A stretch of DNA of 64,000 nt from Acidobacteriota bacterium (GTDB lineage Bacteria > Acidobacteriota > Vicinamibacteria > Marinacidobacterales > Marinacidobacteraceae): assembly GCA_022822745.1 (NCBI GenBank), contig JAJEAO010000032.1, forward strand, positions 62,001 through 126,000. Reading direction: 5' to 3'. Numbering within the stretch: position 1 is the stretch's first letter; each line of letters begins with the position of its first letter. The translations under genes were made by a program, and so were the position numbers. The notes beneath the pieces were generated by a model, which saw nothing but the letters and a program-made list of their open reading frames with translations, searched no databases and was not told the DNA's origin. Positions 1 through 64,000 of the stretch are shown here, in pieces.

Positions 1-351
1 GAGGAGCAGCACCGGCGAAAAGACGGCGCGCGCGATCTTCAGAGCCGCCGGTTCGCCGTCGGCGAGATCCTCTTCGGTGAGCCGGATGTTCCACCGACCC
101 TGAACCCGGGAGCGGACATCCTCCGTGAAGGTCTCGGAAAACCCGCGGGTGCTGAAGGGACGCAGCATGCGACCCCGCAGTTCGTCCCGCAGGTCCTTCT
201 CGCGCGGAGCGGGCTCCTTCGGCCGCTCGTGGGCGGTGCGGCGGATCCCCGCCATGATGGACTCGGCGTTCGGAGCGGAGTCCTTGCGGTCCGTTTGCCG
301 TGGAGGCGCCGGCCGGTTCGCCGCGGCGCCGGAAGTGGCGGAAGTCGCCAT
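1..351 (-). CDS. Unknown protein, N-terminal part only (cut by window edge)
   Basis: A reading frame opens with ATG at 351 and stays open to the window edge, giving 117 residues without a stop. The first 30 residues ([17 protein letters not shown]...) are Ala/Pro/Ser-rich and look disordered. A second Met at residue 33 ([15 protein letters not shown]) is an alternative start. The following stretch is charged and then becomes more folded ([16 protein letters not shown]). No signal peptide or motif is recognised, and the function cannot be named from this fragment. It is read in the same direction as the STAS gene behind it, about 250 bp away. Confidence 0.55.
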
Positions 352-603
352 GAAACTCCTTCAGCCCCGCCGCCTTCGGCGGAGCTCGTGTGGACGCGGA
401 GCGAGCCGGGATCGCGCCGCCGACGGGACGCCGGCGCATCGAGGCGCCGCGCGCCCGAGGCGAGTGCGGCCCGTTCCCGCCGCTGTCGAGGGCGATCGGC
501 GCCGGCGGCCCGGCGCCGCATCGGAACCTTCAGGCCGTTGCGCCGCCGGCAGCCGGTCTTCCCGGGCGGACGGGTCCGGGGCGCGGAGCGCGCCCGACCC
601 CTC

Positions 604-939
604 TCAGAAGCTGGCGATGGCCGCTTCTTCGGACTCGAACGTGTCGAAGACGGTCACGAGCTTCGTGATCTGCAGCAGATCGCGCATGCGGGCCGTCAGG
701 TGAAGCAGCGCGACCGCGCCGCCGGCCTGGACCACCCGGGTGTGGCAACGAACCAGCTCTCCGAGGCCGGCGCTGTCCACGTACGGGACGCGCGCGAGGT
801 TCAGCACGACCTTCCGGTGGCCATCGGCGACGACCTGTCGCACGGACCGCCGCAGCGTCTCGTCGCCTTCCCCGAGGACGATCTTGCCCTCGACATCCAG
901 GATGACGACGCCGTCCTCCTGCCTCTTCGTGATTCTCAT
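604..939 (-). CDS. STAS-domain anti-sigma factor antagonist
   Basis: The 111-residue protein is a single STAS domain of the SpoIIAA/RsbV type. It has the usual order: an N-terminal strand pair ([20 protein letters not shown]), a hydrophobic strand ([14 protein letters not shown]) and the helix cap DSAGLGEL. In this family the Ser of that cap is phosphorylated by an anti-sigma kinase, and the unphosphorylated form captures the kinase and frees a sigma factor. The length matches stand-alone family members. No partner kinase or phosphatase gene is adjacent, so the sigma factor it controls is unknown. Confidence 0.9.
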
Positions 940-962
940 CGGGTTCCTCCCTCGATGGGATC

Positions 963-1018
963 TGACGGCGTTCGAGCGCCAGTTGGGATCTGTGACGGCG
1001 TTCGAGCGCCAGTTGGGA
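963..1018. repeat. Two tandem copies of a 28-30 bp unit
   Basis: A 26-bp core beginning TGACGGCGTTCGAGCGCC is present at 963-988 and again at 993-1018, joined by a short ATCTG-type linker. It lies between the STAS gene start (939) and pta (1201). On the reverse strand the core reads AACTGGCGCTCGAACGC. This shares AACTGGCGCT with the tandem unit at 42601-42666, so the two may belong to one dispersed repeat family. Confidence 0.75.
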
Positions 1019-1200
1019 CCGGCTGTCAGGGGCCGTTCCGGCCCCCGAAGCCCAATATGGAAGTCGGACGCGCCCCCGGGGGCCCCGGGAGCATCGCCGG
1101 CCCGACTCGATGGGGAACGCCGGGGGGCGAGCCGCCGGAGCCGGGCGCTCCGTGCCCCGGTATCCTAGCCGAGAGTTCCTCTCCTTCGGCGCGGAATTCC

Positions 1201-2181
1201 ATGGCCTTGCGCGATGCCGACTCGACCGGCCCGGAGATGAGCCTCTCGACCTCTCGACCCCGGCTCGTCTTCCCCGAGGCCGGGGATCGCCGCGTGATCG
1301 AGGCGGCCCGGCGGATCCGGAACGAGGGGTTCGCGGAACCGGTGCTCGTGGGGAGAGCGGCCGCGCCGGACGCCGCGGGTCTCGAGACCCGGGCTCCCGA
1401 AGGGTCGTCGCTCCTCGCCGCAGCGCGCTTCCTGGCGGACCGGCGACGCGGAATGGACGCCGACGCAGCCCTCGAAACGGCGAGGGATCCCCTCGTCTTC
1501 GCCGACCTGCTCGTGGCCCGCGGGGAAGCCGACGGCTCCATCGCAGGCGCGGCGACGACCACGGCGGCGGTGATTCGGGCGGCGCTCCTGACGATCGGAG
1601 CGCGCCCCGGCGTCCGCCGCATTTCGGGCGCCTTCTTCATGGAGTTTCCCGACGGAAGGCCGCCTCTCCTGTTCGCCGACGGAGCCGTCGCTCCCGATCC
1701 GGGGCCGGCGGAACTGGCGGAGACCGCTCTGCTCACGGCGGAGACCGCGGAGGCTCTGCTCGACATGGAGCCGCGCGTGGCGCTCCTCTCCTTCTCCACC
1801 CGCGGCAGTTCAACCCATCCGCGCGCCCGCGCGGTGGCGGAAGCGGCGGAACAGGTCCGACGGGTGCGCCCCGATCTGATCGTGGACGGCGAGATGCAGG
1901 TGGACGCAGCGCTCGTCCCGGAGGTCGCCGCGGCGAAGGCGCCGGGCGGGCCCCTCGGGGGCCGGGCGAATGTCCTCATCTTTCCCGACCTCGCCTCCGG
2001 GAACATCGCCTACAAGCTGGTCGAACGACTGGCCGGGGCCCGCGCCACCGGCCCGATCCTGCAAGGCCTGAACGCCCCCGCGAACGACCTCTCGCGCGGC
2101 GCCGCGACCGGGGACATCGTGCGCCTCGCCCGGCTCACCGCCCGGCAGGCCGCATCGGAGGCGTTTCGGGGCCGGCGCTGA
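1201..2181 (+). CDS. pta: Phosphate acetyltransferase (PTA/PTB family)
   Basis: This family interconverts acetyl-CoA plus phosphate and acetyl phosphate plus CoA in central carbon metabolism. The 326 residues match the single-domain enzyme length. Visible family features are the N-terminal [18 protein letters not shown], the central [19 protein letters not shown], the SFSTRGSS loop and the C-terminal [17 protein letters not shown] followed by [20 protein letters not shown] 1201 is chosen; ATG 1237 ([10 protein letters not shown]) is equally placed before the first conserved block. A butyryl-type substrate cannot be excluded. No acetate kinase gene is next to it. Confidence 0.9.
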
Positions 2182-2396
2182 TCGAGCCGGGAGCGGGCGC
2201 CCCTCGAGGAAGCCCGGGGAATGCCGTCCCATCGGGAAAGCCTTCCCATCGGGGAAGGACAGACCCCGGCGGGCCCGCGCGCCCTCGGCCATGCGACGGC
2301 GCCGGCGGGGCCTCGCCAGAGGTCCGGTCTAAGATTCGCCCGCCCGCCACCCCTCCCCCGACCGACGGCCCGTCTCCGGGGCCGACCGGCAGTTCG

Positions 2397-3740
2397 ATGG
2401 AGCAGCGGCGACGCGACGACTCGATGACTCCCGGGAGCTGCCCCGAACCCCACCGCCGCCGGGCGATCGCCCGGAGTGCGGTCGTCCTCGCGATCGCCGC
2501 CGCGTCGTTTCTGGGGCGGCCGGTCGAGACGTTCGCGCAGAACGGACGCCCCGGCGTGTTCTTCGACTGCTCCGGCCCGCGGTGCGATTCCAGGTACTAC
2601 CGCACCCACATCACCTGGGTGAACTGGGTCAACGACAAGGAGGACAGCGATGTCCACCTCATCATGACCAGCCAGACGACGGGCGCCGGGGGACGGGAGT
2701 ACCTGTTCGACTTCCTCGGGGTCGGGGCGCACGCCGATTACGAGGGCCGCTCCACCTACAGCGCTTCCCCGACGAACACGGATCGGGAGAGCCTGGACGG
2801 CATCGTCCACGCCATGTCGCTGGGGCTCGCGACCTTCGCCAACGAGGCCGATTTCGCCGGGCTCGTCGAGATCCGGCCCACGGACCGGGCGGAGGCGGCG
2901 GTCGAGCGCGGCATCGTCGCCCGGGACGAGGTGCAGGATCCGTGGAATCTCTGGGTGTTCCGCGTGGACGGCGAGATCGGGATCGAGGGGGAGACCCAGG
3001 AGCGACGCAACAGCCTCGAAACGGGGTTCTCCGCCTCGCGGGTGACGCCGACCTGGAGGGTTCGCTTCTCCGGGGACTTCGAGAACGACCAGCTCCGGAT
3101 CGATCTCTCGGACAGCACGTTCGAGGACAGCCGCACCGGGTGGACCGTGGATTCGCGGGTCGTGTACGCGCTGTTCGAGCACTGGTCGGTCGGCATGGAC
3201 GGGCAGATGTCCCGCAACGTGACCTACAACCAGGACTTCCGGGCCGAGGTCCGGACGGCGCTGGAGTACAGCGTCTTCCCCTACGACGAGGCGACCCGGC
3301 GGAGCTTCACCTTCTACTACACGATCGGCCCCGCCTACCGGAACTACGTCGAACCCACGATCTACGGCGAGACCGAGGAGACCCGCTGGGAGCAGGGCAT
3401 GGAGGTGCGCTTCACCCAGCGGCAGCCGTGGGGGAACGCCTCGGTCAACGTCCGGGGGTCGCACTTCCTTCACGACCTCGACCAGCGGCTCCTGTCGCTG
3501 GGCGGCTACCTGTCGTTCCGGGTGTTCCGTGGTCTGTCCCTGGAATTCTCGGGCAGCGTGTCGTCGGTGAACGACCAGATCTACCTCGCCGCCGAGGAGG
3601 CCACCGACGAGGAAGCCCTGCTGGCCCTCCAGCAGCGTCCCACCGATTTCGACTACCGGATGGAAGTCGGTTTCGAGTTCCAGTTCGGCTCGATCTTCAA
3701 CAACGTCGTGAACAACCGGTTCCGCCGCCGCCGCTTCTGA
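2397..3740 (+). CDS. Predicted outer-membrane beta-barrel protein
   Basis: The 447-residue protein has a basic N-terminus, a hydrophobic signal segment (SAVVLAIAAASFLG) and a likely cleavage near TFAQ. The mature part is rich in alternating polar and aromatic strands and repeated Tyr/Phe/Trp (SFTFYYTIGPAYRNY, LSLGGYLSFRVFRGLSLEF). It ends in several Arg and a C-terminal Phe, as many barrels do. A CSGPRC pair near the mature N-terminus could form a disulfide. ATG 2397 is used; ATG 2424 is the alternative. No enzymatic motif is seen, so the transported or bound molecule is unknown. It converges on the peptidase gene downstream. Confidence 0.6.
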   Translation: MEQRRRDDSMTPGSCPEPHRRRAIARSAVVLAIAAASFLGRPVETFAQNGRPGVFFDCSGPRCDSRYYRTHITWVNWVNDKEDSDVHLIMTSQTTGAGGREYLFDFLGVGAHADYEGRSTYSASPTNTDRESLDGIVHAMSLGLATFANEADFAGLVEIRPTDRAEAAVERGIVARDEVQDPWNLWVFRVDGEIGIEGETQERRNSLETGFSASRVTPTWRVRFSGDFENDQLRIDLSDSTFEDSRTGWTVDSRVVYALFEHWSVGMDGQMSRNVTYNQDFRAEVRTALEYSVFPYDEATRRSFTFYYTIGPAYRNYVEPTIYGETEETRWEQGMEVRFTQRQPWGNASVNVRGSHFLHDLDQRLLSLGGYLSFRVFRGLSLEFSGSVSSVNDQIYLAAEEATDEEALLALQQRPTDFDYRMEVGFEFQFGSIFNNVVNNRFRRRRF

Positions 3741-3920
3741 CGCGACCACGAACCCGTCGCGTCCTCGGCTTTCCCCCGCTGCGAGTCGCCGGCGGAACGC
3801 TGAAGCAACTGCCCCACGCGCTCGAACAGGAGCGAGTGGCGGCCCATGGCAAGGGCCCTGCCCCAGGGGAACGGCTCGATCCCCGATGCGACGGCCCCCA
3901 TCGCACCGGGGTGCGTCGGG

Positions 3921-6365
3921 CTACCGGGGATCCTCGGTCGCCGGGACCGGGTTGTCGCCGCCCTTGAGGTGGCGGTCGAAGAAGACCGTCATGCGGCGGT
4001 AGCTGTCGCGGCGGGTCGGGATCTCGTCCCAGCCGTGGTCCTCGACCGGATAGACGACCAGATCGAAGTCCTTCTGCTTCTCGATCAGCATCTGCGCCAG
4101 CCGGAAGCTGTCCTGGATCTGCACGTTGCCGTCCACGAGCCCGTGCTGGATCTGGAGAGCGTCCACGAGCCCGTCGGCGTAGTACACCGGGCTGGAGACC
4201 CGGTAGGCCTCCTCGTCATCGAGCTGGCTGCCGTTCAGGATCCGGCTGGTGTAGCCCTGGTTGTAGTGGACCCAGTCGGTCACCGGATAGAGCGCCACTC
4301 CGGCGGCGTAGGCCCCCGGGTGGCGGAAGAGCGACATCAGGGTGAAGAACCCGCCGTAGGAGCCGCCGTACACCCCGATGCGGCGCCGCGCCACCCCGTG
4401 GTCCTCGACGAGGAGATCGAGGAGCGGCAGCGCGCTGTCTATGTCGGAGACCCCCATCTGACGGTAGGCGTAGGTCCGGTTCGCGTGGCCGTAGCCGGAA
4501 CTCCCGCGGTAGTCCACCGAGGCCGCCGCGTAGCCGTTCTGGATCAGGTAGTTCGCATAGACGATGCTCCCGGAACGGGCCCACCCCTTGACCACGGCCT
4601 GGGCGCATTCGCCGCAACCGTGGGCATAGACGACCGCGGGAGTCTGCCCGCGAACCGCCCCCGCCGGGGGATCCCAGATCCGGGCCCAGGCGGTCGTCCC
4701 GTCGGGCAGGTCGTATTCGACGATTTCGCTGTCCGCCCAGGCGACGCGGTGGAACGCATCGGTCCCGCTCTTCGTGATGCGCGCCGGTTCCGCGCCTGAC
4801 TCCGCATCCACCAGGTAGAGGTCGCCGAAGTCTTCGAGCGACTGGAACACGGTGGCCACCCGGTCGCCGCGCGGCGAGACCGCCCACTGGTGCATGCCCT
4901 CGCCCCAGGTGATCCGCTCCAGCTCGCCGCCGCGGGCCGGAAGCCGGTAGAGGTGCTCCTCGCCGGGATGCTCGCGGCTCGCGGTCACGAGGAACGACTC
5001 GCCGTCAGGGGCGAGCTCGGCGCTCCGCACTTCGAAGGAACCCGTCGTGAGCGGCGTGACCTCGCCGTCGGCGTTCGCGAGCAGGAGCATGGCCCAGCCG
5101 CTCGCCGTCGAGCCGAACGCGAACGCTTCGCTGTCGGGCAGCCACTCGAGGTAGCCCGGGGACCAGCGGCCGACGACCAGCGGCCCCCCGATCCAGGCCT
5201 CCTCGGTCTGGTGGTCCACCGTCCGGATCGTCCCGGTCCCGAGATCGAGCAGTCCGATCCAGCGCTGCTTGTGATCCACCGAGAGCACCTGAACCGCCGC
5301 ATGGCTCCCGTCCGGGCTCCACCACGGGCCGTGGATCACGGTGTCGCCCTCGACGCCGTCCTCCACCCACCGGACCTCGATGTCCTCGGGCCGGACCGAG
5401 GGATCCACGGCCACGATCCCCATCCGCCACGAGGGCAGCGCCTCCCCCACCTTGGGGCGCGCGTCCTTCTCGGTGGCCTGGCCGCTGAGGTTCACGAACT
5501 CCATGAAACTCGTGCGCTTCGGCTGCGCCGGATCCTTGCGGGACCGGAACACGATGTGGCGGCCGTCGGGGGAGAGCCGCAGATCCACCGCCCGCTCTCC
5601 TTCCGGCGCCGGAATCCCCTGGGGCCCGGCCGCCCGTCGAGTCCGCCGGAGATCCCTCCGTCGCTCCTCGCGGGCCTTGCGGTCCCGGACGACGCCGAGG
5701 AGTTCCTCCTGCTGCGCTTCGAGCCACGCTTCCTGACTCTCGGGATCCTTTTGGGCGGCCGTCACAGCCGCCACCTGGCGGAGCAGTCCGGAGCCGGTGC
5801 GGAACTCCCACAGGTCGCCGTGTTCCGTGGAAGCGGCCGTCAGGCCGGTCGTCGCGAACAGGACGGCCGAGCCGTCCGGACGCACGCGCACCGCCCCCGC
5901 CGCCCGCGCGCCGGCGAAGACCGGGCGGGCGCCGCCTTCGGCGGTCCACACCCACAGCGTCCCCTCGCGGGTCCAGGCCATGACCCGGCCATCGGCGGAA
6001 CGGGCTATGTCCGCGCCCGGAATCTCCCGCACGGCGGCCTCGTCGAGCGGGATCAGCTCCGTCCCGGCGGCGTCCACCGCGAACCAGGGATCGTCGTCGG
6101 GGAGCTGGCCCGGCGCTGGATCCTCTCGCCAGCGGAAGTAGAGCGTCGAGCCGTCGGGGGACCAGCGCAGGTCGCGGGGCGCGAGCCCGAACGCGCGGGG
6201 CCCTCCCCCGAGGTGATCGAGAGTGATCCGGAAACCGGGATCCGCATCAGCCGCCGTCCGCTCCGACTGGGCGCGGAGCTGCGCGGCGGCGCTCCCGGCC
6301 AGAATCGGTGCGGCCAGCAGACCGAACACCGGGACCATCGCAGTCCTCGCACTGGATCGTCGCAT
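3921..6365 (-). CDS. Secreted S9 family (prolyl oligopeptidase) serine peptidase
   Basis: The 814-residue protein carries a signal peptide (PVFGLLAAPILAGSAAAQ), a WD/beta-propeller region with repeated RWSPDGS, LSPDG and WWSPDGS blades, and a C-terminal alpha/beta hydrolase domain. The catalytic Ser is in GVYGGSYGGFF, with the likely Asp in HGLVDGNVQ and His in VEDHGWDE, the usual S9 order. Family members cleave short peptides. An unusual pair of Cys lies in AHGCGECAQ, where most relatives have HGGP. It is followed in the same direction, 29 bp upstream on the transcript, by an M24 peptidase, which suggests a peptide-degrading pair. Confidence 0.88.
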   Translation of the reverse strand: MRRSSARTAMVPVFGLLAAPILAGSAAAQLRAQSERTAADADPGFRITLDHLGGGPRAFGLAPRDLRWSPDGSTLYFRWREDPAPGQLPDDDPWFAVDAAGTELIPLDEAAVREIPGADIARSADGRVMAWTREGTLWVWTAEGGARPVFAGARAAGAVRVRPDGSAVLFATTGLTAASTEHGDLWEFRTGSGLLRQVAAVTAAQKDPESQEAWLEAQQEELLGVVRDRKAREERRRDLRRTRRAAGPQGIPAPEGERAVDLRLSPDGRHIVFRSRKDPAQPKRTSFMEFVNLSGQATEKDARPKVGEALPSWRMGIVAVDPSVRPEDIEVRWVEDGVEGDTVIHGPWWSPDGSHAAVQVLSVDHKQRWIGLLDLGTGTIRTVDHQTEEAWIGGPLVVGRWSPGYLEWLPDSEAFAFGSTASGWAMLLLANADGEVTPLTTGSFEVRSAELAPDGESFLVTASREHPGEEHLYRLPARGGELERITWGEGMHQWAVSPRGDRVATVFQSLEDFGDLYLVDAESGAEPARITKSGTDAFHRVAWADSEIVEYDLPDGTTAWARIWDPPAGAVRGQTPAVVYAHGCGECAQAVVKGWARSGSIVYANYLIQNGYAAASVDYRGSSGYGHANRTYAYRQMGVSDIDSALPLLDLLVEDHGVARRRIGVYGGSYGGFFTLMSLFRHPGAYAAGVALYPVTDWVHYNQGYTSRILNGSQLDDEEAYRVSSPVYYADGLVDALQIQHGLVDGNVQIQDSFRLAQMLIEKQKDFDLVVYPVEDHGWDEIPTRRDSYRRMTVFFDRHLKGGDNPVPATEDPR

Positions 6366-6394
6366 GGCCGTCTCTCCCTCCCCTCGCGGGGTCC

Positions 6395-7723
6395 TCAGCG
6401 GATCAGCAGGATCCGGTCGTTCGCGGGGTAGAACCACTCCACGCCGCGTTCCGTCACGATCGCATCGTCCTCGAGCGGGATGCGCACCTTGGCGCCGCCG
6501 AACTCGTCGGCTTTCGTGTAGGCGAACAGCTCGATCGCGAACATGTTCGTCGGCTTGATCTCGTACTCGAGGCGCGTCGGGTTGAACCACGCGATCGAGG
6601 GCCCGATCCCGTGCCCGAGGTTGCCGACGGAATGACAGCCGATCACGACATCGGTCGTGTCGTCGTCCGTCGGCTGGTTGAACTCGATCATCCGGAACCC
6701 GGCCTTCGTGAGTTCCTCGCCGAGCTGCTCCAGCATCGCGCCCGCGGTCGGCCCCGGCTTGATCGTGCGCCGGATCACGTCGCGCGCCGCCCGTCCCCGG
6801 TCGAAGGCGTTCTGGATGCCCGGGGGCGCCGCGACCTCGCCGTCCTTCAGCACGTAGGCGATCCGCTTCATGTCGGTGTAGAAGTTCAGATAGCCGACGC
6901 CCCAGTCGATCATGAGCAGATCCCCCCGCTGGATGATCCGCTCGTTCGAAGTCGCCTCGATCCCGGTGGGTCCGGTGATGTAGATGGAGGGCAGCCCGAA
7001 GGAGCTCCCGAGGCCGTTCTCGAGAAGCTGCTGCTCGATCCACCAGGCCACATCCTCGAGCGCGGTGACGCCGGGCGTGATGACCTCGTTCGAGAACGCC
7101 CGTTCGGCGATGCGGCGGGACCACTCCCCGGCCTCGCCGAAGGCCACGATCTCGCTGGCGACGCGCCGGGAACGGAAGTCGGAAACCAGTTTCTCGGCGG
7201 AGACCAGCCGATCGGCGTAGGGATCGCCCAGCGTCTCGCGCAGGTGGAGCCAGCTCGTGTGGGACAGCCCGTCGGCGGCGCCGATGCTCCGGGACATGTT
7301 CACGCCGATCCGCTCCGGGTCGCGCTCGGCCACGAAGGCGGCGAGATCGGCGCTCCCCAGGATCTCGTCGTACACGCCGCACTGCGCCAGCTTGTAGCCG
7401 GAAACGCCGATCGCCACGCGCTCGATCCGGTCGCCGCCGCGGTCGGTGAAGATGTAGTAGCCGGTGCTGCCGATGTAGCCGCGCCCGAGGTCTTCCCACA
7501 GGGGATCGCGGAGCCCCTCCTTCATCACCGTGATCCACATGTCCACGCGGTTTTCCCGCATCGCCTCGGGCAGGATCAGATCGAACTTGTCGGCGCGGAT
7601 CTGACACATCCGCTCCCATCGGACGCGGGCCTCGGTCTTCGCCGACGCCGCAGCCGGGACGAGCAGCGACAGCAGGAGCGCGGGGAGGATCAGGCAGCGG
7701 AGCGACGGACGCGATTCGGGCAT
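6395..7723 (-). CDS. Secreted M24 family metallopeptidase (Xaa-Pro aminopeptidase-like)
   Basis: The 442 residues begin with a signal peptide (LILPALLLSLLVPAAASA). They contain an N-terminal creatinase-like domain and a C-terminal pita-bread domain. The five metal ligands of M24 can be placed: Asp in LLMIDWGVGY, Asp in FYTDMKR, His in GNLGHGIG, Glu in FAIELFAY and Glu in ivTERGVEWF. The family removes N-terminal residues before Pro, but substrate preference cannot be read here. It is the first gene of the pair with the S9 peptidase. ATG 7723 directly precedes the signal peptide. A TAAGAT element 10 bp upstream could be a -10 box. Confidence 0.85.
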   Translation of the reverse strand: MPESRPSLRCLILPALLLSLLVPAAASAKTEARVRWERMCQIRADKFDLILPEAMRENRVDMWITVMKEGLRDPLWEDLGRGYIGSTGYYIFTDRGGDRIERVAIGVSGYKLAQCGVYDEILGSADLAAFVAERDPERIGVNMSRSIGAADGLSHTSWLHLRETLGDPYADRLVSAEKLVSDFRSRRVASEIVAFGEAGEWSRRIAERAFSNEVITPGVTALEDVAWWIEQQLLENGLGSSFGLPSIYITGPTGIEATSNERIIQRGDLLMIDWGVGYLNFYTDMKRIAYVLKDGEVAAPPGIQNAFDRGRAARDVIRRTIKPGPTAGAMLEQLGEELTKAGFRMIEFNQPTDDDTTDVVIGCHSVGNLGHGIGPSIAWFNPTRLEYEIKPTNMFAIELFAYTKADEFGGAKVRIPLEDDAIVTERGVEWFYPANDRILLIR

Positions 7724-7825
7724 GGGCGAACTATCTTACGGACCGTCGGGCTGGCGAGAAACGACCAACGACAGCCAACGCGCCCTGTCGAGCGTCCGGC
7801 CGCCTTCGCGGCGCCGGGAGAGGCC

Positions 7826-7863
7826 GAGGCGCCTCTTCGGTCAGGAGGCGTCGCTCCGGTCAG
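7826..7863. repeat. Imperfect 19-bp tandem duplication
   Basis: Two 19-bp copies (7826-7844 and 7845-7863) share GAGGCG at the left and CGGTCAG at the right, with a divergent middle. The second copy overlaps the stop codon of rpoZ. It is one of many short tandem duplications at gene ends in this window. Confidence 0.5.
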
Positions 7864-8132
7864 CGACCCGGTTCGTCGCCGAAGATCGCCTGCGCCGCCT
7901 CGATCGCCTCGGGATCCGTCTCGCCCTCCGCGGCGACGGCGTCGGCGAGCAGCGCCGCAGCCTCGCTCGGGTCGTACACCGCGATCTGCCCGGCGTGAAG
8001 CTCCATCAGCGCGATCGCCGTCGGTCGGCGGGAGTTCGTCTTGACTCGGGGCGCCGCGCCGAGCGTCAACTGGCGGACCCGCTGGGCGACCGCATTGACC
8101 TGCATGAACGGACTGGACTCTTCGATTCGCAA
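7860..8132 (-). CDS. rpoZ: RNA polymerase omega subunit
   Basis: Omega helps assemble RNA polymerase by binding beta-prime. The 90-residue protein has the family core: VNAVAQRVRQLTLGAAPRV, then NSRRPTAIALMELHAGQI, matching the usual helix with the R-A-R-Q-L motif and the KPT-IA-EI-G block. A TTG start at 8132 is chosen because GGGAG lies six bases upstream on the transcript. The only ATG (8105) would remove part of the first helix. It is not linked to gmk or spoT, its common neighbours. Confidence 0.85.
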   Translation of the reverse strand: MRIEESSPFMQVNAVAQRVRQLTLGAAPRVKTNSRRPTAIALMELHAGQIAVYDPSEAAALLADAVAAEGETDPEAIEAAQAIFGDEPGR

Positions 8133-8222
8133 CGGTGTCTCCCACGCGGGAACGCCAGCGGCGCCCGCTCGGTCATCGGGCGTTCCACGCGGGAGCGGCG
8201 AAACACCGGTAAACAGAACGGA

Positions 8223-8771
8223 TCATTGTACTGACGGCGCGGGCGTCGAGGCCCCCTCGCCGAGCAGATCGCGGAAGACGCGCAGCGACGCCGGCGCCGA
8301 CCAGTCGCGGGCGCCGATGACCCGCGACACCAGCCGCCCATCCCGTCCGATCAGCCACGTCTCCGGAAACTGGAACACCTCGTAGCGCCGCGAGACCCGC
8401 TTCCCCAGGTCGTGCAGCACGAGGAACCGCAGCCCGTGCTCCTCCACGAACGGAGCGATGTCGTCGTAGCGCTCGTCCACCGAGACCGCGACGACCGCGA
8501 GGCCTTCGTCCGCGAGGACGTCCTCGAGGCGCTGGAGCGAGGGCATTTCCTCCACGCACGGCGGGCACCAGGTCGCCCAGAAGTTGAGCACGACGACCTG
8601 ACCGGCGAAGTCGCCGAGCCGGTGGGAAGTCCCGTCGAGGTCGAGCAGCTCGAACGGCGGGGCGACCGCGCCCGGCTCCACCGGCGTCGGCCGCTCGGCG
8701 CAGCCGCCGATCCCGGCCAGGAGCAGCGCCACGCCCGAAGCCATCCGGAGTCGCGCGATCCCGGCGCTCAC
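8223..8771 (-). CDS. TlpA-like thiol-disulfide oxidoreductase lipoprotein
   Basis: The 182-residue protein has a lipoprotein signal (GVALLLAGIGGC, lipobox Cys followed by AERP) and a thioredoxin fold with the active site NFWATWCPPCVEEMPSL. The cis-Pro is in FQFPETWLIG. TlpA/ResA-type proteins reduce periplasmic disulfides, for example in cytochrome c maturation, which would suit the cytochrome-rich operon nearby; that link is an inference. The GTG start overlaps the stop of the Nudix gene by four bases (GTGA), so the two are probably translationally coupled. Confidence 0.88.
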   Translation of the reverse strand: MSAGIARLRMASGVALLLAGIGGCAERPTPVEPGAVAPPFELLDLDGTSHRLGDFAGQVVVLNFWATWCPPCVEEMPSLQRLEDVLADEGLAVVAVSVDERYDDIAPFVEEHGLRFLVLHDLGKRVSRRYEVFQFPETWLIGRDGRLVSRVIGARDWSAPASLRVFRDLLGEGASTPAPSVQ

Positions 8772-9301
8772 GCGGCGTCCCCCTCGGAGAGGAACAGCAT
8801 CCCCAGCCCGGCGATCGTCTTGGCGTCCTCGAAGCCGCCGGACAGCAGGCGGCGACGGGCCTCCGCGAGCGGCAGATGCACCACTTCGATGTCCTCGCCG
8901 GGCTCGGGGCGAGCGCGCCCCGGGGTCAGCCCCGCCGCCCGGAACAGGTGGAGACGCTCGCTGCAGAACCCGGGCGCAGTGAGGAACGACCCGAGCGGCC
9001 GAAGGGTCATCGCCCGGTAGCCCGTCTCTTCCCGCAGCTCGCGACGCGCGGTCTCGTCCGGCGCCTCGTCCGGCTCGCGGGTGCCCGCCGGGAGTTCGAG
9101 CACCCGCCGACGGGCGGCGTGGCGGTACTGGCGCACGAGGACGAGTTCCTCCCGCGGCGTGACCGCCACGACGGCGACGGCGCCCGGATGGAGGACGACA
9201 TCCCGGCGTCGCGCCTCCGTCCTTCCGGGCAGGCGGATGAGGTCGCGGTCCACCCGGAACAGCCGGCCGGAGAAGACCGTGGAGGAGTCGAGGATCTCCA
9301 C
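8768..9301 (-). CDS. Nudix hydrolase, ADP-ribose pyrophosphatase-like
   Basis: The 177 residues contain a complete Nudix box: G-x5-E-x7-R-E-L-x-E-E-x-G-Y, spanning GTREPDEAP and RRELREETGY. The upstream block VVLVRQYRHAARRRVLELPAG is typical of ADP-ribose pyrophosphatases. Such enzymes hydrolyse nucleoside diphosphate sugars in the cytoplasm. The GTG start at 9301 (VEILDSSTVFSG) is the only reasonable start at the family's usual N-terminus. A longer in-frame extension to 9613 runs antisense through the cupredoxin gene with an unlikely composition and was not used. It is coupled to the downstream TlpA-like gene. Confidence 0.85.
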   Translation of the reverse strand: MEILDSSTVFSGRLFRVDRDLIRLPGRTEARRRDVVLHPGAVAVVAVTPREELVLVRQYRHAARRRVLELPAGTREPDEAPDETARRELREETGYRAMTLRPLGSFLTAPGFCSERLHLFRAAGLTPGRARPEPGEDIEVVHLPLAEARRRLLSGGFEDAKTIAGLGMLFLSEGDAA

Positions 9302-9393
9302 TGCATGGGAATCGGGAGGCGCCGTCGGTCGGCGCGGCGCGGGCGGGCGTTCCCCGCCCCGCCGCCGGCGGCGCTGCCGCAGGACAGCCGCGA

Positions 9394-10176
9394 CTACTCG
9401 GTCGCCGTGTAGGTGAAGCTCGCCTCGGCGCTGCCCGACGGCGCCACGGTGACCATCATCTCCTGCTCGCCGAACCGCTCGTGCCAGACGCCGACGGTGT
9501 AGTCGCCCGGCGGGACGTTCCCGATGCTGAACGAGCCGTCCATGCCGCTGACCGCGAAGTAGGGGTGGTCGAGGACGCCGACGTAGCTGTTCATCCAGCG
9601 GTGCACATCGCACTTGAAGGGCACCATGACCTCGACCTCGTCGAATGTCCGCGTCGTGCTCATGTTCATGACCGGCTGCCCGATGTTGAACTCCTGGTTC
9701 GCGGCGGGCGTGGCGTGGATGTTGTGGAGGGTCTGGTCGCTGTTCAGGATGTTCAGCTCCTGGCCGACCTGGATACCGAAGACGTGCGGGAGATAGATGC
9801 AGCCCTGCTGGTTCAGGGTCACCGGCTCGGAAGGGGTCGGGAAACGCATGCCTTCGAGTCCGCCCTTGATGTACACGAACGCGTTCTGGAGACCGCCGTC
9901 CATGTCGGTGACCACGAACTCGGTCATCACCGGGGCGTCATGCATCCGGGCGCAGTTCGGATCGGCGGCCATCTGGATGGCCTGGGCTTCCGGAGCCTCG
10001 CCGTCGAGCGCGATCCGGCCCATGATCGTTCCGGCGGTGGCGGGATCCACGGCGGCGAGCGGAGCCGACTCGACGGCGGAGGAGCCGGAGTCGTCCCCAC
10101 CGCCCCCGCATCCGGCGGCAAGCAGGGCGGCGGCGCACAGGAGCGCGAGAACAAGCGAGCGATTGGCGGCAGCCAT
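9394..10176 (-). CDS. Cupredoxin-like lipoprotein with C-terminal regulatory-like beta domain
   Basis: The 260-residue protein is a predicted lipoprotein (LCAAALLAAGC followed by a Gly/Asp/Ser linker). The central region looks like a cupredoxin. A His in TLHNIHAT and the cluster PFKCDVHRWM supply the His, Cys, His and Met expected for a type I copper site. The last 60 residues (DGSFSIGNVPPGDYTVGVW) resemble a carboxypeptidase-regulatory-like beta sandwich. Copper binding and electron transfer are inferred from these residues only. It lies just beyond the oxidase cluster, divergent from the VWFA gene, and has its own promoter candidate. Confidence 0.75.
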   Translation of the reverse strand: MAAANRSLVLALLCAAALLAAGCGGGGDDSGSSAVESAPLAAVDPATAGTIMGRIALDGEAPEAQAIQMAADPNCARMHDAPVMTEFVVTDMDGGLQNAFVYIKGGLEGMRFPTPSEPVTLNQQGCIYLPHVFGIQVGQELNILNSDQTLHNIHATPAANQEFNIGQPVMNMSTTRTFDEVEVMVPFKCDVHRWMNSYVGVLDHPYFAVSGMDGSFSIGNVPPGDYTVGVWHERFGEQEMMVTVAPSGSAEASFTYTATE

Positions 10177-10314
10177 GGCGATGATGAAACCTCCGTTCCG
10201 GTACCTGGGGGATCCTGGTCATCCGCCGGTTCGGCGGCCCGAGTCCGGTCCGGGAGACCACTCGGCCGCGGCGGGACCGGTCGCAGCGGGGCGGGAGCGC
10301 CCCGAAACGCGTGA

Positions 10315-10343
10315 ATTGTACGGCGGGCCCGTTTTCGGGGCAA
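10315..10343 (-). promoter_or_regulatory. Candidate sigma-70 promoter of the cupredoxin lipoprotein gene
   Basis: On the reverse strand TTGCCC (10343-10338) and TACAAT (10320-10315) are separated by 17 bp. This is a good -35/-10 arrangement in an otherwise GC-rich gap. It lies about 140 bp upstream of the ATG at 10176. Confidence 0.4.
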
Positions 10344-10452
10344 CCGGCGCCGCCGGCGCCACGCGCTCCCGCCCACCGGAGTACCATGCTGACGCCCGGC
10401 GCAGCCCGCCCCGAAGATCCCGAGCATCGGCGGTTGCGGCGAACCGGAAGCA

Positions 10453-11484
10453 ATGACCTTGAGGCGCGGAATCGAGAACCCGGCGAACCGGGCCCTGCCG
10501 CCTTCGTTCGCCGGGATGCTCGCCAGCCTGCCGTCCCCGTTCGCCGGGATGCTCGCCAGCCTGCCGGCCCCGGGCGCCGTGCTGCTCGCCAGCCTGCTGA
10601 CCGGACTTCCCGCGCCCGCCTCGGCCGAGGATCCAGGGCGGCAGGATCCGTTTCGCATCCAGGTGCAGGTCGAGGCGGTGAATCTCGGCGTCTCGGTCAC
10701 GGATGATCGCGGCCGGTTCGTCTCGGGTCTCGCCGCTTCGGACTTCGCGGTCTTCGAGGACGGCGTCGAGCAGGAACTCACCTTCTTCGCCGCCGAGGCC
10801 GCGCCGCTCACGATCATCGTCCTCCTCGACGCCTCGCTCAGCATGCGGGCGAGCCTCGACTACGTGAAGGAGGCCGCCGCCACCTTCGTGGACCGGTTGT
10901 GGGAAGGCGATCGCGCCATGATCGGCGAGTTCAACGACCGGGTCCGGTTCAGCGCCGAGTTCACCGAGGACAAGCACCGGCTCACGTCGAGCATCCTGGC
11001 GCTGCGTCCGCTGGGTCCGACCGCGCTCTACGACGCCTCGATCATGGCGCTCGAGCGGCTCCACTTCGCCGACGGCGACCGGAAGGCGCTCCTCGTCTTC
11101 ACCGACGGCGACGATTCCCGCTCGATGGGGTTCGGCAGCGAGTCGAGCGCGGGGGACGCCATCGAGGCGGCGCGGTTCACGGATTCCGTCGTCTATGCCA
11201 TCGGGTTCGAGGGGAACGGCAGCCGCGTGAACAAGCGATTCCTCCGGCGCCTCACCGGGGAGACCGGAGGACAGGCGCTGTTTCCCGAGCGCACCGGCGA
11301 CCTGATCGGGAGCTTCTCCCGGATCGAGGAAGACCTCCACGCCCAGTACCGGCTGGCCTACGTCCCGAGGCGCGGCGACCGGGACGGCGAGTGGAGGGAG
11401 ATCCGGGTGCGGATCCGGGACCGGGACGGACTCACCGCCCGCACCCGCAACGGCTACTACGCGATCCCGACCGACGAGCGGTAG
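10453..11484 (+). CDS. VWFA-domain protein of the acidobacterial type, secreted
   Basis: The 343-residue protein has a signal region (residues about 1-58), a short beta domain (QVQVEAVNLGVSVTDDRGR, ASDFAVFEDGVEQE) and a von Willebrand A domain. Metal-site residues are visible: DASLSM (MIDAS DxSxS), Thr in LGPTALYDAS and FTDGDD. This architecture is the VWFA-related domain family abundant in Acidobacteria, whose role is unknown. ATG 10453 has GGAAG just upstream. The signal region is built from 11-residue repeats (see the repeat entry), which is odd. Confidence 0.85.
   Translation: MTLRRGIENPANRALPPSFAGMLASLPSPFAGMLASLPAPGAVLLASLLTGLPAPASAEDPGRQDPFRIQVQVEAVNLGVSVTDDRGRFVSGLAASDFAVFEDGVEQELTFFAAEAAPLTIIVLLDASLSMRASLDYVKEAAATFVDRLWEGDRAMIGEFNDRVRFSAEFTEDKHRLTSSILALRPLGPTALYDASIMALERLHFADGDRKALLVFTDGDDSRSMGFGSESSAGDAIEAARFTDSVVYAIGFEGNGSRVNKRFLRRLTGETGGQALFPERTGDLIGSFSRIEEDLHAQYRLAYVPRRGDRDGEWREIRVRIRDRDGLTARTRNGYYAIPTDER
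10507..10605 (+). repeat. 33-bp minisatellite inside the VWFA signal peptide (three copies)
   Basis: Copies run 10507-10539, 10540-10572 and, more diverged, 10573-10605. They encode FAGMLASLPSP, FAGMLASLPAP and GAVLLASLLTG. The hydrophobic part of the signal sequence is therefore an in-frame tandem duplication. Confidence 0.85.
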
Positions 11485-11531
11485 CGGAGAGCGCGCGGCC
11501 GTTCGCCGTCGCGCGCGTGGCCATCCCCGAG

Positions 11532-12055
11532 TCAGAACAGCGTCGCCGGCGACCTCGTCGAGCTCGTCGAGACTTCGGGCTCGCGCATCCCGGCGAAGAG
11601 GTTCGCCAGCGTCTTCTGCCCGACGCCCCGAACCCTTCCGAGCTGACCGAGACTGTTCACGTCCGGTAGCGCGGCGCGGATCGCGGTGGCCTGGCGATCC
11701 CCGATCCGGAAATCGCGAGCCACCTGCTCGATCGGCCGGCGCGTGAAGTGGTCTCCTTCGGACAGAGCGAGGGGCCAAAGCCGGAAAAGGCGGGCCGCCA
11801 ATCGAAGCCTCCGGGATCCAGTGTGATCCGCACGATTCCCAAGCCGCTCGGGACCGTCCAGACCGGACTCACGCATGGCCAGTCGAAGGGATCACCCAGG
11901 TCGATGGCGCCGCCGAAGTAGAACTCGGGCCAGGCAGCCGGACCGCGCGGCTGCGTCGGCGGAGTGGTCTCGTCACAACCCGCGACAAGGACCGATCCGA
12001 CGAGGACGCAACCCGCGAGGCCCGCAAGAAGCGACCTGCGACGCCACCGGGACAT
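11532..12055 (-). pseudogene. Lipoprotein with helix-hairpin-helix tail, probably frameshifted
   Basis: ATG 12055 opens a lipoprotein (SLLAGLAGCVLVGSVLVAGC, then DETTPPTQPRG) whose frame runs to a stop at 11657. From about 11770 its sequence turns into Arg/Ser-rich nonsense. A frame shifted by one, closing at 11532, becomes protein-like there: DHFTRRPIEQVARDF, then ALPDVNSLGQLGRVRGVG and QKTLANLFAGM, a helix-hairpin-helix segment as in ComEA. The simplest reading is one gene with a single-base indel near 11765, either a real lesion or a sequence error. The function is unknown. It trails the oxidase operon. Confidence 0.45.
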
Positions 12056-12090
12056 CCGCACCGGGCGCGACACCAGTGCTCGAGGCCGGC

Positions 12091-12372
12091 TCAGGTCGCG
12101 GAGCGAGCGGGATCGAGCGACGAGCGACTCGAGGCTTGCCGTTCCGAAGCGACCCGACGGCGGCGGCGGGTGAGCAGGACATAGCCGGCGAGCCCGCCGA
12201 AGACCGTGTAGGGCATGGCGAGGAGGAACAGGATCGCGTTGTTGAAGCCGGCGGCGACTTCGGTGTTCTGCTCCAGCGCGCTTCGGCACATGGCGCACTG
12301 CGCCCCGGCGTCGGCGGCCGCGACCAACGCCAGGACGGCGGCGATGGCGATCCCCAGGACGAGACGCGGCAT
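12091..12372 (-). CDS. Small membrane protein with CxxC motif at the end of the oxidase operon
   Basis: The 93-residue protein begins with a hydrophobic segment (LVLGIAIAAVLALVAAADAGA), then QCAMCRSALEQN, then a second membrane segment (AILFLLAMPYTVFGGLAGYVLL), and ends in a basic and Ser-rich tail. CAMC followed by a predicted helix could bind metal or form a disulfide outside the membrane. I recall similar short CxxC membrane proteins near respiratory genes in other phyla but know no assigned function. Assembly of the oxidase copper site is one guess from position. ATG 12372 directly abuts a tandem repeat. Confidence 0.6.
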   Translation of the reverse strand: MPRLVLGIAIAAVLALVAAADAGAQCAMCRSALEQNTEVAAGFNNAILFLLAMPYTVFGGLAGYVLLTRRRRRVASERQASSRSSLDPARSAT

Positions 12373-12420
12373 CAGGTCGGGTCAGGAGGTCGGGTCGGGA
12401 GGTCGGGTCAGGAGGTCGGG
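12372..12420. repeat. 13-bp tandem repeat filling the spacer between two oxidase-operon genes
   Basis: The unit TCAGGAGGTCGGG occurs at 12382-12394, 12395-12407 (one change) and 12408-12420, with a shortened copy at 12372-12381. It fills almost the whole gap between the subunit IV stop and the start of the small CxxC gene. On the transcribed strand each unit reads CCCGACCTCCTGA, which resembles the anti-Shine-Dalgarno sequence of 16S rRNA. Confidence 0.8.
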
Positions 12421-12427
12421 TGGGGGC

Positions 12428-12745
12428 TCAGCCGGAGAAGCCGGTCAGACCCCGCCAGGTGTCCAGGATGTGGAGGCCGTCGTAGGCGGGCAGCACGAAC
12501 ATCAGGATGCTGGTCAGGAACAGGCCCACGAGCACGGTCAGGATGAGCGCCATGTGCTCGAACTTGAGGTGCATGTAGTAGAAGATGATCAGCGTGGCCT
12601 TGATCGCGGACCCGAACAGGAGCACGACCGCCGCGAGGGCCGCCGGGAGCGAGGCGCTCTCGATGGCGATCATGAGCAGCGTGACCGTGAGCAGCACGAT
12701 CCACAGGATCCAGTAGAAGCGGTAGGGGTGGGCGTCGCTCGACAC
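12428..12745 (-). CDS. Cytochrome c oxidase subunit IV
   Basis: The 105-residue protein has three predicted membrane helices (ILWIVLLTVTLLMIAIE, ALAAVVLLFGSAIKATLIIF, LILTVLVGLFLTSILMFVLP). The family signature IKATLIIFYYMHLKFE lies between helices two and three. Bacterial subunit IV is a small non-catalytic stabilising subunit of the heme-copper oxidase. The GTG start at 12745 is preceded by a strong AGGAGG. It sits 10 bp after the subunit III gene. Confidence 0.9.
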   Translation of the reverse strand: MSSDAHPYRFYWILWIVLLTVTLLMIAIESASLPAALAAVVLLFGSAIKATLIIFYYMHLKFEHMALILTVLVGLFLTSILMFVLPAYDGLHILDTWRGLTGFSG

Positions 12746-12755
12746 GGGGCTCCTC

Positions 12756-13361
12756 CTAGACCAGATAGAAGAGGGCGAAGACGAAGACCCAGACCAGGTC
12801 CACGAAGTGCCAGTAGAGGCCGGCGTTCTCGATTCCGGCGGCCGAGTACTTTCCGATGGCCGCCCGGATCGCCACGACGAGCAGCACCGTGACCCCGGTG
12901 AGGACGTGGAAGCCGTGGAAGCCGGTGATCACGAAGAAGAACTGGCTGAAGGTGGGCGGACCCCACGGGTTCGAGGCGATCGCGCCGCCCTCGTGGATGA
13001 AGTGGCTCCACTCGTAGGCCTGCATGCCGAGGAAACCGAAGCCGCCGACGATCGTGAGCCACAGCCAGCGGGTCGCGATCTGCGGCCGCTTCAGTTCGGC
13101 CGCCTTCACTGCGCACGCCATCGTGGCCGACGAGGTGATCAGCACGAAGGTCATGGCGGCGATGTAGGTGAGGCTGAAGACCTCGGACTGGACCGGCCAG
13201 CTCCCGGTCGCGATCCGCACCACGCCGTAACTCACGAGGAGTCCGGCGAACAGCAGGGCATCGGTGACGATGAAGAACCACATCATCATCTTCTGCCAGG
13301 CCACGCCGAAAGGACTGGCGCCGCCACCCCAGTCGGCCTGGGCGATTGCGGTCTGACTCAT
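12756..13361 (-). CDS. Cytochrome c oxidase subunit III (second copy in operon)
   Basis: The 201-residue protein has five predicted helices and family motifs: WFFIVTDALLFAGLLVSYG at the start, LGMQAYEWSHFI in the middle, and FHGFHVLTGV and YWHFVDLVWVFVFALFYL at the end. Subunit III supports proton uptake and stability of subunit I. An AGGAGGAG ribosome site precedes the ATG. It follows another subunit III gene directly; the two are diverged and probably sit together as paired subunits. Confidence 0.92.
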   Translation of the reverse strand: MSQTAIAQADWGGGASPFGVAWQKMMMWFFIVTDALLFAGLLVSYGVVRIATGSWPVQSEVFSLTYIAAMTFVLITSSATMACAVKAAELKRPQIATRWLWLTIVGGFGFLGMQAYEWSHFIHEGGAIASNPWGPPTFSQFFFVITGFHGFHVLTGVTVLLVVAIRAAIGKYSAAGIENAGLYWHFVDLVWVFVFALFYLV

Positions 13362-13415
13362 GGGCTCCTCCTCTTGCGGTTCCTGCCGTGGATCCTGCCG
13401 AAACCTCGCGAAACC

Positions 13416-13985
13416 TCAGCCGAGCAGGGAAAGGACGGCCAGCAGATAGAGCCACAGGCCGCCGGTGAAGTGCCAGTAGATGGCGGTCAGAGCGGGGGCG
13501 TCGCTGCGCCCGGGGACGAGCCGTCCGGTCGCCGCGAGGCCGAACAGCGCGAGCAGCGCGATCACGCCGGCCACGAGGTGGACGCCGTGGACGCCGGTGA
13601 GCACGAAGAAGAAGCTGCTCTTCGGGTGACTCTGGAGGAAGACCCCGGCCTCGTTGAGCTGCAGCCAGCCGGCGTACTGTCCGGCGAGGAAGCCGGTCCC
13701 CAGCGCGGCGGTGGCGGCGCTCCAGGAGCGGAAGGACGCCAGCCGGCCCGCGCGGAAGGCGCGTCGCGCGGCTTCGAGGGTTCCCGAGCTGAGCGCGATG
13801 AGCACCGTGTTCAGCCAGAGGATGGGCGGCAACTCGAGCGCCACCCAGTCGGCGCCGCCGCTTCGCACGATGTAGGCCGAGGTGAACGCGGCGAACAGCA
13901 TGGTGATCCCGCCGAGGCCGACGAGGAGGCCCAGCCGGTTCACCTGGCGACGGTCGGCCATGGCCCCGGAGACGGCGGCCGTCAT
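13416..13985 (-). CDS. Heme-copper oxidase subunit III (first copy in operon)
   Basis: The 189-residue protein has five helices and the subunit III pattern: GGITMLFAAFTSAYIVR at the start, LGTGFLAGQYAGWLQL in the middle, and VHGVHLVAGV and IYWHFTGGLWLYLLAVL at the end. It is clearly distinct in sequence from the copy at 12756-13361. ATG 13985 is 42 bp past the subunit I stop. The spacer after it holds a 10-bp duplication (CGAAACCTC). Confidence 0.88.
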   Translation of the reverse strand: MTAAVSGAMADRRQVNRLGLLVGLGGITMLFAAFTSAYIVRSGGADWVALELPPILWLNTVLIALSSGTLEAARRAFRAGRLASFRSWSAATAALGTGFLAGQYAGWLQLNEAGVFLQSHPKSSFFFVLTGVHGVHLVAGVIALLALFGLAATGRLVPGRSDAPALTAIYWHFTGGLWLYLLAVLSLLG

Positions 13986-14027
13986 GCGACGCCCTCCGGG
14001 GTTTCCCGCTCCACGCTCACGAGGCGA

Positions 14028-15752
14028 TCAGGACTCCCACTGGCCGACGAAGTCGCGCTTCCGGTCCGGCCGGCTGTAGTCGTAGGGCCAGCGATGGACC
14101 TCGGGGATGTCTCCCTCCCAGTTGCCGTGACCCGGCTTCGCCGGGGTGGACCACTCGAGGCCGGCCGCGTCCCACGGGTTGCCCGTCGCCGTTTCGCCGC
14201 GCCTCATGCTGACGAAGTAGTTCCAGAGGAAGAGCAACTGGCCGGCGAACAGCACGAAGGCGGAGATCGTGATGAACAGGTTCACCGGCTGGAGCGGCTG
14301 CAGGTACTCGTACACGTTCGGGTCGTAGATCCGGCGCATCATCCCGGCGACGCCGAGGTAGTGCATCGGGAAGAACACCGCGTAGTAGGCGACGAAGGTG
14401 ATCCAGAAGTGGATCTTCCCGATCCTCTCGTTCAGCTTGCGGCCGAACATCTTGGGATACCAGAAGTACACCGCGGCGAACGCCCCGAAGAGTCCCGCCC
14501 CCGCCATGATGAAGTGGAAGTGGCCGACGACGAAGTAGGTGTCGTGGAGCTGGATGTCGGTGGCGTTCGTGCCGAGGAAGATGCCGGTCAGGCCGCCGGT
14601 CACGAAGAGCGACACGACCGCCAGCGCGAACAGCGCCGCGGTCGTGAACCGGATCTTCGCCTTCGCGATCGTGAACAGCCAGTTGAACGCCTTGACGGCC
14701 GACGGGATCGCGATGGCGAGGGTCGTCACCACGAACAGGCTGCCGAGGAACGGGCTCATGCCGCTCACGAACATGTGGTGGCCCCAGACGAGGAAGCTGA
14801 GGGTGCCGATCGCCATGATCGCGTACACCATGGAGCGATAGCCGAAGATCGGCCGGCGGCAGAACGTGGCCAGGACGTCGGACGTGAAGCCCATCGCCGG
14901 CAGCATGATGATGTACACCTCGGGGTGACCGAGGAACCAGAACAGGTGCTGCCAGAGGAGCGGCGTCCCGCCCTCGTGGGGCATCAGGGTGTCGCCGATG
15001 AAGATGCCGGCGGGGAGGAAGAAGCTGGTGCCCAGCGAGCGGTCGAAGGTGAGCAGGATGGCGCCGGCGGCGAGGGCCGGGAAGGAGAGCAGGCCGAGGA
15101 TGCCCACAACGAACTGGGCCCACGTCGTGAGCGGCATCCGCATCAGGCGGAGCCCCTTCGTGCGCAGGTTCAGGATGGTCACGACGAAGTTCAGCCCGCC
15201 CATGGTGAACGACGCGACGAAGAAGATCATCCCGACCAGCCAGAGCGTCTGTCCGGCGCCGGAGCCCGGGATCGCGCTGCGGATCGCGGAGAGCGGCGGG
15301 TAGGCGGTCCAGCCCGAAGCGGCCGCGCCTCCTTCCACGAAGAAGGAGATGATGATGATGATCGCGCCCGGCACGACCGTCCAGAAGGACAGCATGTTCA
15401 GGAACGGGAACGCCATGTCGCGCGCGCCGATCTGGAGCGGGATGAGGAAGTTCCCGAAGCCGCTGACCGGGAGCAGCGACAGCAGGAAGAACACCATGAT
15501 CGTGCCGTGCATGGTGAACAGCGACACGTAGAACTCGGGGGTCATGATCCCGCTCGCCATGCCCACCGGGAACAGGTTCTCGAGGAAGGGCCAGGGCTGC
15601 GACGGGAAACCGAGCTGCAGCCGGATGAGGACGGCGAGGATCCCGCCGATGAACCCCATGATCATCGCCAGCGTGAAGTACTGCTTGCCGATCATCTTGT
15701 GATCGAAGCTGAAGATGTACTTGCTGATGAAGCTCTCTTTCGCGTGAGCCAT
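14028..15752 (-). CDS. ctaD: Cytochrome c oxidase subunit I
   Basis: The 574-residue catalytic subunit reduces oxygen and pumps protons. Active-site residues are visible: WFLGHPEVYIIMLPAMG (CuB His, the Glu of the D-channel and the cross-linked Tyr), the CuB pair in WGHHMFVSGM, and the heme a and a3 ligands in DTYFVVGHFHFIMAGAG. The HPEVY form indicates an A1-type oxidase. Twelve or more helices are predicted. ATG 15752 (MAHAKESFISKY) is chosen over a longer frame to 15920, which would overlap the subunit II gene and has no family match. It is followed by two subunit III genes. Confidence 0.96.
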   Translation of the reverse strand: MAHAKESFISKYIFSFDHKMIGKQYFTLAMIMGFIGGILAVLIRLQLGFPSQPWPFLENLFPVGMASGIMTPEFYVSLFTMHGTIMVFFLLSLLPVSGFGNFLIPLQIGARDMAFPFLNMLSFWTVVPGAIIIIISFFVEGGAAASGWTAYPPLSAIRSAIPGSGAGQTLWLVGMIFFVASFTMGGLNFVVTILNLRTKGLRLMRMPLTTWAQFVVGILGLLSFPALAAGAILLTFDRSLGTSFFLPAGIFIGDTLMPHEGGTPLLWQHLFWFLGHPEVYIIMLPAMGFTSDVLATFCRRPIFGYRSMVYAIMAIGTLSFLVWGHHMFVSGMSPFLGSLFVVTTLAIAIPSAVKAFNWLFTIAKAKIRFTTAALFALAVVSLFVTGGLTGIFLGTNATDIQLHDTYFVVGHFHFIMAGAGLFGAFAAVYFWYPKMFGRKLNERIGKIHFWITFVAYYAVFFPMHYLGVAGMMRRIYDPNVYEYLQPLQPVNLFITISAFVLFAGQLLFLWNYFVSMRRGETATGNPWDAAGLEWSTPAKPGHGNWEGDIPEVHRWPYDYSRPDRKRDFVGQWES

Positions 15753-15823
15753 CGGTGGTCTCTCCGTTCGGTCCGGGGGAGTTCGGGTTGCGGGGCTCGC
15801 TGCCTGCTCGGGTGCGGACGGCC

Positions 15824-16642
15824 TCAGGAACCGGGGGCGTTCTCCGCCAGCCAGGCCTGGTAGTCGGCCTCGTCCATCACCTCGAGGAAGGCGCGCATCC
15901 GGTAGTGGCCGAGCCCGCACAGCTCGGCGCAGGCGACTTCGTAGCTGCCGGTCTTCACCGGCGTGAAGACCACCTCGGTCAGCATGCCCGGCACGAGATC
16001 CTGCTTCACCCGGAAGTTGGGAAGGAAGAAGGCGTGCTGGACATCCTTGGAGCGCAGCAGGATGCGGGCGGGACGGCCGACCGGCAGGACGAGCTGGTTC
16101 GTGAGCACCCAGTCATCGCTCGCCGCCGGATCATCGCGGTCGAGTCCGATCTGGTTCTCGATGGAGTAGAGCTGGGGGTCGAATCGCCCGAACTCGCCGT
16201 CGGCGCCGGGGTACTGGAAGTCCCACTGGAACTGCGCGCCAACCGCCATCACGGCCACGGCGTCGTCGGGCGCGGGAGCCTTCACGCGCTCCCAGTGGAC
16301 GAGGCCGGTCCACACGATGGGAACCAGGATCAGCGCGGTGCCCAGCGTCCAGGTCCACTCCAGCTTGTGGCTCTCGTGCCAGTGGCTCGAGGCGGCGCCG
16401 GCGCGGTTTCCGCGGAAGCGGTAGATGACCCAGCCGAGGGCGACCTGGTAGAGGATGTAGGCCGCCCCGGTGATCCCGAGGATCACGTAGAACAGCGTGT
16501 CCAGGTAACCGCGGTCCGACGCCAGCTCGGGCACGTCGTAGCGCAGGAAGAAGAACACCGAGAGCAGAACGATCCCCCAGAGCGAGATCGCCATCGCGAC
16601 CCCCTGGAAACCGCCCTCCTTCGCGCGTGGTTCATCGGCCAT
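15824..16642 (-). CDS. ctaC: Cytochrome c oxidase subunit II
   Basis: The 272-residue protein has N-terminal membrane helices (AISLWGIVLLSVFFFL, LFYVILGITGAAYILY, LGTALILVPIVWTGLV) and a periplasmic cupredoxin domain with the CuA site. The His is in KDVQHAFFLPNF, and the cluster CAELCGLGHYRM gives Cys, Glu, Cys, His and Met. It accepts electrons from a cytochrome c or other carrier. There is no fused cytochrome c domain, so the donor must be separate; the octaheme protein upstream or the cupredoxin lipoprotein are candidates. Confidence 0.95.
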   Translation of the reverse strand: MADEPRAKEGGFQGVAMAISLWGIVLLSVFFFLRYDVPELASDRGYLDTLFYVILGITGAAYILYQVALGWVIYRFRGNRAGAASSHWHESHKLEWTWTLGTALILVPIVWTGLVHWERVKAPAPDDAVAVMAVGAQFQWDFQYPGADGEFGRFDPQLYSIENQIGLDRDDPAASDDWVLTNQLVLPVGRPARILLRSKDVQHAFFLPNFRVKQDLVPGMLTEVVFTPVKTGSYEVACAELCGLGHYRMRAFLEVMDEADYQAWLAENAPGS

Positions 16643-16755
16643 GCGGAGTCTCTCCTTGCATCACGCCCCGGCCGGCCCGTCGGCCCGCCCGAGCGCCGGC
16701 CCCGGAGCCACGGAGCGCGAGAGGACTTCCCGCGACTCCGAAACGCCCCGGGCGC

Positions 16756-19566
16756 TCATCGGTCGTAGTTCATGATGTAGGAAGCCACCGCGCGCATCTG
16801 CGCCATCGGATCCCCGTCGAGGATCCCCGGCAGCGGCGAGAGGCGGTTCCCCTGCTGGTCGATCGGCCAGAACTGGGGCATCTGGGTGCCCGGCGTGATG
16901 TGCTGGGGATCGGCCAGCCAGTCCACGATCCAGTCGTGGGTCAGTCGTTCGGCGGCGAGCCGGAACGACGGCGCGAGCTGGGACGCCTCCATCGTTCCCG
17001 CCGCCGAGGCGATGTGGCAGCGCTCGCACTGGAGCTGGTCCAGGAGATCCGACCCCACGCGCAGTTCGTCCCCGGTGTAGTCCCGCTCTCCCTCGGCGTC
17101 GAAGGGCTGCCCGCCGTCCATGGCGAGGAACCCGGTCACCAGGGTGTTCGCTTCCTCCGGGGTGAAGTCGAAGGTGGGCATCCGCGTCTCCATCCAGAAC
17201 CGAACCTCGGTGGGCTCGCGCAGGAAGTGGTACAGCCAGTCGGCCTGGGTGCGGCTCCCCTGGGTGTTCAGATCCGGCGGACGCATGCCGGCGTCGGCGA
17301 GGGTCTCGTAGATCCCGCCGCCCTGGCCGTCCACGAGGTGGCAGCCGCGGCAGTTGTAGTTGTGGATCAGCACCCGGGCCTGCTCGGCGACCGCCTCGGC
17401 GGCGGAAAGCGTCTTCACGCCGTCCTGCGGGAACTCGTCCCGAACGAGGCCGAGCACGGTGCGGACGATGTGGGTGCGGTCGGAGTCCGTGAAGTCGAAC
17501 TGCGGCATCCGCAGCTTCTCGCCCGGGCTCTTGACCTTGCCTCGGTCGTAGATCCGCGGGTCAGACAGCTTCTGCTCCAGCCAGGCCTGGCGGGTGTGGG
17601 GGATGTCCACGTAGCCGAAGTCGAGCCGGGTCACCATCTTGGAGCCCCAGGTGGAGAGATCCACGCCGATCTTCTGCGCGTCCTCGAATCCGCCGATCTC
17701 GTGGCAGCCGAAGCAGCCGTAGCGGCGGATCAGCCCCGAGCCGGAGTAGAGGAGCTTGTCCTGCTCCGACATCTCCGCCAGCCGCTCCTGGGCGAGGCGG
17801 TCGGGGAGGCCGGTCCGCAGGAACTCGAGCGTGATCCCGTCCAGCTCCGCCGCGTCCGCGGCCGGCACCGGCATCGCCTCGAACGCCGGGGCCTCGGACT
17901 CGAGCAGGAACGCGGTGATGTCGGCCGCCTCCTGGTCCGTGAGCCGCAGGCTGGGCATGAAGGTCTCGTCCCAGTAGTGGCCCGGATCGCGCACCCACTC
18001 GTAGAGGAAACCGGGATCCAGCTTGCTGCCGAGTCCGGTCAGCGCCGGGCCGCGGCGGCGGTAGATGCTCGCTTCCTCGTAGCCGCTCTCGTCGAGGAGA
18101 TGGCAGCCGAGGCAGCCCACCTGTCCGACGAGCGCCTCGCCCCGGGAACCGTTCCCGGCGGGGGGCGCGGGATAGTCGCGGCCGCCGGTGGAGTGGCCGA
18201 AGACGTACTCCACGATCGCGGCGACTTCGGTGTCGTTCCGCGCCTGGAGATCGGAGTCGGGATTGTTGTCGAGGCCCCAGAACTTCGGCATCCAGGTGGA
18301 GGGCCGGAAGGCCTTCGGATCGCGCACCCACCGCGCGACGAAGTCGCGGTTCGTCTTGCTCGCGATGGCCCCGAGCGCCGGACCGCGGTTGCGCCGGTCC
18401 TCGTAGCCGGCCGTGTTGTGGCAGCCCGAGCACCCCGCCAGCTCGAAGGTCAGGCGGCTCTGGTTCAGATCCTTCGCCCGCGGGATGAAGATCTGGTCGC
18501 GGTGGCACTTCACGCAGCCCGCCTCGGTGAGCCGGGCCTGGTACATCGGGCTGTCCCAGTAGTGGTCTTCCTTCCACCCGTGCTTCTCCACCCAGTCGTG
18601 CTCCTCCTCGACGGACTCGGGGGTGTGGGTGACGCCGGTGAAGCTGAGCTTGCGCCCCTGCCCCAGGTGGCAGGAAGTGCAGCCGAAGTTGTCCACCGGG
18701 TGGGCGGACTCGCGGGACACGTAGGTCTCGAGATCGGGGTGGGTCGTGAAGGGCTGGGGCGCGTCGGCGTACTCGGGGTTGTCAATGCCGAGGTGACAGG
18801 TCTGGCACCGGTCAATTCGCGCCACGCGAGCGAAGTTCAGATCCTCGGTCACGTTCGCCACGAGGACCTGGTGGACCTCGATGGACGGATCGATGAAATC
18901 GAGGAGCGGCAGGTTCCGGAACGTGTTCGGGAAGTTGTCCGCGATGGAGGCCAGCTTCCGCTGCGCGAGGGTGACCGCCTGGGACAGCCGCTCGCGCTGC
19001 CCGTTCAGGTCGGTGACGCGCGCGCGCGCCTCCCGCAACTCGGTCCGCTTCGCCGCGAGGTCGTAGTCGAGCGCGACGCGGATGTCGCGCGCCTCGAAGA
19101 AGCTGGTCTCGAGGGTGTCGAAGGCCTCGGCGGAGACGGCCCGGCCGAGCGGGACGCCGCGCTCGCGGGTCTCCTCGAAGTAGAACTTCTCGGAGTCGTA
19201 CACCGCCTTGATCTCGCGCTCCCGGATGTCGGCGAGGGTCCGCTCCCGGTCCATCGCCTCGATCTCGCCCTCGAGCGCCGCGACCGCGTCCCGATTCGCG
19301 GCGAGATCCGCTTCGGCCTCGGCGAGTTCCGCCGTGATCCGGTCGAGGTCGGCCTGGCTGATGTCCTGCCGGGCTTCCTGCATCTGCCGCGCGGTCAGAT
19401 CCCGCTCCATCCGGACGAACTCCCGCTGGTAGTCCTTCCACTCGCGGGCGTAGTCCGCCCAGATCATCCAGACGGTGGAACCCAGCAGCAGGACGCTCGA
19501 CGCGGCGAAGACGAGGTTCAGCCGCGAGATGTCGTGGGCGTGGCCAGGCAGGACTTTCTTGGGCAC
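16756..19566 (-). CDS. Membrane-anchored octaheme cytochrome c with coiled coil
   Basis: The 936-residue protein has one N-terminal helix (about 17-38). A long charged coiled coil follows (about 40-210, rich in Glu, Arg, Asp and Ala). Eight CxxCH heme sites then follow from about residue 254: CQTCH, CTSCH, CVKCH, CSGCH, CLGCH, CFGCH, CRGCH and CERCH. It lies 15 bp after the cytochrome b C-terminal gene, where a cytochrome c1 or f would be expected. It probably takes electrons from the Rieske centre and passes them towards the oxidase. The length and heme number are far above a normal c1 subunit. The start is GTG. Confidence 0.88.
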   Translation of the reverse strand: MPKKVLPGHAHDISRLNLVFAASSVLLLGSTVWMIWADYAREWKDYQREFVRMERDLTARQMQEARQDISQADLDRITAELAEAEADLAANRDAVAALEGEIEAMDRERTLADIREREIKAVYDSEKFYFEETRERGVPLGRAVSAEAFDTLETSFFEARDIRVALDYDLAAKRTELREARARVTDLNGQRERLSQAVTLAQRKLASIADNFPNTFRNLPLLDFIDPSIEVHQVLVANVTEDLNFARVARIDRCQTCHLGIDNPEYADAPQPFTTHPDLETYVSRESAHPVDNFGCTSCHLGQGRKLSFTGVTHTPESVEEEHDWVEKHGWKEDHYWDSPMYQARLTEAGCVKCHRDQIFIPRAKDLNQSRLTFELAGCSGCHNTAGYEDRRNRGPALGAIASKTNRDFVARWVRDPKAFRPSTWMPKFWGLDNNPDSDLQARNDTEVAAIVEYVFGHSTGGRDYPAPPAGNGSRGEALVGQVGCLGCHLLDESGYEEASIYRRRGPALTGLGSKLDPGFLYEWVRDPGHYWDETFMPSLRLTDQEAADITAFLLESEAPAFEAMPVPAADAAELDGITLEFLRTGLPDRLAQERLAEMSEQDKLLYSGSGLIRRYGCFGCHEIGGFEDAQKIGVDLSTWGSKMVTRLDFGYVDIPHTRQAWLEQKLSDPRIYDRGKVKSPGEKLRMPQFDFTDSDRTHIVRTVLGLVRDEFPQDGVKTLSAAEAVAEQARVLIHNYNCRGCHLVDGQGGGIYETLADAGMRPPDLNTQGSRTQADWLYHFLREPTEVRFWMETRMPTFDFTPEEANTLVTGFLAMDGGQPFDAEGERDYTGDELRVGSDLLDQLQCERCHIASAAGTMEASQLAPSFRLAAERLTHDWIVDWLADPQHITPGTQMPQFWPIDQQGNRLSPLPGILDGDPMAQMRAVASYIMNYDR

Positions 19567-19581
19567 AGCTTGTCGGTCCGG

Positions 19582-20703
19582 TCAGATGTTGAAGAAGATC
19601 TCGGGGAAGGCGACGATGTACTTCAGGTTGAACGCCCACCGCAGATACATCTTGATCGGCAGGCTCATCATGAGCAGGAAGAGCGACACCCCGATGTAGA
19701 AGCGGGTGGGCCCCATCCTGTCGTAGTACTTGCGCAGGCTGAGCCAGCGGAGGAAGCCGGGGAACTTCTCCCGCGGCCACGATGTCACCACTGGCAGCAC
19801 GAACAGATAGGCCCCCACCATGAGCAGGCCCAGCCACTCCCGGAGGAGAGCCGCGAAGAGCCCTCCCGAGGGCAGCGGTCGTCCGAGGAGCTTCACCCAG
19901 AAGAAGTCCGAGATGTTCACGTTGAGCAGAGGCTCGACGCGGTGAACGTCCCAGTACTCGTAGGGCCCGAAGAAGTTCCAGTTCGGCCCCCGCAGGAACG
20001 TGCCCGAGATGACGAGCAGGCACCAGAGGATGAGGAAGCCGTAGAGGAAGATCACGATCTCCGCCTTCCGCTCGCGGAAGGTGAAGTAGCCGTTCCCCTT
20101 GGGATTCCTGTCGATGTAGGGGATGGCGATCAGGCCGACGATGATCAGGGTGGGGAAGACGACCCCGGCGAGCCAGGGGTCGAAATAGACCAGCATCTCC
20201 TGGAGGCCGAGGAAGTACCACGGCGCCTTGGACGGGTTCGGCGAGTCGGCCGGATTCGCGGGCTGCTCGAGCGGCGCCGCGAGGAGGATGGACCAGACCA
20301 GGAGAACGATGCTGAGGAGGACCATCGCCAGCATCTCGGTATAGACGAGGTCGGGCCAGACCCAGACCTTGTCGGATTCCTTCTTCTCGTGGATTTCCTC
20401 GCCCGCGGCCCGGCGGCGATCGTTCTCGATCCCCTGGTACATCGCGTACCAGGTGAAGAAGAGGACGAGGAAGATGACCCCGGTGATCGGGATGTTGTCC
20501 GGCTTGGCGACGATGAGGAGGAAATCCGGGTTCCACATGCTCGCCACGTAGAGGACGGCGAGCACGGAGAACCCCCAGATGGCGACCCGCTTCGACCAGA
20601 CCTGCGTGTAGCGGAACGCCAGCAGGAGGCCCACGGTGGTCACCGTGAACAGAACCGTGGGTCCGGAGACCCAGTTCACCAGATCCTGGAAGAGCCCGAT
20701 CAC
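19582..20703 (-). CDS. Cytochrome b C-terminal (subunit IV-like) protein with extra helices
   Basis: The 373-residue protein is all membrane helices and has no heme ligands. Residues about 155-200 (KAPWYFLGLQEMLVYFDPW, then FPTLIIVGLIAIPYIDRN) are the Qo-site segment of subunit IV. The classical PEWY motif is APWY here, so its Glu is missing. About 140 residues of two to three additional helices precede the conserved part, and more follow. Together with the neighbouring cytochrome b it forms a split, b6f-like quinol-oxidising core. The start is GTG. Confidence 0.85.
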   Translation of the reverse strand: MIGLFQDLVNWVSGPTVLFTVTTVGLLLAFRYTQVWSKRVAIWGFSVLAVLYVASMWNPDFLLIVAKPDNIPITGVIFLVLFFTWYAMYQGIENDRRRAAGEEIHEKKESDKVWVWPDLVYTEMLAMVLLSIVLLVWSILLAAPLEQPANPADSPNPSKAPWYFLGLQEMLVYFDPWLAGVVFPTLIIVGLIAIPYIDRNPKGNGYFTFRERKAEIVIFLYGFLILWCLLVISGTFLRGPNWNFFGPYEYWDVHRVEPLLNVNISDFFWVKLLGRPLPSGGLFAALLREWLGLLMVGAYLFVLPVVTSWPREKFPGFLRWLSLRKYYDRMGPTRFYIGVSLFLLMMSLPIKMYLRWAFNLKYIVAFPEIFFNI

Positions 20704-20754
20704 TTTCTCTCGTCCGTGGTCATGCGGCGGGGATCGCTCGAAGGTTCACCGGGC

Positions 20755-21555
20755 CTACATCGGGCCGGAGATGCCTCCATCCTTGCGGACCCGCCAGAAA
20801 TGGACCGCCATGAGCACCGCCGCCCCGAGGGGGAGGCCGACGCAGTGGAGAACATAGAAGCGCAGGAGGGTCGGCTGACCGACGGACTGCGCGCCGAGCA
20901 ACGCGAAGCGGGCGTCGTTGCCCGCGTTCACGAGCGCGATGTCGCCGAGCGTCAGCGACGCCGAGAGCGGTCCCTCGGTCCCGAGGAGGGGAGTGGCCCG
21001 CGCCATGTTGGAGCCCACCGTGATCGCCCAGATCGCGAGCTGGTCCCAGGGGAGCAGGTAGCCGGTGAAGGACAGCAGGAGCGTCAGGACGAGCAGGACG
21101 ACGCCGATCGCCCAGTTGAACTCGCGCGGCGGCTTGTAGGAGCCGGTCATGAAGACGCGCAGCATGTGGAGCCACACCGTGATGACCATGGCGTGGGCGC
21201 CCCAGCGGTGGAGCTCCCGCATGATCCCGAGCGGGACATGCTCCTGAAGGTCCACGATGTCCGCGTAGGCGTATTCCACCGTCGGCCGGTAGTAGAACAT
21301 CAGGAGCAGACCGGTGAAGGTCAGGACGAGGAACAGGAAGAAGGTGATCCCGCCCATGCACCACGTGTAGCGCAGCTTGATCCCGGCCTTCCGCGACTTC
21401 ACCGGGTGGAGGTGCAAGAACACGTTGCTCATCATCACGAGAGCCCGGTTCCGGTTGCTCACCGGCTTGCCGTGACGGAAGATCGAAGCCCAGACCTGCG
21501 AGTCGGTCGCTTCCTTCCACGCCCCGCGGATGGGGTCGAGAATCCTATTCAGCAC
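20755..21555 (-). CDS. Cytochrome b N-terminal subunit (b6-type)
   Basis: The 266-residue protein carries the four helices and two b hemes of a quinol:cytochrome c oxidoreductase. The His pair of helix B is in [11 protein letters not shown] and VWLHMLRVF, 14 apart. The pair of helix D is in [12 protein letters not shown] and AVHFWRVRK, 15 apart, the spacing of cytochrome b6. [15 protein letters not shown] is the Qo-side loop. GTG 21555 is the start. It is transcribed between the Rieske gene and the C-terminal cytochrome b gene. Confidence 0.93.
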
Positions 21556-21598
21556 GGGAGAGTCGCCTCGTTCGGTGCGTCGTGGTTCGACTGGCCGC

Positions 21599-22309
21599 TC
21601 ACGTCATCGCGAGGAAGGACGCCGGATCCTCCCACTGCCCCGCCTCGAACTTGAACAGGCGGGCCTTGTCGATCAGGAGCTGGCCGTCCTCCGCGAGACT
21701 GACGGCGACCCGCTCGAGCGGGCGCGGCGCCGGTCCCTCGAAGTTGATGCCGGTGATGTAGAACCCGCTGCCGTGGCAGGGGCACTTGAACTTGCTCTCC
21801 GCCTCCAGCCAGTTCGGCGTGCAGCCGAGGTGGGTGCAGATCGTGGAGAGGGCGTAGATCTTCTCCTCGTCCCGCACGACCCACACCTGGTAGCGCTCCT
21901 TGAAGCGGGTGTCCACGACTCCGATGGCGAAGTCGTCGGGGAAGCCCGCGGTGAAGCTCGACGGCGGCTCGGTCAGGACGTTGGGGAACAGGAAGCGGCC
22001 CACCGTGGTCAGGCCGACCGCCATCGCCGCGGTGAACATGCTCCACCCGACGGCGAGGGCGGTGAAGTCCCGGCGACTGACCTTCTTGCCCGCCTTCCTC
22101 CGACGGACCGGACGCTTCGGCCGGGCGCCGGCGGGACGCTTCGGCCGGGTACCGGCCGCGCGCCGCCGGGGAGTCGGCCTCCGCCGCCGCGCGGTCGGCT
22201 TCTTCGCGGCGCTCGCCGCCTTCGGGTTTGCGGCGCCGCCCTCCTGCGCCTTGCCCGGCCGCGCCTTCGGCGCCGCTCCGGGCGGACGGGATCGGGGAGT
22301 CTCAGGCAT
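21599..22309 (-). CDS. Rieske iron-sulfur protein with long basic N-terminal extension
   Basis: The 236-residue protein has the [2Fe-2S] ligands in CTHLGC and CPCHGSGF. A single membrane anchor ([19 protein letters not shown]) is preceded by the twin-arginine-like KVSRRDF, so Tat export is likely. The first 75 residues are unusual: Ala/Pro/Lys/Arg-rich, including a 24-bp tandem duplication (PKRPAGAR and PKRPVRRR). This tail would remain in the cytoplasm. The gene is first in the respiratory unit and its frame starts 63 bp after the HEAT gene stop. Confidence 0.93.
22110..22157. repeat. 24-bp tandem duplication in the Rieske N-terminal extension
   Basis: Two copies beginning GGACGCTTCGGCCGGG (22110-22133 and 22134-22157) encode repeated PKRP-containing octapeptides. 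The duplication is in frame. Confidence 0.8.
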
Positions 22310-22347
22310 GAATCCGGGATGGGGAAAGAAGTCGCTTTCGAGGCGGG

Positions 22348-22370
22348 ATTCTACCGAAAAGGGCGCCGTC
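22348..22370 (-). promoter_or_regulatory. Possible -10 element upstream of the Rieske gene
   Basis: On the reverse strand TAGAAT (22353-22348) lies 39 bp before the Rieske ATG, in the only gap (63 bp) between the HEAT gene and the respiratory unit. No convincing -35 box is seen, so this is weak evidence that the respiratory genes have their own promoter. Confidence 0.25.
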
Positions 22371-22372
22371 CA

Positions 22373-23248
22373 TCACCGCGGGCGCAGGCCCCCGCCGTCG
22401 CGCAACGCGGAAAGAGCCGCCTCGCGCACCTTGAGATCCGGGTCGGAGGCGCCGACTTCCTCGAGCCGCGCCCGGACCGCGGGGGAGTTCAGGATCCCGG
22501 CGGCCTGGACCGCCGACAGCCGGGCGAGGGCGCGCTCTCCCGCGGACATGTCCGCCGCCCCGTCCCACGCCTCCGGATCGAGCATCGCGAGGAGCTGCGC
22601 CTCGGCGCTCGAATCCCCGAGTCGGGCCAGCGCGACCACCGCGTTCACCCGGACATCGAAGACCGGATCGTCCACCGCCCGGCGCAGCGGCTCCGCGCCG
22701 CGCGCATCCCCGATGGCGCCCAGCCCGTACACCGCCATGGTCCGGACCCCGGCGTCGTCGGCGCGGCTGGCGCCCGAGAGCGCCTCGACCGCGGTGTCGC
22801 CGCCGATGGCGCCGAGCGCCCACGCCGCGTACACCCGGACCGTCTCGTCCGGATCGGCGAGCGCCGCCGCGAGGGATCCGGCGGCGGAGGCCTCCCGGAG
22901 GCTGCCGAGCGCCAGCGCGAGATACTGGCGCACGAAGGGATCCGGAGATCCCTCGAACTCGTCGAAGCTGCGGGCCAGCTCCGGTCCCAGCGCGACGAAA
23001 TCCGCGGGCTCGCCGTGCTGGATCCGGTTCGCCAGCTCGAAAGCGGCCTGGCGCTTCTGGCGCGCGCCCCCGGACCGGATCTGCTGGAGGAAGTCCTCGG
23101 GCGTCGTGTCGTCGGAGACCATCCACGCGAAGCCGAGGAAGATGCCGACGCCGATGGCGACGACCGCCATCGGGATGACGAAGAACTGGAGCAGGGTGCG
23201 CCCGAAGCTCACCGGGAGGACGGGCGCGGGGGAAGCGGAGTCGCTCAT
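22373..23248 (-). CDS. Membrane-anchored HEAT-repeat protein
   Basis: The 291-residue protein has one membrane helix near residues 18-45 (FFVIPMAVVAIGVGIFLGF). A solenoid of HEAT/PBS-lyase-type repeats follows, with the recurring pattern DPD-TVRVYAAWALGAIGG, DAGVRTMAVYGLGAIGD and DPVFDVRVNAVVALARLGD. Such domains bind proteins and give no enzymatic activity by themselves. It starts 5 bp after the DAHP-synthase-like gene and precedes the Rieske gene by 63 bp. It may therefore bridge the trp operon and the respiratory unit or serve respiratory assembly; both are guesses from position. Confidence 0.8.
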   Translation of the reverse strand: MSDSASPAPVLPVSFGRTLLQFFVIPMAVVAIGVGIFLGFAWMVSDDTTPEDFLQQIRSGGARQKRQAAFELANRIQHGEPADFVALGPELARSFDEFEGSPDPFVRQYLALALGSLREASAAGSLAAALADPDETVRVYAAWALGAIGGDTAVEALSGASRADDAGVRTMAVYGLGAIGDARGAEPLRRAVDDPVFDVRVNAVVALARLGDSSAEAQLLAMLDPEAWDGAADMSAGERALARLSAVQAAGILNSPAVRARLEEVGASDPDLKVREAALSALRDGGGLRPR

Positions 23249-23253
23249 GGGGA

Positions 23254-24267
23254 TCAGGCGTCGAGCCGCTCGTAGGCGGAGGCGACTTCGAGGTCGCGGA
23301 AGATGCCCTCGAGGGTCGGGATGTCCACGGTCTGGCCGGGATCGGTGTAGGCGGTGTCGGGCCGGTTGTGGACCTCGATCATGAGGCCGGCGGCGCCCGC
23401 CGCCAGAGCCGCCCGGGACAGCGGACGGATCCGGCCCCGGTCCGCGACCGCCCGCGACGGGTCCACGACGACCGGCAGGTGCGAAGTCTGCCGCACGACC
23501 GCGACGGAATGGAGATCCAGCAGGGTTCGACGCTCCAGACCGGTGCGCACCCCCCGCTCGCAGAGGATCACGTCCCGCTTCCGTCGCGCCAGCAGCGACT
23601 CCGCGGCCATGAGCCATTCCCGGATCGTGGCCCACGGACCCCGTTGGACGATGACCGGGCAGTCAAGCCCCGCCGCCACTTCGAGGAGCGCTTCGTTCTC
23701 CATGTGGCGGGCGGCGATCTGGACCCCGTCCACGATCTCCGCCACCTGCCCAGCCGAACGCGGATCCACGATCTCGGTGACGACCGGGAGCCCGGTCTCC
23801 TCTCGGACCCGCGCCAGCGTGTGGAGCCCCTCCTCGCCCACGCCGCCGAACTCGTAGGGGCGGAGCGACTCGGACCACAGCCGGGCGCGGAACACTCGCG
23901 CCCCGGCGCTCGCGGCGGCCCGGGCCACGGCCAGCGTGCGGGCCTCGGTCTCGACGCTGCCGGGCCCGGCGAAGACGACCGGCTCTTCCCCTCCGACCGG
24001 GACACCGGCGATCTCCACGACGGTGTCTTCCGGATGGACCTCGCGGCTCACCAGCTTGTACGGGCGGGTCACCCGGATGCAGCGGAGCACTCCGGGCAGT
24101 CGCGACAGGAGCGAGTCGTCCACGGCCCCCCGGTTCCCGGTGACGCAGATGGCCATCCGGCCGTCGGCGCCGGGCACGCGCACCGGGCTGTAGCCCATCG
24201 CCTGGACCGCTTCCTCCACCCGGACGCACTGGGCCTCGGTCGGTCCGGACCGCATGATGATCAGCAC
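23254..24267 (-). CDS. DAHP synthase-like (type I-beta) protein lacking metal ligands
   Basis: The 337-residue protein aligns with the AroF type: an N-terminal ferredoxin-like domain, then YKLVSREVHPEDTVVEI and the barrel with ILCERGVRTG and SHLPVVVDPS. DAHP synthase joins PEP and erythrose 4-phosphate as the first shikimate step. Here the metal Cys of AGPCSVE is Gly (AGPGSVE), the metal His of DPSH is Arg (DPSR), the KPRTSPY loop is SESLRPY and the Lys of LLKRG is Gln. Normal activity is therefore doubtful. The GTG start overlaps the trpA stop by 7 bp. It could be a pseudoenzyme or catalyse a different condensation. Confidence 0.75.
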   Translation of the reverse strand: MLIIMRSGPTEAQCVRVEEAVQAMGYSPVRVPGADGRMAICVTGNRGAVDDSLLSRLPGVLRCIRVTRPYKLVSREVHPEDTVVEIAGVPVGGEEPVVFAGPGSVETEARTLAVARAAASAGARVFRARLWSESLRPYEFGGVGEEGLHTLARVREETGLPVVTEIVDPRSAGQVAEIVDGVQIAARHMENEALLEVAAGLDCPVIVQRGPWATIREWLMAAESLLARRKRDVILCERGVRTGLERRTLLDLHSVAVVRQTSHLPVVVDPSRAVADRGRIRPLSRAALAAGAAGLMIEVHNRPDTAYTDPGQTVDIPTLEGIFRDLEVASAYERLDA

Positions 24268-25079
24268 GCTTCGTCCTCCGGGTTCAGATCCCGCACGGCG
24301 GCTCGGAACCCGGCGCGGAGCGTAGCCGCGTCTTCGGGGCCCCGGTAGAGGCGGCGGATCACCCGGGCGAGATGGCTCCCGATCACCGCGATCCGCGCCC
24401 CCGCCGCGCCGGCGCTCGCCACCTGCCCCGCGGTCGAGATCCCGAATCCGAGACACAGCGGAACGCCGGTTCCTTCGAGGACGGCGCGCGCCGCGCCGGT
24501 TCGGTCCAGAACCTCCGCGAAGCCGCGGCGGCGCACCCCGGTGACGCCCTGGAAACCGGCGAGATAGACGAAGTCCGAGACCTCGGCGAGCCGCCGGAGC
24601 CGGTCCGGAGGCGTCAGCGGTCCGGCGAGCTCCACATGCCCGAGCCCGGCGCGGCGGCACGCTCGGCGGAGCGGCCCCCCTTCCTCCAGCGGGATGTCCG
24701 GCGCGAGGAGCGAGGAGGCCCCGGCGGCCGTCGCGGCGGCGGCGAACTCCCGGTAGCCGATCCGGTGGACGAGATTCCCGTACACCAGCAGGTTCAGCGG
24801 GATCCCGGGACAGGCGGCGGCCACCTCGGCGAGAATCCGGAATCCGGCGCGGGTCGAGACGCCGGCGGCGAACGCCCGCTGCGCCGCCGCCTGGACCTCC
24901 GGCCCGTCGGCGACCGGATCGGAGTAGGGAAAGCCGATTTCCAGCATGTCGGCCCCGCCGGCGACGGCGGCGGCGGCGAGCTCCACGGTGAGTCGGGGCG
25001 TCGGGTCGCCGAGCACGAGGAATGGAGACAGCGCGACGCCGGGGCGGTCGAACGCCGCCCGCAGCGCCGGGAGGCTCAT
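24261..25079 (-). CDS. trpA: Tryptophan synthase alpha subunit
   Basis: TrpA cleaves indole-3-glycerol phosphate to indole, which passes to TrpB. The 272-residue protein has the catalytic Glu in [11 protein letters not shown] and the catalytic Asp in [11 protein letters not shown]. Loop [12 protein letters not shown] and the phosphate-binding [10 protein letters not shown] block are also present. The ATG overlaps the trpB stop by four bases (ATGA). It overlaps the DAHP-synthase-like gene at its own end. Confidence 0.94.
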
Positions 25080-26284
25080 CGGTGCGCCCTCGCCGGGGAC
25101 CGCCCCAGGCCGAACCAGGTCTCGAGATCCTTGTCCCCCCGCCCGCAGAGATTCAGCAGCACCCGGGATCCGGAAGCGATCTCTCCCGATCCGGCGGCGC
25201 GCAGCGTGAAGGCGAGGGCGTGGGAGGGTTCGAACGCGGGCACGATCCCCTCGTCCACGCAGAGCGCCTCGAACGCCCCGAGCGCCTCCTCGTCGGTGGC
25301 CGCGACGTAGCGCGCCCGACCCGAAGCCTGAAGCGCGGCGTGCTCGGGGCCCACGCCGGGGTAGTCCAGCCCGGCGGAGATGCTGTGCGGCTCGAGGATC
25401 TGCCCTTCGTCGTCTTGCAGGATCATCGTGCGGGCGCCGTGGAGGAGGCCCGGCGTCCCCCGGACCAGCGTGGCGCCATGGCGACCGGTGTCCAGCCCCT
25501 CGCCGCCGGGCTCGACGCCGATCAGGGCGACCGACGGATCCCCGACGAAGGCGTGGAAGATCCCGATCGCGTTGCTCCCGCCGCCGACGCAGGCGACGAC
25601 CGCGTCGGGCAGATCGCCGAACCGCTCGCGCCACTGCCGCCGGGCCTCGCGTCCGATGACGGCCTGGAAGTCGCGCACCAGGCGCGGGAAGGGATGGGGA
25701 CCGGCGGCGGTCCCGAGGAGGTAATGGGTCGTCTCGAGGGTGCGGGTCCAGTCGCGGAGCGCCTCGTTGATGGCGTCCTTCAGGGTCTGCGCGCCCAGCT
25801 CCACGGCGACGACCCGCGCGCCGCACAGCTCCATCCGCTTCACGTTCGGCGCCTGCCGGGCCATGTCCCGGGCCCCCATGTAGATGACCGCCTCCATCCC
25901 GAAGCGGGCCGCGATCATCGCGGTGGCGACGCCGTGCTGTCCCGCCCCGGTCTCGGCGATGAGGCGACGCTTCCCCATGCGGCGAGCGAGGAGCGCCTGG
26001 CCGAGGACGTTGTTCGCCTTGTGGGCGCCGCCGTGGAGCAGATCCTCCCGCTTGAACACGATCTCGAGCCCGGCGCGGTCGGAGAAACGCGGCGCCGTCG
26101 TGAGCGGGGTGGGCCGTCCCACCCACTCCGTCGCCTCCCGGTCGAGCTCCTCCCGGAAGGACGGGCTCGGAATCACCTTCCTTCGGGCCGCTTCGAGCTC
26201 CTCGAGCGCGGGGGTCAGGAGCTCGGGAGCGAAGCGGCCTCCGAACTCCCCGAAGGCGCCGAGGCGCGGGCTCACGCCGGACAT
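25076..26284 (-). CDS. trpB: Tryptophan synthase beta subunit
   Basis: TrpB condenses indole with serine using PLP. The 402-residue protein has [15 protein letters not shown] at the start, the PLP Lys in [13 protein letters not shown], the [13 protein letters not shown] loop, and the phosphate site [16 protein letters not shown]-type residues near EPSHALAF are also recognisable. ATG 26284 overlaps the trpF end by 13 bp. A GTG at 26275 would give the neat 4-bp overlap (GTGA) seen elsewhere here and may be the true start. Confidence 0.94.
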
Positions 26285-26919
26285 CCCAGACAGTCGAAGA
26301 ACCGTCGCATCCGGTCGGGATCCTTCACCCCGGGAGACGCTTCGACGCCGCTCGAGACATCCACGCCCCACGGGCGACGGGGGAGGAGGCCCGCCACGTT
26401 GTCCGGCCGCAGCCCGCCGGCGATGAAGGCGCGCGGGGGAGCGACCTCCCCGAGGATGCGCCAGTCGAACGAGCGGCCGCTTCCGCCTCCGCCGACATCG
26501 AAGACGAGCGGCCCCTCGGAGTCGCCGGGCGCCCGGAACGCCGGGAGCCGTCCCGCCGCCTCCGGGACCTGGATCACCCGGTGGACGACGAGACCTTCGT
26601 CGGCGAGCGCTCGCACGCCGGCGTCGGAGAGGCCGTGGGGCTGCACCCGGCGCACGCCGAGCGCGGCGGCGTCGGCGGCGACCTCGGCCCGGGTTCGCCG
26701 TCCGGTGGCGAGCACCGGGTTCACGGCCGGATCCTCGGCGAGGGCGGCCTCGATGACCCGGCGCGCCTGGGCGAGACTCGCCGACCTCGGGGAATCCGGC
26801 GCCCGCACGATGCCGATCCAGCGGGCTCCCAGCCGCACCGCCAGCCGCGCGTCCCGGGCGCGGAGCAGCCCGCAGATCTTGACCTCGATGGGGGGTCCGG
26901 CCCCGGGGGCGGTCCTCAT
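26272..26919 (-). CDS. trpF: Phosphoribosylanthranilate isomerase
   Basis: TrpF catalyses the Amadori rearrangement of phosphoribosylanthranilate. The 215-residue protein has the catalytic Cys in [13 protein letters not shown], the catalytic Asp in [16 protein letters not shown], the strand [11 protein letters not shown] and the phosphate loop [19 protein letters not shown] 26919 overlaps the stop of a five-codon minicistron (see the repeat at 26918-26959), so its translation may depend on reinitiation. Confidence 0.92.
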
Positions 26920-26959
26920 CGGGCGGACATCATCGGGCGGGCATTATCGGGCGAGGCAG
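26918..26959 (-). repeat. Three 14-bp repeats forming a stop-start relay between trpC and trpF
   Basis: Units at 26918-26931, 26932-26945 and 26946-26959 share ATCGGGCG. Read on the transcript, the trpC stop TAA overlaps an ATG that codes M-P-A-R-stop. That TGA overlaps an ATG coding M-S-A-R-stop (or M-M-S-A-R), and its TGA overlaps the trpF ATG. Two tiny open frames therefore link trpC to trpF. Confidence 0.75.
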
Positions 26960-27762
26960 GGCGGCCGGGTCGCAGCCTCGAGAAACGGTGCGGGGCGGGG
27001 CCGGGTCGCCGCCTCGAGGAACGGGCCGGGGTCGGCCGCGCGCATCAGCGCCGACCCGATCAGCACGGCGTCGGCGAGGCCACGCAGCTCGTCGAGATGC
27101 GCCGGTTCCGTGTAGCCGCTCTCCGCCACCGCGATCCGGCCCGCCGGGATGCGGGGCAAGAGCGCGGCGGCGCGCCGACGATCCGTCGTCAGGGTGTCGA
27201 GATCGCGGTTGTTCACGCCGATCACGGCGCCTTCGAGCGCAAGCGCGCGGTCGAGCTCGGCCGCGTCGTGGACCTCCACCAGGGTGTCGAGCCCGATGGA
27301 GGCCGCCTCGCGGTGGAGGGCTTCGAGCCGGACTCCGTCGAGACAGCGGACGATGAGGAGGACCGCCGAGGCGCCCGCCGCCCGACCGGCGTGGATCTGC
27401 GCCTCGTGGACCACGAAATCCTTCATGAGCGCCGGCAGTCCGGAGGCGGCCCGGGCCCGGGTGAGGTCGGCGAAGGCGCCGCCGAAGGAGGCCGGCTCGG
27501 TGAGGACGGAGATCGCCGAGGCCCCCGCGTTCCGGTAGGCGAGGGCTCGGGCGGCGGGGTCGTCGTCCCGGATCCTCCCGGCGCTCGGGCTGCGGCGCTT
27601 GAACTCGGCGATGATCGAGAGCGCCTCGCGTCCCTCGAGGGCGGCGGCGAACGGGGGTGGCGGGTCGGACGGCGGCGGGGGTGCGGGCTGTTCGGCCAGG
27701 TGGGCGGCGCGGATCTCCGCCGAGCGCAGGAGGTCGTCGAGCACGCCGGCGGCGAGGGTCAC
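26944..27762 (-). CDS. trpC: Indole-3-glycerol phosphate synthase
   Basis: TrpC closes the indole ring. The 272-residue protein has the active-site Lys in SIIAEFKRRSPSAG, the second Lys in PALMKDFVVHEAQI, VLLIVRCL, the Glu in DTLVEVHDAAEL, IGVNNRDLDTL, and AVAESGYTEPAHL. The C-terminus carries a repeated PFLEAATRP segment beyond the end of the normal barrel. The GTG start has no close upstream neighbour; 121 bp containing a hairpin separate it from trpD. Confidence 0.94.
   Translation of the reverse strand: MTLAAGVLDDLLRSAEIRAAHLAEQPAPPPPSDPPPPFAAALEGREALSIIAEFKRRSPSAGRIRDDDPAARALAYRNAGASAISVLTEPASFGGAFADLTRARAASGLPALMKDFVVHEAQIHAGRAAGASAVLLIVRCLDGVRLEALHREAASIGLDTLVEVHDAAELDRALALEGAVIGVNNRDLDTLTTDRRRAAALLPRIPAGRIAVAESGYTEPAHLDELRGLADAVLIGSALMRAADPGPFLEAATRPRPAPFLEAATRPPCLAR
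26965..27035. repeat. 36-bp tandem duplication at the C-terminus of trpC
   Basis: Two adjacent copies starting CCGGGTCGC-GCCTCGAG (26965-27000 and 27001 onward) encode PFLEAATRP twice. The enzyme's last helix has been duplicated in frame, adding about 12 residues. Confidence 0.8.
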
Positions 27763-27825
27763 GGTCTGGAACTCCCGGTTCGGGCGCGCATCAGGGGATC
27801 AGCGCCGGCTGGAGTGGGGTGCGGT

Positions 27826-27843
27826 GCCGCTCTGGAGAGCGGC
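27826..27843 (-). other. Perfect hairpin in the trpD-trpC spacer
   Basis: GCCGCTCT-GG-AGAGCGGC is an exact inverted repeat (8-bp arms) in the 121-bp gap between trpD and trpC. No T-run follows on the transcript, so it is more likely an RNA stability or pausing element than an intrinsic terminator. Confidence 0.4.
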
Positions 27844-27883
27844 CAGTTCTCCCGGTGGGGGCCTCCATAGGGCGTTCCATGGT

Positions 27884-28903
27884 TCACCGGGTCACGCGGA
27901 TGCTGGTCTCGACGTAGCGGTCGAGCGTCCGCAGCGCCTGTCCGGAGGCGAGAACCTCGAGAGCCGTGGTCACGCCGGCGGGGAGGTCGTCGGCGAGCCC
28001 GGCCACCGTCAGCGCCGCGCCCGCGTTCGCCGCGACCACGTCGCGGTTCGGACCGGCGTCCTTCCCCGAGAGCACCGCCCGGAGGATCTCGGCGTTCCGC
28101 TCGCTCGCGCCGCCCTGGAGCGCGGACACCGGGGCTTCCGCGAGACCGAGTTCCGAGACCCGGATCTCCACCGGACGCACCTCGCCACTCCGGACCTCGT
28201 GCCCGCGGGTCACCGCATGGAGCCCGATCTCGTCGAGGCCGTCGCAGTGGACCACGAGCGCGGCGCTGGACCCGAGCTCGGCGAGCGCGTGGGCCACGGT
28301 CCCGGTCAGGGCGGCGTCGTACACGCCGATCAACTGGTTCTCGGCGAGCGCCGGATTCGCGAGCGGCCCCAGAACGTTGAACAGCGTCCGGATCCCGAGG
28401 GAGCGCCGGGCCGGGCCGACGTGCGCCATCGCCGGATGGAAGGCGGGGGCGAACAGGAAGACGAAACCGGTGGCGTCGAGGATCCTGGTCGCCTGGCCGG
28501 GCTCGAGGTGGAGCTGGGCGCCGCAGGACTCGAGCACATCGGCGCTGCCGGTGAGCGAGGACGCACTCCGGTTGCCGTGCTTGGCCACCGCGCCGCCCGC
28601 CGCCGCCACGACGAGCGCCGCCGCCGTGGAGATGTTGAAGGTGCCGCTGTGGTCGCCGCCGGTCCCGCAGGTGTCCACGAGCGGACGGACCTGCGGGTGC
28701 ACCGCCTTGCGGTGGAGGCGGAGGGCGCGGGCGCAGGCGGCGAGAGTCGAAGCGTCCGGTTCGCGGATGCGGAGCGCCACCAGGAGCCCGGCGGTCTGGG
28801 CGAGGTCGGCCTCGCCGGACAGGATGCGGTGGAGGGCGCGCTCGAGGACTTCGGGGTCGGGCGCCTCACCGGAGAGGAGGGTTTCGAGAAGAGGTGCGAT
28901 CAC
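27884..28903 (-). CDS. trpD: Anthranilate phosphoribosyltransferase
   Basis: TrpD joins anthranilate and PRPP. The 339-residue protein contains the PRPP-binding VDTCGTGGDHSGTFNIST, KHGNRSASSLTGSADVLE, the anthranilate region HPAMAHVGPARRSLGIRT and FNVLGPLANPA, the usual landmarks. The GTG start at 28903 follows 329 bp without a gene. It is the first gene of the trp unit; trpE and trpG are not in the window, so anthranilate synthase must be encoded elsewhere. Confidence 0.94.
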   Translation of the reverse strand: MIAPLLETLLSGEAPDPEVLERALHRILSGEADLAQTAGLLVALRIREPDASTLAACARALRLHRKAVHPQVRPLVDTCGTGGDHSGTFNISTAAALVVAAAGGAVAKHGNRSASSLTGSADVLESCGAQLHLEPGQATRILDATGFVFLFAPAFHPAMAHVGPARRSLGIRTLFNVLGPLANPALAENQLIGVYDAALTGTVAHALAELGSSAALVVHCDGLDEIGLHAVTRGHEVRSGEVRPVEIRVSELGLAEAPVSALQGGASERNAEILRAVLSGKDAGPNRDVVAANAGAALTVAGLADDLPAGVTTALEVLASGQALRTLDRYVETSIRVTR

Positions 28904-29232
28904 GGGATTTACCGGCGCGGGCCGGAGATGGGGACGCGGGGAGCGCCGCGGAGAGGCGCCGGCGGGCTTCGCATCCTCTCGGGGGAGCTGCTCTCGAGTC
29001 AGCGATCCGGGGGAGGATGGTCTGGAACCGCGCCGGCCGATTCCGACCGGGTCGCCGGGAGACCGGGCCCGCGGAACTCAGCGAATGGCGAACCCCGCGG
29101 CCGCGCGAATCCCGAGGGCGCCCGGCCGGCTGCTAAATCGCCATCGCCGGTCGAGCCGCCGCCGGAGCAGCGGGCAGGCCCTGGTCCGTTCCCGGAGAGG
29201 CATGTCGCGCGCGAATCCCGCAGTCGTCCGGC
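28904..29232. other. 329-bp stretch with no recognised gene upstream of trpD
   Basis: This lies between the trpD start and the end of the TPR gene, both leftward. I looked for a leader peptide with Trp codons, a T-box or a clear terminator on the reverse strand and found none. Only generic GC-rich sequence is visible. Confidence 0.5.
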
Positions 29233-30336
29233 TCAGTCCCAGCCGGGCTCGCAGAGGCCGTCGTCAATGTCGAGGAGCGTCTCCCGGACATCGGCCACCT
29301 TGGAGTCGTTCGGCGCCAGACGCAGGAACCGGTTGTAGTAGGTCGCGGCGCGGTCGCACTGGTTCCGGTTGAAGTAGATCGTCCCGAGGGAGTAGTTCGC
29401 GAGCGCGGCCCGATCACCGGAGGACTCGCCCTGGAGGAACGCCGCGAAATGGGTCACGGCGTCGCCGGTGCGATCCGCGCGGGCGGCCATGGACGCGAGA
29501 AGCCAGTGCGCCTCGGTGATCTGATCCCCCTCGGGCTCGCGCTCCGCGTAGGCGGAGAGCCGGGTCGTCGCAACGTCGTAGTTCCCCCCGTTGTAGGCGA
29601 GCTGGCCGGCGAGGAACAGGACCTGACCCAACTGGGGGATGTCCGGGTTCAGACCGATGACGACCTGGAACGCGGCCTCGGCGCCCTCGGTGTCGCCCTC
29701 CTGGAGCAGCGCGTAACCGAGCCGGAAGTGGACCTCGGCATCCGAAGGATCGTCCGCGGCCAGGGTTCGCAGCATGGGCAGGGCGCTCGCCCGATCGCCG
29801 GCGGTCAGATAGTTGATCGCGGCGGTGCGGCGGGCGAGGGCGATCTGTTCCGTGAGCTGGGCCGCCATCTCGGGGCTCGCCTCGACGGTGGTCAGGAAAC
29901 GCTCGAAGGCCGCATTCGCTTCCTCGGCCGCTCCCTGCGCGTTGTGCGCGAGACCGACGAACAGGTGGCCGACGAAGAAGTCCGGCATCGCCGCGATCGT
30001 CGCCGGGCAGGCCACGAGCGTCGTGTCCCAGTCGCCGCCCTGCGCCGACTCGAGGCACTGCTGCTGGTTCGCGTAGTTCACCGTCGTGTGGGCGTAGTCC
30101 ACGTTCTGCTGGATGAACTCGAACAGGCGGTGGTTCTCGTCGTGGATGTCGAGGAGGGGCTCGCAGAGCGCGATGACCTGCTCCCAGTCCTGGGCTTCGA
30201 TGACCGCCTCGCAGGCGTCGTCGTCCTCGGGCGTCCCGGTGATCTGCGCCGGGAACGGCATCGTCGCGGCGGAAGCGCCCGCGGCCCAGGAAACCGCAAG
30301 CGTGAGGGGAAGCCCGGTGCTCGTCCACAGTGTCAT
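29233..30336 (-). CDS. Secreted TPR protein, paralog 1 of 3
   Basis: The 367-residue protein has a signal peptide (LPLTLAVSWAAGASAA) and then mostly tetratricopeptide-like helices, for example DAEVHFRLGYALLQEGDTEG and ANYSLGTIYFNRNQCDRAA. Cys residues recur: one in the first DACEAVIEAQDWEQ segment, others in IALCEPLL and NQQQCLES, and one near the C-terminus (GLCEPGWD). The layout matches the next two genes, so the three arose by duplication. A good AGGAGAG ribosome site supports ATG 30336. TPRs bind proteins; the partner is unknown. Confidence 0.8.
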   Translation of the reverse strand: MTLWTSTGLPLTLAVSWAAGASAATMPFPAQITGTPEDDDACEAVIEAQDWEQVIALCEPLLDIHDENHRLFEFIQQNVDYAHTTVNYANQQQCLESAQGGDWDTTLVACPATIAAMPDFFVGHLFVGLAHNAQGAAEEANAAFERFLTTVEASPEMAAQLTEQIALARRTAAINYLTAGDRASALPMLRTLAADDPSDAEVHFRLGYALLQEGDTEGAEAAFQVVIGLNPDIPQLGQVLFLAGQLAYNGGNYDVATTRLSAYAEREPEGDQITEAHWLLASMAARADRTGDAVTHFAAFLQGESSGDRAALANYSLGTIYFNRNQCDRAATYYNRFLRLAPNDSKVADVRETLLDIDDGLCEPGWD

Positions 30337-30502
30337 GAGAACTCTCCTCGGCGTCGAATCCGTCAACGACTTCGCGTCAATCTCGCCACGGAAGCCCGGC
30401 CGCCGCCCACACCCGGCGCGGAAGGGCGGCCGGACTGCCGCGAAACAGAACAAGCACGATAACACAGGGAACCTGAGGCTCCACCCGCTCGCCGGGGCCG
30501 GC

Positions 30503-31561
30503 TCAGCCGTCCCCGGAGCAGCCGAATTCGGCGATCTGCGCCAGGAGCTCGGTCACCTGGGCGGCGTTCGCGTGGTCCGGAGCGGCGTCAATGAGGGCCT
30601 GGTAGTGCGTCTCGGCGTTGTCGCAGTCGTCCCGATTGAAGAAGATCGTCCCGAGGGCGAAGTTCGCGTCGTGGACGCGGGCGTCCCCGGCGGCGGCGGC
30701 CGCGAGGAAACCCTGGTAGTGGGTCACCGCCCGGTCCTCGTCGGAGCCCTGGAGCGCCTGCGCCAGCATGTAGTGGGCGTCGGCGCTGCCCTGCCCGGAT
30801 GCCTGCGCCTCGAGGAACGCCGAGAGGAGCCGGTCGGCCTTCGCCACATTGCCGGCGTTGTAGGCGAGCTGGCCCACGAGGAAGCGGATCTGCGGAAGGG
30901 GTTGCGGGGCGTTCTCCAGATAGACATCGAGGGCCGCCTCGCCGCCAGCCGCGTCCCCCGAGGCCAGAAGCGCCCGACCCAGCCGGAAGTGGACCTCGAC
31001 ATCGGTCCCGTCCTTCGCCGAGGCGGCCTGGAGCAGCGGGATGGCGTCCTGGACCGCGTTGACGCGGGCGTAGGCGATCCCGCCGAGCCGCTGGGAGGCG
31101 TCCACCAGGTCCGAGAGCTGCGCGGCCGCCTCCGAATTGCCCTGGATTCCGTTCAGGAAGGCCGAGAAGTTCACCGCCGAATTGGCCCAGTCCTGCGTCG
31201 CGGTGTAGGCGACTCCCAGGTAGTAGTTCAGGTTGAACGCCGCCGGGTTCGCCTGGACCGCCATCTGGCAGTACGCGATCACGCTGTCCCACTGCTGCCC
31301 CTGGAATGCCGGTTCGCACTGGAGGCTGTAGGCGTAGTTCACCGTCTGAGACCAGTGCGCGTAGTAGGGATGGTCCTCGGGCAGGGTCTCCAGGACCTCC
31401 GGACAGGCGGCGAGCACCTGTTCGTAGTTCTGGCCGTCCACCGCCTGCATGCACGCGGACGCCTTCTGCGGGTCCACATCCTGCGCGGCGGCCTCGGGCG
31501 CGAGTCCCGCCACCAGCCCCGTGACGAGCGTGGCGGACAGGGGAAGCAACCGGATCTGCAT
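30503..31561 (-). CDS. Secreted TPR protein, paralog 2 of 3
   Basis: The 352-residue protein has a signal peptide (PLSATLVTGLVAGLAPEAAAQ), N-terminal ASACMQAVDGQNYEQVLAAC, and TPR-like repeats such as DVEVHFRLGRALLASGDAAG and ANFALGTIFFNRDDCDNAE. It ends in EFGCSG. The match to paralog 1 is strongest over the last 200 residues. AAGGAG precedes the ATG. The gap to the next gene holds a hairpin with 9-bp GC arms (30396-30433). Confidence 0.8.
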   Translation of the reverse strand: MQIRLLPLSATLVTGLVAGLAPEAAAQDVDPQKASACMQAVDGQNYEQVLAACPEVLETLPEDHPYYAHWSQTVNYAYSLQCEPAFQGQQWDSVIAYCQMAVQANPAAFNLNYYLGVAYTATQDWANSAVNFSAFLNGIQGNSEAAAQLSDLVDASQRLGGIAYARVNAVQDAIPLLQAASAKDGTDVEVHFRLGRALLASGDAAGGEAALDVYLENAPQPLPQIRFLVGQLAYNAGNVAKADRLLSAFLEAQASGQGSADAHYMLAQALQGSDEDRAVTHYQGFLAAAAAGDARVHDANFALGTIFFNRDDCDNAETHYQALIDAAPDHANAAQVTELLAQIAEFGCSGDG

Positions 31562-31863
31562 GGTGAGGTCTCCTTTGGGGCGCCGCAGGGAGCCGGGGCG
31601 GGAATCCGTCCTGGAGGGTGGATCGCGGGCGAACCGCCCTCGCCGGGGAGCGGAGAGAAACTAGCACACCTTCGGGAGCGATCCGGGGGGAACGGTCTGC
31701 CGGCGCCCGGATTTCCGATCGCGGGGTCCGGCGCCCCCGGAAACCGCCGAACGATGCGAACCGGCGGGGTGGAATCGCGCTCCCGCGATTCCGAGCCTCT
31801 CCCCATCCCGGAAAACGGCCCCCGGAACGACCGACGACGCGGGGTCTGAGGAAGCCGGGCCGA
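31562..31863. other. 302-bp gene-free stretch between TPR paralogs 3 and 2
   Basis: It holds a perfect hairpin (31771-31792, listed separately) and the ribosome-binding site of the downstream gene. No further gene or promoter with a convincing -35 was found. A GCTAGT near 31660 is the only AT-rich spot on the reverse strand. Confidence 0.5.
31771..31792 (-). terminator. Perfect 9-bp stem, 4-nt loop hairpin after TPR paralog 3
   Basis: GGAATCGCG-CTCC-CGCGATTCC lies 72 bp past the stop of the gene at 31864-32808 (leftward). No T-run follows, so termination is unproven, but the stem is exact and isolated. Confidence 0.35.
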
Positions 31864-32808
31864 CTACGGCGAGCAGCCGCCTCCATCGAGGAACTGCCGC
31901 ACCTCCGCGACCCGGTCGTCGGCGGGCGCGAGATCCAGGAAGGCCTCGTAGTGCGCCCGGGCGGCGTCGCAGTCGCCGGCCTCGCTCGTCGTCCCGCCGA
32001 GGAAGTAGTGGGCGGCGGCGGCGCGGGCTCTCCCGGAGGCGTCGGACGAGAGGGCGGCGCTCTCCAGGTAGGCGGCGAAGTGGCGCGACGCCGCCTCCGC
32101 GGCAACGGAGCTCTCCTCCCCGGTCTCGCCGAGGGCGATGGAGGCGGCCATCCAGTGGGCCTCGGCGGCGAAGGCCCCGTCCGGAGCCGCCTCCAGATAG
32201 CGCTCGAGGCGGGTCCGGGCCGCTTGCGGATCGTCCCCCCGGTAGCGGAGCCGCCCGAGCAGGAACCAGGCGTCGGCCACTTCGGGCGCCTCCCGGGTGA
32301 CCGCCTCGAAAGCGGCTTCCGCGCCCGCCGCGTCGCCCGAACGCTCGCGGGCGACGCCCAGCCAGAACCAGGTCTCGGCGTCCGTCGCATCGGCCTCCGC
32401 AGCTCGTTCGAGCAGCGGCAGCGCCGCCTCCAGGTCCCCGGAGCGGAACCGCGCCACGGCGGCGCTTCGCCGGGCCGAGGCGATCTCGTCCGCGAGGCGC
32501 TCGGCGCGGTCGCCGTCGTCGTCCGCCGCGGCGACGAACGCCTCGAACGCATCGGCGGCTGGCCCCCAGGCGCCGAGGCCCTGGTGCGCGAAGGCGAGGA
32601 AGTAGTGGAGCCCGAACCCGTCGGGGTCGGCGACGAGCGCAGCCTCGCAGCGGGGGACGGCGCCGTTCCAGTCGGAGGCCTGGACCGCCGCCTCGCAGGC
32701 CGCCGCCTCGGCGCTGTCGTCCTGGAGCGGAGCGGCGCCGATCAGGCCGAGGCCGAGGAGCCCCGGACCGACTGCGACCCGGAGCGACCGGTTCCGCCGC
32801 CCGAACAC
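31864..32808 (-). CDS. Secreted TPR protein, paralog 3 of 3
   Basis: The 314-residue protein starts at GTG 32808, just past the FmdB stop. It has a signal-like segment (LRVAVGPGLLGLGLIGAAP) and a first Cys block (AAACEAAVQASDWNGAVPRC). TPR repeats follow (DAETWFWLGVARERSGDAAG and VADAWFLLGRLRYRGDDPQA), then AGDCDAARAHYEAFLDLAP and a terminal GGGCSP. The pattern of Cys and repeats matches its two neighbours, but it is more Ala-rich. A longer frame to 32967 would overlap the FmdB gene and start with a basic, non-signal segment, so it was rejected. Confidence 0.75.
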   Translation of the reverse strand: MFGRRNRSLRVAVGPGLLGLGLIGAAPLQDDSAEAAACEAAVQASDWNGAVPRCEAALVADPDGFGLHYFLAFAHQGLGAWGPAADAFEAFVAAADDDGDRAERLADEIASARRSAAVARFRSGDLEAALPLLERAAEADATDAETWFWLGVARERSGDAAGAEAAFEAVTREAPEVADAWFLLGRLRYRGDDPQAARTRLERYLEAAPDGAFAAEAHWMAASIALGETGEESSVAAEAASRHFAAYLESAALSSDASGRARAAAAHYFLGGTTSEAGDCDAARAHYEAFLDLAPADDRVAEVRQFLDGGGCSP

Positions 32809-32812
32809 CCGC

Positions 32813-33157
32813 TCAGCCGTCCGCCCGAGCGGGTCTGCCCCGGCCGGAAGCGGCGGCTGCGGCGCGGTCCTTCTTCGCCTTCGCCGACTTCTTCTTCCCG
32901 GACTCCGCGGAACCCGTCTTCTTCGGGGCGGAGGCGTCGTCCCGTCCGTTCCTTCCGGAGGCGTCACCCTTCTTTTTCTTGCGCGCGTAGTCCGTCACGT
33001 ACCAGCCGCTTCCGACGAACTGGATCGCCGGCGCCGAGATGATCCGGCGCGCCGGCCCGCCGCAGCGCCGACAGGTATCGAGCGCCGCGTCGCTGACCCG
33101 CTGGAGAGCCTCGAACACCTGGTCGCAGGCCGAACAGCGGTACTCGTAGATCGGCAT
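32813..33157 (-). CDS. FmdB-family zinc ribbon protein
   Basis: The 114-residue protein has the FmdB signature MPIYEYRCSACDQVFE and DTCRRCGGPARRII, two CxxC knuckles expected to bind zinc. The C-terminal half is a Lys/Ala/Gly-rich low-complexity tail, as in many relatives. The family is regulatory or of unknown function. It sits between the amidase and the TPR paralog, with only 4 bp to the latter. Confidence 0.85.
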   Translation of the reverse strand: MPIYEYRCSACDQVFEALQRVSDAALDTCRRCGGPARRIISAPAIQFVGSGWYVTDYARKKKKGDASGRNGRDDASAPKKTGSAESGKKKSAKAKKDRAAAAASGRGRPARADG

Positions 33158-33184
33158 GGCTCGGCCCGGAGTCTAGCCAGACCG

Positions 33185-34768
33185 TCAGGGTGCGAGCAGC
33201 GGAGTCGTCGGGGGCGGACGCCGATGCCGGGTGCGCTGCTCGTAGGCGTAGGAGATCCGAAACAGCGTCCCCTCCGCGAGCGAGGCGCCGAGGAGCTGCA
33301 GCCCGCCCGGGAGTCCCGCCCCGGTGAATCCCATCGGAACCGTGACCGCGGGGAAACCGGTGGGAGGCGAGAGCCGGTGGGAGTTGTTTCCGTCGGGGGT
33401 CACGAGGTCGCCGAGGAGGCGGGGCGGGTTGCTCCAGCTCGGGTAGGCGAGGGCGTCCAGATCCTCGTCCGCGAGGAGGGCGGCCACCTCCTCCCGCAGC
33501 GCGGCGGCGCGTTCGTTCGCCTCCGCGCAGAGCGTCTCGGGATCGCCCTCGACTTCGAGCGCGGTGCGGAGGCGTCCTCCGATGGACGGGTGGAAGTCCC
33601 CGCTCTCCACGATCGCGGCGAGCGTCGTGACCGGCGCTTCCGGGCCCAGGCTTGCCAGGTAGGCCTCGAGCTGCGCCTTGAACGGGTTGCACCACAGCGA
33701 GCCCTCGGCGTCCAGCCCGGCGATCTCGACCGGGTCCACGATCTCGGCGCCGAGCCCGGCGAGATCGTCGAGCGCCGTCTCGAACAGGGACCGGATCTCC
33801 GGGTCGGCCGTCTCGGTATCGGAGAGCTGCCGGACGACCCCGATCCGGAACCCGTCGAGCTCGGAGGCGTCCAGAGAGCCGAGGTAATCGGCCTCCCGCT
33901 CGAAGCCCGCGGTCGCCGGGTCCGCCGGATCCGGACCGGCGAGCACATCGAACACGCGGACCGCGTCCTCGACGGTCCGCGCCATCGGGCCGCCGATGTC
34001 CCGGAACAGGTTCAGCGGCACGATCCCGTCGCGGCTGGTGAGCCCCATCGTGGAGCGGATCCCGAACAGGGCGTTGTGGGACGAGGGGCCCCGGATCGAG
34101 TTCCCGGTATCCGTGCCGAGCCCGACGGCGCCGAAGCTGGCCGCCACCGCGGCGCCGGTCCCGCCGGAGGATCCAGCCGGGACCCGGGTGGGGTCGTAGG
34201 GGTTGCGGGTGTGGCCGGGGACCACGGAGCCGAGGCTCTCGTAGGGACTGAACGCGAACTCCGCCATGTTCGACTTGGCGAGCACGATCGCCCCTGCTTC
34301 CCGGATGCGCCCCACCTGGAACGCGTCGTCGGGCGGGAGCGAGTCGGCGAGCGACGCGGAGCCCGCCGTCGTGGGCAGCCCGACGGTGTCGTAGTTGTCC
34401 TTCACGATCATGGGGACGCACTCGAGAGGACGCTCGATCCGGCCCCCGGCGGCCGCGATCCGCGCATCCGCCTCCGCGGCGCGGGCCTGCGCCTCGGGGT
34501 TCACCACGACGATGGCGTGAAGCGCCGGCCCCCGCCGGTCCCAGGCCTCGATGCGGGCGAGGTAGGCGTCCACGAGCGCGGCGCAGGTGAATGTCCCGCT
34601 CTCGAGCCCGGCGTGGATGCCGGCGATGTCGAGTTCGACCACGTCGGGTGGGCCGGGTTCCGCAGGCGGCGCGGCGCATCCCCCCGCGACCGAGGCGGCG
34701 AGGGCGATGATCGCGGCAGCGGCCCCGCGCCGGAGCGGCGGGCTCGGAGGAACGGAATCACGCTTCAT
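33185..34768 (-). CDS. Amidase-signature lipoprotein (first of two)
   Basis: The 527-residue protein has a lipoprotein signal (IIALAASVAGGC) and the amidase signature. The Lys is in PMIVKDNYDT, the cis-Ser in PAGSSGGTGAAVA and the nucleophile Ser in GTDTGNSIRGPS. Family enzymes hydrolyse amides or esters by a Ser-cisSer-Lys triad; the substrate here is unknown. A related but not identical amidase is at 43347. It is followed by FmdB 27 bp downstream. Confidence 0.9.
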   Translation of the reverse strand: MKRDSVPPSPPLRRGAAAAIIALAASVAGGCAAPPAEPGPPDVVELDIAGIHAGLESGTFTCAALVDAYLARIEAWDRRGPALHAIVVVNPEAQARAAEADARIAAAGGRIERPLECVPMIVKDNYDTVGLPTTAGSASLADSLPPDDAFQVGRIREAGAIVLAKSNMAEFAFSPYESLGSVVPGHTRNPYDPTRVPAGSSGGTGAAVAASFGAVGLGTDTGNSIRGPSSHNALFGIRSTMGLTSRDGIVPLNLFRDIGGPMARTVEDAVRVFDVLAGPDPADPATAGFEREADYLGSLDASELDGFRIGVVRQLSDTETADPEIRSLFETALDDLAGLGAEIVDPVEIAGLDAEGSLWCNPFKAQLEAYLASLGPEAPVTTLAAIVESGDFHPSIGGRLRTALEVEGDPETLCAEANERAAALREEVAALLADEDLDALAYPSWSNPPRLLGDLVTPDGNNSHRLSPPTGFPAVTVPMGFTGAGLPGGLQLLGASLAEGTLFRISYAYEQRTRHRRPPPTTPLLAP

Positions 34769-34772
34769 CGGA

Positions 34773-35252
34773 TCACCTCGGGAGGGCGGCGCGCCCGCGC
34801 CGGCGGCGGTCGGGCCGCAGGTAGTGCGGCAGGAGGGGGGGATCCATGGCCCGGATCCGGTTTCTCTCCGAGACCCAGAGCCGGGCGAGGAGCAGGTTCA
34901 GCCGGTGCAGCTCCTCCAGCGAATAGCGAACGTCGGTGTCCTCGTACCGCCGCAGCCAGTGTCCGGGGAGTTCCCGCGCCACTTCGTACCAGACCAGGTC
35001 CATGGCGGCGGTGCGCTGGCGGCTCTCCTCCACCTCGTGGGCCACGAAGTGGAGGAGCGTTCCGGGCTCGAGCAGACGGCGGCCCGCCGCGAGGCAGCGC
35101 ACCCCGCGCAGCAGGTAGAGAAGGCACCAGCGCACTTCCGGGGTCAGCGACCACGGGTCGGCGAGCATCCGGGGCGCGAGCGCGGCGGCCGCTCCGGCGC
35201 GGTCGTCGAGCAGGAGCCGGAGCAGCTCGTCGCGAAGACGCTCGGTGGACAT
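34773..35252 (-). CDS. Hypothetical protein, 159 residues
   Basis: No family is recognised. It is a cytoplasmic, helix-rich and Arg/Leu-rich protein (MSTERLRDELLRLLLDD, then LLYLLRGVRCLAAGRRLLEP, FVAHEVEESRQRTAAMD). It ends in a very basic stretch (RPDRRRRGRAALPR) that could bind nucleic acid. ATG 35252 is chosen because a longer frame adds an Arg/Pro segment with no family-like features. It lies 4 bp before the amidase, so it is probably co-transcribed with it. Confidence 0.5.
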   Translation of the reverse strand: MSTERLRDELLRLLLDDRAGAAAALAPRMLADPWSLTPEVRWCLLYLLRGVRCLAAGRRLLEPGTLLHFVAHEVEESRQRTAAMDLVWYEVARELPGHWLRRYEDTDVRYSLEELHRLNLLLARLWVSERNRIRAMDPPLLPHYLRPDRRRRGRAALPR

Positions 35253-35311
35253 GACCCCGCATTCTCTCCCGGCGACTCCCGCGCGCTGCCCTCGGTCGCG
35301 AACGCTTCGCC

Positions 35312-38300
35312 TCAGCGCTCCGGGCCGGATCCGGCGCCCGACTCGTCGGTCGGCGGCGGCCCGGGATCGCCGTCGAGGAACCCGTGGCGCCCCTCGGGTC
35401 CGATCCACCGGGTGTTCCACTCGCGCCGCCACCCGTCGAAACCCTCCGGCCGGGTGGCCTCCGGGTAGGGATAGGCCGGCATCGCGTGAAACGGCAGCGG
35501 CGCCACGGTGTGCGGCCGCGCCGAGTTCAGGTCCATGTCCTTCCCGAAGCCGTCCGCGTAGAGGAAGAAGGAGCGGCTCTGCCCGGCGTCCGGCGGCGGG
35601 AGCGCCGCGGCGTCGAAGCGAAGCGCGACCTCATCGCCGTGACGGGTGATCACGTAGCGGTCATCCACGCCGGTCAGCAGCGGACGCACATCGCCGAAAC
35701 GGGTGTAGGCGCCCTCGTGGGCCCCCCAGACATCCCGGGCGCTGCGCCGCCCGTAGCGGTATTCGGTGGGAGGGAGGCCCTCCGGACGATAGGGCTCCGG
35801 ATATCCGGCGAAGCGCAGGTCGGCGGACGCCGGATCGAGTTCGCGCCGGGTGACCGCGGCGCCGCTCGCGACCTCGGCGAGCTCGATCCGGTCCCAGTAG
35901 ATCCGCATGTTCGTCGAGATCCGGAGCGTCGCCTCGGGTCCGGGGAGCAGGCCGTCGAGCGGGACGACCATCGTCTTGGGGAGTCCGGCGGGGAAGCCCA
36001 TGGGCTCTTCCACGACCCGGAACCCCTGCGGGCCGGCGATCTCGAGGACCGGCGGGCGGGCCGCGACCCCGGCGTGGGACGCCGCCAGGTTGGAGCTCGA
36101 ATCGGCGTAGTCCACCCACCCGTAGAGCAGGAGGACGTGCCGGGCCCCCGGATCCACCGGGCCGAACTCGAGGGTCAGGGCGTGATCCTCGGCGTAGCCC
36201 TTGAACGGGAGCAGCCGGAAGTCGTCCACCGTGCGCCGGTCCACCTCGGCGAGCCTCGCGGTCGCGTCCCGAGCCCCGCCGGATTCCGTGGACGAGACCG
36301 CGCGGCGCGGCGGCCGGCGGGCGCGCACCGCCACCAGCGTCGGCTCCGGGTAGGGCGGGCCGGGGAGCAGCCGCTCGGTCGGGAAGAGGTCCACGTCCTC
36401 CGGGTGATCCGCCACCCACAGAGCCGCCCGGTCATAGAAGATGACCTCTTCGAGCTGGTTCACGAACCGCAGCTCGAAGGCCCCGTCCCGCGGCGCCGGA
36501 TCGAACGCCTCGAGCTTCACCAGTTCCGTCGTGTCGGGGGTGTTGTAGAGCCCCGGGGCCAGCAGGTTCCCCAGCGCGCTGCCGCCGAGGAAGTCGGTGA
36601 CGAATCGGATCCGCTCGCCGTCCCAGGCGTAGAGCACCGGGCACGAGGTGCCCTTGCGGTTCAGCTCCTCGACCGTGGTCGCCGCCGCGGCCGGGACTCC
36701 GAGCTCGATCTGCTTCACCCCGCCCGGCCAGAGGAAGCGCACGTAGTCGGCGGCGGCGACGTCGCCGAGGCCGAAACGGACCGGAAGGTCGTCCTGCGAC
36801 AGGTAGCCCGAAGTGGAGCGGACCTGTCGGCGCTGGCTGATCGCGCCGACGCGGACTTCCACCCGGGTTCCGATCCCGTCGAGGTTGCTCCGCAGACCGC
36901 GGGGCAGGACGGCCATCCAGCGGCCCCCGGCGCCCCGGTTCTCGAAACCGACCAGGCGGCCCCGCGTCGTCCCCGCGACGACGTCCGGATCCCCGTCGCC
37001 GTCCACGTCCGCGACCGCCACCGCCCTCGCCTCCTCGCCCGGCTCCAGGTCGGCGGCGAGCGAAACGCTCCGGGTGAAGCCGCCGGGCGTGTTCGCATGA
37101 AGCGACAGGATCCCCTCGGGGCGGTTCGCGGCGACGAGGAGGTCGAGGTCCATGTCGAGGTCGTGGTCGAGCAAGGCGACTCCGTAGCGGGGGCCGGGCG
37201 CGCCCTCGGCGAGCGCCGGCGGCGAGCCGGCGTCGGGGCGGAATCCCCCTCCGGCGACCCCGCGGAGCAGCAGGTTCAGGGCGCCGCCGTCCGCGGTGAA
37301 GACCAGGTCCTCGACGCCGTCGCGGTCATAGTCGCCCGACGCCGCGCCCCGCATCCGGGACGCGGTCTCGACCCCCCACGCCTCCGAGCTCTCGGTGAAC
37401 GTGCCGACCCGGTCGTTCGAGAACACCTGGACCGGACTCCCGTCGTTCACGACCAGGAAATCCACGTCCCGGTCGTCGTCCCAGTCGGCGAACAGGGCGC
37501 CGAGACTCCGTCGCCCGCCGCCGTCGGTCCGGGTCGCCTCGGCGACATCCGTGAACGAACCGTCCCCGTTGTTCCGATAGAGGCGGTTCGGGGCGCCGGG
37601 AAGCGAATCGGGCGCGAGCGGCGCGTCTGGCGGGGCATCGAGCCGCGCCGGGAGCCGCGCCGGGGCGTAGTTCGCGACGAGGAGGTCGAGATCGCCGTCG
37701 TGGTCGAAATCGGCGGCGGTGGCGCTCACCGAAACGTCCTCCCCCTCGGCGCCGGTCCCGTCGGCGGGAACCAGGCGGCGGCCGCCGTCGGGAGCGGGCT
37801 CGTTCCACAGGATCCGGTTCGGACCGGCGGCGGCCACGTAGAGGTCCGGGTCGCCGTCATTGTCCAGATCGCCGATCGTGGCGCTCACCGCATGGACTGC
37901 CGCCTCCACCGGATCGGACCAGCGCTCGAAACGCCCGCCCACGTTCCGGAACACGAGGATCTCCCCGCCGCGCGCGAAGACGAGTTCGGGGCGGGCGTCC
38001 CCGTCGAGGTCGCGGAAGGCGACGCCGGTCCCGAGAGCGGGCAGGAGGAAGCGCGCCGCCCACGCCGGGGAATAGTCCGCGGGAAGGACCGCGGGAGGCG
38101 GCGACTCGGGGGGCGGGAGGGGCGGCAGATCGAGCCCCCACGCCGCCGTCGCCTCGGCGAACGGGAGGGAGGCGTCGGGCTGGCCGTTCGCCGGAGGGGC
38201 CGGCGGCGCGTCGTGGAGCGGGACGGGAGGCTCCTCGACGGCTTCGGCGTAGGGGCCGAGCTCGGTGTACTGGAGACCGGCGGAGACGCCCCCGCCGAAG

Positions 38301-38917
38301 CCCGCCTTGAGCTCCTGGAATCGCTCGAGCTGGGCGCGGCCCTCCTCCCGGCGACCGGCCCGGAGCAGCACGTTGCCGAGGCTGAAGTGGGCCGACTCGT
38401 GGTCCGGCGTGAGGGCGATCGCCCGGCGAAGCGCCGCTTCGGCGTCCTCGAGCTGCCCCAGCGCCGCGTGCGATGAACCGAGGTAGTACTGGGTCATCGA
38501 GTCATCGGGGGCGGCGGCCGCCACCGTCTCGAAGGCGGCGAGGGCGGGCTCCGTGTTCCCCTCGAGCTTGTCGATGAGCGCCAGGTTGTAGCGGGCGTGG
38601 AGATCGTCGGGGGCGAGTTCGAGCGCGCGCTCGAAGGCGCCCCGGGCGGCAGCGAAGTCGCGCTCGTTGAACCAGGCGATCCCGAGGTTCACGTGCCCCG
38701 CGGGGGCGTCGGGCCGCAGCTCGACGACGCGGGAGAACTCGGCGGCGGCGTCGGTGAACCGGAACTGCTCGAGCAGCGCCACCCCGCGGCTCATCCGGGT
38801 CGAGGCCTGGTCCCCCGGCTGGGTGCCGGAAGCCGCGGCGAGAAGGGGCAGCAGGCCGGCCCCCATCACCAGACGAATGGCCAGGGCGAGCCGGGGGCGC
38901 GATTCGGACGGATTCAT
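35312..38917 (-). CDS. Giant secreted TPR / FG-GAP / ASPIC-UnbV protein
   Basis: The 1201-residue protein has a signal peptide (MGAGLLPLLAAASG) and TPR repeats (about 40-205). A Pro-rich linker follows, then a seven-bladed-type FG-GAP/VCBS region (about 300-680) with calcium-like loops such as DLDNDGDPDLYVA, DFDHDGDLDLLVA and DVDGDGDPDVVAG. Next is an ASPIC/UnbV domain (NLDGIGTRVEV, TSGYLSQ, VRFLWPGG). About 430 C-terminal residues have no recognised family. Such CRTAC1-type proteins are abundant in Acidobacteria and Planctomycetes and of unknown role; surface binding is likely. It is divergent from the ABC-F gene. Confidence 0.88.
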   Translation of the reverse strand: MNPSESRPRLALAIRLVMGAGLLPLLAAASGTQPGDQASTRMSRGVALLEQFRFTDAAAEFSRVVELRPDAPAGHVNLGIAWFNERDFAAARGAFERALELAPDDLHARYNLALIDKLEGNTEPALAAFETVAAAAPDDSMTQYYLGSSHAALGQLEDAEAALRRAIALTPDHESAHFSLGNVLLRAGRREEGRAQLERFQELKAGFGGGVSAGLQYTELGPYAEAVEEPPVPLHDAPPAPPANGQPDASLPFAEATAAWGLDLPPLPPPESPPPAVLPADYSPAWAARFLLPALGTGVAFRDLDGDARPELVFARGGEILVFRNVGGRFERWSDPVEAAVHAVSATIGDLDNDGDPDLYVAAAGPNRILWNEPAPDGGRRLVPADGTGAEGEDVSVSATAADFDHDGDLDLLVANYAPARLPARLDAPPDAPLAPDSLPGAPNRLYRNNGDGSFTDVAEATRTDGGGRRSLGALFADWDDDRDVDFLVVNDGSPVQVFSNDRVGTFTESSEAWGVETASRMRGAASGDYDRDGVEDLVFTADGGALNLLLRGVAGGGFRPDAGSPPALAEGAPGPRYGVALLDHDLDMDLDLLVAANRPEGILSLHANTPGGFTRSVSLAADLEPGEEARAVAVADVDGDGDPDVVAGTTRGRLVGFENRGAGGRWMAVLPRGLRSNLDGIGTRVEVRVGAISQRRQVRSTSGYLSQDDLPVRFGLGDVAAADYVRFLWPGGVKQIELGVPAAAATTVEELNRKGTSCPVLYAWDGERIRFVTDFLGGSALGNLLAPGLYNTPDTTELVKLEAFDPAPRDGAFELRFVNQLEEVIFYDRAALWVADHPEDVDLFPTERLLPGPPYPEPTLVAVRARRPPRRAVSSTESGGARDATARLAEVDRRTVDDFRLLPFKGYAEDHALTLEFGPVDPGARHVLLLYGWVDYADSSSNLAASHAGVAARPPVLEIAGPQGFRVVEEPMGFPAGLPKTMVVPLDGLLPGPEATLRISTNMRIYWDRIELAEVASGAAVTRRELDPASADLRFAGYPEPYRPEGLPPTEYRYGRRSARDVWGAHEGAYTRFGDVRPLLTGVDDRYVITRHGDEVALRFDAAALPPPDAGQSRSFFLYADGFGKDMDLNSARPHTVAPLPFHAMPAYPYPEATRPEGFDGWRREWNTRWIGPEGRHGFLDGDPGPPPTDESGAGSGPER

Positions 38918-39033
38918 GGCGGGCCGTCATTATGACGAACCGAACGGAGCGAATGCGCCGCGTAACCTTCCGGGCCCGGACGGGATCGCCTTCCTCAATG
39001 GACCGATCGGCGCCGGGGACTCCGCACCGATCC

Positions 39034-40968
39034 ATGATCCAGCTCGTCGAGGGAGCGAAAGCCTACGGCGAGCAGGTGATCCTCCGCGACGTGTCGTGGC
39101 GTCTGGGAGCGGGGGAGCGCGTGGGGCTGGTCGGGGCGAACGGATCGGGGAAGTCCACGCTCCTGAAGATCCTCGCCGGCCTCCAGCCGCTCGACGGCGG
39201 CGAGGTGGTTCGGCAGCGCGACCTCCGGGTCGGCTATCTGCCCCAGGACGGGCTGGAACTCCGGGGTCGGAGCGTGTTCGAGGAGGTGCGCTCGGCTTTC
39301 TCCGAGCTGCTGCGGCTGCGCCGGGATCAGGAGCGGCTCGCCGAACGCCTCGCCCACGCCCCGGACGAGCCGGGGCTCGTCGAGCGCTACGGGGAGATCG
39401 AGGACGAGTGGCAGCGGCGCGGCGGCTACGAGATGGACGCCCGGGTGAACGAGGTGCTCGGCGGGCTGGGCTTCGGCGAGGACGAGCGCCGGCGCCCCAC
39501 CGAGAGCTTCAGCCAGGGCTGGCAGATGCGGATCGCGCTCGCCCGCCTGCTGGCCGAGCGAAACGACGTCGTGCTGCTCGACGAGCCGACGAACTACCTC
39601 GACATCGAGGCCCGGACCTGGCTGCTCGGCTTCCTGGCGAGCCATCCGGGCGCGATCGTGCTGGTGGCCCATGACCGCTACTTCCTCGACCGGGTCGTCA
39701 CCCGGATCTCCGAGATCGCGTTCGGGCGCCTGAAGCACTACCCGGGCAGCTACAGCCGCTACGAGACGATGCGGGCCGCCGAGATCGAGGATCTCCAGAA
39801 GCGCGCCGCCCGGCAGGCGGAGCTCATCGAGCGGAACGAGCGGTTCATCAACCGCTTCCGCTACCAGGCGAGCCGCGCCCGACAGGTCCAGAGCCGCGTG
39901 CGCATGCTGGAGAAGCTGGAGCGGATCGAGGCGCCGCCCCGGCGCCGGAGCGTCCGGCTGCGCCTGCCCCACCCGCCCCGATCGGGACCGGTTCCGGTGA
40001 AGCTGAGCGGCGTCGCCAAGGCCTTCGGGGACTTCGGGGACAACGTCGTGTTCCGCAGCGTGGACCTGGCGGTGGAGAAGGGACAGCGCCTCGCGCTCGT
40101 GGGACCGAACGGCGCCGGGAAGTCCACGCTGATGCGGCTGATCGCGGGGGAAGAACGGCCCGACGCCGGAACCCGCGAACTCGGCCACAACACGCGGATC
40201 GCCTACTACGGTCCGGATCGGCACGACCTCGATCCGGAGCGCACGGTCCACCAGACGATGGCGGACGCCGCGCCCCTCTCGATGCTCCCGGAGGTTCGGA
40301 ACATCCTGGGCGCCTTTCTCTTCTCCGGAGACGCCGTGGACAAGCCGACCTCCGTCCTCTCGGGCGGTGAGCGGAGCCGGCTGGCGCTGGCCCGGCTGTT
40401 CCTCCGCCCGGCGAACCTGCTGCTCCTCGACGAACCCACGAACCACCTCGATCTCGAGGCCAAGGCGGCGCTGCTGGAGGCGCTCTCGAAGTACCAGGGG
40501 ACCGTCGTCTTCGTCGCGCACGACCGTCACTTCATGGACCAGTTGGCCACGCGGGTGGCGGCGATCGGCGGCGGCGAGGCGCCGCTCTACTGGGGCAACT
40601 ACTCGGACTACCTCGCCCGCCTCGAGACGGCGGCGCCGCCGCTCTCCCCGACGCCGCCGCAGAAAGCGTCCACGCCCCGCCCGACTCCGCCGCAGCCGGC
40701 GTCCAGGCGCCGGAAGCGGCGCCGCCGCCGGGGGGCCGGAAAGAACCGCCGCCGCGAGCTCCGGAAGCGGTGGAAACGCGCCTTCGAGGCGGTGGCCGAC
40801 ACGGAAGCGGCCGTGGAGAGCCTCGAAGCGCGGATGGCCGCTCCCGGGTTCTGGGACGACCGCGCGGGGGCGCGGGCCATCACCGCGACCTACGAGGAGC
40901 TCAGGGAGCGCCTGCCGAAGCTCTACGCGACCCTCGAGCGCCTCGACCAGCAGGTGGGCGCCGGCTGA
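39034..40968 (+). CDS. ABC-F family ATPase (ribosome-associated type)
   Basis: The 644-residue protein has two ABC domains and no membrane segments. Domain 1 has Walker A GANGSGKST, a modified signature SFSQGWQMR and Walker B VVLLDEPTNYLD. Domain 2 has GPNGAGKST, LSGGERSRLALARL and LLLLDEPTNHLD. Between them lies the arm linker with RFRYQASRARQVQSR. The C-terminal about 110 residues form a basic Pro/Arg stretch and a coiled coil, as in Uup. ABC-F proteins act on stalled ribosomes; which member this is cannot be told. ATG 39034 (MIQLVEGAKAYG) matches the family N-terminus better than upstream Mets. Confidence 0.92.
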   Translation: MIQLVEGAKAYGEQVILRDVSWRLGAGERVGLVGANGSGKSTLLKILAGLQPLDGGEVVRQRDLRVGYLPQDGLELRGRSVFEEVRSAFSELLRLRRDQERLAERLAHAPDEPGLVERYGEIEDEWQRRGGYEMDARVNEVLGGLGFGEDERRRPTESFSQGWQMRIALARLLAERNDVVLLDEPTNYLDIEARTWLLGFLASHPGAIVLVAHDRYFLDRVVTRISEIAFGRLKHYPGSYSRYETMRAAEIEDLQKRAARQAELIERNERFINRFRYQASRARQVQSRVRMLEKLERIEAPPRRRSVRLRLPHPPRSGPVPVKLSGVAKAFGDFGDNVVFRSVDLAVEKGQRLALVGPNGAGKSTLMRLIAGEERPDAGTRELGHNTRIAYYGPDRHDLDPERTVHQTMADAAPLSMLPEVRNILGAFLFSGDAVDKPTSVLSGGERSRLALARLFLRPANLLLLDEPTNHLDLEAKAALLEALSKYQGTVVFVAHDRHFMDQLATRVAAIGGGEAPLYWGNYSDYLARLETAAPPLSPTPPQKASTPRPTPPQPASRRRKRRRRRGAGKNRRRELRKRWKRAFEAVADTEAAVESLEARMAAPGFWDDRAGARAITATYEELRERLPKLYATLERLDQQVGAG

Positions 40969-40969
40969 C

Positions 40970-41980
40970 TCACGCCGGAAGTCGCAGAACCCCTTCGGCC
41001 ACCTCGACCGCCTCTCCCCCGACGCGGACCTCCACCGGTTCGCCGTCCTCGTGATCCACCTCGACATGGATCTCGCTGGGGCGACCCATCTCGTACCCCT
41101 GCTCGATCACGAGCCGCACCGGGTTCGCACCTCGATCCCCTGCCTGTCCGTGGCGAACGAGCCACGCTCCGAGAGCGCCCGCCGCGCTTCCGGTGGCCGG
41201 ATCCTCGGTGACCCCGAGACCGGGGGCGAACATGCGGGCGTGGGCGGCGCTGTCCGAGTCCACCGTCTCGGTGGAGAACACCATCATGCAGTCGGACCCG
41301 ATGTCCTCGCGGTGGAGCAGCCCCCGCGTCGCCACCGGATCGAGTTCGAGGCGCTCCACGCTTCGCAGCGACCGGACCGGAACCATGAGCTGGGGGAGGG
41401 CCGTGGAGACGACCTGCGCCGGCGCGCCGCCGGGAACCACTTCGTCGCGGGGCAGCCCCAGGCAGCGGGCCAGCGCCGCCCGGTCCGTCGCGACCCCGAA
41501 GAAGCGGGGCGGGGCCTGGGTCATGACGACCTGCTCCACCTTGCCGTCGCGCACCCGGATGTCCACCGGAAGCACGCCTGCCCCGCACTCCTGGTGGATC
41601 CGGTGGACCCCGGTTCCCAGCGAGGCAAGCGCTTCCCCGAGCCCGATTTCGCCGCGCCGGGCGAGGATGAAGAACGTTCCCACGACCGGATGGCCGGCGA
41701 GGGGGAGCTCGGTCCTCGGCGTGAAGATGCGCAGGCGGCAGAGGGCCTGGACTTCCGTCGGCCGCAGCACGAACGCGGTCTCGGAGAGATTCATCTCGGT
41801 CGCGATCCGCTGCATTTCGCCATCGGAGAGGCCGTCGGCGTCGGGGACGATCGCGAGGGGATTCCCGGCGAACACCCGATCGGTGAAGACATCCGCCTGC
41901 AGGAACCGGAACTCGCGCGCCGGTCCGGACTTCGCGGATCCCGCGCTGACGGCGCCCGAGCGGCCGGAGTCGGTCGTCAT
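40970..41980 (-). CDS. PhzF-family isomerase
   Basis: The 336-residue protein has the PhzF motifs: FLQADVFTDRVFAGNPLAIV, the catalytic Glu in MNLSETAFV, TPRTELPLAGHPVVGTFF and EDPATGSAAGALG. Members are cofactor-independent epimerases or isomerases with many substrates, including the phenazine pathway enzyme; no phenazine genes are nearby. A 20-residue Ser/Gly-rich N-terminal extension precedes the fold. It converges on the ABC-F gene with one base between the stops. Confidence 0.9.
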   Translation of the reverse strand: MTTDSGRSGAVSAGSAKSGPAREFRFLQADVFTDRVFAGNPLAIVPDADGLSDGEMQRIATEMNLSETAFVLRPTEVQALCRLRIFTPRTELPLAGHPVVGTFFILARRGEIGLGEALASLGTGVHRIHQECGAGVLPVDIRVRDGKVEQVVMTQAPPRFFGVATDRAALARCLGLPRDEVVPGGAPAQVVSTALPQLMVPVRSLRSVERLELDPVATRGLLHREDIGSDCMMVFSTETVDSDSAAHARMFAPGLGVTEDPATGSAAGALGAWLVRHGQAGDRGANPVRLVIEQGYEMGRPSEIHVEVDHEDGEPVEVRVGGEAVEVAEGVLRLPA

Positions 41981-42047
41981 GGAGCGGAGAAGGGAAGGGA
42001 ATCCGCAGCGCGCGGGGCGCCGCGATGCCCCGGTGGCGGACAGGAGG

Positions 42048-42539
42048 TCAGCATGAGGAATCCGGGCCGGACCGGAACAGCCGTCCCGGCGCGGCGACGC
42101 CGGCGCCGCGCTGCCAGCGGACCGCTTCCCGGAGCGCCAGCTCGTGGGCCCGCTCGTTCGCCGGGTGCCCCGCGTGACCCGGCACCCAGCGGAACGAGAG
42201 CGAAGGGCGGGCGTCGCGAGCGGCGGCCAGCCGGCGCCAGAGATCCGCGTTCTTCACCGGCCGCTTCGCCGCGGTCCGCCAGCCGCGGCGGATCCAGCCC
42301 GGCAGCCAGCGGTTGATGCCGTCCACGACGTAGCGGCTGTCGCAGAGGACGACCACCGGCCCGTCGGCGGGGGCGGCGGCCGCCGCGGCGATCGCGCCCT
42401 CGAGTTCCATCCGGTTGTTCGTCGTCCGGAGCGCCCCTCCGGTGAACACCCGTTCGCCGTCGTCCGCCCGCAGGACCGCAGCCCAGCCGCCGGGACCGGG
42501 GTTTCCGAGGCAGGAGCCGTCGCAGGCGATCTCGATCAC
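42048..42539 (-). CDS. rnhA: Ribonuclease HI with His at the fourth catalytic position
   Basis: RNase HI cuts RNA in RNA-DNA hybrids. The 163-residue protein has Asp in IEIACDGSCLGNPGPGGW, Glu in TTNNRMELEGAI and Asp in VVVLCDSRYVVDGI, plus the loop WVPGHAGHPANERAHELA. The last motif normally reads NERCDELA or similar; here the Asp corresponding to E. coli D134 is His. The GTG start at 42539 is at the family N-terminus; the next 100 residues upstream in frame are not RNase H. It is divergent from the selenoprotein candidate. Confidence 0.9.
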   Translation of the reverse strand: MIEIACDGSCLGNPGPGGWAAVLRADDGERVFTGGALRTTNNRMELEGAIAAAAAAPADGPVVVLCDSRYVVDGINRWLPGWIRRGWRTAAKRPVKNADLWRRLAAARDARPSLSFRWVPGHAGHPANERAHELALREAVRWQRGAGVAAPGRLFRSGPDSSC

Positions 42540-42600
42540 GGGGCCGGGTATCCTAAAGGGTCCGGATTCTCCGAGCGCGGGTCGGGTGCGATCCGCGTCT

Positions 42601-42666
42601 GGAACTGGCGCTGGTCCGCGTCCCGCCAGACAGGGAACTGGCGCTGGTCCGCGTTCGCGCGGACGG
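42601..42666. repeat. 33-bp tandem duplication upstream of the selenoprotein
   Basis: The unit GGAACTGGCGCTGGTCCGCG plus 13 bp occurs at 42601-42633 and 42634-42666, diverging at the right end. It fills the gap between rnhA and the selenoprotein start. It shares AACTGGCGCT with the reverse complement of the repeat at 963-1018. Confidence 0.8.
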
Positions 42667-42680
42667 AGCGCCGCCGCGAG

Positions 42681-43247
42681 ATGTCCGGGCTGGAACGAAA
42701 GCCGATGGCCTGGATCTCGACCGTGGCGCCGACGGACGCGCAAGCCCGGGAAGCCCCCCTCGACGATCTCTATCGGCGCCATCGGCGGCCTGACGGGCTG
42801 GTGGATCACATCCTGACCGTCTCGAGCCTCAACCCGGGGACGCTGGAGCGCCACCTCTCGCTCTACGAGCACCTGATGCGCGGCCCGTCGGGGCTGACGC
42901 CCGCCGAGCGCGAACTGATCGCGGTGGCGGTGTCGGTCACGAACGACTGCCATTACTGAATCGAACACCACCGGAGGGGTCTCCTCCGGCTGACCCGGGA
43001 CGAGGCGCTGGTGGAGGCCGTCGTGCGGGATCCCGAGGCGGCGCCGCTCCCGGCCCGGGGCCGCGCCATCAGCGACTACGCGGTGAAGCTGGCGCGCACT
43101 CCCTCCGCCGTGGTCCCGGACGACCTCGCGCCCCTGCGGGCGGCCGGGCTCACCGACCGCGACATCCATGACGCGTGCGCGGTGGCGTCCTACTACTGCT
43201 TCGTGAATCGGCTCGCGAACGGTCTCGGAGTCGAACTCGAGCCGTAG
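42681..43247 (+). CDS. AhpD-like (carboxymuconolactone decarboxylase family) selenoprotein candidate, TGA read as Sec
   Basis: One frame runs 42681-43247 with a single TGA at 42957. Upstream reads LTPAERELIAVAVSVTNDCHY; directly after TGA it continues IEHHRRGLLRLTRDEALV and AISDYAVKLARTPSAVV, ending FVNRLANGLGVELEP. Both halves match peroxidase-related AhpD proteins, and the TGA falls on the second Cys of CxxC (E...CHYx...H). Read through, it is 188 residues with Sec at position 93. A SECIS-type hairpin follows (separate entry). AhpD-type proteins are thiol peroxidases or reductase partners. ATG 42705 (MAWISTVAP) is the alternative start. Without Sec it would be a truncated pseudogene. Confidence 0.8.
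42957..42990 (+). promoter_or_regulatory. Bacterial SECIS-type element (UGA plus hairpin)
   Basis: TGA at 42957-42959 is followed by the stem CCGGAGG (42971-42977), loop GGTCT (42978-42982) and stem CCTCCGG (42983-42989). The stem pairs perfectly and the loop starts 18 nt after the TGA. From memory, the E. coli fdhF SECIS has the same GGUCU loop at the same distance, the part bound by SelB. Confidence 0.75.
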
Positions 43248-43346
43248 CCCGGATTGCGCGCCCCGCGCGCAGGCCGGTGGATGGAACCCGGGCAGGGCGG
43301 AACCGAAGACGATCAGCCCGGCGGGGTCAGCCGGAAACGGAGGGAA

Positions 43347-44990
43347 TCAGCGCGGCGGCATCGGCCGGAAACGGATCGTCTCGCCGGCGAGCGCGGGAGT
43401 GTGCTCGGGGACGCGGAGCGCGCCGACGCGCCGTTCGAAGGCGTAGCCGAGAGCGAGGAGGCGCGGTTCGCTGAACGCCCGTCCCAGAAACGAGAGCCCC
43501 ACCGGCAGACCGCCGCCGGTGAAGCCGGCGGGAACGATGAGATCGGGAAACCCGCTCAGGTTGGCGAACCGCACCGGGGACGGCGCCGGCCGCGCCACGC
43601 CCGGGTCGCGGTCGAGGCGGGCCGGGCGGGTGGGCGCGGTGGGATAGACGATCGCGTCGAGCCGGTTCTCGTCCATCAGGCCCTCGATCACGGCCCGGAC
43701 GAGGGGCAGGGCGTGTTCGCGAACCGCGACGTGGGTGGATGCGGTCGTCTCGCCGCTCGCGTTCTCGCGGAGGAAGAGGCTCCATCGTCCCGGGTTGGGC
43801 CGGATCCCCTCATCCCGCGAGGCGAGGCCCCGCGAACGGGCCACCAGCTCGTCGAGATCCCGGGGAAACCCCTCGCCCAGAGTCTCGAGATAGCCCTCGA
43901 TCTGGTGGCGGAATTCGGGCCAGCGGATCGCGGTGTAGAAGTCGTCCTCGACTTCGAGCAGCCACGACGGAAACCGGACCTCCACGACCTCGGCGCCGGC
44001 GGCGCGCATCGCCGCGACCGCCGCCTCCACGACCCAGTCCACTTCGTCGTCGGCGCCGAGGAAGTCGCGCGCGAGCCCGAGCCGGGCGCCCTCGAGCGCG
44101 TCCGGGTCGAGGAACCGGGTGTAGTCGTCCTCGACGCGCCCGGCCGAAGCGGCCGTGGCCGGGTCGGCCGGATCGTGCCCGGCCAGGGCCGAGAGGCCGA
44201 CCGCCACGTCGTGGACGCTCCGCGCCATCGGGCCCGCGGTATCGAAGGACAGCGCGAGCGGCACGATCCCGTCGCGGCTGACGAGCCCCATGGTGGGTTT
44301 CAGACCCACGACGCCGTTCGCGGTGGAAGGCCACCGGACCGACCCGCCGGTGTCCGAGCCGAGCCCGAGGAAGCCGTAGCCGGCGGCGATCGCGGCGCCG
44401 GTGCCGCCCGAGGAGCCGGAGGGGGTCCGGGTCGGGTCGTGGGGATTCCGGGTGATCCCGCCGAGGGAACTCATCGCCCCGCCGGAGGCGAACTCGCTCA
44501 TGTTCACCTTGGCGAGCACGATGGCCCCCGCCTCGCGCAGCCGGCGCACCACGAAGGCGTCGTCCGGGGGCACCGAATCGGCGAGCAGGAAGGAGCCGGC
44601 GGTCGTGGGAAGGTCTCCGGTGTCGAAGTTGTCCTTCACCACGACCGGGATCCCGTGGAGCGGCGAGCGCGGCCCGTCCGCCGCCCGTTCGGCGTCGAGG
44701 GCGCGGGCCCGATCGAGCGCCCGCGGGTTCGTCGTGATGACGGCGTTGATGCGGGGGCCGGCCTCGTCGTAGCGGGCGATCCGTTCGAGGCAGAGCTCGA
44801 CGAGACGCTCGGCGGTCACGGCGCCGGCATCCATCGCCGCATTCAGGTCGGCGATCGTGGCCGTGGTCAGCTCGATCGCGCGCTCCTCCTGCGCCGCCGC
44901 GGAGACGGCGTGGGCGAAGAGGGCGAGGAGAGCCCCGGCGAGGAGCCCCGACCGGTGGCGCAGGAGGGGTTCGTAGATCCGGGGGGTCAC
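43347..44990 (-). CDS. Secreted amidase-signature protein (second of two)
   Basis: The 547-residue protein has a signal peptide (LLAGALLALFAHAVSAAAQ) and the full signature: Lys in PVVVKDNFDTGD, cis-Ser in TPSGSSGGTGAAIA and Ser in SDTGGSVRWPS. It resembles the amidase at 33185 but keeps GGSVR where that one has GNSIR, and it lacks the lipobox. Substrate unknown. The GTG start at 44990 is used; the longer in-frame extension to 45770 runs through a repeat and the sigma gene and is not believable. Confidence 0.9.
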   Translation of the reverse strand: MTPRIYEPLLRHRSGLLAGALLALFAHAVSAAAQEERAIELTTATIADLNAAMDAGAVTAERLVELCLERIARYDEAGPRINAVITTNPRALDRARALDAERAADGPRSPLHGIPVVVKDNFDTGDLPTTAGSFLLADSVPPDDAFVVRRLREAGAIVLAKVNMSEFASGGAMSSLGGITRNPHDPTRTPSGSSGGTGAAIAAGYGFLGLGSDTGGSVRWPSTANGVVGLKPTMGLVSRDGIVPLALSFDTAGPMARSVHDVAVGLSALAGHDPADPATAASAGRVEDDYTRFLDPDALEGARLGLARDFLGADDEVDWVVEAAVAAMRAAGAEVVEVRFPSWLLEVEDDFYTAIRWPEFRHQIEGYLETLGEGFPRDLDELVARSRGLASRDEGIRPNPGRWSLFLRENASGETTASTHVAVREHALPLVRAVIEGLMDENRLDAIVYPTAPTRPARLDRDPGVARPAPSPVRFANLSGFPDLIVPAGFTGGGLPVGLSFLGRAFSEPRLLALGYAFERRVGALRVPEHTPALAGETIRFRPMPPR

Positions 44991-45094
44991 GCCCCGGATG
45001 GTACGGGAGGCGCGCCCGCCGGCGGCCGGCCCGGCCGGTTGCCGGAGGCCTCGACCGGAGAACCGCGGCGCGACCGCTGGCGTTCCCCAGCCGC

Positions 45095-45160
45095 CAGATC
45101 CTGAGCCTGGTCGCGACTTCTGGCGGACAGATCCTGAGTCTGGTCGTGACTTCTGGGGGA
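45095..45160. repeat. Two tandem 33-bp units upstream of the second amidase
   Basis: The unit CAGATCCTGAG-CTGGTCG-GACTTCTGG-GGA occurs at 45095-45127 and 45128-45160 with three differences. CCGCCAG before and CTGGCGG within copy 1 can pair as a 7-bp stem. The words GACTTCTGG and AGATCCTG also occur together at the hslV-hslU junction (59562-59581). Confidence 0.8.
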
Positions 45161-45214
45161 CAGGGCCCGAAGCGGACGACGGGCCCGGCGCGCCGGCGAG
45201 GGCGCTCCGCGCCC

Positions 45215-46252
45215 TCAGCCCGGGATGGCCTGGAGACGCGGGTCGCGCCGCAGCCGCCGGAGGGCGTCGGATTCGAGCTGGCGGACCCGCTCCCGGGTAA
45301 GACTCAGCTCGCGTCCGATCTCCTCCAGGTTCGCTTCGCCGCGACCATCGATGCCGAACCGCCGGCGCAGCACAAGCTGCAGCCGTTCGGGGAGCTCGGC
45401 GATGGCGTCGTGAACGTGCCGCCGGTACTGGGCGTCCGAGACTCCCTCGATGGGGTTCATCTGTTCGGGGTCCGGGGTCAGCGCGATGCGCGGCGTCCCG
45501 TCGGGAATGAGCGGAGCGTCGAGCGACTCCACGTGCGGCACGGCGCGCAGGGTCTCCTGGAGCTTCGCAGCCGGCACGCCGATCTCGCGGGCCACGTCTG
45601 CGACCGTGGGGATCTTGTCCCGGCCGGTGCGGGTGGGGTCGTTCTGGAAGCGCTGATCCAGCTCGGCGCGAACCTTCGCCGCCTTCCGGTGGAGATCCAG
45701 CTTGTTGATCGGCACCCGGATCGGCCGCGACTTCTGGGAGAGAGCCCGCCAGATCGCCTGCCGGATCCACCAGGTGGCGTAGGTCGAGAACTTGAAGCCG
45801 CGCTCCGGTTCGAACTTCCGAACCGCCTGCATCAGGCCGATGTTGCCTTCCTGGATGAGATCGCCGAGCGGCAGCCCCTTGCCGCGGGACTGCTTGGCGA
45901 TGGAGATGACGAGGCGCAGGTTTCCTTCGATCATCTTGCGCCGGTTGACATAGAACTTGCGGCGCAGCCGAAGCGGGAGCTTGTCGGCCTCCTCCAGATC
46001 GTCGCTCACCGCGCGCATGGCGCGGCTGTACCGCTGCTCGTCCGCCTTGGTCAGAAGCCGGTGGCGGTGGGTATCCCGGAGATACAGACCCATGGAGTCC
46101 AGATCTCCGGTCTGGTGGGTGCTCGGCGCGAGACCGAGTTCGGCCGCCTTCCGGATCGCGTCGTCCTCGGAGGTTTCCTCGTCGTCCTGGTCGTCCGGGT
46201 AGGCGTCGTCCACAAACTCGATGGTCTCGAACTCGCTGGTGTTGGCGTTCAT
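45215..46252 (-). CDS. Sigma-70 family RNA polymerase sigma factor (RpoD/RpoS-like)
   Basis: The 345-residue protein has an acidic N-terminus but no region 1.1. Region 1.2 is [17 protein letters not shown]. Region 2 is [20 protein letters not shown] then [17 protein letters not shown], and region 3 is [16 protein letters not shown]. Region 4 has [19 protein letters not shown]. This is the plan of a primary-like group 2 sigma, for example a stationary or stress sigma. A strong CAGGAGG precedes the ATG. The upstream region contains a T-rich repeat array. The housekeeping RpoD is probably elsewhere. Confidence 0.92.
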
Positions 46253-46582
46253 GGCATCCTCCTGCAGGATCTCCTGCCTCCGTTGCCAGATCGTGGCGCG
46301 CGGCCTCTCGGCCGGGGGGCGCGCGGGCCTGGCGTCAGGCCCGGCGGTGACGGCTGCCTCCAGCAGCAGTCATCTGTTTGTTTCTCGCGTTTGTTTCTCG
46401 CGCGTGTTTCGCGCGCCTGTTTCTCGCGTGCGTTTCGCGATTGGTAGAGACACAACGCCCGGAACCGGTCCGTGGTTCCCGGACGAATGTCGGGTCTTTC
46501 CGGCCGGCATGCAAGACAGAGGCCATCCGGACACCGTCCCGCGGGACGGCGGGCAGAACGGATGGGCGGAACCGGTTCGACC
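46253..46582. other. 330-bp gene-free region upstream of the sigma gene
   Basis: It contains a T-rich repeat array (46377-46442, separate entry) and a 16-bp perfect palindrome CCGTCCCGCGGGACGG at 46534-46549, which lies past the stop of the SurA-like gene. Any promoter of the sigma gene should be here, but I cannot pick a -35/-10 pair with confidence. Confidence 0.5.
46377..46442. repeat. Five imperfect about 13-bp T-rich repeats
   Basis: Copies of TGTTTCTCGCGT-like units follow each other between 46377 and 46442. On the sigma-gene transcript they read GAGAAACA-like, about 125-190 bases before the start codon. This is one of the few AT-richer islands in the window. Confidence 0.7.
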
Positions 46583-47254
46583 TCAGTCGGCCGAAGGGGG
46601 CTCCCGGGACGGCTCCCGAACCGGCAACCGCTCGATCCGCGCGGCGGACTTGAGCTCGTCCACCCACGCGGCGATCCGTCGGTTGAGGTCTCGCTGGACG
46701 AGGAGATCCCGGATCAGGTCCTCGACCGCGTCGAGCGAGCTGGCGGCGCCCGGGTCGAGGTCGGGCAGCAGAACCGTCCGGTAATAGGTCTCGATGTCCC
46801 GCGCGGACACCTGCACCAGAGGGAGGAACCGGCGACCGAGATAGCGGTCCACGATGAGCGTCTCGCGGAGCCGCTTCCGGAGAAAGTCCTCCCGGATCCC
46901 GAGCCGTTCGAGGGTTCCGCCGTAGGCCTCGGGCGACTCGAAGCTGTCGCGAAGATCCCGGAGCGCCCGGTCCAGCTCCTCGTCGGTCGGCGGCTCGAGC
47001 GGATAGCGACGCGCCTCGCGCGCCATGAGCCGCGCCTCGATCAGCGTCTCGAGCGCCTCGGCCGGCGTGGGCGGAGGATTCCGGCGGGGGTTCAGCGCGA
47101 TGAACTCGCGCGTCTCGGAAAGCGTGATCGGCGACCCGTCCACGACGGCCACGACCCGATCCACGACGCCCTCCTGCGCCGGCGCGCCGGTGGCGACGGC
47201 GGCGAACAGGAGGGCGAACGAGAGCACCGCGCGCGCGATCCGGTCAGAACGCAT
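46583..47254 (-). CDS. SurA N-domain-like periplasmic protein without PPIase
   Basis: The 223-residue protein has a signal peptide (AVLSFALLFAAVATGAPAQ) and the SurA N-terminal pattern VVDRVVAVVDGSPITLSE, then EALETLIEARLMAREARR. No parvulin PPIase domain follows; the rest is helical. It probably acts as an outer-membrane protein chaperone. Its ATG overlaps the end of the BamA-like gene by 11 bp, so it belongs to the TamB-BamA transcription unit. Confidence 0.75.
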   Translation of the reverse strand: MRSDRIARAVLSFALLFAAVATGAPAQEGVVDRVVAVVDGSPITLSETREFIALNPRRNPPPTPAEALETLIEARLMAREARRYPLEPPTDEELDRALRDLRDSFESPEAYGGTLERLGIREDFLRKRLRETLIVDRYLGRRFLPLVQVSARDIETYYRTVLLPDLDPGAASSLDAVEDLIRDLLVQRDLNRRIAAWVDELKSAARIERLPVREPSREPPSAD

Positions 47255-49988
47255 GGCCGATCGTGAAGTGCCACTGGCCGCGGGGATCCTCGCCGATGTC
47301 TCCCAGACGGACGCCGTAGTCGAAGCGGATCGGCCCGAGCGGCGTGTCGTACCGGAGCCCGCCGCCCACCGCGTGGCGCAGGTCGCCGAAGCGGAACGAG
47401 CCGACTTCCTCGTGGACGCCGCCGTGGTCGGAGAAGATCGCGGCGCGCAGGTCGCCGAAGAGGGGAAAGCGGAGCTCGAGGTTGCCGAGGAGGAGCAGGT
47501 TGCCGCCGAGCGGGTATCCGCCGGAGTCCACCGGTCCGGCGAGGTCGAGCCGGAAACCCCGGTGGGTCGTCGCGCCGCCGGCGAAGAATCGCTCGGTGAG
47601 CGGGAGCAGCGCCGGTTCGTCCGCGCCGACGGTGACCGCGGCCCCGGCCCGGACTCCGGCCGCAAGGACGACCGGCCCCGCGACCGGGAAGTAGGCGAAC
47701 TGCTGTACCAGAGACTTCACGTACGGGGCCCGCGACCCGAGGAGAGAGGAGGACCACTCGAGGTCCACGATGCCGAAGCGGCCGGTGCGCGGATCCACCG
47801 GATCGTCCCGGGTGTCCGTGACGACGGTGGCGGAGATCTTCGACAGCCACAGGTTGTCGGCGTAGTTGCGATCGATCCGGTTCGGCGCGATCTTCACGTC
47901 GAACAGCTCGCTCGAGGTGAAGTCGTAGCGCAGGAACAGGTCGCGGCCGAAGATCCGGCGGGTGACCTGGAGCGACACCCCGTTGCGCACGAAGTCGAGA
48001 CTCTCGCGGTCCTGCGCCTCCCGAAACGCGGTCAGGAACACCGGTCCGCCCCCTTCGGGGGAATCGGCGCCCCGGTAGGTCGCCACGACCCGGCTGCCCC
48101 GGAACGAGATGCGGCCGAAAAGACTGCCCGAGTGGTTTCGTCCGAACAGGTTGTTCCGGCTCCATTCGAGCTCTCCCCGAACCTGCTCCCGCTCGCTGAA
48201 ACCGGCGCCGTACCCGATGCTGGTCCTCGGCCCTTCCACGACCCGGATCAGGAGATTCCGGTCGCTGACCGCTTCCTCCGGCTCGAGCAGATCCACCTCG
48301 ACCGACGAGAACGTGCCCATCGAAGCCAGCCGGCGACGGATCTCGAGCAGATCGTCGCGGCCGAGCGCGTCCCCGGGTCCGACCGGGAGCCGGTCGCGGA
48401 CGACCGACTCTCGCGTGATCTCGAGTCCGGCGACGATGATCTCGCCGACGGTGTGGAGCTCGCCGGGGCGGATCCGGAACCGGATGTCGGTCCCGGCGGG
48501 CGGTTCGGGGAGGGGCGCCTCCACGGTGACCGCCGCCTCCAGGAATCCCCGGTCCCGGAAGAACGACTCGAGGTTCTCGCGCGCGCCCACGACGACCTCC
48601 GCCGAGTACGGCGCGCCCGCCGCGAGTCCGGCGACGGCGCGCAGCTCCTCGTCCGGGAACGAAGCCTCTCCCTCGAAGCGGACCGAGGCGATCGCGATCC
48701 GGGGACCGCTCTCGACCTCCAGCGTCAGCGCGACCTGCCGCGGGTTCCCGGGGCCGGGCGCCCATCCCGCCCGAACCTCGGCCAGCGGGTAGCCGCTCGC
48801 GAGGAGCAGGCGCCGCAGTCCGGTCGCCGCCGCCTCCCACTCGGCCTCGCGGAACGGCCTCCCGGTCCGGAACGGGGCCACCGTGTCGGCCACGATCTCG
48901 GCGAGGGCGGCGGGAAGGTCCGGAGCGCGGACCTCGCCCACGACATGGCGAGGGCCCGGGACGGCCTCGAAGCGGATCGTGACGAGCTCGCCGTCCGCGC
49001 TGCGGGACTCCGTGACCTCGACGGCGGCGTCCGGATGGCCTTCCTCCAGCAACCGGGCGAGCAACCGGGTCCGGGCCGATTCGATCGCGTCGGGATTCGA
49101 TCCACTCTCCTCCAGCGCGTCCCGCGTCGCCCGGTCCGGCAACCCGCTCCCGACGACCTCGAGCTGGACGACGGGCCCGGTGGCGATCTCGAGGACCGCA
49201 TGGACGCTCTCGGAGTCGAGGGGTTCGAAATCCAGACGGGCCGTCGCGAGGAGATAGCCCCGTTCCCGCAGCCGCCGCTCGACCTCCGGGAGCCGGCCGG
49301 CGATGTCCGCCTCGGCCCACACGTCTCCGGGACTGGCGCGAAGGACCCGCCGCAGCTCCGCGCCGAGGGCCTCCTCGACGCCCACGGCCTCGAACGACCG
49401 GATCCGCGCCCGGGGGCCGGGCGACGCCTCCACCTCCAGTCGGATGTCGCGCCCTTCGGCGACGGGCCGGACCGCGACCACCGCGTCGAGGTATCCGTGG
49501 TCGGCGAAGAAGGCTTCGGCCCGATCCGCCACGACCCCCGAGTCGGGGGGCTCCGAGCCGGGCGGAAACGTCACGATTTCCGCGAAGCCGGCGCGCTGGC
49601 GGAGCGGGACGCCGCGCACCACGACGCCCACGAGCCGCGGTCGGGGGTGGAGGGCGAAGCGGAGTCGCACTCCGTCGCCCTCGCCCGGATCCACCCGCAC
49701 CCGAACGTCGCGGAACCGTCCGAGAGCGAAGATCTGCTTGACGGACTGCCGGACCGCGAGCGGCCGGTAGGGATCGCCGGGACGGACGGAGATCAGCCGG
49801 AGGACCTCCCCCGGAACGGGCTCCGCGCCGCCGTCGGCCCACTCCGCGCGGACCGCCTCCACCGGCGCGCCGGCGACCGGCGGCTGCTGCCACGCGCCGC
49901 CCGCGACGGCGAGCGCCGCGAACAGCGGTAGCGTCCGGCCACGGATGCGGGCGGCGGCCCGATCAGAAGCTGCGGTGGAAGCGGACAT
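47244..49988 (-). CDS. BamA/TamA-family outer-membrane protein
   Basis: The 914-residue protein has a short signal region, several POTRA-like repeats (about 50-560, with recurring RLRERGYLLA, FFADHGYLDA and FFRDRGFLEAAV) and a C-terminal beta-barrel. The barrel starts near SIGYGAGFSEREQVRGELEW and ends in a GQWHFTIGHAF-type terminal strand. ERFFAGGATTHRGFR carries the conserved RGF loop. It assembles barrels or pairs with TamB. Its start overlaps the TamB gene by 26 bp. More POTRA-like repeats than in BamA are suggested but need structure prediction. Confidence 0.88.
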   Translation of the reverse strand: MSASTAASDRAAARIRGRTLPLFAALAVAGGAWQQPPVAGAPVEAVRAEWADGGAEPVPGEVLRLISVRPGDPYRPLAVRQSVKQIFALGRFRDVRVRVDPGEGDGVRLRFALHPRPRLVGVVVRGVPLRQRAGFAEIVTFPPGSEPPDSGVVADRAEAFFADHGYLDAVVAVRPVAEGRDIRLEVEASPGPRARIRSFEAVGVEEALGAELRRVLRASPGDVWAEADIAGRLPEVERRLRERGYLLATARLDFEPLDSESVHAVLEIATGPVVQLEVVGSGLPDRATRDALEESGSNPDAIESARTRLLARLLEEGHPDAAVEVTESRSADGELVTIRFEAVPGPRHVVGEVRAPDLPAALAEIVADTVAPFRTGRPFREAEWEAAATGLRRLLLASGYPLAEVRAGWAPGPGNPRQVALTLEVESGPRIAIASVRFEGEASFPDEELRAVAGLAAGAPYSAEVVVGARENLESFFRDRGFLEAAVTVEAPLPEPPAGTDIRFRIRPGELHTVGEIIVAGLEITRESVVRDRLPVGPGDALGRDDLLEIRRRLASMGTFSSVEVDLLEPEEAVSDRNLLIRVVEGPRTSIGYGAGFSEREQVRGELEWSRNNLFGRNHSGSLFGRISFRGSRVVATYRGADSPEGGGPVFLTAFREAQDRESLDFVRNGVSLQVTRRIFGRDLFLRYDFTSSELFDVKIAPNRIDRNYADNLWLSKISATVVTDTRDDPVDPRTGRFGIVDLEWSSSLLGSRAPYVKSLVQQFAYFPVAGPVVLAAGVRAGAAVTVGADEPALLPLTERFFAGGATTHRGFRLDLAGPVDSGGYPLGGNLLLLGNLELRFPLFGDLRAAIFSDHGGVHEEVGSFRFGDLRHAVGGGLRYDTPLGPIRFDYGVRLGDIGEDPRGQWHFTIGHAF

Positions 49989-52900
49989 CCACGCCCAGGG
50001 ACCCGTCCTGGTCCCGCGAGAAGATCCACGACACCGGCCCGCGCGGCGTGTACTCGACCACGATGATGGAGTCCTCGGCGGCGGTGACGCTGGACGAATA
50101 GCGGACGTTCAGATCCCGCGACAACTGCTTGGCCAGTGTGACCCGCGCCGTGGGATTGCTGAACCGCCCGATCAGGAACGGGTCGATGGTGAGCCGGTCG
50201 ATCCCGAAGACCCGGCCGGCGCGGCGTCCGATCATGTTGGAGAGCTGCTGGCTGAGGACGCTCGCGGCGGATGCGGCGGCCACATCGTCGTCCTGCGCCT
50301 GCGTGAGCAGTTCCTCCTCGGGCGCGCCGGACAGGAGCCGCAGGATGTCGGCCTCCCGGAGGGGCGGATCCGAACTCAGGTTCGCGTTCACCTGAGCGGC
50401 GCTGCCGGAAGCGGTGAGGCGCACGCGGTAGCTCCGGACGGTGGTCTCGGCCTCGACGTCGAAGACCGGCTCGATCCCCTCCGGATCGATGAAGTCGGCT
50501 CTCCCCGACACGATCGCGAAGCGATGGGCCCCGAAGTAGAGCTCTCCGCCCACCAGGTCGGCCCGTCCGAGCAGCGCCGGCGCGGTCGGGGTTCCGCGCA
50601 GCGCGAAGTCCGCCGCCGCGTCGAGCTGGAAGACCGAATTCCGCACGGCGAACGGCGAGTCCGTCTCCACCTGGACATCCATGCGCAGGCCGTCGAGGAA
50701 CCCGCCGGTCGCGGGGTCGGGCGGCGCCGCCACGGCGTCCAGGTCGGAGAGGATGCTCGCGAACAACTCGTACTCGCGGCTCCAGACCGCTTCGTCGAGT
50801 CGGACGGCGCCGGTCAGCAACTGGCCTTCCTGGTCCCCGAGCAGGTGGAGATCGGCGTTCACCGTGGCGGCCAGGTCCGCCGGATAGCGAAGGCGCGCAT
50901 CGTCGAGCTGCAGGCGGAGATCCACTGCGGTCGCGCTGGCTTCCTCGAGGGACACCGCGCCGGCGACAAGAGCGGTTCCTCCCGCCAGCCGGCCACTCAC
51001 CTCGGCGATCTGCGCGGTGCGGCGATCGAAGTTCACGACGCCCTCCACCTCGGTCAGGGCGTGAGAAAACCCGTCGAGGCGGAAGGAGGCGCCGCGGAGG
51101 GCGCCGCGGCCGAGAACCTCGGGCGAGAGGGCCGAGCCCACGACCTCGGCATCCACTTCGAGCGTCCCGTCGGCCTGCAGCCCGTCCACCAGCGACCCGG
51201 CGGCGGCGAGGGAGGTCTCGCCGCTCACATCCACATCGAGGATCAGGTCGTCGAGTCCGACCGAGCCGCCGAGGACGAGGCCGCTGACCCCGTCGGTGAG
51301 CCCGAGCCCCTCCACGTGGACCCGGGCGTCCTCCACCCGGATCGCCGCCGGACCGGTGAGGCGGACCCCGGTGGCCACGCCCGGGAGGTCCAGCTCGAGG
51401 CCGGTGAGTTCGGCGGTCCCCTCCATCCATTCGTCGAGGGGATCCTCGATGTGGAAGTCTCCCGAACCGGACACCACGAGGCGGATCCCCCGCGCCGCCG
51501 CTTCCTCGAACACGAGCGGCGCCACCTCGACGCCGGAGACGAGGATCGTGCCCGAACCGTCGGCGCCGAGCGGGACCTTGCCGCTCATGCGCGCCGAGGC
51601 GCGGCCCGAATCCAGCTCGCCGACTCCCTCGAAGTCTTCCCCGAACACGGCGCCGGTGATCTCGCCGGGGCCGAGGGGCAGCCCGAGGACGAGGGCGTTC
51701 GGAACCCGCGCAGCGAGATGGAGCTCGGGGACGAGGAGATCGCCTCCCACGGTCAGATCGAAGTCGGACCGGATCGTGATCCACTCGGGCGCGAGCCCCG
51801 GGGTCAGGGGAAAGTCGGTTCCGGTGATCCGGCCGTCCATTTCCCACTCCACCAGGCCGATGTCGAGTGCGCCCGAGGCGACGCCGCCCCCGAAACTCCC
51901 CGCCATCGGCGCGAGCCGGGCCCGGTCTCCGAGCAGGCGCCACTCGATCCTCGCCTCGTCGAACGGCTGCTCGAGGACATGGCCGCTCCAGCCCTCCACG
52001 AAGCCTCCGCCCGTGACCCATTCGTCCTTGCGGGTCGTCTGCGCCCATCCGGTGACGACCCCGTCGGCCTCGAGATCCCATTCGAGGTACTCGATGATCT
52101 CGCGTGCGTCCCACTCGTTCCACCTGGCGTCGAACTCCATGTCGGGGTATTCCTCCCCGTCGGCGTGGGCGAAGACCCCCGAGGTCTGCAAGGTGGACTC
52201 TCCCCGCCGGGCCGAGACCGAGTCCAGCCACATGTCCTCGGGGCCGACGCCCCCGGTGGCGACCAGCGTGTCGGTGCGGAGGGGCCCGACCGAGAGCGAA
52301 CGGCCCTCCACTTCCCCTTCGAGGACGAGGCGGTCCGGCCACTGCCCGCCCACGGTCCCGTCGAATCCGGCCGCTCCCGCGACCTCCCAGGCGATCTCCG
52401 AGGGATCCTCGCCGAAGAGCACCCGTCGGATCTCCTGCTGGAGGGCGTCGGCTTCCGCGCTCTCGCCCGCCAGTCCGCTCACGACCAGATCCGCTTCCCC
52501 GTCGCGGAAGGCCCCCTGCCCTTCGGCGCGGAAGGCGGCGCCCCGGACGACGAGGTCGGCGACCCGGGTCTCGCGCTCATCCATTTCGAGATCGAGCGAG
52601 AAACCGAACCCGAGCCCGGTTCCCCCCGGGTCGGGAGCGCGGCCGGTCGCGCGCAGCGTCCCCAGCGTCTCCTCGAGGGTCCCGAGCACCATCTCGAGGT
52701 CCGCGTCGAGATCCACGCGGGAAGCGAGGGTCGTCGGGACTCCGAAGTAGCCGGCCGCGGCGGGCCCGAGGGCGGCGTCGGTCGCGGTGACCGCGATCTC
52801 GGCGCGATGCGCGTCGCGCGGCTGCGGCTGGACCAGCCGGAAGGTCGCGGCGCCGCCGGCGGCGATCCCCTCGGCCGCCGAGATCTCGGCTCGATCCGGT

Positions 52901-53958
52901 CCGATGTAGAGGAAGCCGCTCCAGTCCTCGACCGGCACCCCGTAGAAGCGTCCCGAAGGCAGGACGAAGTCCCCGGCGATCGCGAGTCCGTCCTCGATGA
53001 ACTCGGCGCCCCCGACGAACGAGAACGGCGGCTCGCCGCTCGTGTCGAGGCCGTCGAAGTCGAACATGAGCCGACCGACGCCTCCGGCGCGGCCGCCCCC
53101 GGTGAGTTCGAGCGGCCCAGCGAGGTCGTTCTCGAGGTCGAGCACGCCGCTGCCCTCCATCGAGAGCAGCTCGCCGCTCAGCTCGACGCGATCGAGATGG
53201 AGCTCGCCTCCCCGGAGGCGAAGGTCGGCCTGGATCGCCATGGACAGATCGGGCCGATCCCACATCCGGATCGCTCCGGTCCCGGAGCGGATGCGGCCAT
53301 CGAGGCCCCCTTCGGCCGCCTCGAAGTCCACTTCGACGTCGTCGAGCCGGACCTCCCACGGGGTGGGTCGGTTCCGGTAGCCGATCGTCGCGCCGGCGAA
53401 GGCCATCGTCTCGGAGGAGAGCGAGATCCGCGATGTGAGCAGGTTGGTGAGCGGCCCGAAGCCGGGCGCGTCTTCCGGGGGCGGGACGCCGCCATCGTCC
53501 TGACCCCACGCCCGGACGCCCGAAACCTCGAGGTCGTCGAGGTGGAGTCCGGTCGGGAGGAGCGCCCGCCAGCCCAGCCGCCCGGCGATCCGCTCGATCG
53601 CGAACGCCGGCGCCGTCGGTCCGGCGGACCCGGGCTCGCGCCCGATCTGGAGGTTCCGGATCTCGAAGAGGCCGTCGAGAAGGGCGATGTCGAACGAGGA
53701 GGCCGCGACCGGCCGGTCGAGGCGGCGCTCCAGCTCGCCGGAGACGAGGCGCGCCAGGGTTCCGGAATCCAGCCGGTCGGCCAGCAGGGAAAGCGCGACG
53801 GCCAGGACGAAGATCGAGCCAGCGCTGAACGCGAGGAGGAGCGCGACGCGGAGGACCAGGCGACGGCCGGAGCGGGGGGCGGCGCGGGGGGCGGGATCCC
53901 GGGCGTCCCCGTCGGCCTCCGGTGACAGCGGCCCGTCCGTCCGCTCCTGGTCGGTCAT
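49963..53958 (-). CDS. tamB: TamB-like translocation and assembly protein
   Basis: The 1331-residue protein has one N-terminal membrane helix (LVLRVALLLAFSAGSIFVLA) and long beta-rich AsmA/DUF490-type repeats. The TamB C-terminal domain (about 1150-1331) includes DILRLLSGAPEEELL, then SNPTARVTLAKQLSRDLNVRY and the end SLGVDVRFHRSF. TamB spans the periplasm and is thought to move phospholipids or help barrel insertion with a BamA-type partner, which is the next gene. It is the first of three overlapping genes. Confidence 0.9.
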   Translation of the reverse strand: MTDQERTDGPLSPEADGDARDPAPRAAPRSGRRLVLRVALLLAFSAGSIFVLAVALSLLADRLDSGTLARLVSGELERRLDRPVAASSFDIALLDGLFEIRNLQIGREPGSAGPTAPAFAIERIAGRLGWRALLPTGLHLDDLEVSGVRAWGQDDGGVPPPEDAPGFGPLTNLLTSRISLSSETMAFAGATIGYRNRPTPWEVRLDDVEVDFEAAEGGLDGRIRSGTGAIRMWDRPDLSMAIQADLRLRGGELHLDRVELSGELLSMEGSGVLDLENDLAGPLELTGGGRAGGVGRLMFDFDGLDTSGEPPFSFVGGAEFIEDGLAIAGDFVLPSGRFYGVPVEDWSGFLYIGPDRAEISAAEGIAAGGAATFRLVQPQPRDAHRAEIAVTATDAALGPAAAGYFGVPTTLASRVDLDADLEMVLGTLEETLGTLRATGRAPDPGGTGLGFGFSLDLEMDERETRVADLVVRGAAFRAEGQGAFRDGEADLVVSGLAGESAEADALQQEIRRVLFGEDPSEIAWEVAGAAGFDGTVGGQWPDRLVLEGEVEGRSLSVGPLRTDTLVATGGVGPEDMWLDSVSARRGESTLQTSGVFAHADGEEYPDMEFDARWNEWDAREIIEYLEWDLEADGVVTGWAQTTRKDEWVTGGGFVEGWSGHVLEQPFDEARIEWRLLGDRARLAPMAGSFGGGVASGALDIGLVEWEMDGRITGTDFPLTPGLAPEWITIRSDFDLTVGGDLLVPELHLAARVPNALVLGLPLGPGEITGAVFGEDFEGVGELDSGRASARMSGKVPLGADGSGTILVSGVEVAPLVFEEAAARGIRLVVSGSGDFHIEDPLDEWMEGTAELTGLELDLPGVATGVRLTGPAAIRVEDARVHVEGLGLTDGVSGLVLGGSVGLDDLILDVDVSGETSLAAAGSLVDGLQADGTLEVDAEVVGSALSPEVLGRGALRGASFRLDGFSHALTEVEGVVNFDRRTAQIAEVSGRLAGGTALVAGAVSLEEASATAVDLRLQLDDARLRYPADLAATVNADLHLLGDQEGQLLTGAVRLDEAVWSREYELFASILSDLDAVAAPPDPATGGFLDGLRMDVQVETDSPFAVRNSVFQLDAAADFALRGTPTAPALLGRADLVGGELYFGAHRFAIVSGRADFIDPEGIEPVFDVEAETTVRSYRVRLTASGSAAQVNANLSSDPPLREADILRLLSGAPEEELLTQAQDDDVAAASAASVLSQQLSNMIGRRAGRVFGIDRLTIDPFLIGRFSNPTARVTLAKQLSRDLNVRYSSSVTAAEDSIIVVEYTPRGPVSWIFSRDQDGSLGVDVRFHRSF

Positions 53959-53965
53959 GGAAGCC

Positions 53966-54475
53966 TCAGAGGGGATCCAGACGGAACAGCGGCGCGCCCG
54001 CCTCCGCCAGTTCTCCCGCAGAGACCGTCATGTTAGCGACGACTCCGGAGGCGGGGGCGCGAATCTCGTTCTGCATCTTCATCGCCTCGAAGACGAGGAC
54101 AGCCTCCCCGGCCTCGACGCGATCCCCTTCGTTCCGGAGGATCCGCACCACCTTGCCCGGCATCGGGCTCCGCACGTCCCGGGCGCCGCCGGCGCCGCCC
54201 CGCCCGGGACGAGTCCGTCCGCGGGCGGCGGACGCGCGGAACCGGCAGCCTCCCAGCTCGACGATCAGCGCGCCGTCCGGCGCTTCCCGGACCGCGATCT
54301 CGCGCGTCCGCCGGCCGCGCCGCAGGATCCATCCTCCCGCCGTTCGCCGGGCCTCGAACCGCCCCGAAGTCTCCGGAAGCCGGATCCGGATCGCTCCGGC
54401 GTCATCCGCCTCCGCCTCGACCCGCACCTCCCGCGCCGCTCCGCCGGCCTCCTCGAGGCGCAGCTCGCGGCGCAT
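53966..54475 (-). CDS. Biotin carboxyl carrier protein of an acyl-CoA carboxylase
   Basis: The 169-residue protein ends in a biotinyl domain with the attachment Lys in VLVFEAMKMQNEIRAPASG, preceded by VRSPMPGKVVRILRNEGD. The first 90 residues are Arg-rich with an immunoglobulin-like beta pattern. It carries carboxyl groups from the biotin carboxylase to the carboxyltransferase. Its ATG shares one base with the carboxylase stop (TGATG). Confidence 0.9.
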   Translation of the reverse strand: MRRELRLEEAGGAAREVRVEAEADDAGAIRIRLPETSGRFEARRTAGGWILRRGRRTREIAVREAPDGALIVELGGCRFRASAARGRTRPGRGGAGGARDVRSPMPGKVVRILRNEGDRVEAGEAVLVFEAMKMQNEIRAPASGVVANMTVSAGELAEAGAPLFRLDPL

Positions 54476-55956
54476 CAGCACCCTCCCCGGGCGGCGAGAC
54501 TCCAGCGCGGGAGGGGCGCGGCCGACGGCGCCGACCGACGCCCGGCGCGGTAGAGCTCGGCAGCCGCCGCGGCGACGGCGAAGTCGGCCAGATCGTCCTC
54601 GGCCGGATCGGCGGAGAGGGCGTCCCAGTGGTCGGCGACGAAGCCGGTGTCGTAGCGGCCGCTGCGGAACGGCGCGCTGGAGAGCACCCGCTCGAAGAAC
54701 GGGAGCGTGCTGGGCACGCCGACGAGGCGGGTCTCGGCGACCGCCCGCATCGCCCGGCGCCGCGCGGTCTCCCGATCCGGACCCCAGGCGACGAGCTTCG
54801 CGAGGAGGGGGTCGTAGTGGGGAGCGACCTCGGTCCCCGAGTCCACGCCGGCGTCGCACCGGATCCCGGGCCCGTCCGGAGGACGGAATTCGGCGATCCG
54901 CCCGGTCCCGGGGAGGAATCCGCCGAACGGATCCTCGGCGGTGAGGCGCAGCTCGATGGCGGCTCCGGAGAGGCGCACATCCTCCTGGGTGAAGCCCAGC
55001 GGCGCTCCGGCGGCCACCTGGATCTGGAGCGCCACCAGGTCCAGCCCGGAGATCTGCTCGGTCACCGGGTGCTCCACCTGGAGCCTGGTGTTCATTTCGA
55101 GGAAGCTGAAGCCGCCGTCGGGGGCGAGCAGGAACTCCACCGTCCCCGCGTTGCGGTACCCCGCGGCCCGCGCGAGCCGAACCGCGGCGGCGCCCATCGT
55201 CTCGCGGAGGCGGGGCGTGACCGCCGGGGACGGACTCTCCTCGACCAGCTTCTGGTTGCGCCGCTGGATCGAGCAGTCCCGTTCCCCGAGATGCACCACC
55301 TCGCCCCCGGGCCCGCCGAAGACCTGGAACTCGACGTGCCGCGGCCTCGCGATCCGGCGCTCGAGGAACACCCGGGAATCGCCGAAGGCGGCCTTCGCCT
55401 CGGACCGGGCCTCCGCAAAGGCGCCGGGAAGCTCCCGCGGTCCGGCGACCGGCCGCATCCCCATCCCGCCGCCGCCCGCCGACGCCTTGATCAGCAGGGG
55501 ATAGCCGATGTCGCGGGCGGCGGTCCGGGCGGCGTCGAGGTCGTCGCAGATCTCCGAGCCCGGCGCCACCGGGACGCCCGCCGCGATCGCCGCCGCCCGC
55601 GCCGCCGCCTTGTCTCCCATCCGGCGCATCGCTCCGGGCGGCGGCCCCACGAAGACGAGGCCGCGAGCAGCGCAGCGGTCGGCGAAGTCGGCCCGCTCGG
55701 CGAGGAACCCGTAGCCCGGGTGGACCGCCTCGGCGCCCATCGCGCCGGCGGCGTCGAGCACCCGGTCGGCGACCAGGTAGCTGTCCCGGGAAGCGGCCGG
55801 TCCGATGCAAAGCGACTCGTCGCTCAGCCGGACGTGGAGGCTGTCGCGGTCCGCCTCCGAGTGGACCGTGACCGGCGACACGCCGAGGTCGCGGCAGGCG
55901 CGGATGATCCGGACCGCGATCTCGCCGCGGTTCGCGATCAGGAGACGACGGAACAT
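54475..55956 (-). CDS. Biotin carboxylase subunit of an acyl-CoA carboxylase
   Basis: The 493-residue ATP-grasp protein starts FRRLLIANRGEIAVRIIRAC, has VHPGYGFLAERADFAD, KASAGGGGMGMR, the catalytic QRRNQKLVEESP and EMNTRLQVEHPVTEQISG. It carboxylates biotin using ATP and bicarbonate. In separate polypeptides with a carrier and a carboxyltransferase, it could serve acetyl-, propionyl- or methylcrotonyl-CoA; the carboxyltransferase next door decides this. Confidence 0.93.
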   Translation of the reverse strand: MFRRLLIANRGEIAVRIIRACRDLGVSPVTVHSEADRDSLHVRLSDESLCIGPAASRDSYLVADRVLDAAGAMGAEAVHPGYGFLAERADFADRCAARGLVFVGPPPGAMRRMGDKAAARAAAIAAGVPVAPGSEICDDLDAARTAARDIGYPLLIKASAGGGGMGMRPVAGPRELPGAFAEARSEAKAAFGDSRVFLERRIARPRHVEFQVFGGPGGEVVHLGERDCSIQRRNQKLVEESPSPAVTPRLRETMGAAAVRLARAAGYRNAGTVEFLLAPDGGFSFLEMNTRLQVEHPVTEQISGLDLVALQIQVAAGAPLGFTQEDVRLSGAAIELRLTAEDPFGGFLPGTGRIAEFRPPDGPGIRCDAGVDSGTEVAPHYDPLLAKLVAWGPDRETARRRAMRAVAETRLVGVPSTLPFFERVLSSAPFRSGRYDTGFVADHWDALSADPAEDDLADFAVAAAAAELYRAGRRSAPSAAPLPRWSLAARGGC

Positions 55957-55972
55957 CCTGCGGACTGCGGAC

Positions 55973-57532
55973 TCACAGGGGAATGTTGCCGTGCTTCCGG
56001 GGCGGATTTCGCTCGCGCTTCGAGCCCAGCGAAGAGAGCCCCGCGATGAGCTTCCGACGGGTCGCGCGCGGCCGGATCACCTCGTCCACATAGCCCCGCT
56101 CGGCGGCGACGAAGGGGCTCGCGAACCGCTTCCGGTAGGCCGCCACCCGTTCCGCCCGGAGCGACTCCGGATCCTCGGCGTCGCGCAGCTCGCGCCGGTA
56201 GAGCACGTTGACCGCCCCTTCCGGCCCCATGACCGCGATCTCGGCGCTCGGCCAGGCGTAGTTCAGGTCGGTGCGGATGTGCTTGCTCGCCATGACGCAG
56301 TAGGCGCCGCCGTAGGCCTTGCGCACGATGACCGTGATCTTCGGCGAGGTGGCTTCGGCGAAGGCGTAGAGCAGCTTCGCGCCGTGGCGGATGATCCCTC
56401 CCCACTCCTGCTGCGTTCCCGGCAGGAACCCGGGCACATCCTCGAACACGACGAGAGGGATGTTGAAGGCGTCGCAGAAGCGCACGAACCGGGCGCCCTT
56501 CGCCGAGGCGTGGATGTCGAGCACTCCCGCGAGCACGGCCGGCTGGTTCGCCACGATCCCGACCGGACGCCCCCCGAAGCGGGCGAACCCCACGACCAGG
56601 TTCCCGGCGTGGAGCGGCTGGACCTCGAGGAAATCCCCCTCGTCCACGACGGAGGCGATCAGCCGCCGGACGTCGTAGGGCTGGTCGGGCGCCGGCGGCG
56701 CCAGGGTCTCGAGGTCCGGGCAGTCGCGGTCGTCGGGGTCGTCGGTCTCGCGGCGGGGAGGATCGTCGAGGTTGTTCGCGGGCAGGAAACCGAGCAGCTC
56801 GCGGATCAGGTCGAGGCACTCCGCGTCATCGTCGCCGAGGAAATGGGCCACGCCCGAGACGGTGTTGTGGGTCTCGGCGCCGCCGAGCTCCTCCATGGAG
56901 ACTTCCTCGTGGGTGACGGTCGAGATCACGTCGGGCCCGGTCACGAACATGTAGCTGGAACCCCGGCTCATGACGATGAAGTCGGTGATCGCGGGCGAGT
57001 ACACCGCCCCGCCGGCGCAGGGACCGAGGATCGCGGAGATCTGGGGCACCACCCCGGAGGCGAGCGTGTTCCGGAGGAAGATGTCGGCGTAGCCAGCGAG
57101 CGAGACGACGCCTTCCTGGATCCGGGCGCCGCCGGAATCGTTCAGCCCGACGATGGGGACGCCCTGACGGACGGCGAGATCCATGATCCGGCAGATCTTT
57201 CCGGCGCACGCCTCGCTGAGGGAGCCGCCGAGGACGGTGAAGTCCTGGGCGAACAGGTAGAGGAGGCGGCCGTCCACGCGGCCGTAGCCGGTGACGACCC
57301 CGTCCCCGGGAATCCGCTGCCGCTCGAGACCGAAGCCGACGGAACGGTGCTCGACGAGCCTGCCGATCTCCTCGAAGCTGCCCGGATCGAGGAAGTGAGC
57401 GATCCGTTCCCGCGCCGTCATCCGGCCGGACCGATGCTGCCGTTCGACGCGCGCCCGTCCGCCCCCTTCGAGGGCGCGGCGGTTCCGGGACTCGAGGTCG
57501 CGGTCGGCAGGCCGGTCCCCGACCGCCGTCAT
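55973..57532 (-). CDS. Acyl-CoA carboxylase carboxyltransferase (propionyl-CoA type likely)
   Basis: The 519-residue protein has [72 protein letters not shown] and [20 protein letters not shown]. This single-chain form is that of PccB/MmdA-type beta subunits. Propionyl-CoA is the best guess, methylmalonyl or acetyl possible. It is first of three carboxylase genes, all leftward, with 16 and 1 bp junctions. Confidence 0.88.
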
Positions 57533-57569
57533 CGAGCTGTCATGGCCGGGGGCCGTCGCCGGTGCGGCG

Positions 57570-58214
57570 TCAGGAGCGGGCGTTCTCCCAGTCCCTCAGG
57601 AACTGCTCGAGACCGCTGTCGGTCAGGGGATGGCGGATGAGCAGATCCAGCACCTTCGGGGGCATGGTGGCGATGTGAGCGCCGAGCCGGGCCGCCTCCA
57701 CGACGTGCAGCGGGTTCCGGATGCTGGCGACCAGGATCTTCGTGTCGAAGCCGTAGTTCCCGTACACCTGCCGGATGTCCTCGACGAGCTTCATGCCGGT
57801 GAGAGCGATGTCGTCGAGACGACCCACGAACGGGCTGATGATGTAGGCGCCCGCCTTCGCCGCGAACAGCGCCTGCGGCAGACTGAAGCAGAGGGTCACG
57901 TTGACCCGGATCCCGTGTTCGGCCAGCTCCCGCACGGCGCGGAGACCGTCCGGCGTCAGCGGGCACTTGATGATGATGTTCGGGGCGATCGCGGCCAGCT
58001 CGCGCCCCTCCGCGACCATCCCGGCCGCGTCGGTGGAGAGGACCTCGGCGGAGACGTCGCCCGGCACGACGTCCGCAATCCGGGCGAGGATCTCCTTCGG
58101 GTCTCCGGACTCCTTCGCCATGAGCGAGGGGTTCGTGGTGACGCCGTCCACGAGGCCCATCGCGGCGGCCCGGGTGATCGCGGAGATGTCGGCGGTGTCG
58201 AGAAAGATCTCCAT
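57570..58214 (-). CDS. fsa: Transaldolase / fructose-6-phosphate aldolase family
   Basis: The 214-residue protein has [27 protein letters not shown], the Schiff-base Lys in [34 protein letters not shown] and [10 protein letters not shown], the small transaldolase type. Members do either dihydroxyacetone transfer or fructose-6-phosphate cleavage; sequence alone does not decide. It lies 36 bp upstream of the carboxylase set and may be the unit's first gene. Confidence 0.9.
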
Positions 58215-58307
58215 GGACAGTGGTCCGCTCCTGAACCGATCGCCCCGGCGGCGGGAGGGCTCCGGCGGCGGGGGGCGGGGCGGGGCCGGAGATGTCGAGA
58301 CCCGATT

Positions 58308-58685
58308 CTACCCGTCGGGTCGGGTCCGCCGGAGGGCCACCCAGGTGAGAACGGCGAGCGAACCGTCGCCGGCGGCGAACACGAGGAACGCCGCGGGAGA
58401 CCCGCGGAGCAGGAAGTCCAGCACGAACAGCGCCGCCCCCGCCCCCTTCAGCCCGGGACCCATGAGCCAGAGGTACCACCGGCTCCGGTCGAGGCGCGGC
58501 AGGACGACAAGATACCCGACTCCGATGGCGGCGGCGAAGAGTCCGTTCAGGTTGGCGTGGATCGGCGTCGCCGGCGGCGGAACGCCGAACCACGCCCCCA
58601 CTGTCCCGGGGGCGAAGAGGAGGGCGGCGCCCAGCAGGAGGTCGTAGGCGGCGCTGAGCACCACGACCGAGCGCAGGAGCCTCAC
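58308..58685 (-). CDS. Small four-helix membrane protein of unknown function
   Basis: The 125-residue protein has about four membrane helices (RSVVVLSAAYDLLLGAALLF, ANLNGLFAAAIGVGYLVVL, GPGLKGAGAALFVLDFLL, AAFLVFAAGDGSLAVLTWVA). No catalytic motif is seen. The GTG start at 58685 is used because the frame beyond it becomes Arg/Pro-rich and overlaps the hslV upstream region. TAGAAT at its end could serve as a -10 for the aldolase gene. Confidence 0.6.
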   Translation of the reverse strand: MRLLRSVVVLSAAYDLLLGAALLFAPGTVGAWFGVPPPATPIHANLNGLFAAAIGVGYLVVLPRLDRSRWYLWLMGPGLKGAGAALFVLDFLLRGSPAAFLVFAAGDGSLAVLTWVALRRTRPDG

Positions 58686-59023
58686 CGGAGCGATGCTAAC
58701 GAACCGGTCGCCGCCGCCGGAGGTCTCGGGGCGGCTTCCGGTCGCGAACGGCAACCGGGGGGCGGTGAGAGGCCGTGTTCTGGCGATCGAGGGGTCTTTC
58801 GGAGCCCGGCGCCACCGATGGCGGCGGCTCGGACGCGGTCGGCGCGGCGCGCGAGAAAACGCGGGCTGCTGCTCCGCGGGGCGGGAGGAGCCCGGCCGCC
58901 GGTCGCCCCGCGAATCCCGATATACTGCCCGGTTTCCGCGGCGCATCCGCGCCGTTCGGCCGCCCGGCTTCGCCCGTCGCTGAACCAGGTTCCTGTCGGG
59001 CGCCCTCGGAGACCGTCCGCCTC
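58686..59023. other. 338-bp divergent gap upstream of hslV
   Basis: It lies between the membrane protein (leftward) and hslV (rightward). TATACT at 58921-58926 is a good -10 hexamer for hslV, but no -35 box is convincing at 16-18 bp. Small open frames on both strands here are Arg/Pro-rich and are not believed. Confidence 0.45.
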
Positions 59024-59563
59024 GTGCCCACTCCGTTTCACGCCACGACCGTGCTGGCGGTGCGCCGGGGCGACTCCACCGCTCTCGTGGCCGACGGGCA
59101 GGTCACGCTCGGCGACATCGTCGTCAAGCAGCGCGCCCGCAAACTCCGCCGGATGGGTGAGAACGGCTCGATCATCGCCGGATTCGCGGGGGCTACCGCC
59201 GATGCGCTCGCGCTGCTGGCCAAGTTCGAAACGAAGCTGGAAGCGCACCGCGGCAACCTGAAGCGCGCCTCGGTCGAACTGGCGCAGGACTGGCGGACGG
59301 ACCGGGTGATGCGTCATCTCGATGCGTTGCTGCTGGTCGCGAACCGCGAGCAGATGTTCCTGCTGTCCGGTGACGGCGATCTGATGCAGCCCGACGACGG
59401 CATCATGGCGATCGGGGCGGGAGCGTCGGAAGCCATGGCGGCGGCGCGGGCCCTGATGGCGCGGACCGAGCTCGCGGCGCGCGAGATCGCCGAGGACGCG
59501 ATGCGGGTCACGAGCGAGATCTGCATCTACACGAACCAGGAGTTCGTGATCGAAGAGGTCTGA
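59024..59563 (+). CDS. hslV: HslV protease subunit
   Basis: HslV is the N-terminal-Thr protease of the HslVU complex. The 179-residue protein has PFHATTVLAVRRGDSTALVAD, where the Thr pair becomes the nucleophile after removal of the first residues. GFAGATADALALLAKFETKL and LLSGDGDLMQPDDGIMAIG follow. The GTG start at 59024 gives the expected short propeptide. It is followed directly by hslU in the same frame, separated only by its TGA stop. Confidence 0.92.
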   Translation: MPTPFHATTVLAVRRGDSTALVADGQVTLGDIVVKQRARKLRRMGENGSIIAGFAGATADALALLAKFETKLEAHRGNLKRASVELAQDWRTDRVMRHLDALLLVANREQMFLLSGDGDLMQPDDGIMAIGAGASEAMAAARALMARTELAAREIAEDAMRVTSEICIYTNQEFVIEEV

Positions 59564-59566
59564 CTT

Positions 59567-60979
59567 CTGGTCAAGATCCTGCCGGCGGTCGGCGCCGAAC
59601 CTCCCGCCGTCTTCGACGAACCCACTCCCCGGGAGATCGTCGAGGAGCTCGACCGCTTCGTCATCGGGCAGACCCCCGCGAAGCGCGCGGTGGCGGTGGC
59701 CATGCGCAACCGGGTCCGGCGGATGCATGTGGCGGCCGAGATCGCCGACGAGATCCTTCCCAAGAACATCCTGATGATCGGGCCCACCGGGGTGGGCAAG
59801 ACGGAGATCGCCCGACGGCTGGCGCGGCTGTCGCGGTCGCCGTTCGTGAAGGTCGAGGCCTCGAAGTTCACCGAAGTGGGCTACGTCGGCCGGGACGTCG
59901 AGTCCATGGTCCGCGACCTGGTGGATGTCTCGCTCGAGATCCTGCGCGAGGAGGTGATCGAGGAAATGCGCCTCCAGATCGACCACAACGCCGAGGAACA
60001 GGTGCTCGATCTCCTGCTCCGGGAGGATGTCTCCCCGGACCCGCCGGCGCTCGTGGACGACGACGCGCGCGAAGTGCGCGACCCCGAAGCGGAGGACCGA
60101 CTGCGGGTCGAGCGGAACGAGCTCCGCGCCCGGATCCGGCGGGGAGAGCTCGCGGAGCGCACGGTCGAGGTGGATGTGCGGGAGCCGGCGCCGCCGTTCC
60201 TCGAAACGCTGGCGCCCCCGGAGGAAGATCTCGACGGGAGCGCGTCCGAGATGCTCCGGGGGCTCTTCGGCCCCCGCTTCCGCCGGACCGAGATGCTCGT
60301 GCCGGAGGCGCTCAACTATTTCGCCCGCGAGGAGGAGAGCCGGCTCGTGGATCGCCGGCATATCGAGACCCTCGCCCTCGAGCGCGCCGAGGATCACGGC
60401 ATCATCTTCATAGACGAGCTCGACAAGGTCGCCAGCTTCCCCGGCGGCGCCGGTCCCGAGGTCTCCCGCGAAGGGGTGCAGCGCGACCTGCTCCCCCTGT
60501 TCGACGGATCGTCGGTCAGCACCCGGCACGGCGTGGTCCGGACCGACCACATCCTGTTCATCGCGGCGGGGGCCTTCCAGGAGAACCGCCCTTCCGATCT
60601 GATCCCCGAGCTCCAGGGCCGCTTCCCGATCCGGGTGGAGCTGAGCGAACTCTCGGTGGACGACTTCGAGCGCATCCTCACCGAGCCGGAGGGGGCCCTG
60701 CTGAAGCAGTACCAGGCGCTGCTGGAGACCGAGGGGCTTTCGCTCGAGTTCCGGAAGGGGGCCATCCGCGAGATGGCGGCGGTCGCCGCGGAAGTCAACC
60801 AGCGGATGGAGGACATCGGGGCGCGCCGCCTCCACACGGTCGTGGAGCGGGTGCTCGAGGATCTGCTCTTCGACGCCCCCGACCTGCGCCGCCGGAAGTG
60901 GACCATCGACAGGAAGTACGTCTCCCGGATGCTCGAGGGCATCGTGGAGAACGAGGATCTGTCGCGTTTCATCCTCTGA
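59567..60979 (+). CDS. hslU: HslU ATPase subunit, apparent CTG start
   Basis: HslU is the AAA+ unfoldase of HslVU. It has EIVEELDRFVIGQ, Walker A GPTGVGKTE, FTEVGYVGRDVESMVRDL, Walker B GIIFIDELDK, sensor-type ELQGRFPIRVELSEL and the C-terminal NEDLSRFIL tail that activates HslV. No ATG, GTG or TTG exists in frame between the hslV stop and GTG 59690, yet 59606-59690 codes the conserved N-terminus. CTG 59567 has AAGAGG eight bases upstream and is the best start, giving 470 residues. The first 14 residues are not conserved. Confidence 0.85.
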   Translation: MVKILPAVGAEPPAVFDEPTPREIVEELDRFVIGQTPAKRAVAVAMRNRVRRMHVAAEIADEILPKNILMIGPTGVGKTEIARRLARLSRSPFVKVEASKFTEVGYVGRDVESMVRDLVDVSLEILREEVIEEMRLQIDHNAEEQVLDLLLREDVSPDPPALVDDDAREVRDPEAEDRLRVERNELRARIRRGELAERTVEVDVREPAPPFLETLAPPEEDLDGSASEMLRGLFGPRFRRTEMLVPEALNYFAREEESRLVDRRHIETLALERAEDHGIIFIDELDKVASFPGGAGPEVSREGVQRDLLPLFDGSSVSTRHGVVRTDHILFIAAGAFQENRPSDLIPELQGRFPIRVELSELSVDDFERILTEPEGALLKQYQALLETEGLSLEFRKGAIREMAAVAAEVNQRMEDIGARRLHTVVERVLEDLLFDAPDLRRRKWTIDRKYVSRMLEGIVENEDLSRFIL

Positions 60980-60990
60980 TCCCGGTTCGC

Positions 60991-62919
60991 GTGCGGCGGC
61001 GTCGGACCACGGCGGGTCGTCCGGGGCGCCGTCCGTTCGCCCCGCGTCCGTCGCGGTCGCTCGCGGCCGGGCTGGCCTGCCTGCTGGCGGCGGCGACGGG
61101 GTGCGGCCGTCGGGCGCCGCCGCCGGGCCCGTACGACCTCCAGCCCGAGGCGCCCGAGGTCGAGCCGCTGCGGCAGGAGAGCGGCGAGATCGAGATCCGG
61201 TGGACGGCGCCGACCGTCGCCTCGGGTCGGTTGCTCGCCGAGGGGGATCTGCGGCGGGCCGTGATCCGCTACCGCGTGCTCGATCTTGCCGCGCTGGCGG
61301 CCGAGCAGCGCGACGCGCTTCGCCGGGAAGCGGCGGAGAGGCTCGCCGAAGCAGCGTCCGACGCCGAGGAGGAGAAGGACGACGAGGAGGAAGTCGGGCC
61401 GGAGGAAGAGATGCCGCCGCCGGAAGAGTCGGCGCCCGCCGAGCCCTCCGAACTCGCCCCGGAAACCGCAGAGCAACCCCCTGCGCCCGCCGAGCCCGAA
61501 CCCCGTCCCGCGGAGCCCGCCCCCGTCGAGCCCACCGATCCCGCACCGGAGACCGCAGAGCAGCCTCCTGCGCCCGCCGAGCCCGAACCCCGTCCCGCGG
61601 AGCCCGCCGCCGCCGAGCCCCCCGAACTCGCCCCGGAAACCGCAGAGCAGCCTCCTGCGCCCACCGATCCCGAACCCCGTCCCGCGGAGCCCACGCCCCC
61701 AGATCCCGCCGAGCCCGCGCCGGAAACCGCGGAGGCGCCCCGCGCACCGGGCGAAGACGCTCCGGTGGAGGGAGAGCAGGAACCGGAGGCGGGCGAAGAC
61801 GGGCCCCCCGACTCCGGGGAAGAGGCGTCCGAGCCATTCGATCTCGACCTGGACGAGATTCCCTTCGAAGTGCTCGCCGAAATCCAGTCCCGGCAACCCG
61901 GCGAAGAGCATGTCTTCCGGGCGCCGGTGGAGGCCTCCTGGATGGGGCGGCGGATCGAGATCGCGGTCCATTACGAAACCGGCGGGACGGCCGGAGACGA
62001 GAGCGAAGTGCGCGGCCTCGATATGGGCGGACCGCTCCCCACGCCCGGGCGGGTTTCCGTGGCCACCGGAGAACAGCAGCTCACGGTGCAGTGGGAGGCG
62101 GGCCCGACGGATCCGGAGGGCGCTGGTCCGGAACCCGGGGCACAGTACGAGGTCGCCCGACGACGGGGCGACTTCGAGGAGGTGATCGGGCGGGCGTACG
62201 CATCGCCGTTCACCGACCCGGGCGGGGTCCGCTTCGGAGAGGAGGTCTGCTACCGCGTCCGCGTCGTCGTGCCGGGAGGAGAGGAAACGGTCGAGATCGC
62301 GGATCCGGGGATCGCGGATCTGGGGATCGCGGAGCCGGGGATCGCGGAGCCGGGGACTGAGGATCCGGGGGGGATCGCGGATCCGGGGACTGAGGATCCG
62401 GGGACCGCCGAGCCGGAGGAGGCCCCGGTGCCGATGCCCGCCCGGGCGCCTCCGACCGGCGCCTCGGCGCTGCGCATCGGCCCCTGGGGGACGGAGAGCT
62501 GCGTGGCGCCGATCGACATCTACCCGCCGTTCGCGCCGACGGGGCTGCGGATCGTGTGGCGCCCGGAACACACGGAGCTGAGCTGGGAGCCTCCCTTCCC
62601 GACCGCCGCCGACCTCGCCGGCTACCACGTGTACCGAGCCTCGCCAGGCGATGCCGAACCGGTCCGAATCACCGATGAGCCGGTGACGGGGCTCTCCTTC
62701 GACGACGCCGACCGGGATCCGGAGGCCGCCTACGAGTACTCGGTGACCGCAGTGGACGGCGCTCCCGCGCCCAACGAGAGCCGTCCCTCGCCCGCCGTGA
62801 CGGTCAGCCCGCCACGATCGAGGTCGCTGGCCCGGGTCTGCGGAGCGGCCTCCACCGCCGGCTCGAGGCGCGCTCCGCCGGGGATCCCCGAAATCGGACT
62901 CAGCCCGGCTTTCTCCTGA
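60991..62919 (+). CDS. Repeat-rich lipoprotein with fibronectin type III domain
   Basis: The 642-residue protein has a lipoprotein signal (SLAAGLACLLAAATGC) and an acidic Glu/Ala segment. Three and a half 29-residue Pro/Glu/Ala repeats follow (about 150-250), then a globular part. An eightfold five-residue repeat (IADPG/IAEPG/TEDPG) comes next, and then a fibronectin III domain (APTGLRIVWRPEHTELSW, YHVYRASPGDAEPV, YEYSVTAVDG). GTG 60991, 12 bp past hslU, is the start. It is probably a surface-exposed or envelope-spanning stalk; function unknown. Confidence 0.75.
   Translation: MRRRRTTAGRPGRRPFAPRPSRSLAAGLACLLAAATGCGRRAPPPGPYDLQPEAPEVEPLRQESGEIEIRWTAPTVASGRLLAEGDLRRAVIRYRVLDLAALAAEQRDALRREAAERLAEAASDAEEEKDDEEEVGPEEEMPPPEESAPAEPSELAPETAEQPPAPAEPEPRPAEPAPVEPTDPAPETAEQPPAPAEPEPRPAEPAAAEPPELAPETAEQPPAPTDPEPRPAEPTPPDPAEPAPETAEAPRAPGEDAPVEGEQEPEAGEDGPPDSGEEASEPFDLDLDEIPFEVLAEIQSRQPGEEHVFRAPVEASWMGRRIEIAVHYETGGTAGDESEVRGLDMGGPLPTPGRVSVATGEQQLTVQWEAGPTDPEGAGPEPGAQYEVARRRGDFEEVIGRAYASPFTDPGGVRFGEEVCYRVRVVVPGGEETVEIADPGIADLGIAEPGIAEPGTEDPGGIADPGTEDPGTAEPEEAPVPMPARAPPTGASALRIGPWGTESCVAPIDIYPPFAPTGLRIVWRPEHTELSWEPPFPTAADLAGYHVYRASPGDAEPVRITDEPVTGLSFDDADRDPEAAYEYSVTAVDGAPAPNESRPSPAVTVSPPRSRSLARVCGAASTAGSRRAPPGIPEIGLSPAFS
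61438..61734 (+). repeat. 87-bp coding repeat, 3.4 copies (Pro/Glu/Ala)
   Basis: Units at 61438-61524, 61525-61611 and 61612-61698, then a partial copy, encode APETAEQPPAP and EPEPRPAEP blocks. They give a stiff, acidic, Pro-rich stalk in the lipoprotein. Confidence 0.9.
62296..62418 (+). repeat. 15-bp coding repeat, about eight copies
   Basis: The unit ATCGCGGATCCGGGG and variants are repeated from 62296 to 62418, interrupted by one GGG insertion at 62371-62373. It encodes IADPG, IAEPG and TEDPG. All copies stay in frame. Confidence 0.9.
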
Positions 62920-63121
62920 CTTTCCCCCGGCTTCCCCATAGCCAACCCCGACTTCTCCTGCCTGGAATGGATCGCGTCCGGGCTGGCGGGGTCGGTCGGA
63001 TCGGGCTCGGGCAGGCGCCCCGATCGCGCGGACGGCCGACGCACCCCGCCGTCGCGCCGCCGTTCCGCGACTTCCGGGGGCCGGGAGCCACGACCGGAAA
63101 GGCGGGTTAGACTGCGGGTTC

Positions 63122-63898
63122 GTGCATTTCCCTCCGCGTCACCGGACCAGGCCCGTGACGCGGCGGCGTCGCGCCGGGTCCTGGGATCAGTTCCGCGAGC
63201 TGCTCGCGGCAGGGCCCGACGACCCCCGCTGGGAATCGCTCCGCCGGCGTTGCGAGGGAGTGATCCGCAGCATGGTGCTGTGGAGGGTCTGGCTGCGGCA
63301 TCGCGTCGGACCCGCGGCCGCGGTCGAGGACATCGCGCAGGAAGTCATGCTGCGCCTCGTGGTCCGCGGACGCCAGGGGCTTCCCCGGGCGCCCTCCGGA
63401 TGCCGGGAGTCGTTCGACGGATACATGCGGCGAATCGCCGAGCACCTCATCGTGGACGAGTTCCGGCGCCTCGGCGCCCGCGGCGGCTCGAACCTGCGGC
63501 TCGTCACCGTGGATCCCCGCCGTTTCGAGACGGGGCTTCGGCGAGGCGACGAGCCGGGCGACGGTTTCTTCGAACCGGAATGGCCGGCGATCCACCGGGA
63601 GACGCTGGCGATCATCCGCCGAACGCTCGACGGGATGACTCGGGATCCGCGGCAACAGCACCTGAACCGGCACCTGTTCCAGCTCTACTTCCTCGACGGG
63701 ATCTCGATGGCGCAGATCGCGAGGCTGCGCTCCGTCCCCCTCAGCGCATCGTCGGTTTCCCGACGGCTTCGGGCGATCCGCTCGGCCCTGCGGAAGGTCT
63801 TCCCCTCCGCCCCGAAGCCCCGCCGGTCGGGGGAGAAATCGGAGCGTTCGGGGCGTCGGACGACAGTGCGTCGGCGAGTGCGCGCACGCGAACCCTGA
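63122..63898 (+). CDS. ECF-like sigma factor
   Basis: The 258-residue protein has a sigma region 2-like segment (VEDIAQEVMLRLVVRGR, then FDGYMRRIAEHLIVDEFRRL) and a region 4-like helix-turn-helix (LYFLDGISMAQIARLR, then SASSVSRRLRAIRSALRK). Its N- and C-termini are Arg-rich. It is longer than a normal ECF sigma because of about 50 residues between the regions. No anti-sigma gene is adjacent within the window. The GTG start at 63122 is uncertain; GTG 63155 is an alternative. Confidence 0.75.
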   Translation: MHFPPRHRTRPVTRRRRAGSWDQFRELLAAGPDDPRWESLRRRCEGVIRSMVLWRVWLRHRVGPAAAVEDIAQEVMLRLVVRGRQGLPRAPSGCRESFDGYMRRIAEHLIVDEFRRLGARGGSNLRLVTVDPRRFETGLRRGDEPGDGFFEPEWPAIHRETLAIIRRTLDGMTRDPRQQHLNRHLFQLYFLDGISMAQIARLRSVPLSASSVSRRLRAIRSALRKVFPSAPKPRRSGEKSERSGRRTTVRRRVRAREP

Positions 63899-63962
63899 GG
63901 CTCCGGCCCGGCGGGTTTCCGCGCTCGCGCCCTCCCATTAGAATCCCCGGTTCCTCGCCGAC

Positions 63963-64000
<38 letters not shown>

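Follow-up and report, generated by a model that had tools for sequence, protein, structure and literature searches.

The DNA examined here (hereafter the window) is a stretch of 64,000 nucleotides from an uncultured acidobacterium. On its forward strand the frame 42681-43247 is interrupted only once, by a TGA within the active-site motif (translation ...NDC-H-Y-U-IEHH...). The first-pass annotation had described two same-frame halves of one AhpD-like protein separated by a TGA where CxxC has its second Cys, and both the frame and its translation agree with this description. When read through, the two halves were found to form a single TIGR01926 protein (139.7-140 bits against a cut-off of 81.8, covering profile positions 5-174 of 178), with CMD (PF02627) as the Pfam match. 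The openness of the frame across its one TGA was borne out, but the start had probably been set too far upstream: the ATG at 42681 would give a protein of 188 aa with Sec at residue 93, while the ATG at 42705 is probably the likelier start (Table 1), since conservation among the orthologues begins only at M-[AS]-W-I (MAWI/MSWI). The protein reached 39-40 bits on the profile NF041238 (AhpD_rel_CFYUT), whose cut-off is 175, and is thus not a member of that family. Both here and in eight relatives the gene is divergent from an RNase H gene and lies by itself, with amidase or ABC-F genes on the other side, so that the neighbors (RNase H, PhzF-like, amidase and ABC-F) point to no functional link. 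Just upstream lies an exact direct repeat, which is possibly regulatory or a local duplication.

Table 1. Coordinates of the predicted selenoprotein gene and associated features in the window.
Feature	Position	Strand	Details
AhpD-like (TIGR01926, PF02627) predicted selenoprotein gene	42705..43247	+	180 aa, Sec at residue 85; stop TAG 43245-43247
Predicted Sec-coding TGA, second position of the C-H-Y-U motif (C82, U85; 180-aa numbering)	42957..42959	+	
Active-site segment C82-x-Y84-U85-x3-H89	codons 42948..42971	+	plus E70, codon 42912-42914
Predicted bSECIS hairpin, 7-bp stem 42971-42977/42983-42989, apical loop GGUCU 42978-42982	42971..42989	+	18 nt after UGA
Exact 21-bp direct repeat GGAACTGGCGCTGGTCCGCGT	42601-42621 and 42634-42654		period 33 bp

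The region behind the TGA was examined for a selenocysteine insertion signal. The 7-bp stem with a GGTCT loop that had been reported 18 nt past the TGA is present and folds as claimed, with CCGGAGG pairing perfectly to CCTCCGG, and the fold check that had been proposed for it returned this same structure as the predicted minimum free energy (MFE) fold of the region. Its likeness to the fdhF SECIS of Escherichia coli, noted in the first-pass annotation, also proved correct: the E. coli element has the same GGUCU loop exactly 18 nt after its UGA, although its stem sequence is unrelated to the perfect 7-bp stem of the window. The published bSECIS model calls for a small apical loop with a G in the first two positions and situated 16-37 nt downstream of the UGA (PMC13188914), and the hairpin agrees with it in loop size, G and distance; Rfam gave no match here. 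Compared with dinucleotide shuffles, the hairpin energy (z 0.29) is not unusual in GC-rich DNA, and some 7-bp bSECIS-like hairpin follows 37 of the 972 TGAs in the window (about 4%). A single hairpin is therefore weak evidence, as GC-rich DNA forms hairpins easily. The GGTCT at exactly +18 from a TGA occurs once in the window, at this site only. Other sites with a TGA and a hairpin were judged by eye and rejected, including (i) 52788, 53180, 46251, 36434, 11871, and 532, with low-complexity and mostly Arg-rich translations typical of shadow frames; and (ii) 32815, where the frame ends at the TGA and the sequence beyond is unrelated. Judged from sequence comparison, what is decisive is the conservation of the hairpin across relatives, in position and in perfect pairing, and not its energy.

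To follow the TGA and its hairpin beyond the window, homologs were searched for in contigs of GTDB genomes and in 60 whole genomes of the same family, order, and class. Among the contigs, the TGA was found at the same codon in all eight close relatives (metagenome-assembled genomes labeled Acidobacteria, Acidobacteriota, or Vicinamibacteraceae) and likewise in two Gemmatimonadota records; among the whole genomes, each of the nine further members of the family has it, as do many genomes of other families in the class. The remaining homologs have TGC, TGT, AGC, or GGC, so that the comparison at this codon suggested by the earlier annotation yielded TGA, Cys, Ser, or Gly. A bSECIS-type hairpin was detected in 36 of 38 distinct TGA forms, a set that includes near relatives and hence fewer than 38 independent sequences, where 8.8 were expected under synonymous recoding of the same peptides, and in none of the 14 non-TGA (Cys/Ser/Gly) forms (Fisher P = 7e-11, the rows being related). 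The criteria applied (loop of 3-7 nt with a G in the first two positions, a distance of 15-25 nt from the UGA, at least 6 bp) were fixed after the hairpin of the window had been seen, and are close to the published bSECIS model (PMC13188914). The two TGA forms with no hairpin under these criteria were L039 and L071. Stem sequences vary by clade (CCGGAGG, ACGCAG, CACGGAG, ACGGGGA, CACGCAGA, and CGCCGC), and in a gapless set of 14 sequences one pair was exchanged between G-C and C-G in 5 of the 14, with a covariation score that was matched by 1 of 500 shuffles and slid controls that were near zero. Most Sec forms have the loop about 16-19 nt after the UGA; in L044, L045, L047, L048, L067, and L068 it is found at 24-25 nt, farther downstream than elsewhere in the family, which suggests that the SECIS has moved. 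Furthermore, an excess of codons fixed at the synonymous level was observed at +1 to +12 after the TGA (7 of 12 versus 21 of 99 elsewhere, P = 0.01), which fits an RNA signal located there.

Selenocysteine machinery was next considered, and the search for selA, selB, selC, and selD that had been proposed recovered all four from the same genome. The selC tRNA-Sec scored 73.9 bits with CTTCAAA around its UCA anticodon, SelB and SelD scored above their profile cut-offs, and selA was split between the end of contig G000:C81 and the start of G000:C116, so that these two contigs probably adjoin. In L060 (on G000:C81), an NADH-dehydrogenase-like FAD domain precedes SelD in one fused protein, and the SelD active site contains Cys (CGGCAAK); Ndh-SelD fusions with CxxC were described in the GOS survey (PMC2398784). 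A second candidate selenoprotein, a SelW-like gene with an in-frame TGA in a CVVU (CxxU) motif, was found in the same genome (L089 1501-1704; G000:C42:53502-53705), and a perfect hairpin with the loop GGTCT, 21 nt after that TGA, supports recognition by the same SelB. For formate dehydrogenase, the genome yielded only a below-cut-off relative without a TGA.

Among the genomes searched, 42 have a homolog, 30 with the Sec form and 12 without it; G034, a weak match whose TGA lies elsewhere, was not counted as a TGA form. Profile matches to selA above the cut-off were detected in 29 of the 30 genomes with the Sec form, the exception being G018, whose selA probably falls in an assembly gap since its selB is present. 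By comparison, selA is missing in 6 of the 12 homolog-bearing genomes without the Sec form (co-occurrence P = 0.001). One genome without selA, G015, carries three copies of the AhpD-like gene in a span of about 4 kb (L051, L076, and L077 on G015:C125). Each of them has Cys at the codon in question, and L077 nests with good support beside the Sec form L054 in the tree, a placement consistent with replacement of Sec by Cys. There is also a clade with Ser at this position (C-x-Y-S; L053, L074, and L075). Several genomes, such as G012, G019, and G047, appear to encode more than one Sec paralog. The Ser paralogs of G010 and G012 sit beside Sec paralogs of the same genome.

These findings were weighed against readings in which no selenocysteine is made. 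An assembly or sequencing error, by which the codon would really be TGC or TGT in an ordinary CxxC protein, would agree with the Cys of the solved relatives; it is excluded for practical purposes since the TGA recurs at the same codon in independent assemblies, both of nine further species in the family and of many from other families. A pseudogene broken by a genuine stop is equally improbable, even though a standard gene caller would end the gene at the TGA. In comparisons with nine orthologs, dN was well below dS downstream of the TGA (dN 0.16-0.22, dS 0.66-1.17) as it was upstream (dN 0.17-0.23, dS 0.64-1.6), and the TGA is fixed across genera with its SECIS kept. On these substitution rates, purifying selection acts alike on both sides of the TGA, and the downstream half is thus translated. 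Selection of this kind shows translation past the TGA and says nothing of the residue inserted, which leaves room for a UGA read as Trp or another residue through a changed code or leaky termination. This too is very unlikely, if marginally less so than error or decay, as the TGA sits at the position of a catalytic Cys and is followed by a bSECIS hairpin, the genome has the full set of sel genes, and a genome without selA has Cys instead. Overall, we put the probability that the UGA encodes Sec in an AhpD-like enzyme of this bacterium at about 0.95.

The structure of the read-through protein was examined for its likely activity. An AlphaFold2 model (mean pLDDT 96.6) displayed an all-helical AhpD fold that matched structures 6k40, 3c1l, 2oyo, and 2pfx with TM scores of 0.84-0.92; Bmp8 and sestrin were weaker fold matches (TM 0.7-0.8, low identity). 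The nearest solved relatives by sequence were 3c1l, 2pfx, 6k40, 2prr, and 2oyo. These Cys-form structures, including 3c1l (Mlr4105) and 6k40 (Deinococcus radiodurans AhpD), share the fold and length of the window protein at about 27-35% identity, and have Cys where it has Sec (as aligned for 3c1l and 2pfx). In an alignment of 36 relatives, E70 and H89 were invariant while C82 and residue 85 were at least 90% conserved (Sec entered as Cys). The proton relay of Mycobacterium tuberculosis AhpD consists of Glu118, Cys130, His132, Cys133, and His137, with Tyr in place of His132 in PA0269 (PMC3141380). Residues E70, C82, Y84, U85, and H89 align with these in order, so that all five positions of the relay (Glu, Cys, His/Tyr, Cys/Sec, His) are occupied in the window protein. 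It differs from the M. tuberculosis enzyme in subfamily and chain, in having Sec for the catalytic Cys, and in Tyr84, which stands for His132 as in PA0269.

From the conserved signals, a mechanism may be proposed in which SelB and Sec-tRNA(Sec) would bind the GGUCU hairpin behind the UGA and the ribosome would insert Sec instead of stopping. Sec85, near Cys82, His89, Glu70, and Tyr84, would then occupy the place that Cys133, the second Cys of CxxC, has in M. tuberculosis AhpD, and would most likely be the selenol that attacks a peroxide or other electrophile. Cys82 may resolve the intermediate as a selenenylsulfide, to be reduced in turn by a cellular dithiol reductase, with His89 and Glu70 presumably taking part in proton transfer. 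A peroxide-reducing role is, with moderate confidence, the favored assignment from sequence and fold. The protein could instead be a selenoprotein of another kind, namely (i) a thiol-disulfide adaptor to a peroxiredoxin, as AhpD is to AhpC in M. tuberculosis (PMC3141380); or (ii) a Bmp8-type reductive dehalogenase or a sestrin-like redox sensor, given that Bmp8 (a debrominase) and sestrin are among the fold matches. We regard these options as possible and, taken together, less likely, since the closest family and structures are named as peroxidase-related and the protein retains every position of the AhpD proton relay.

AhpD-like CxxU selenoproteins have been known from environmental data since their detection in the Sargasso Sea by Zhang and others in 2005 (PMC1088965), and they were counted again in the GOS survey (PMC2398784). 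A 2026 review lists a TIGR01926 CxxU selenoprotein, with MCB9421940.1 as its representative, as "predicted with high confidence" and not experimentally verified (PMC13188914). The suspicion in the first-pass annotation that the family might be known from genome surveys was thus correct, and the present locus adds a member to it without representing a new kind of system. By description, the window gene resembles the reviewed TIGR01926 protein in family model, CxxU motif, and a bSECIS behind the UGA; it differs as a new locus from an uncultured acidobacterial family. With NF041238 it shares the AhpD core and CxxU, whereas that model has 357 positions and an N-terminal extension.

The gene is a clear example of one split or truncated by ordinary annotation, in which gene finders take an in-frame UGA as a stop. 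Members of this family have been on record as predictions since 2005, and the listing still gives them as unverified by experiment, so that activity measurements on any of them would be of value. AhpD-like selenoproteins appear to be common in this uncultured Acidobacteriota lineage. With somewhat better than even confidence, we suggest that Sec prevails among the TIGR01926 enzymes of this acidobacterial class, with several paralogs per genome and a SECIS that has shifted between clades, such that one family may record both the relocation of the SECIS and the replacement of Sec by Cys after loss of the sel genes. The collected relatives, in which Sec, Cys, and Ser forms occur together with several SECIS positions, provide material for testing how the SECIS and the exchange of Sec and Cys evolve.
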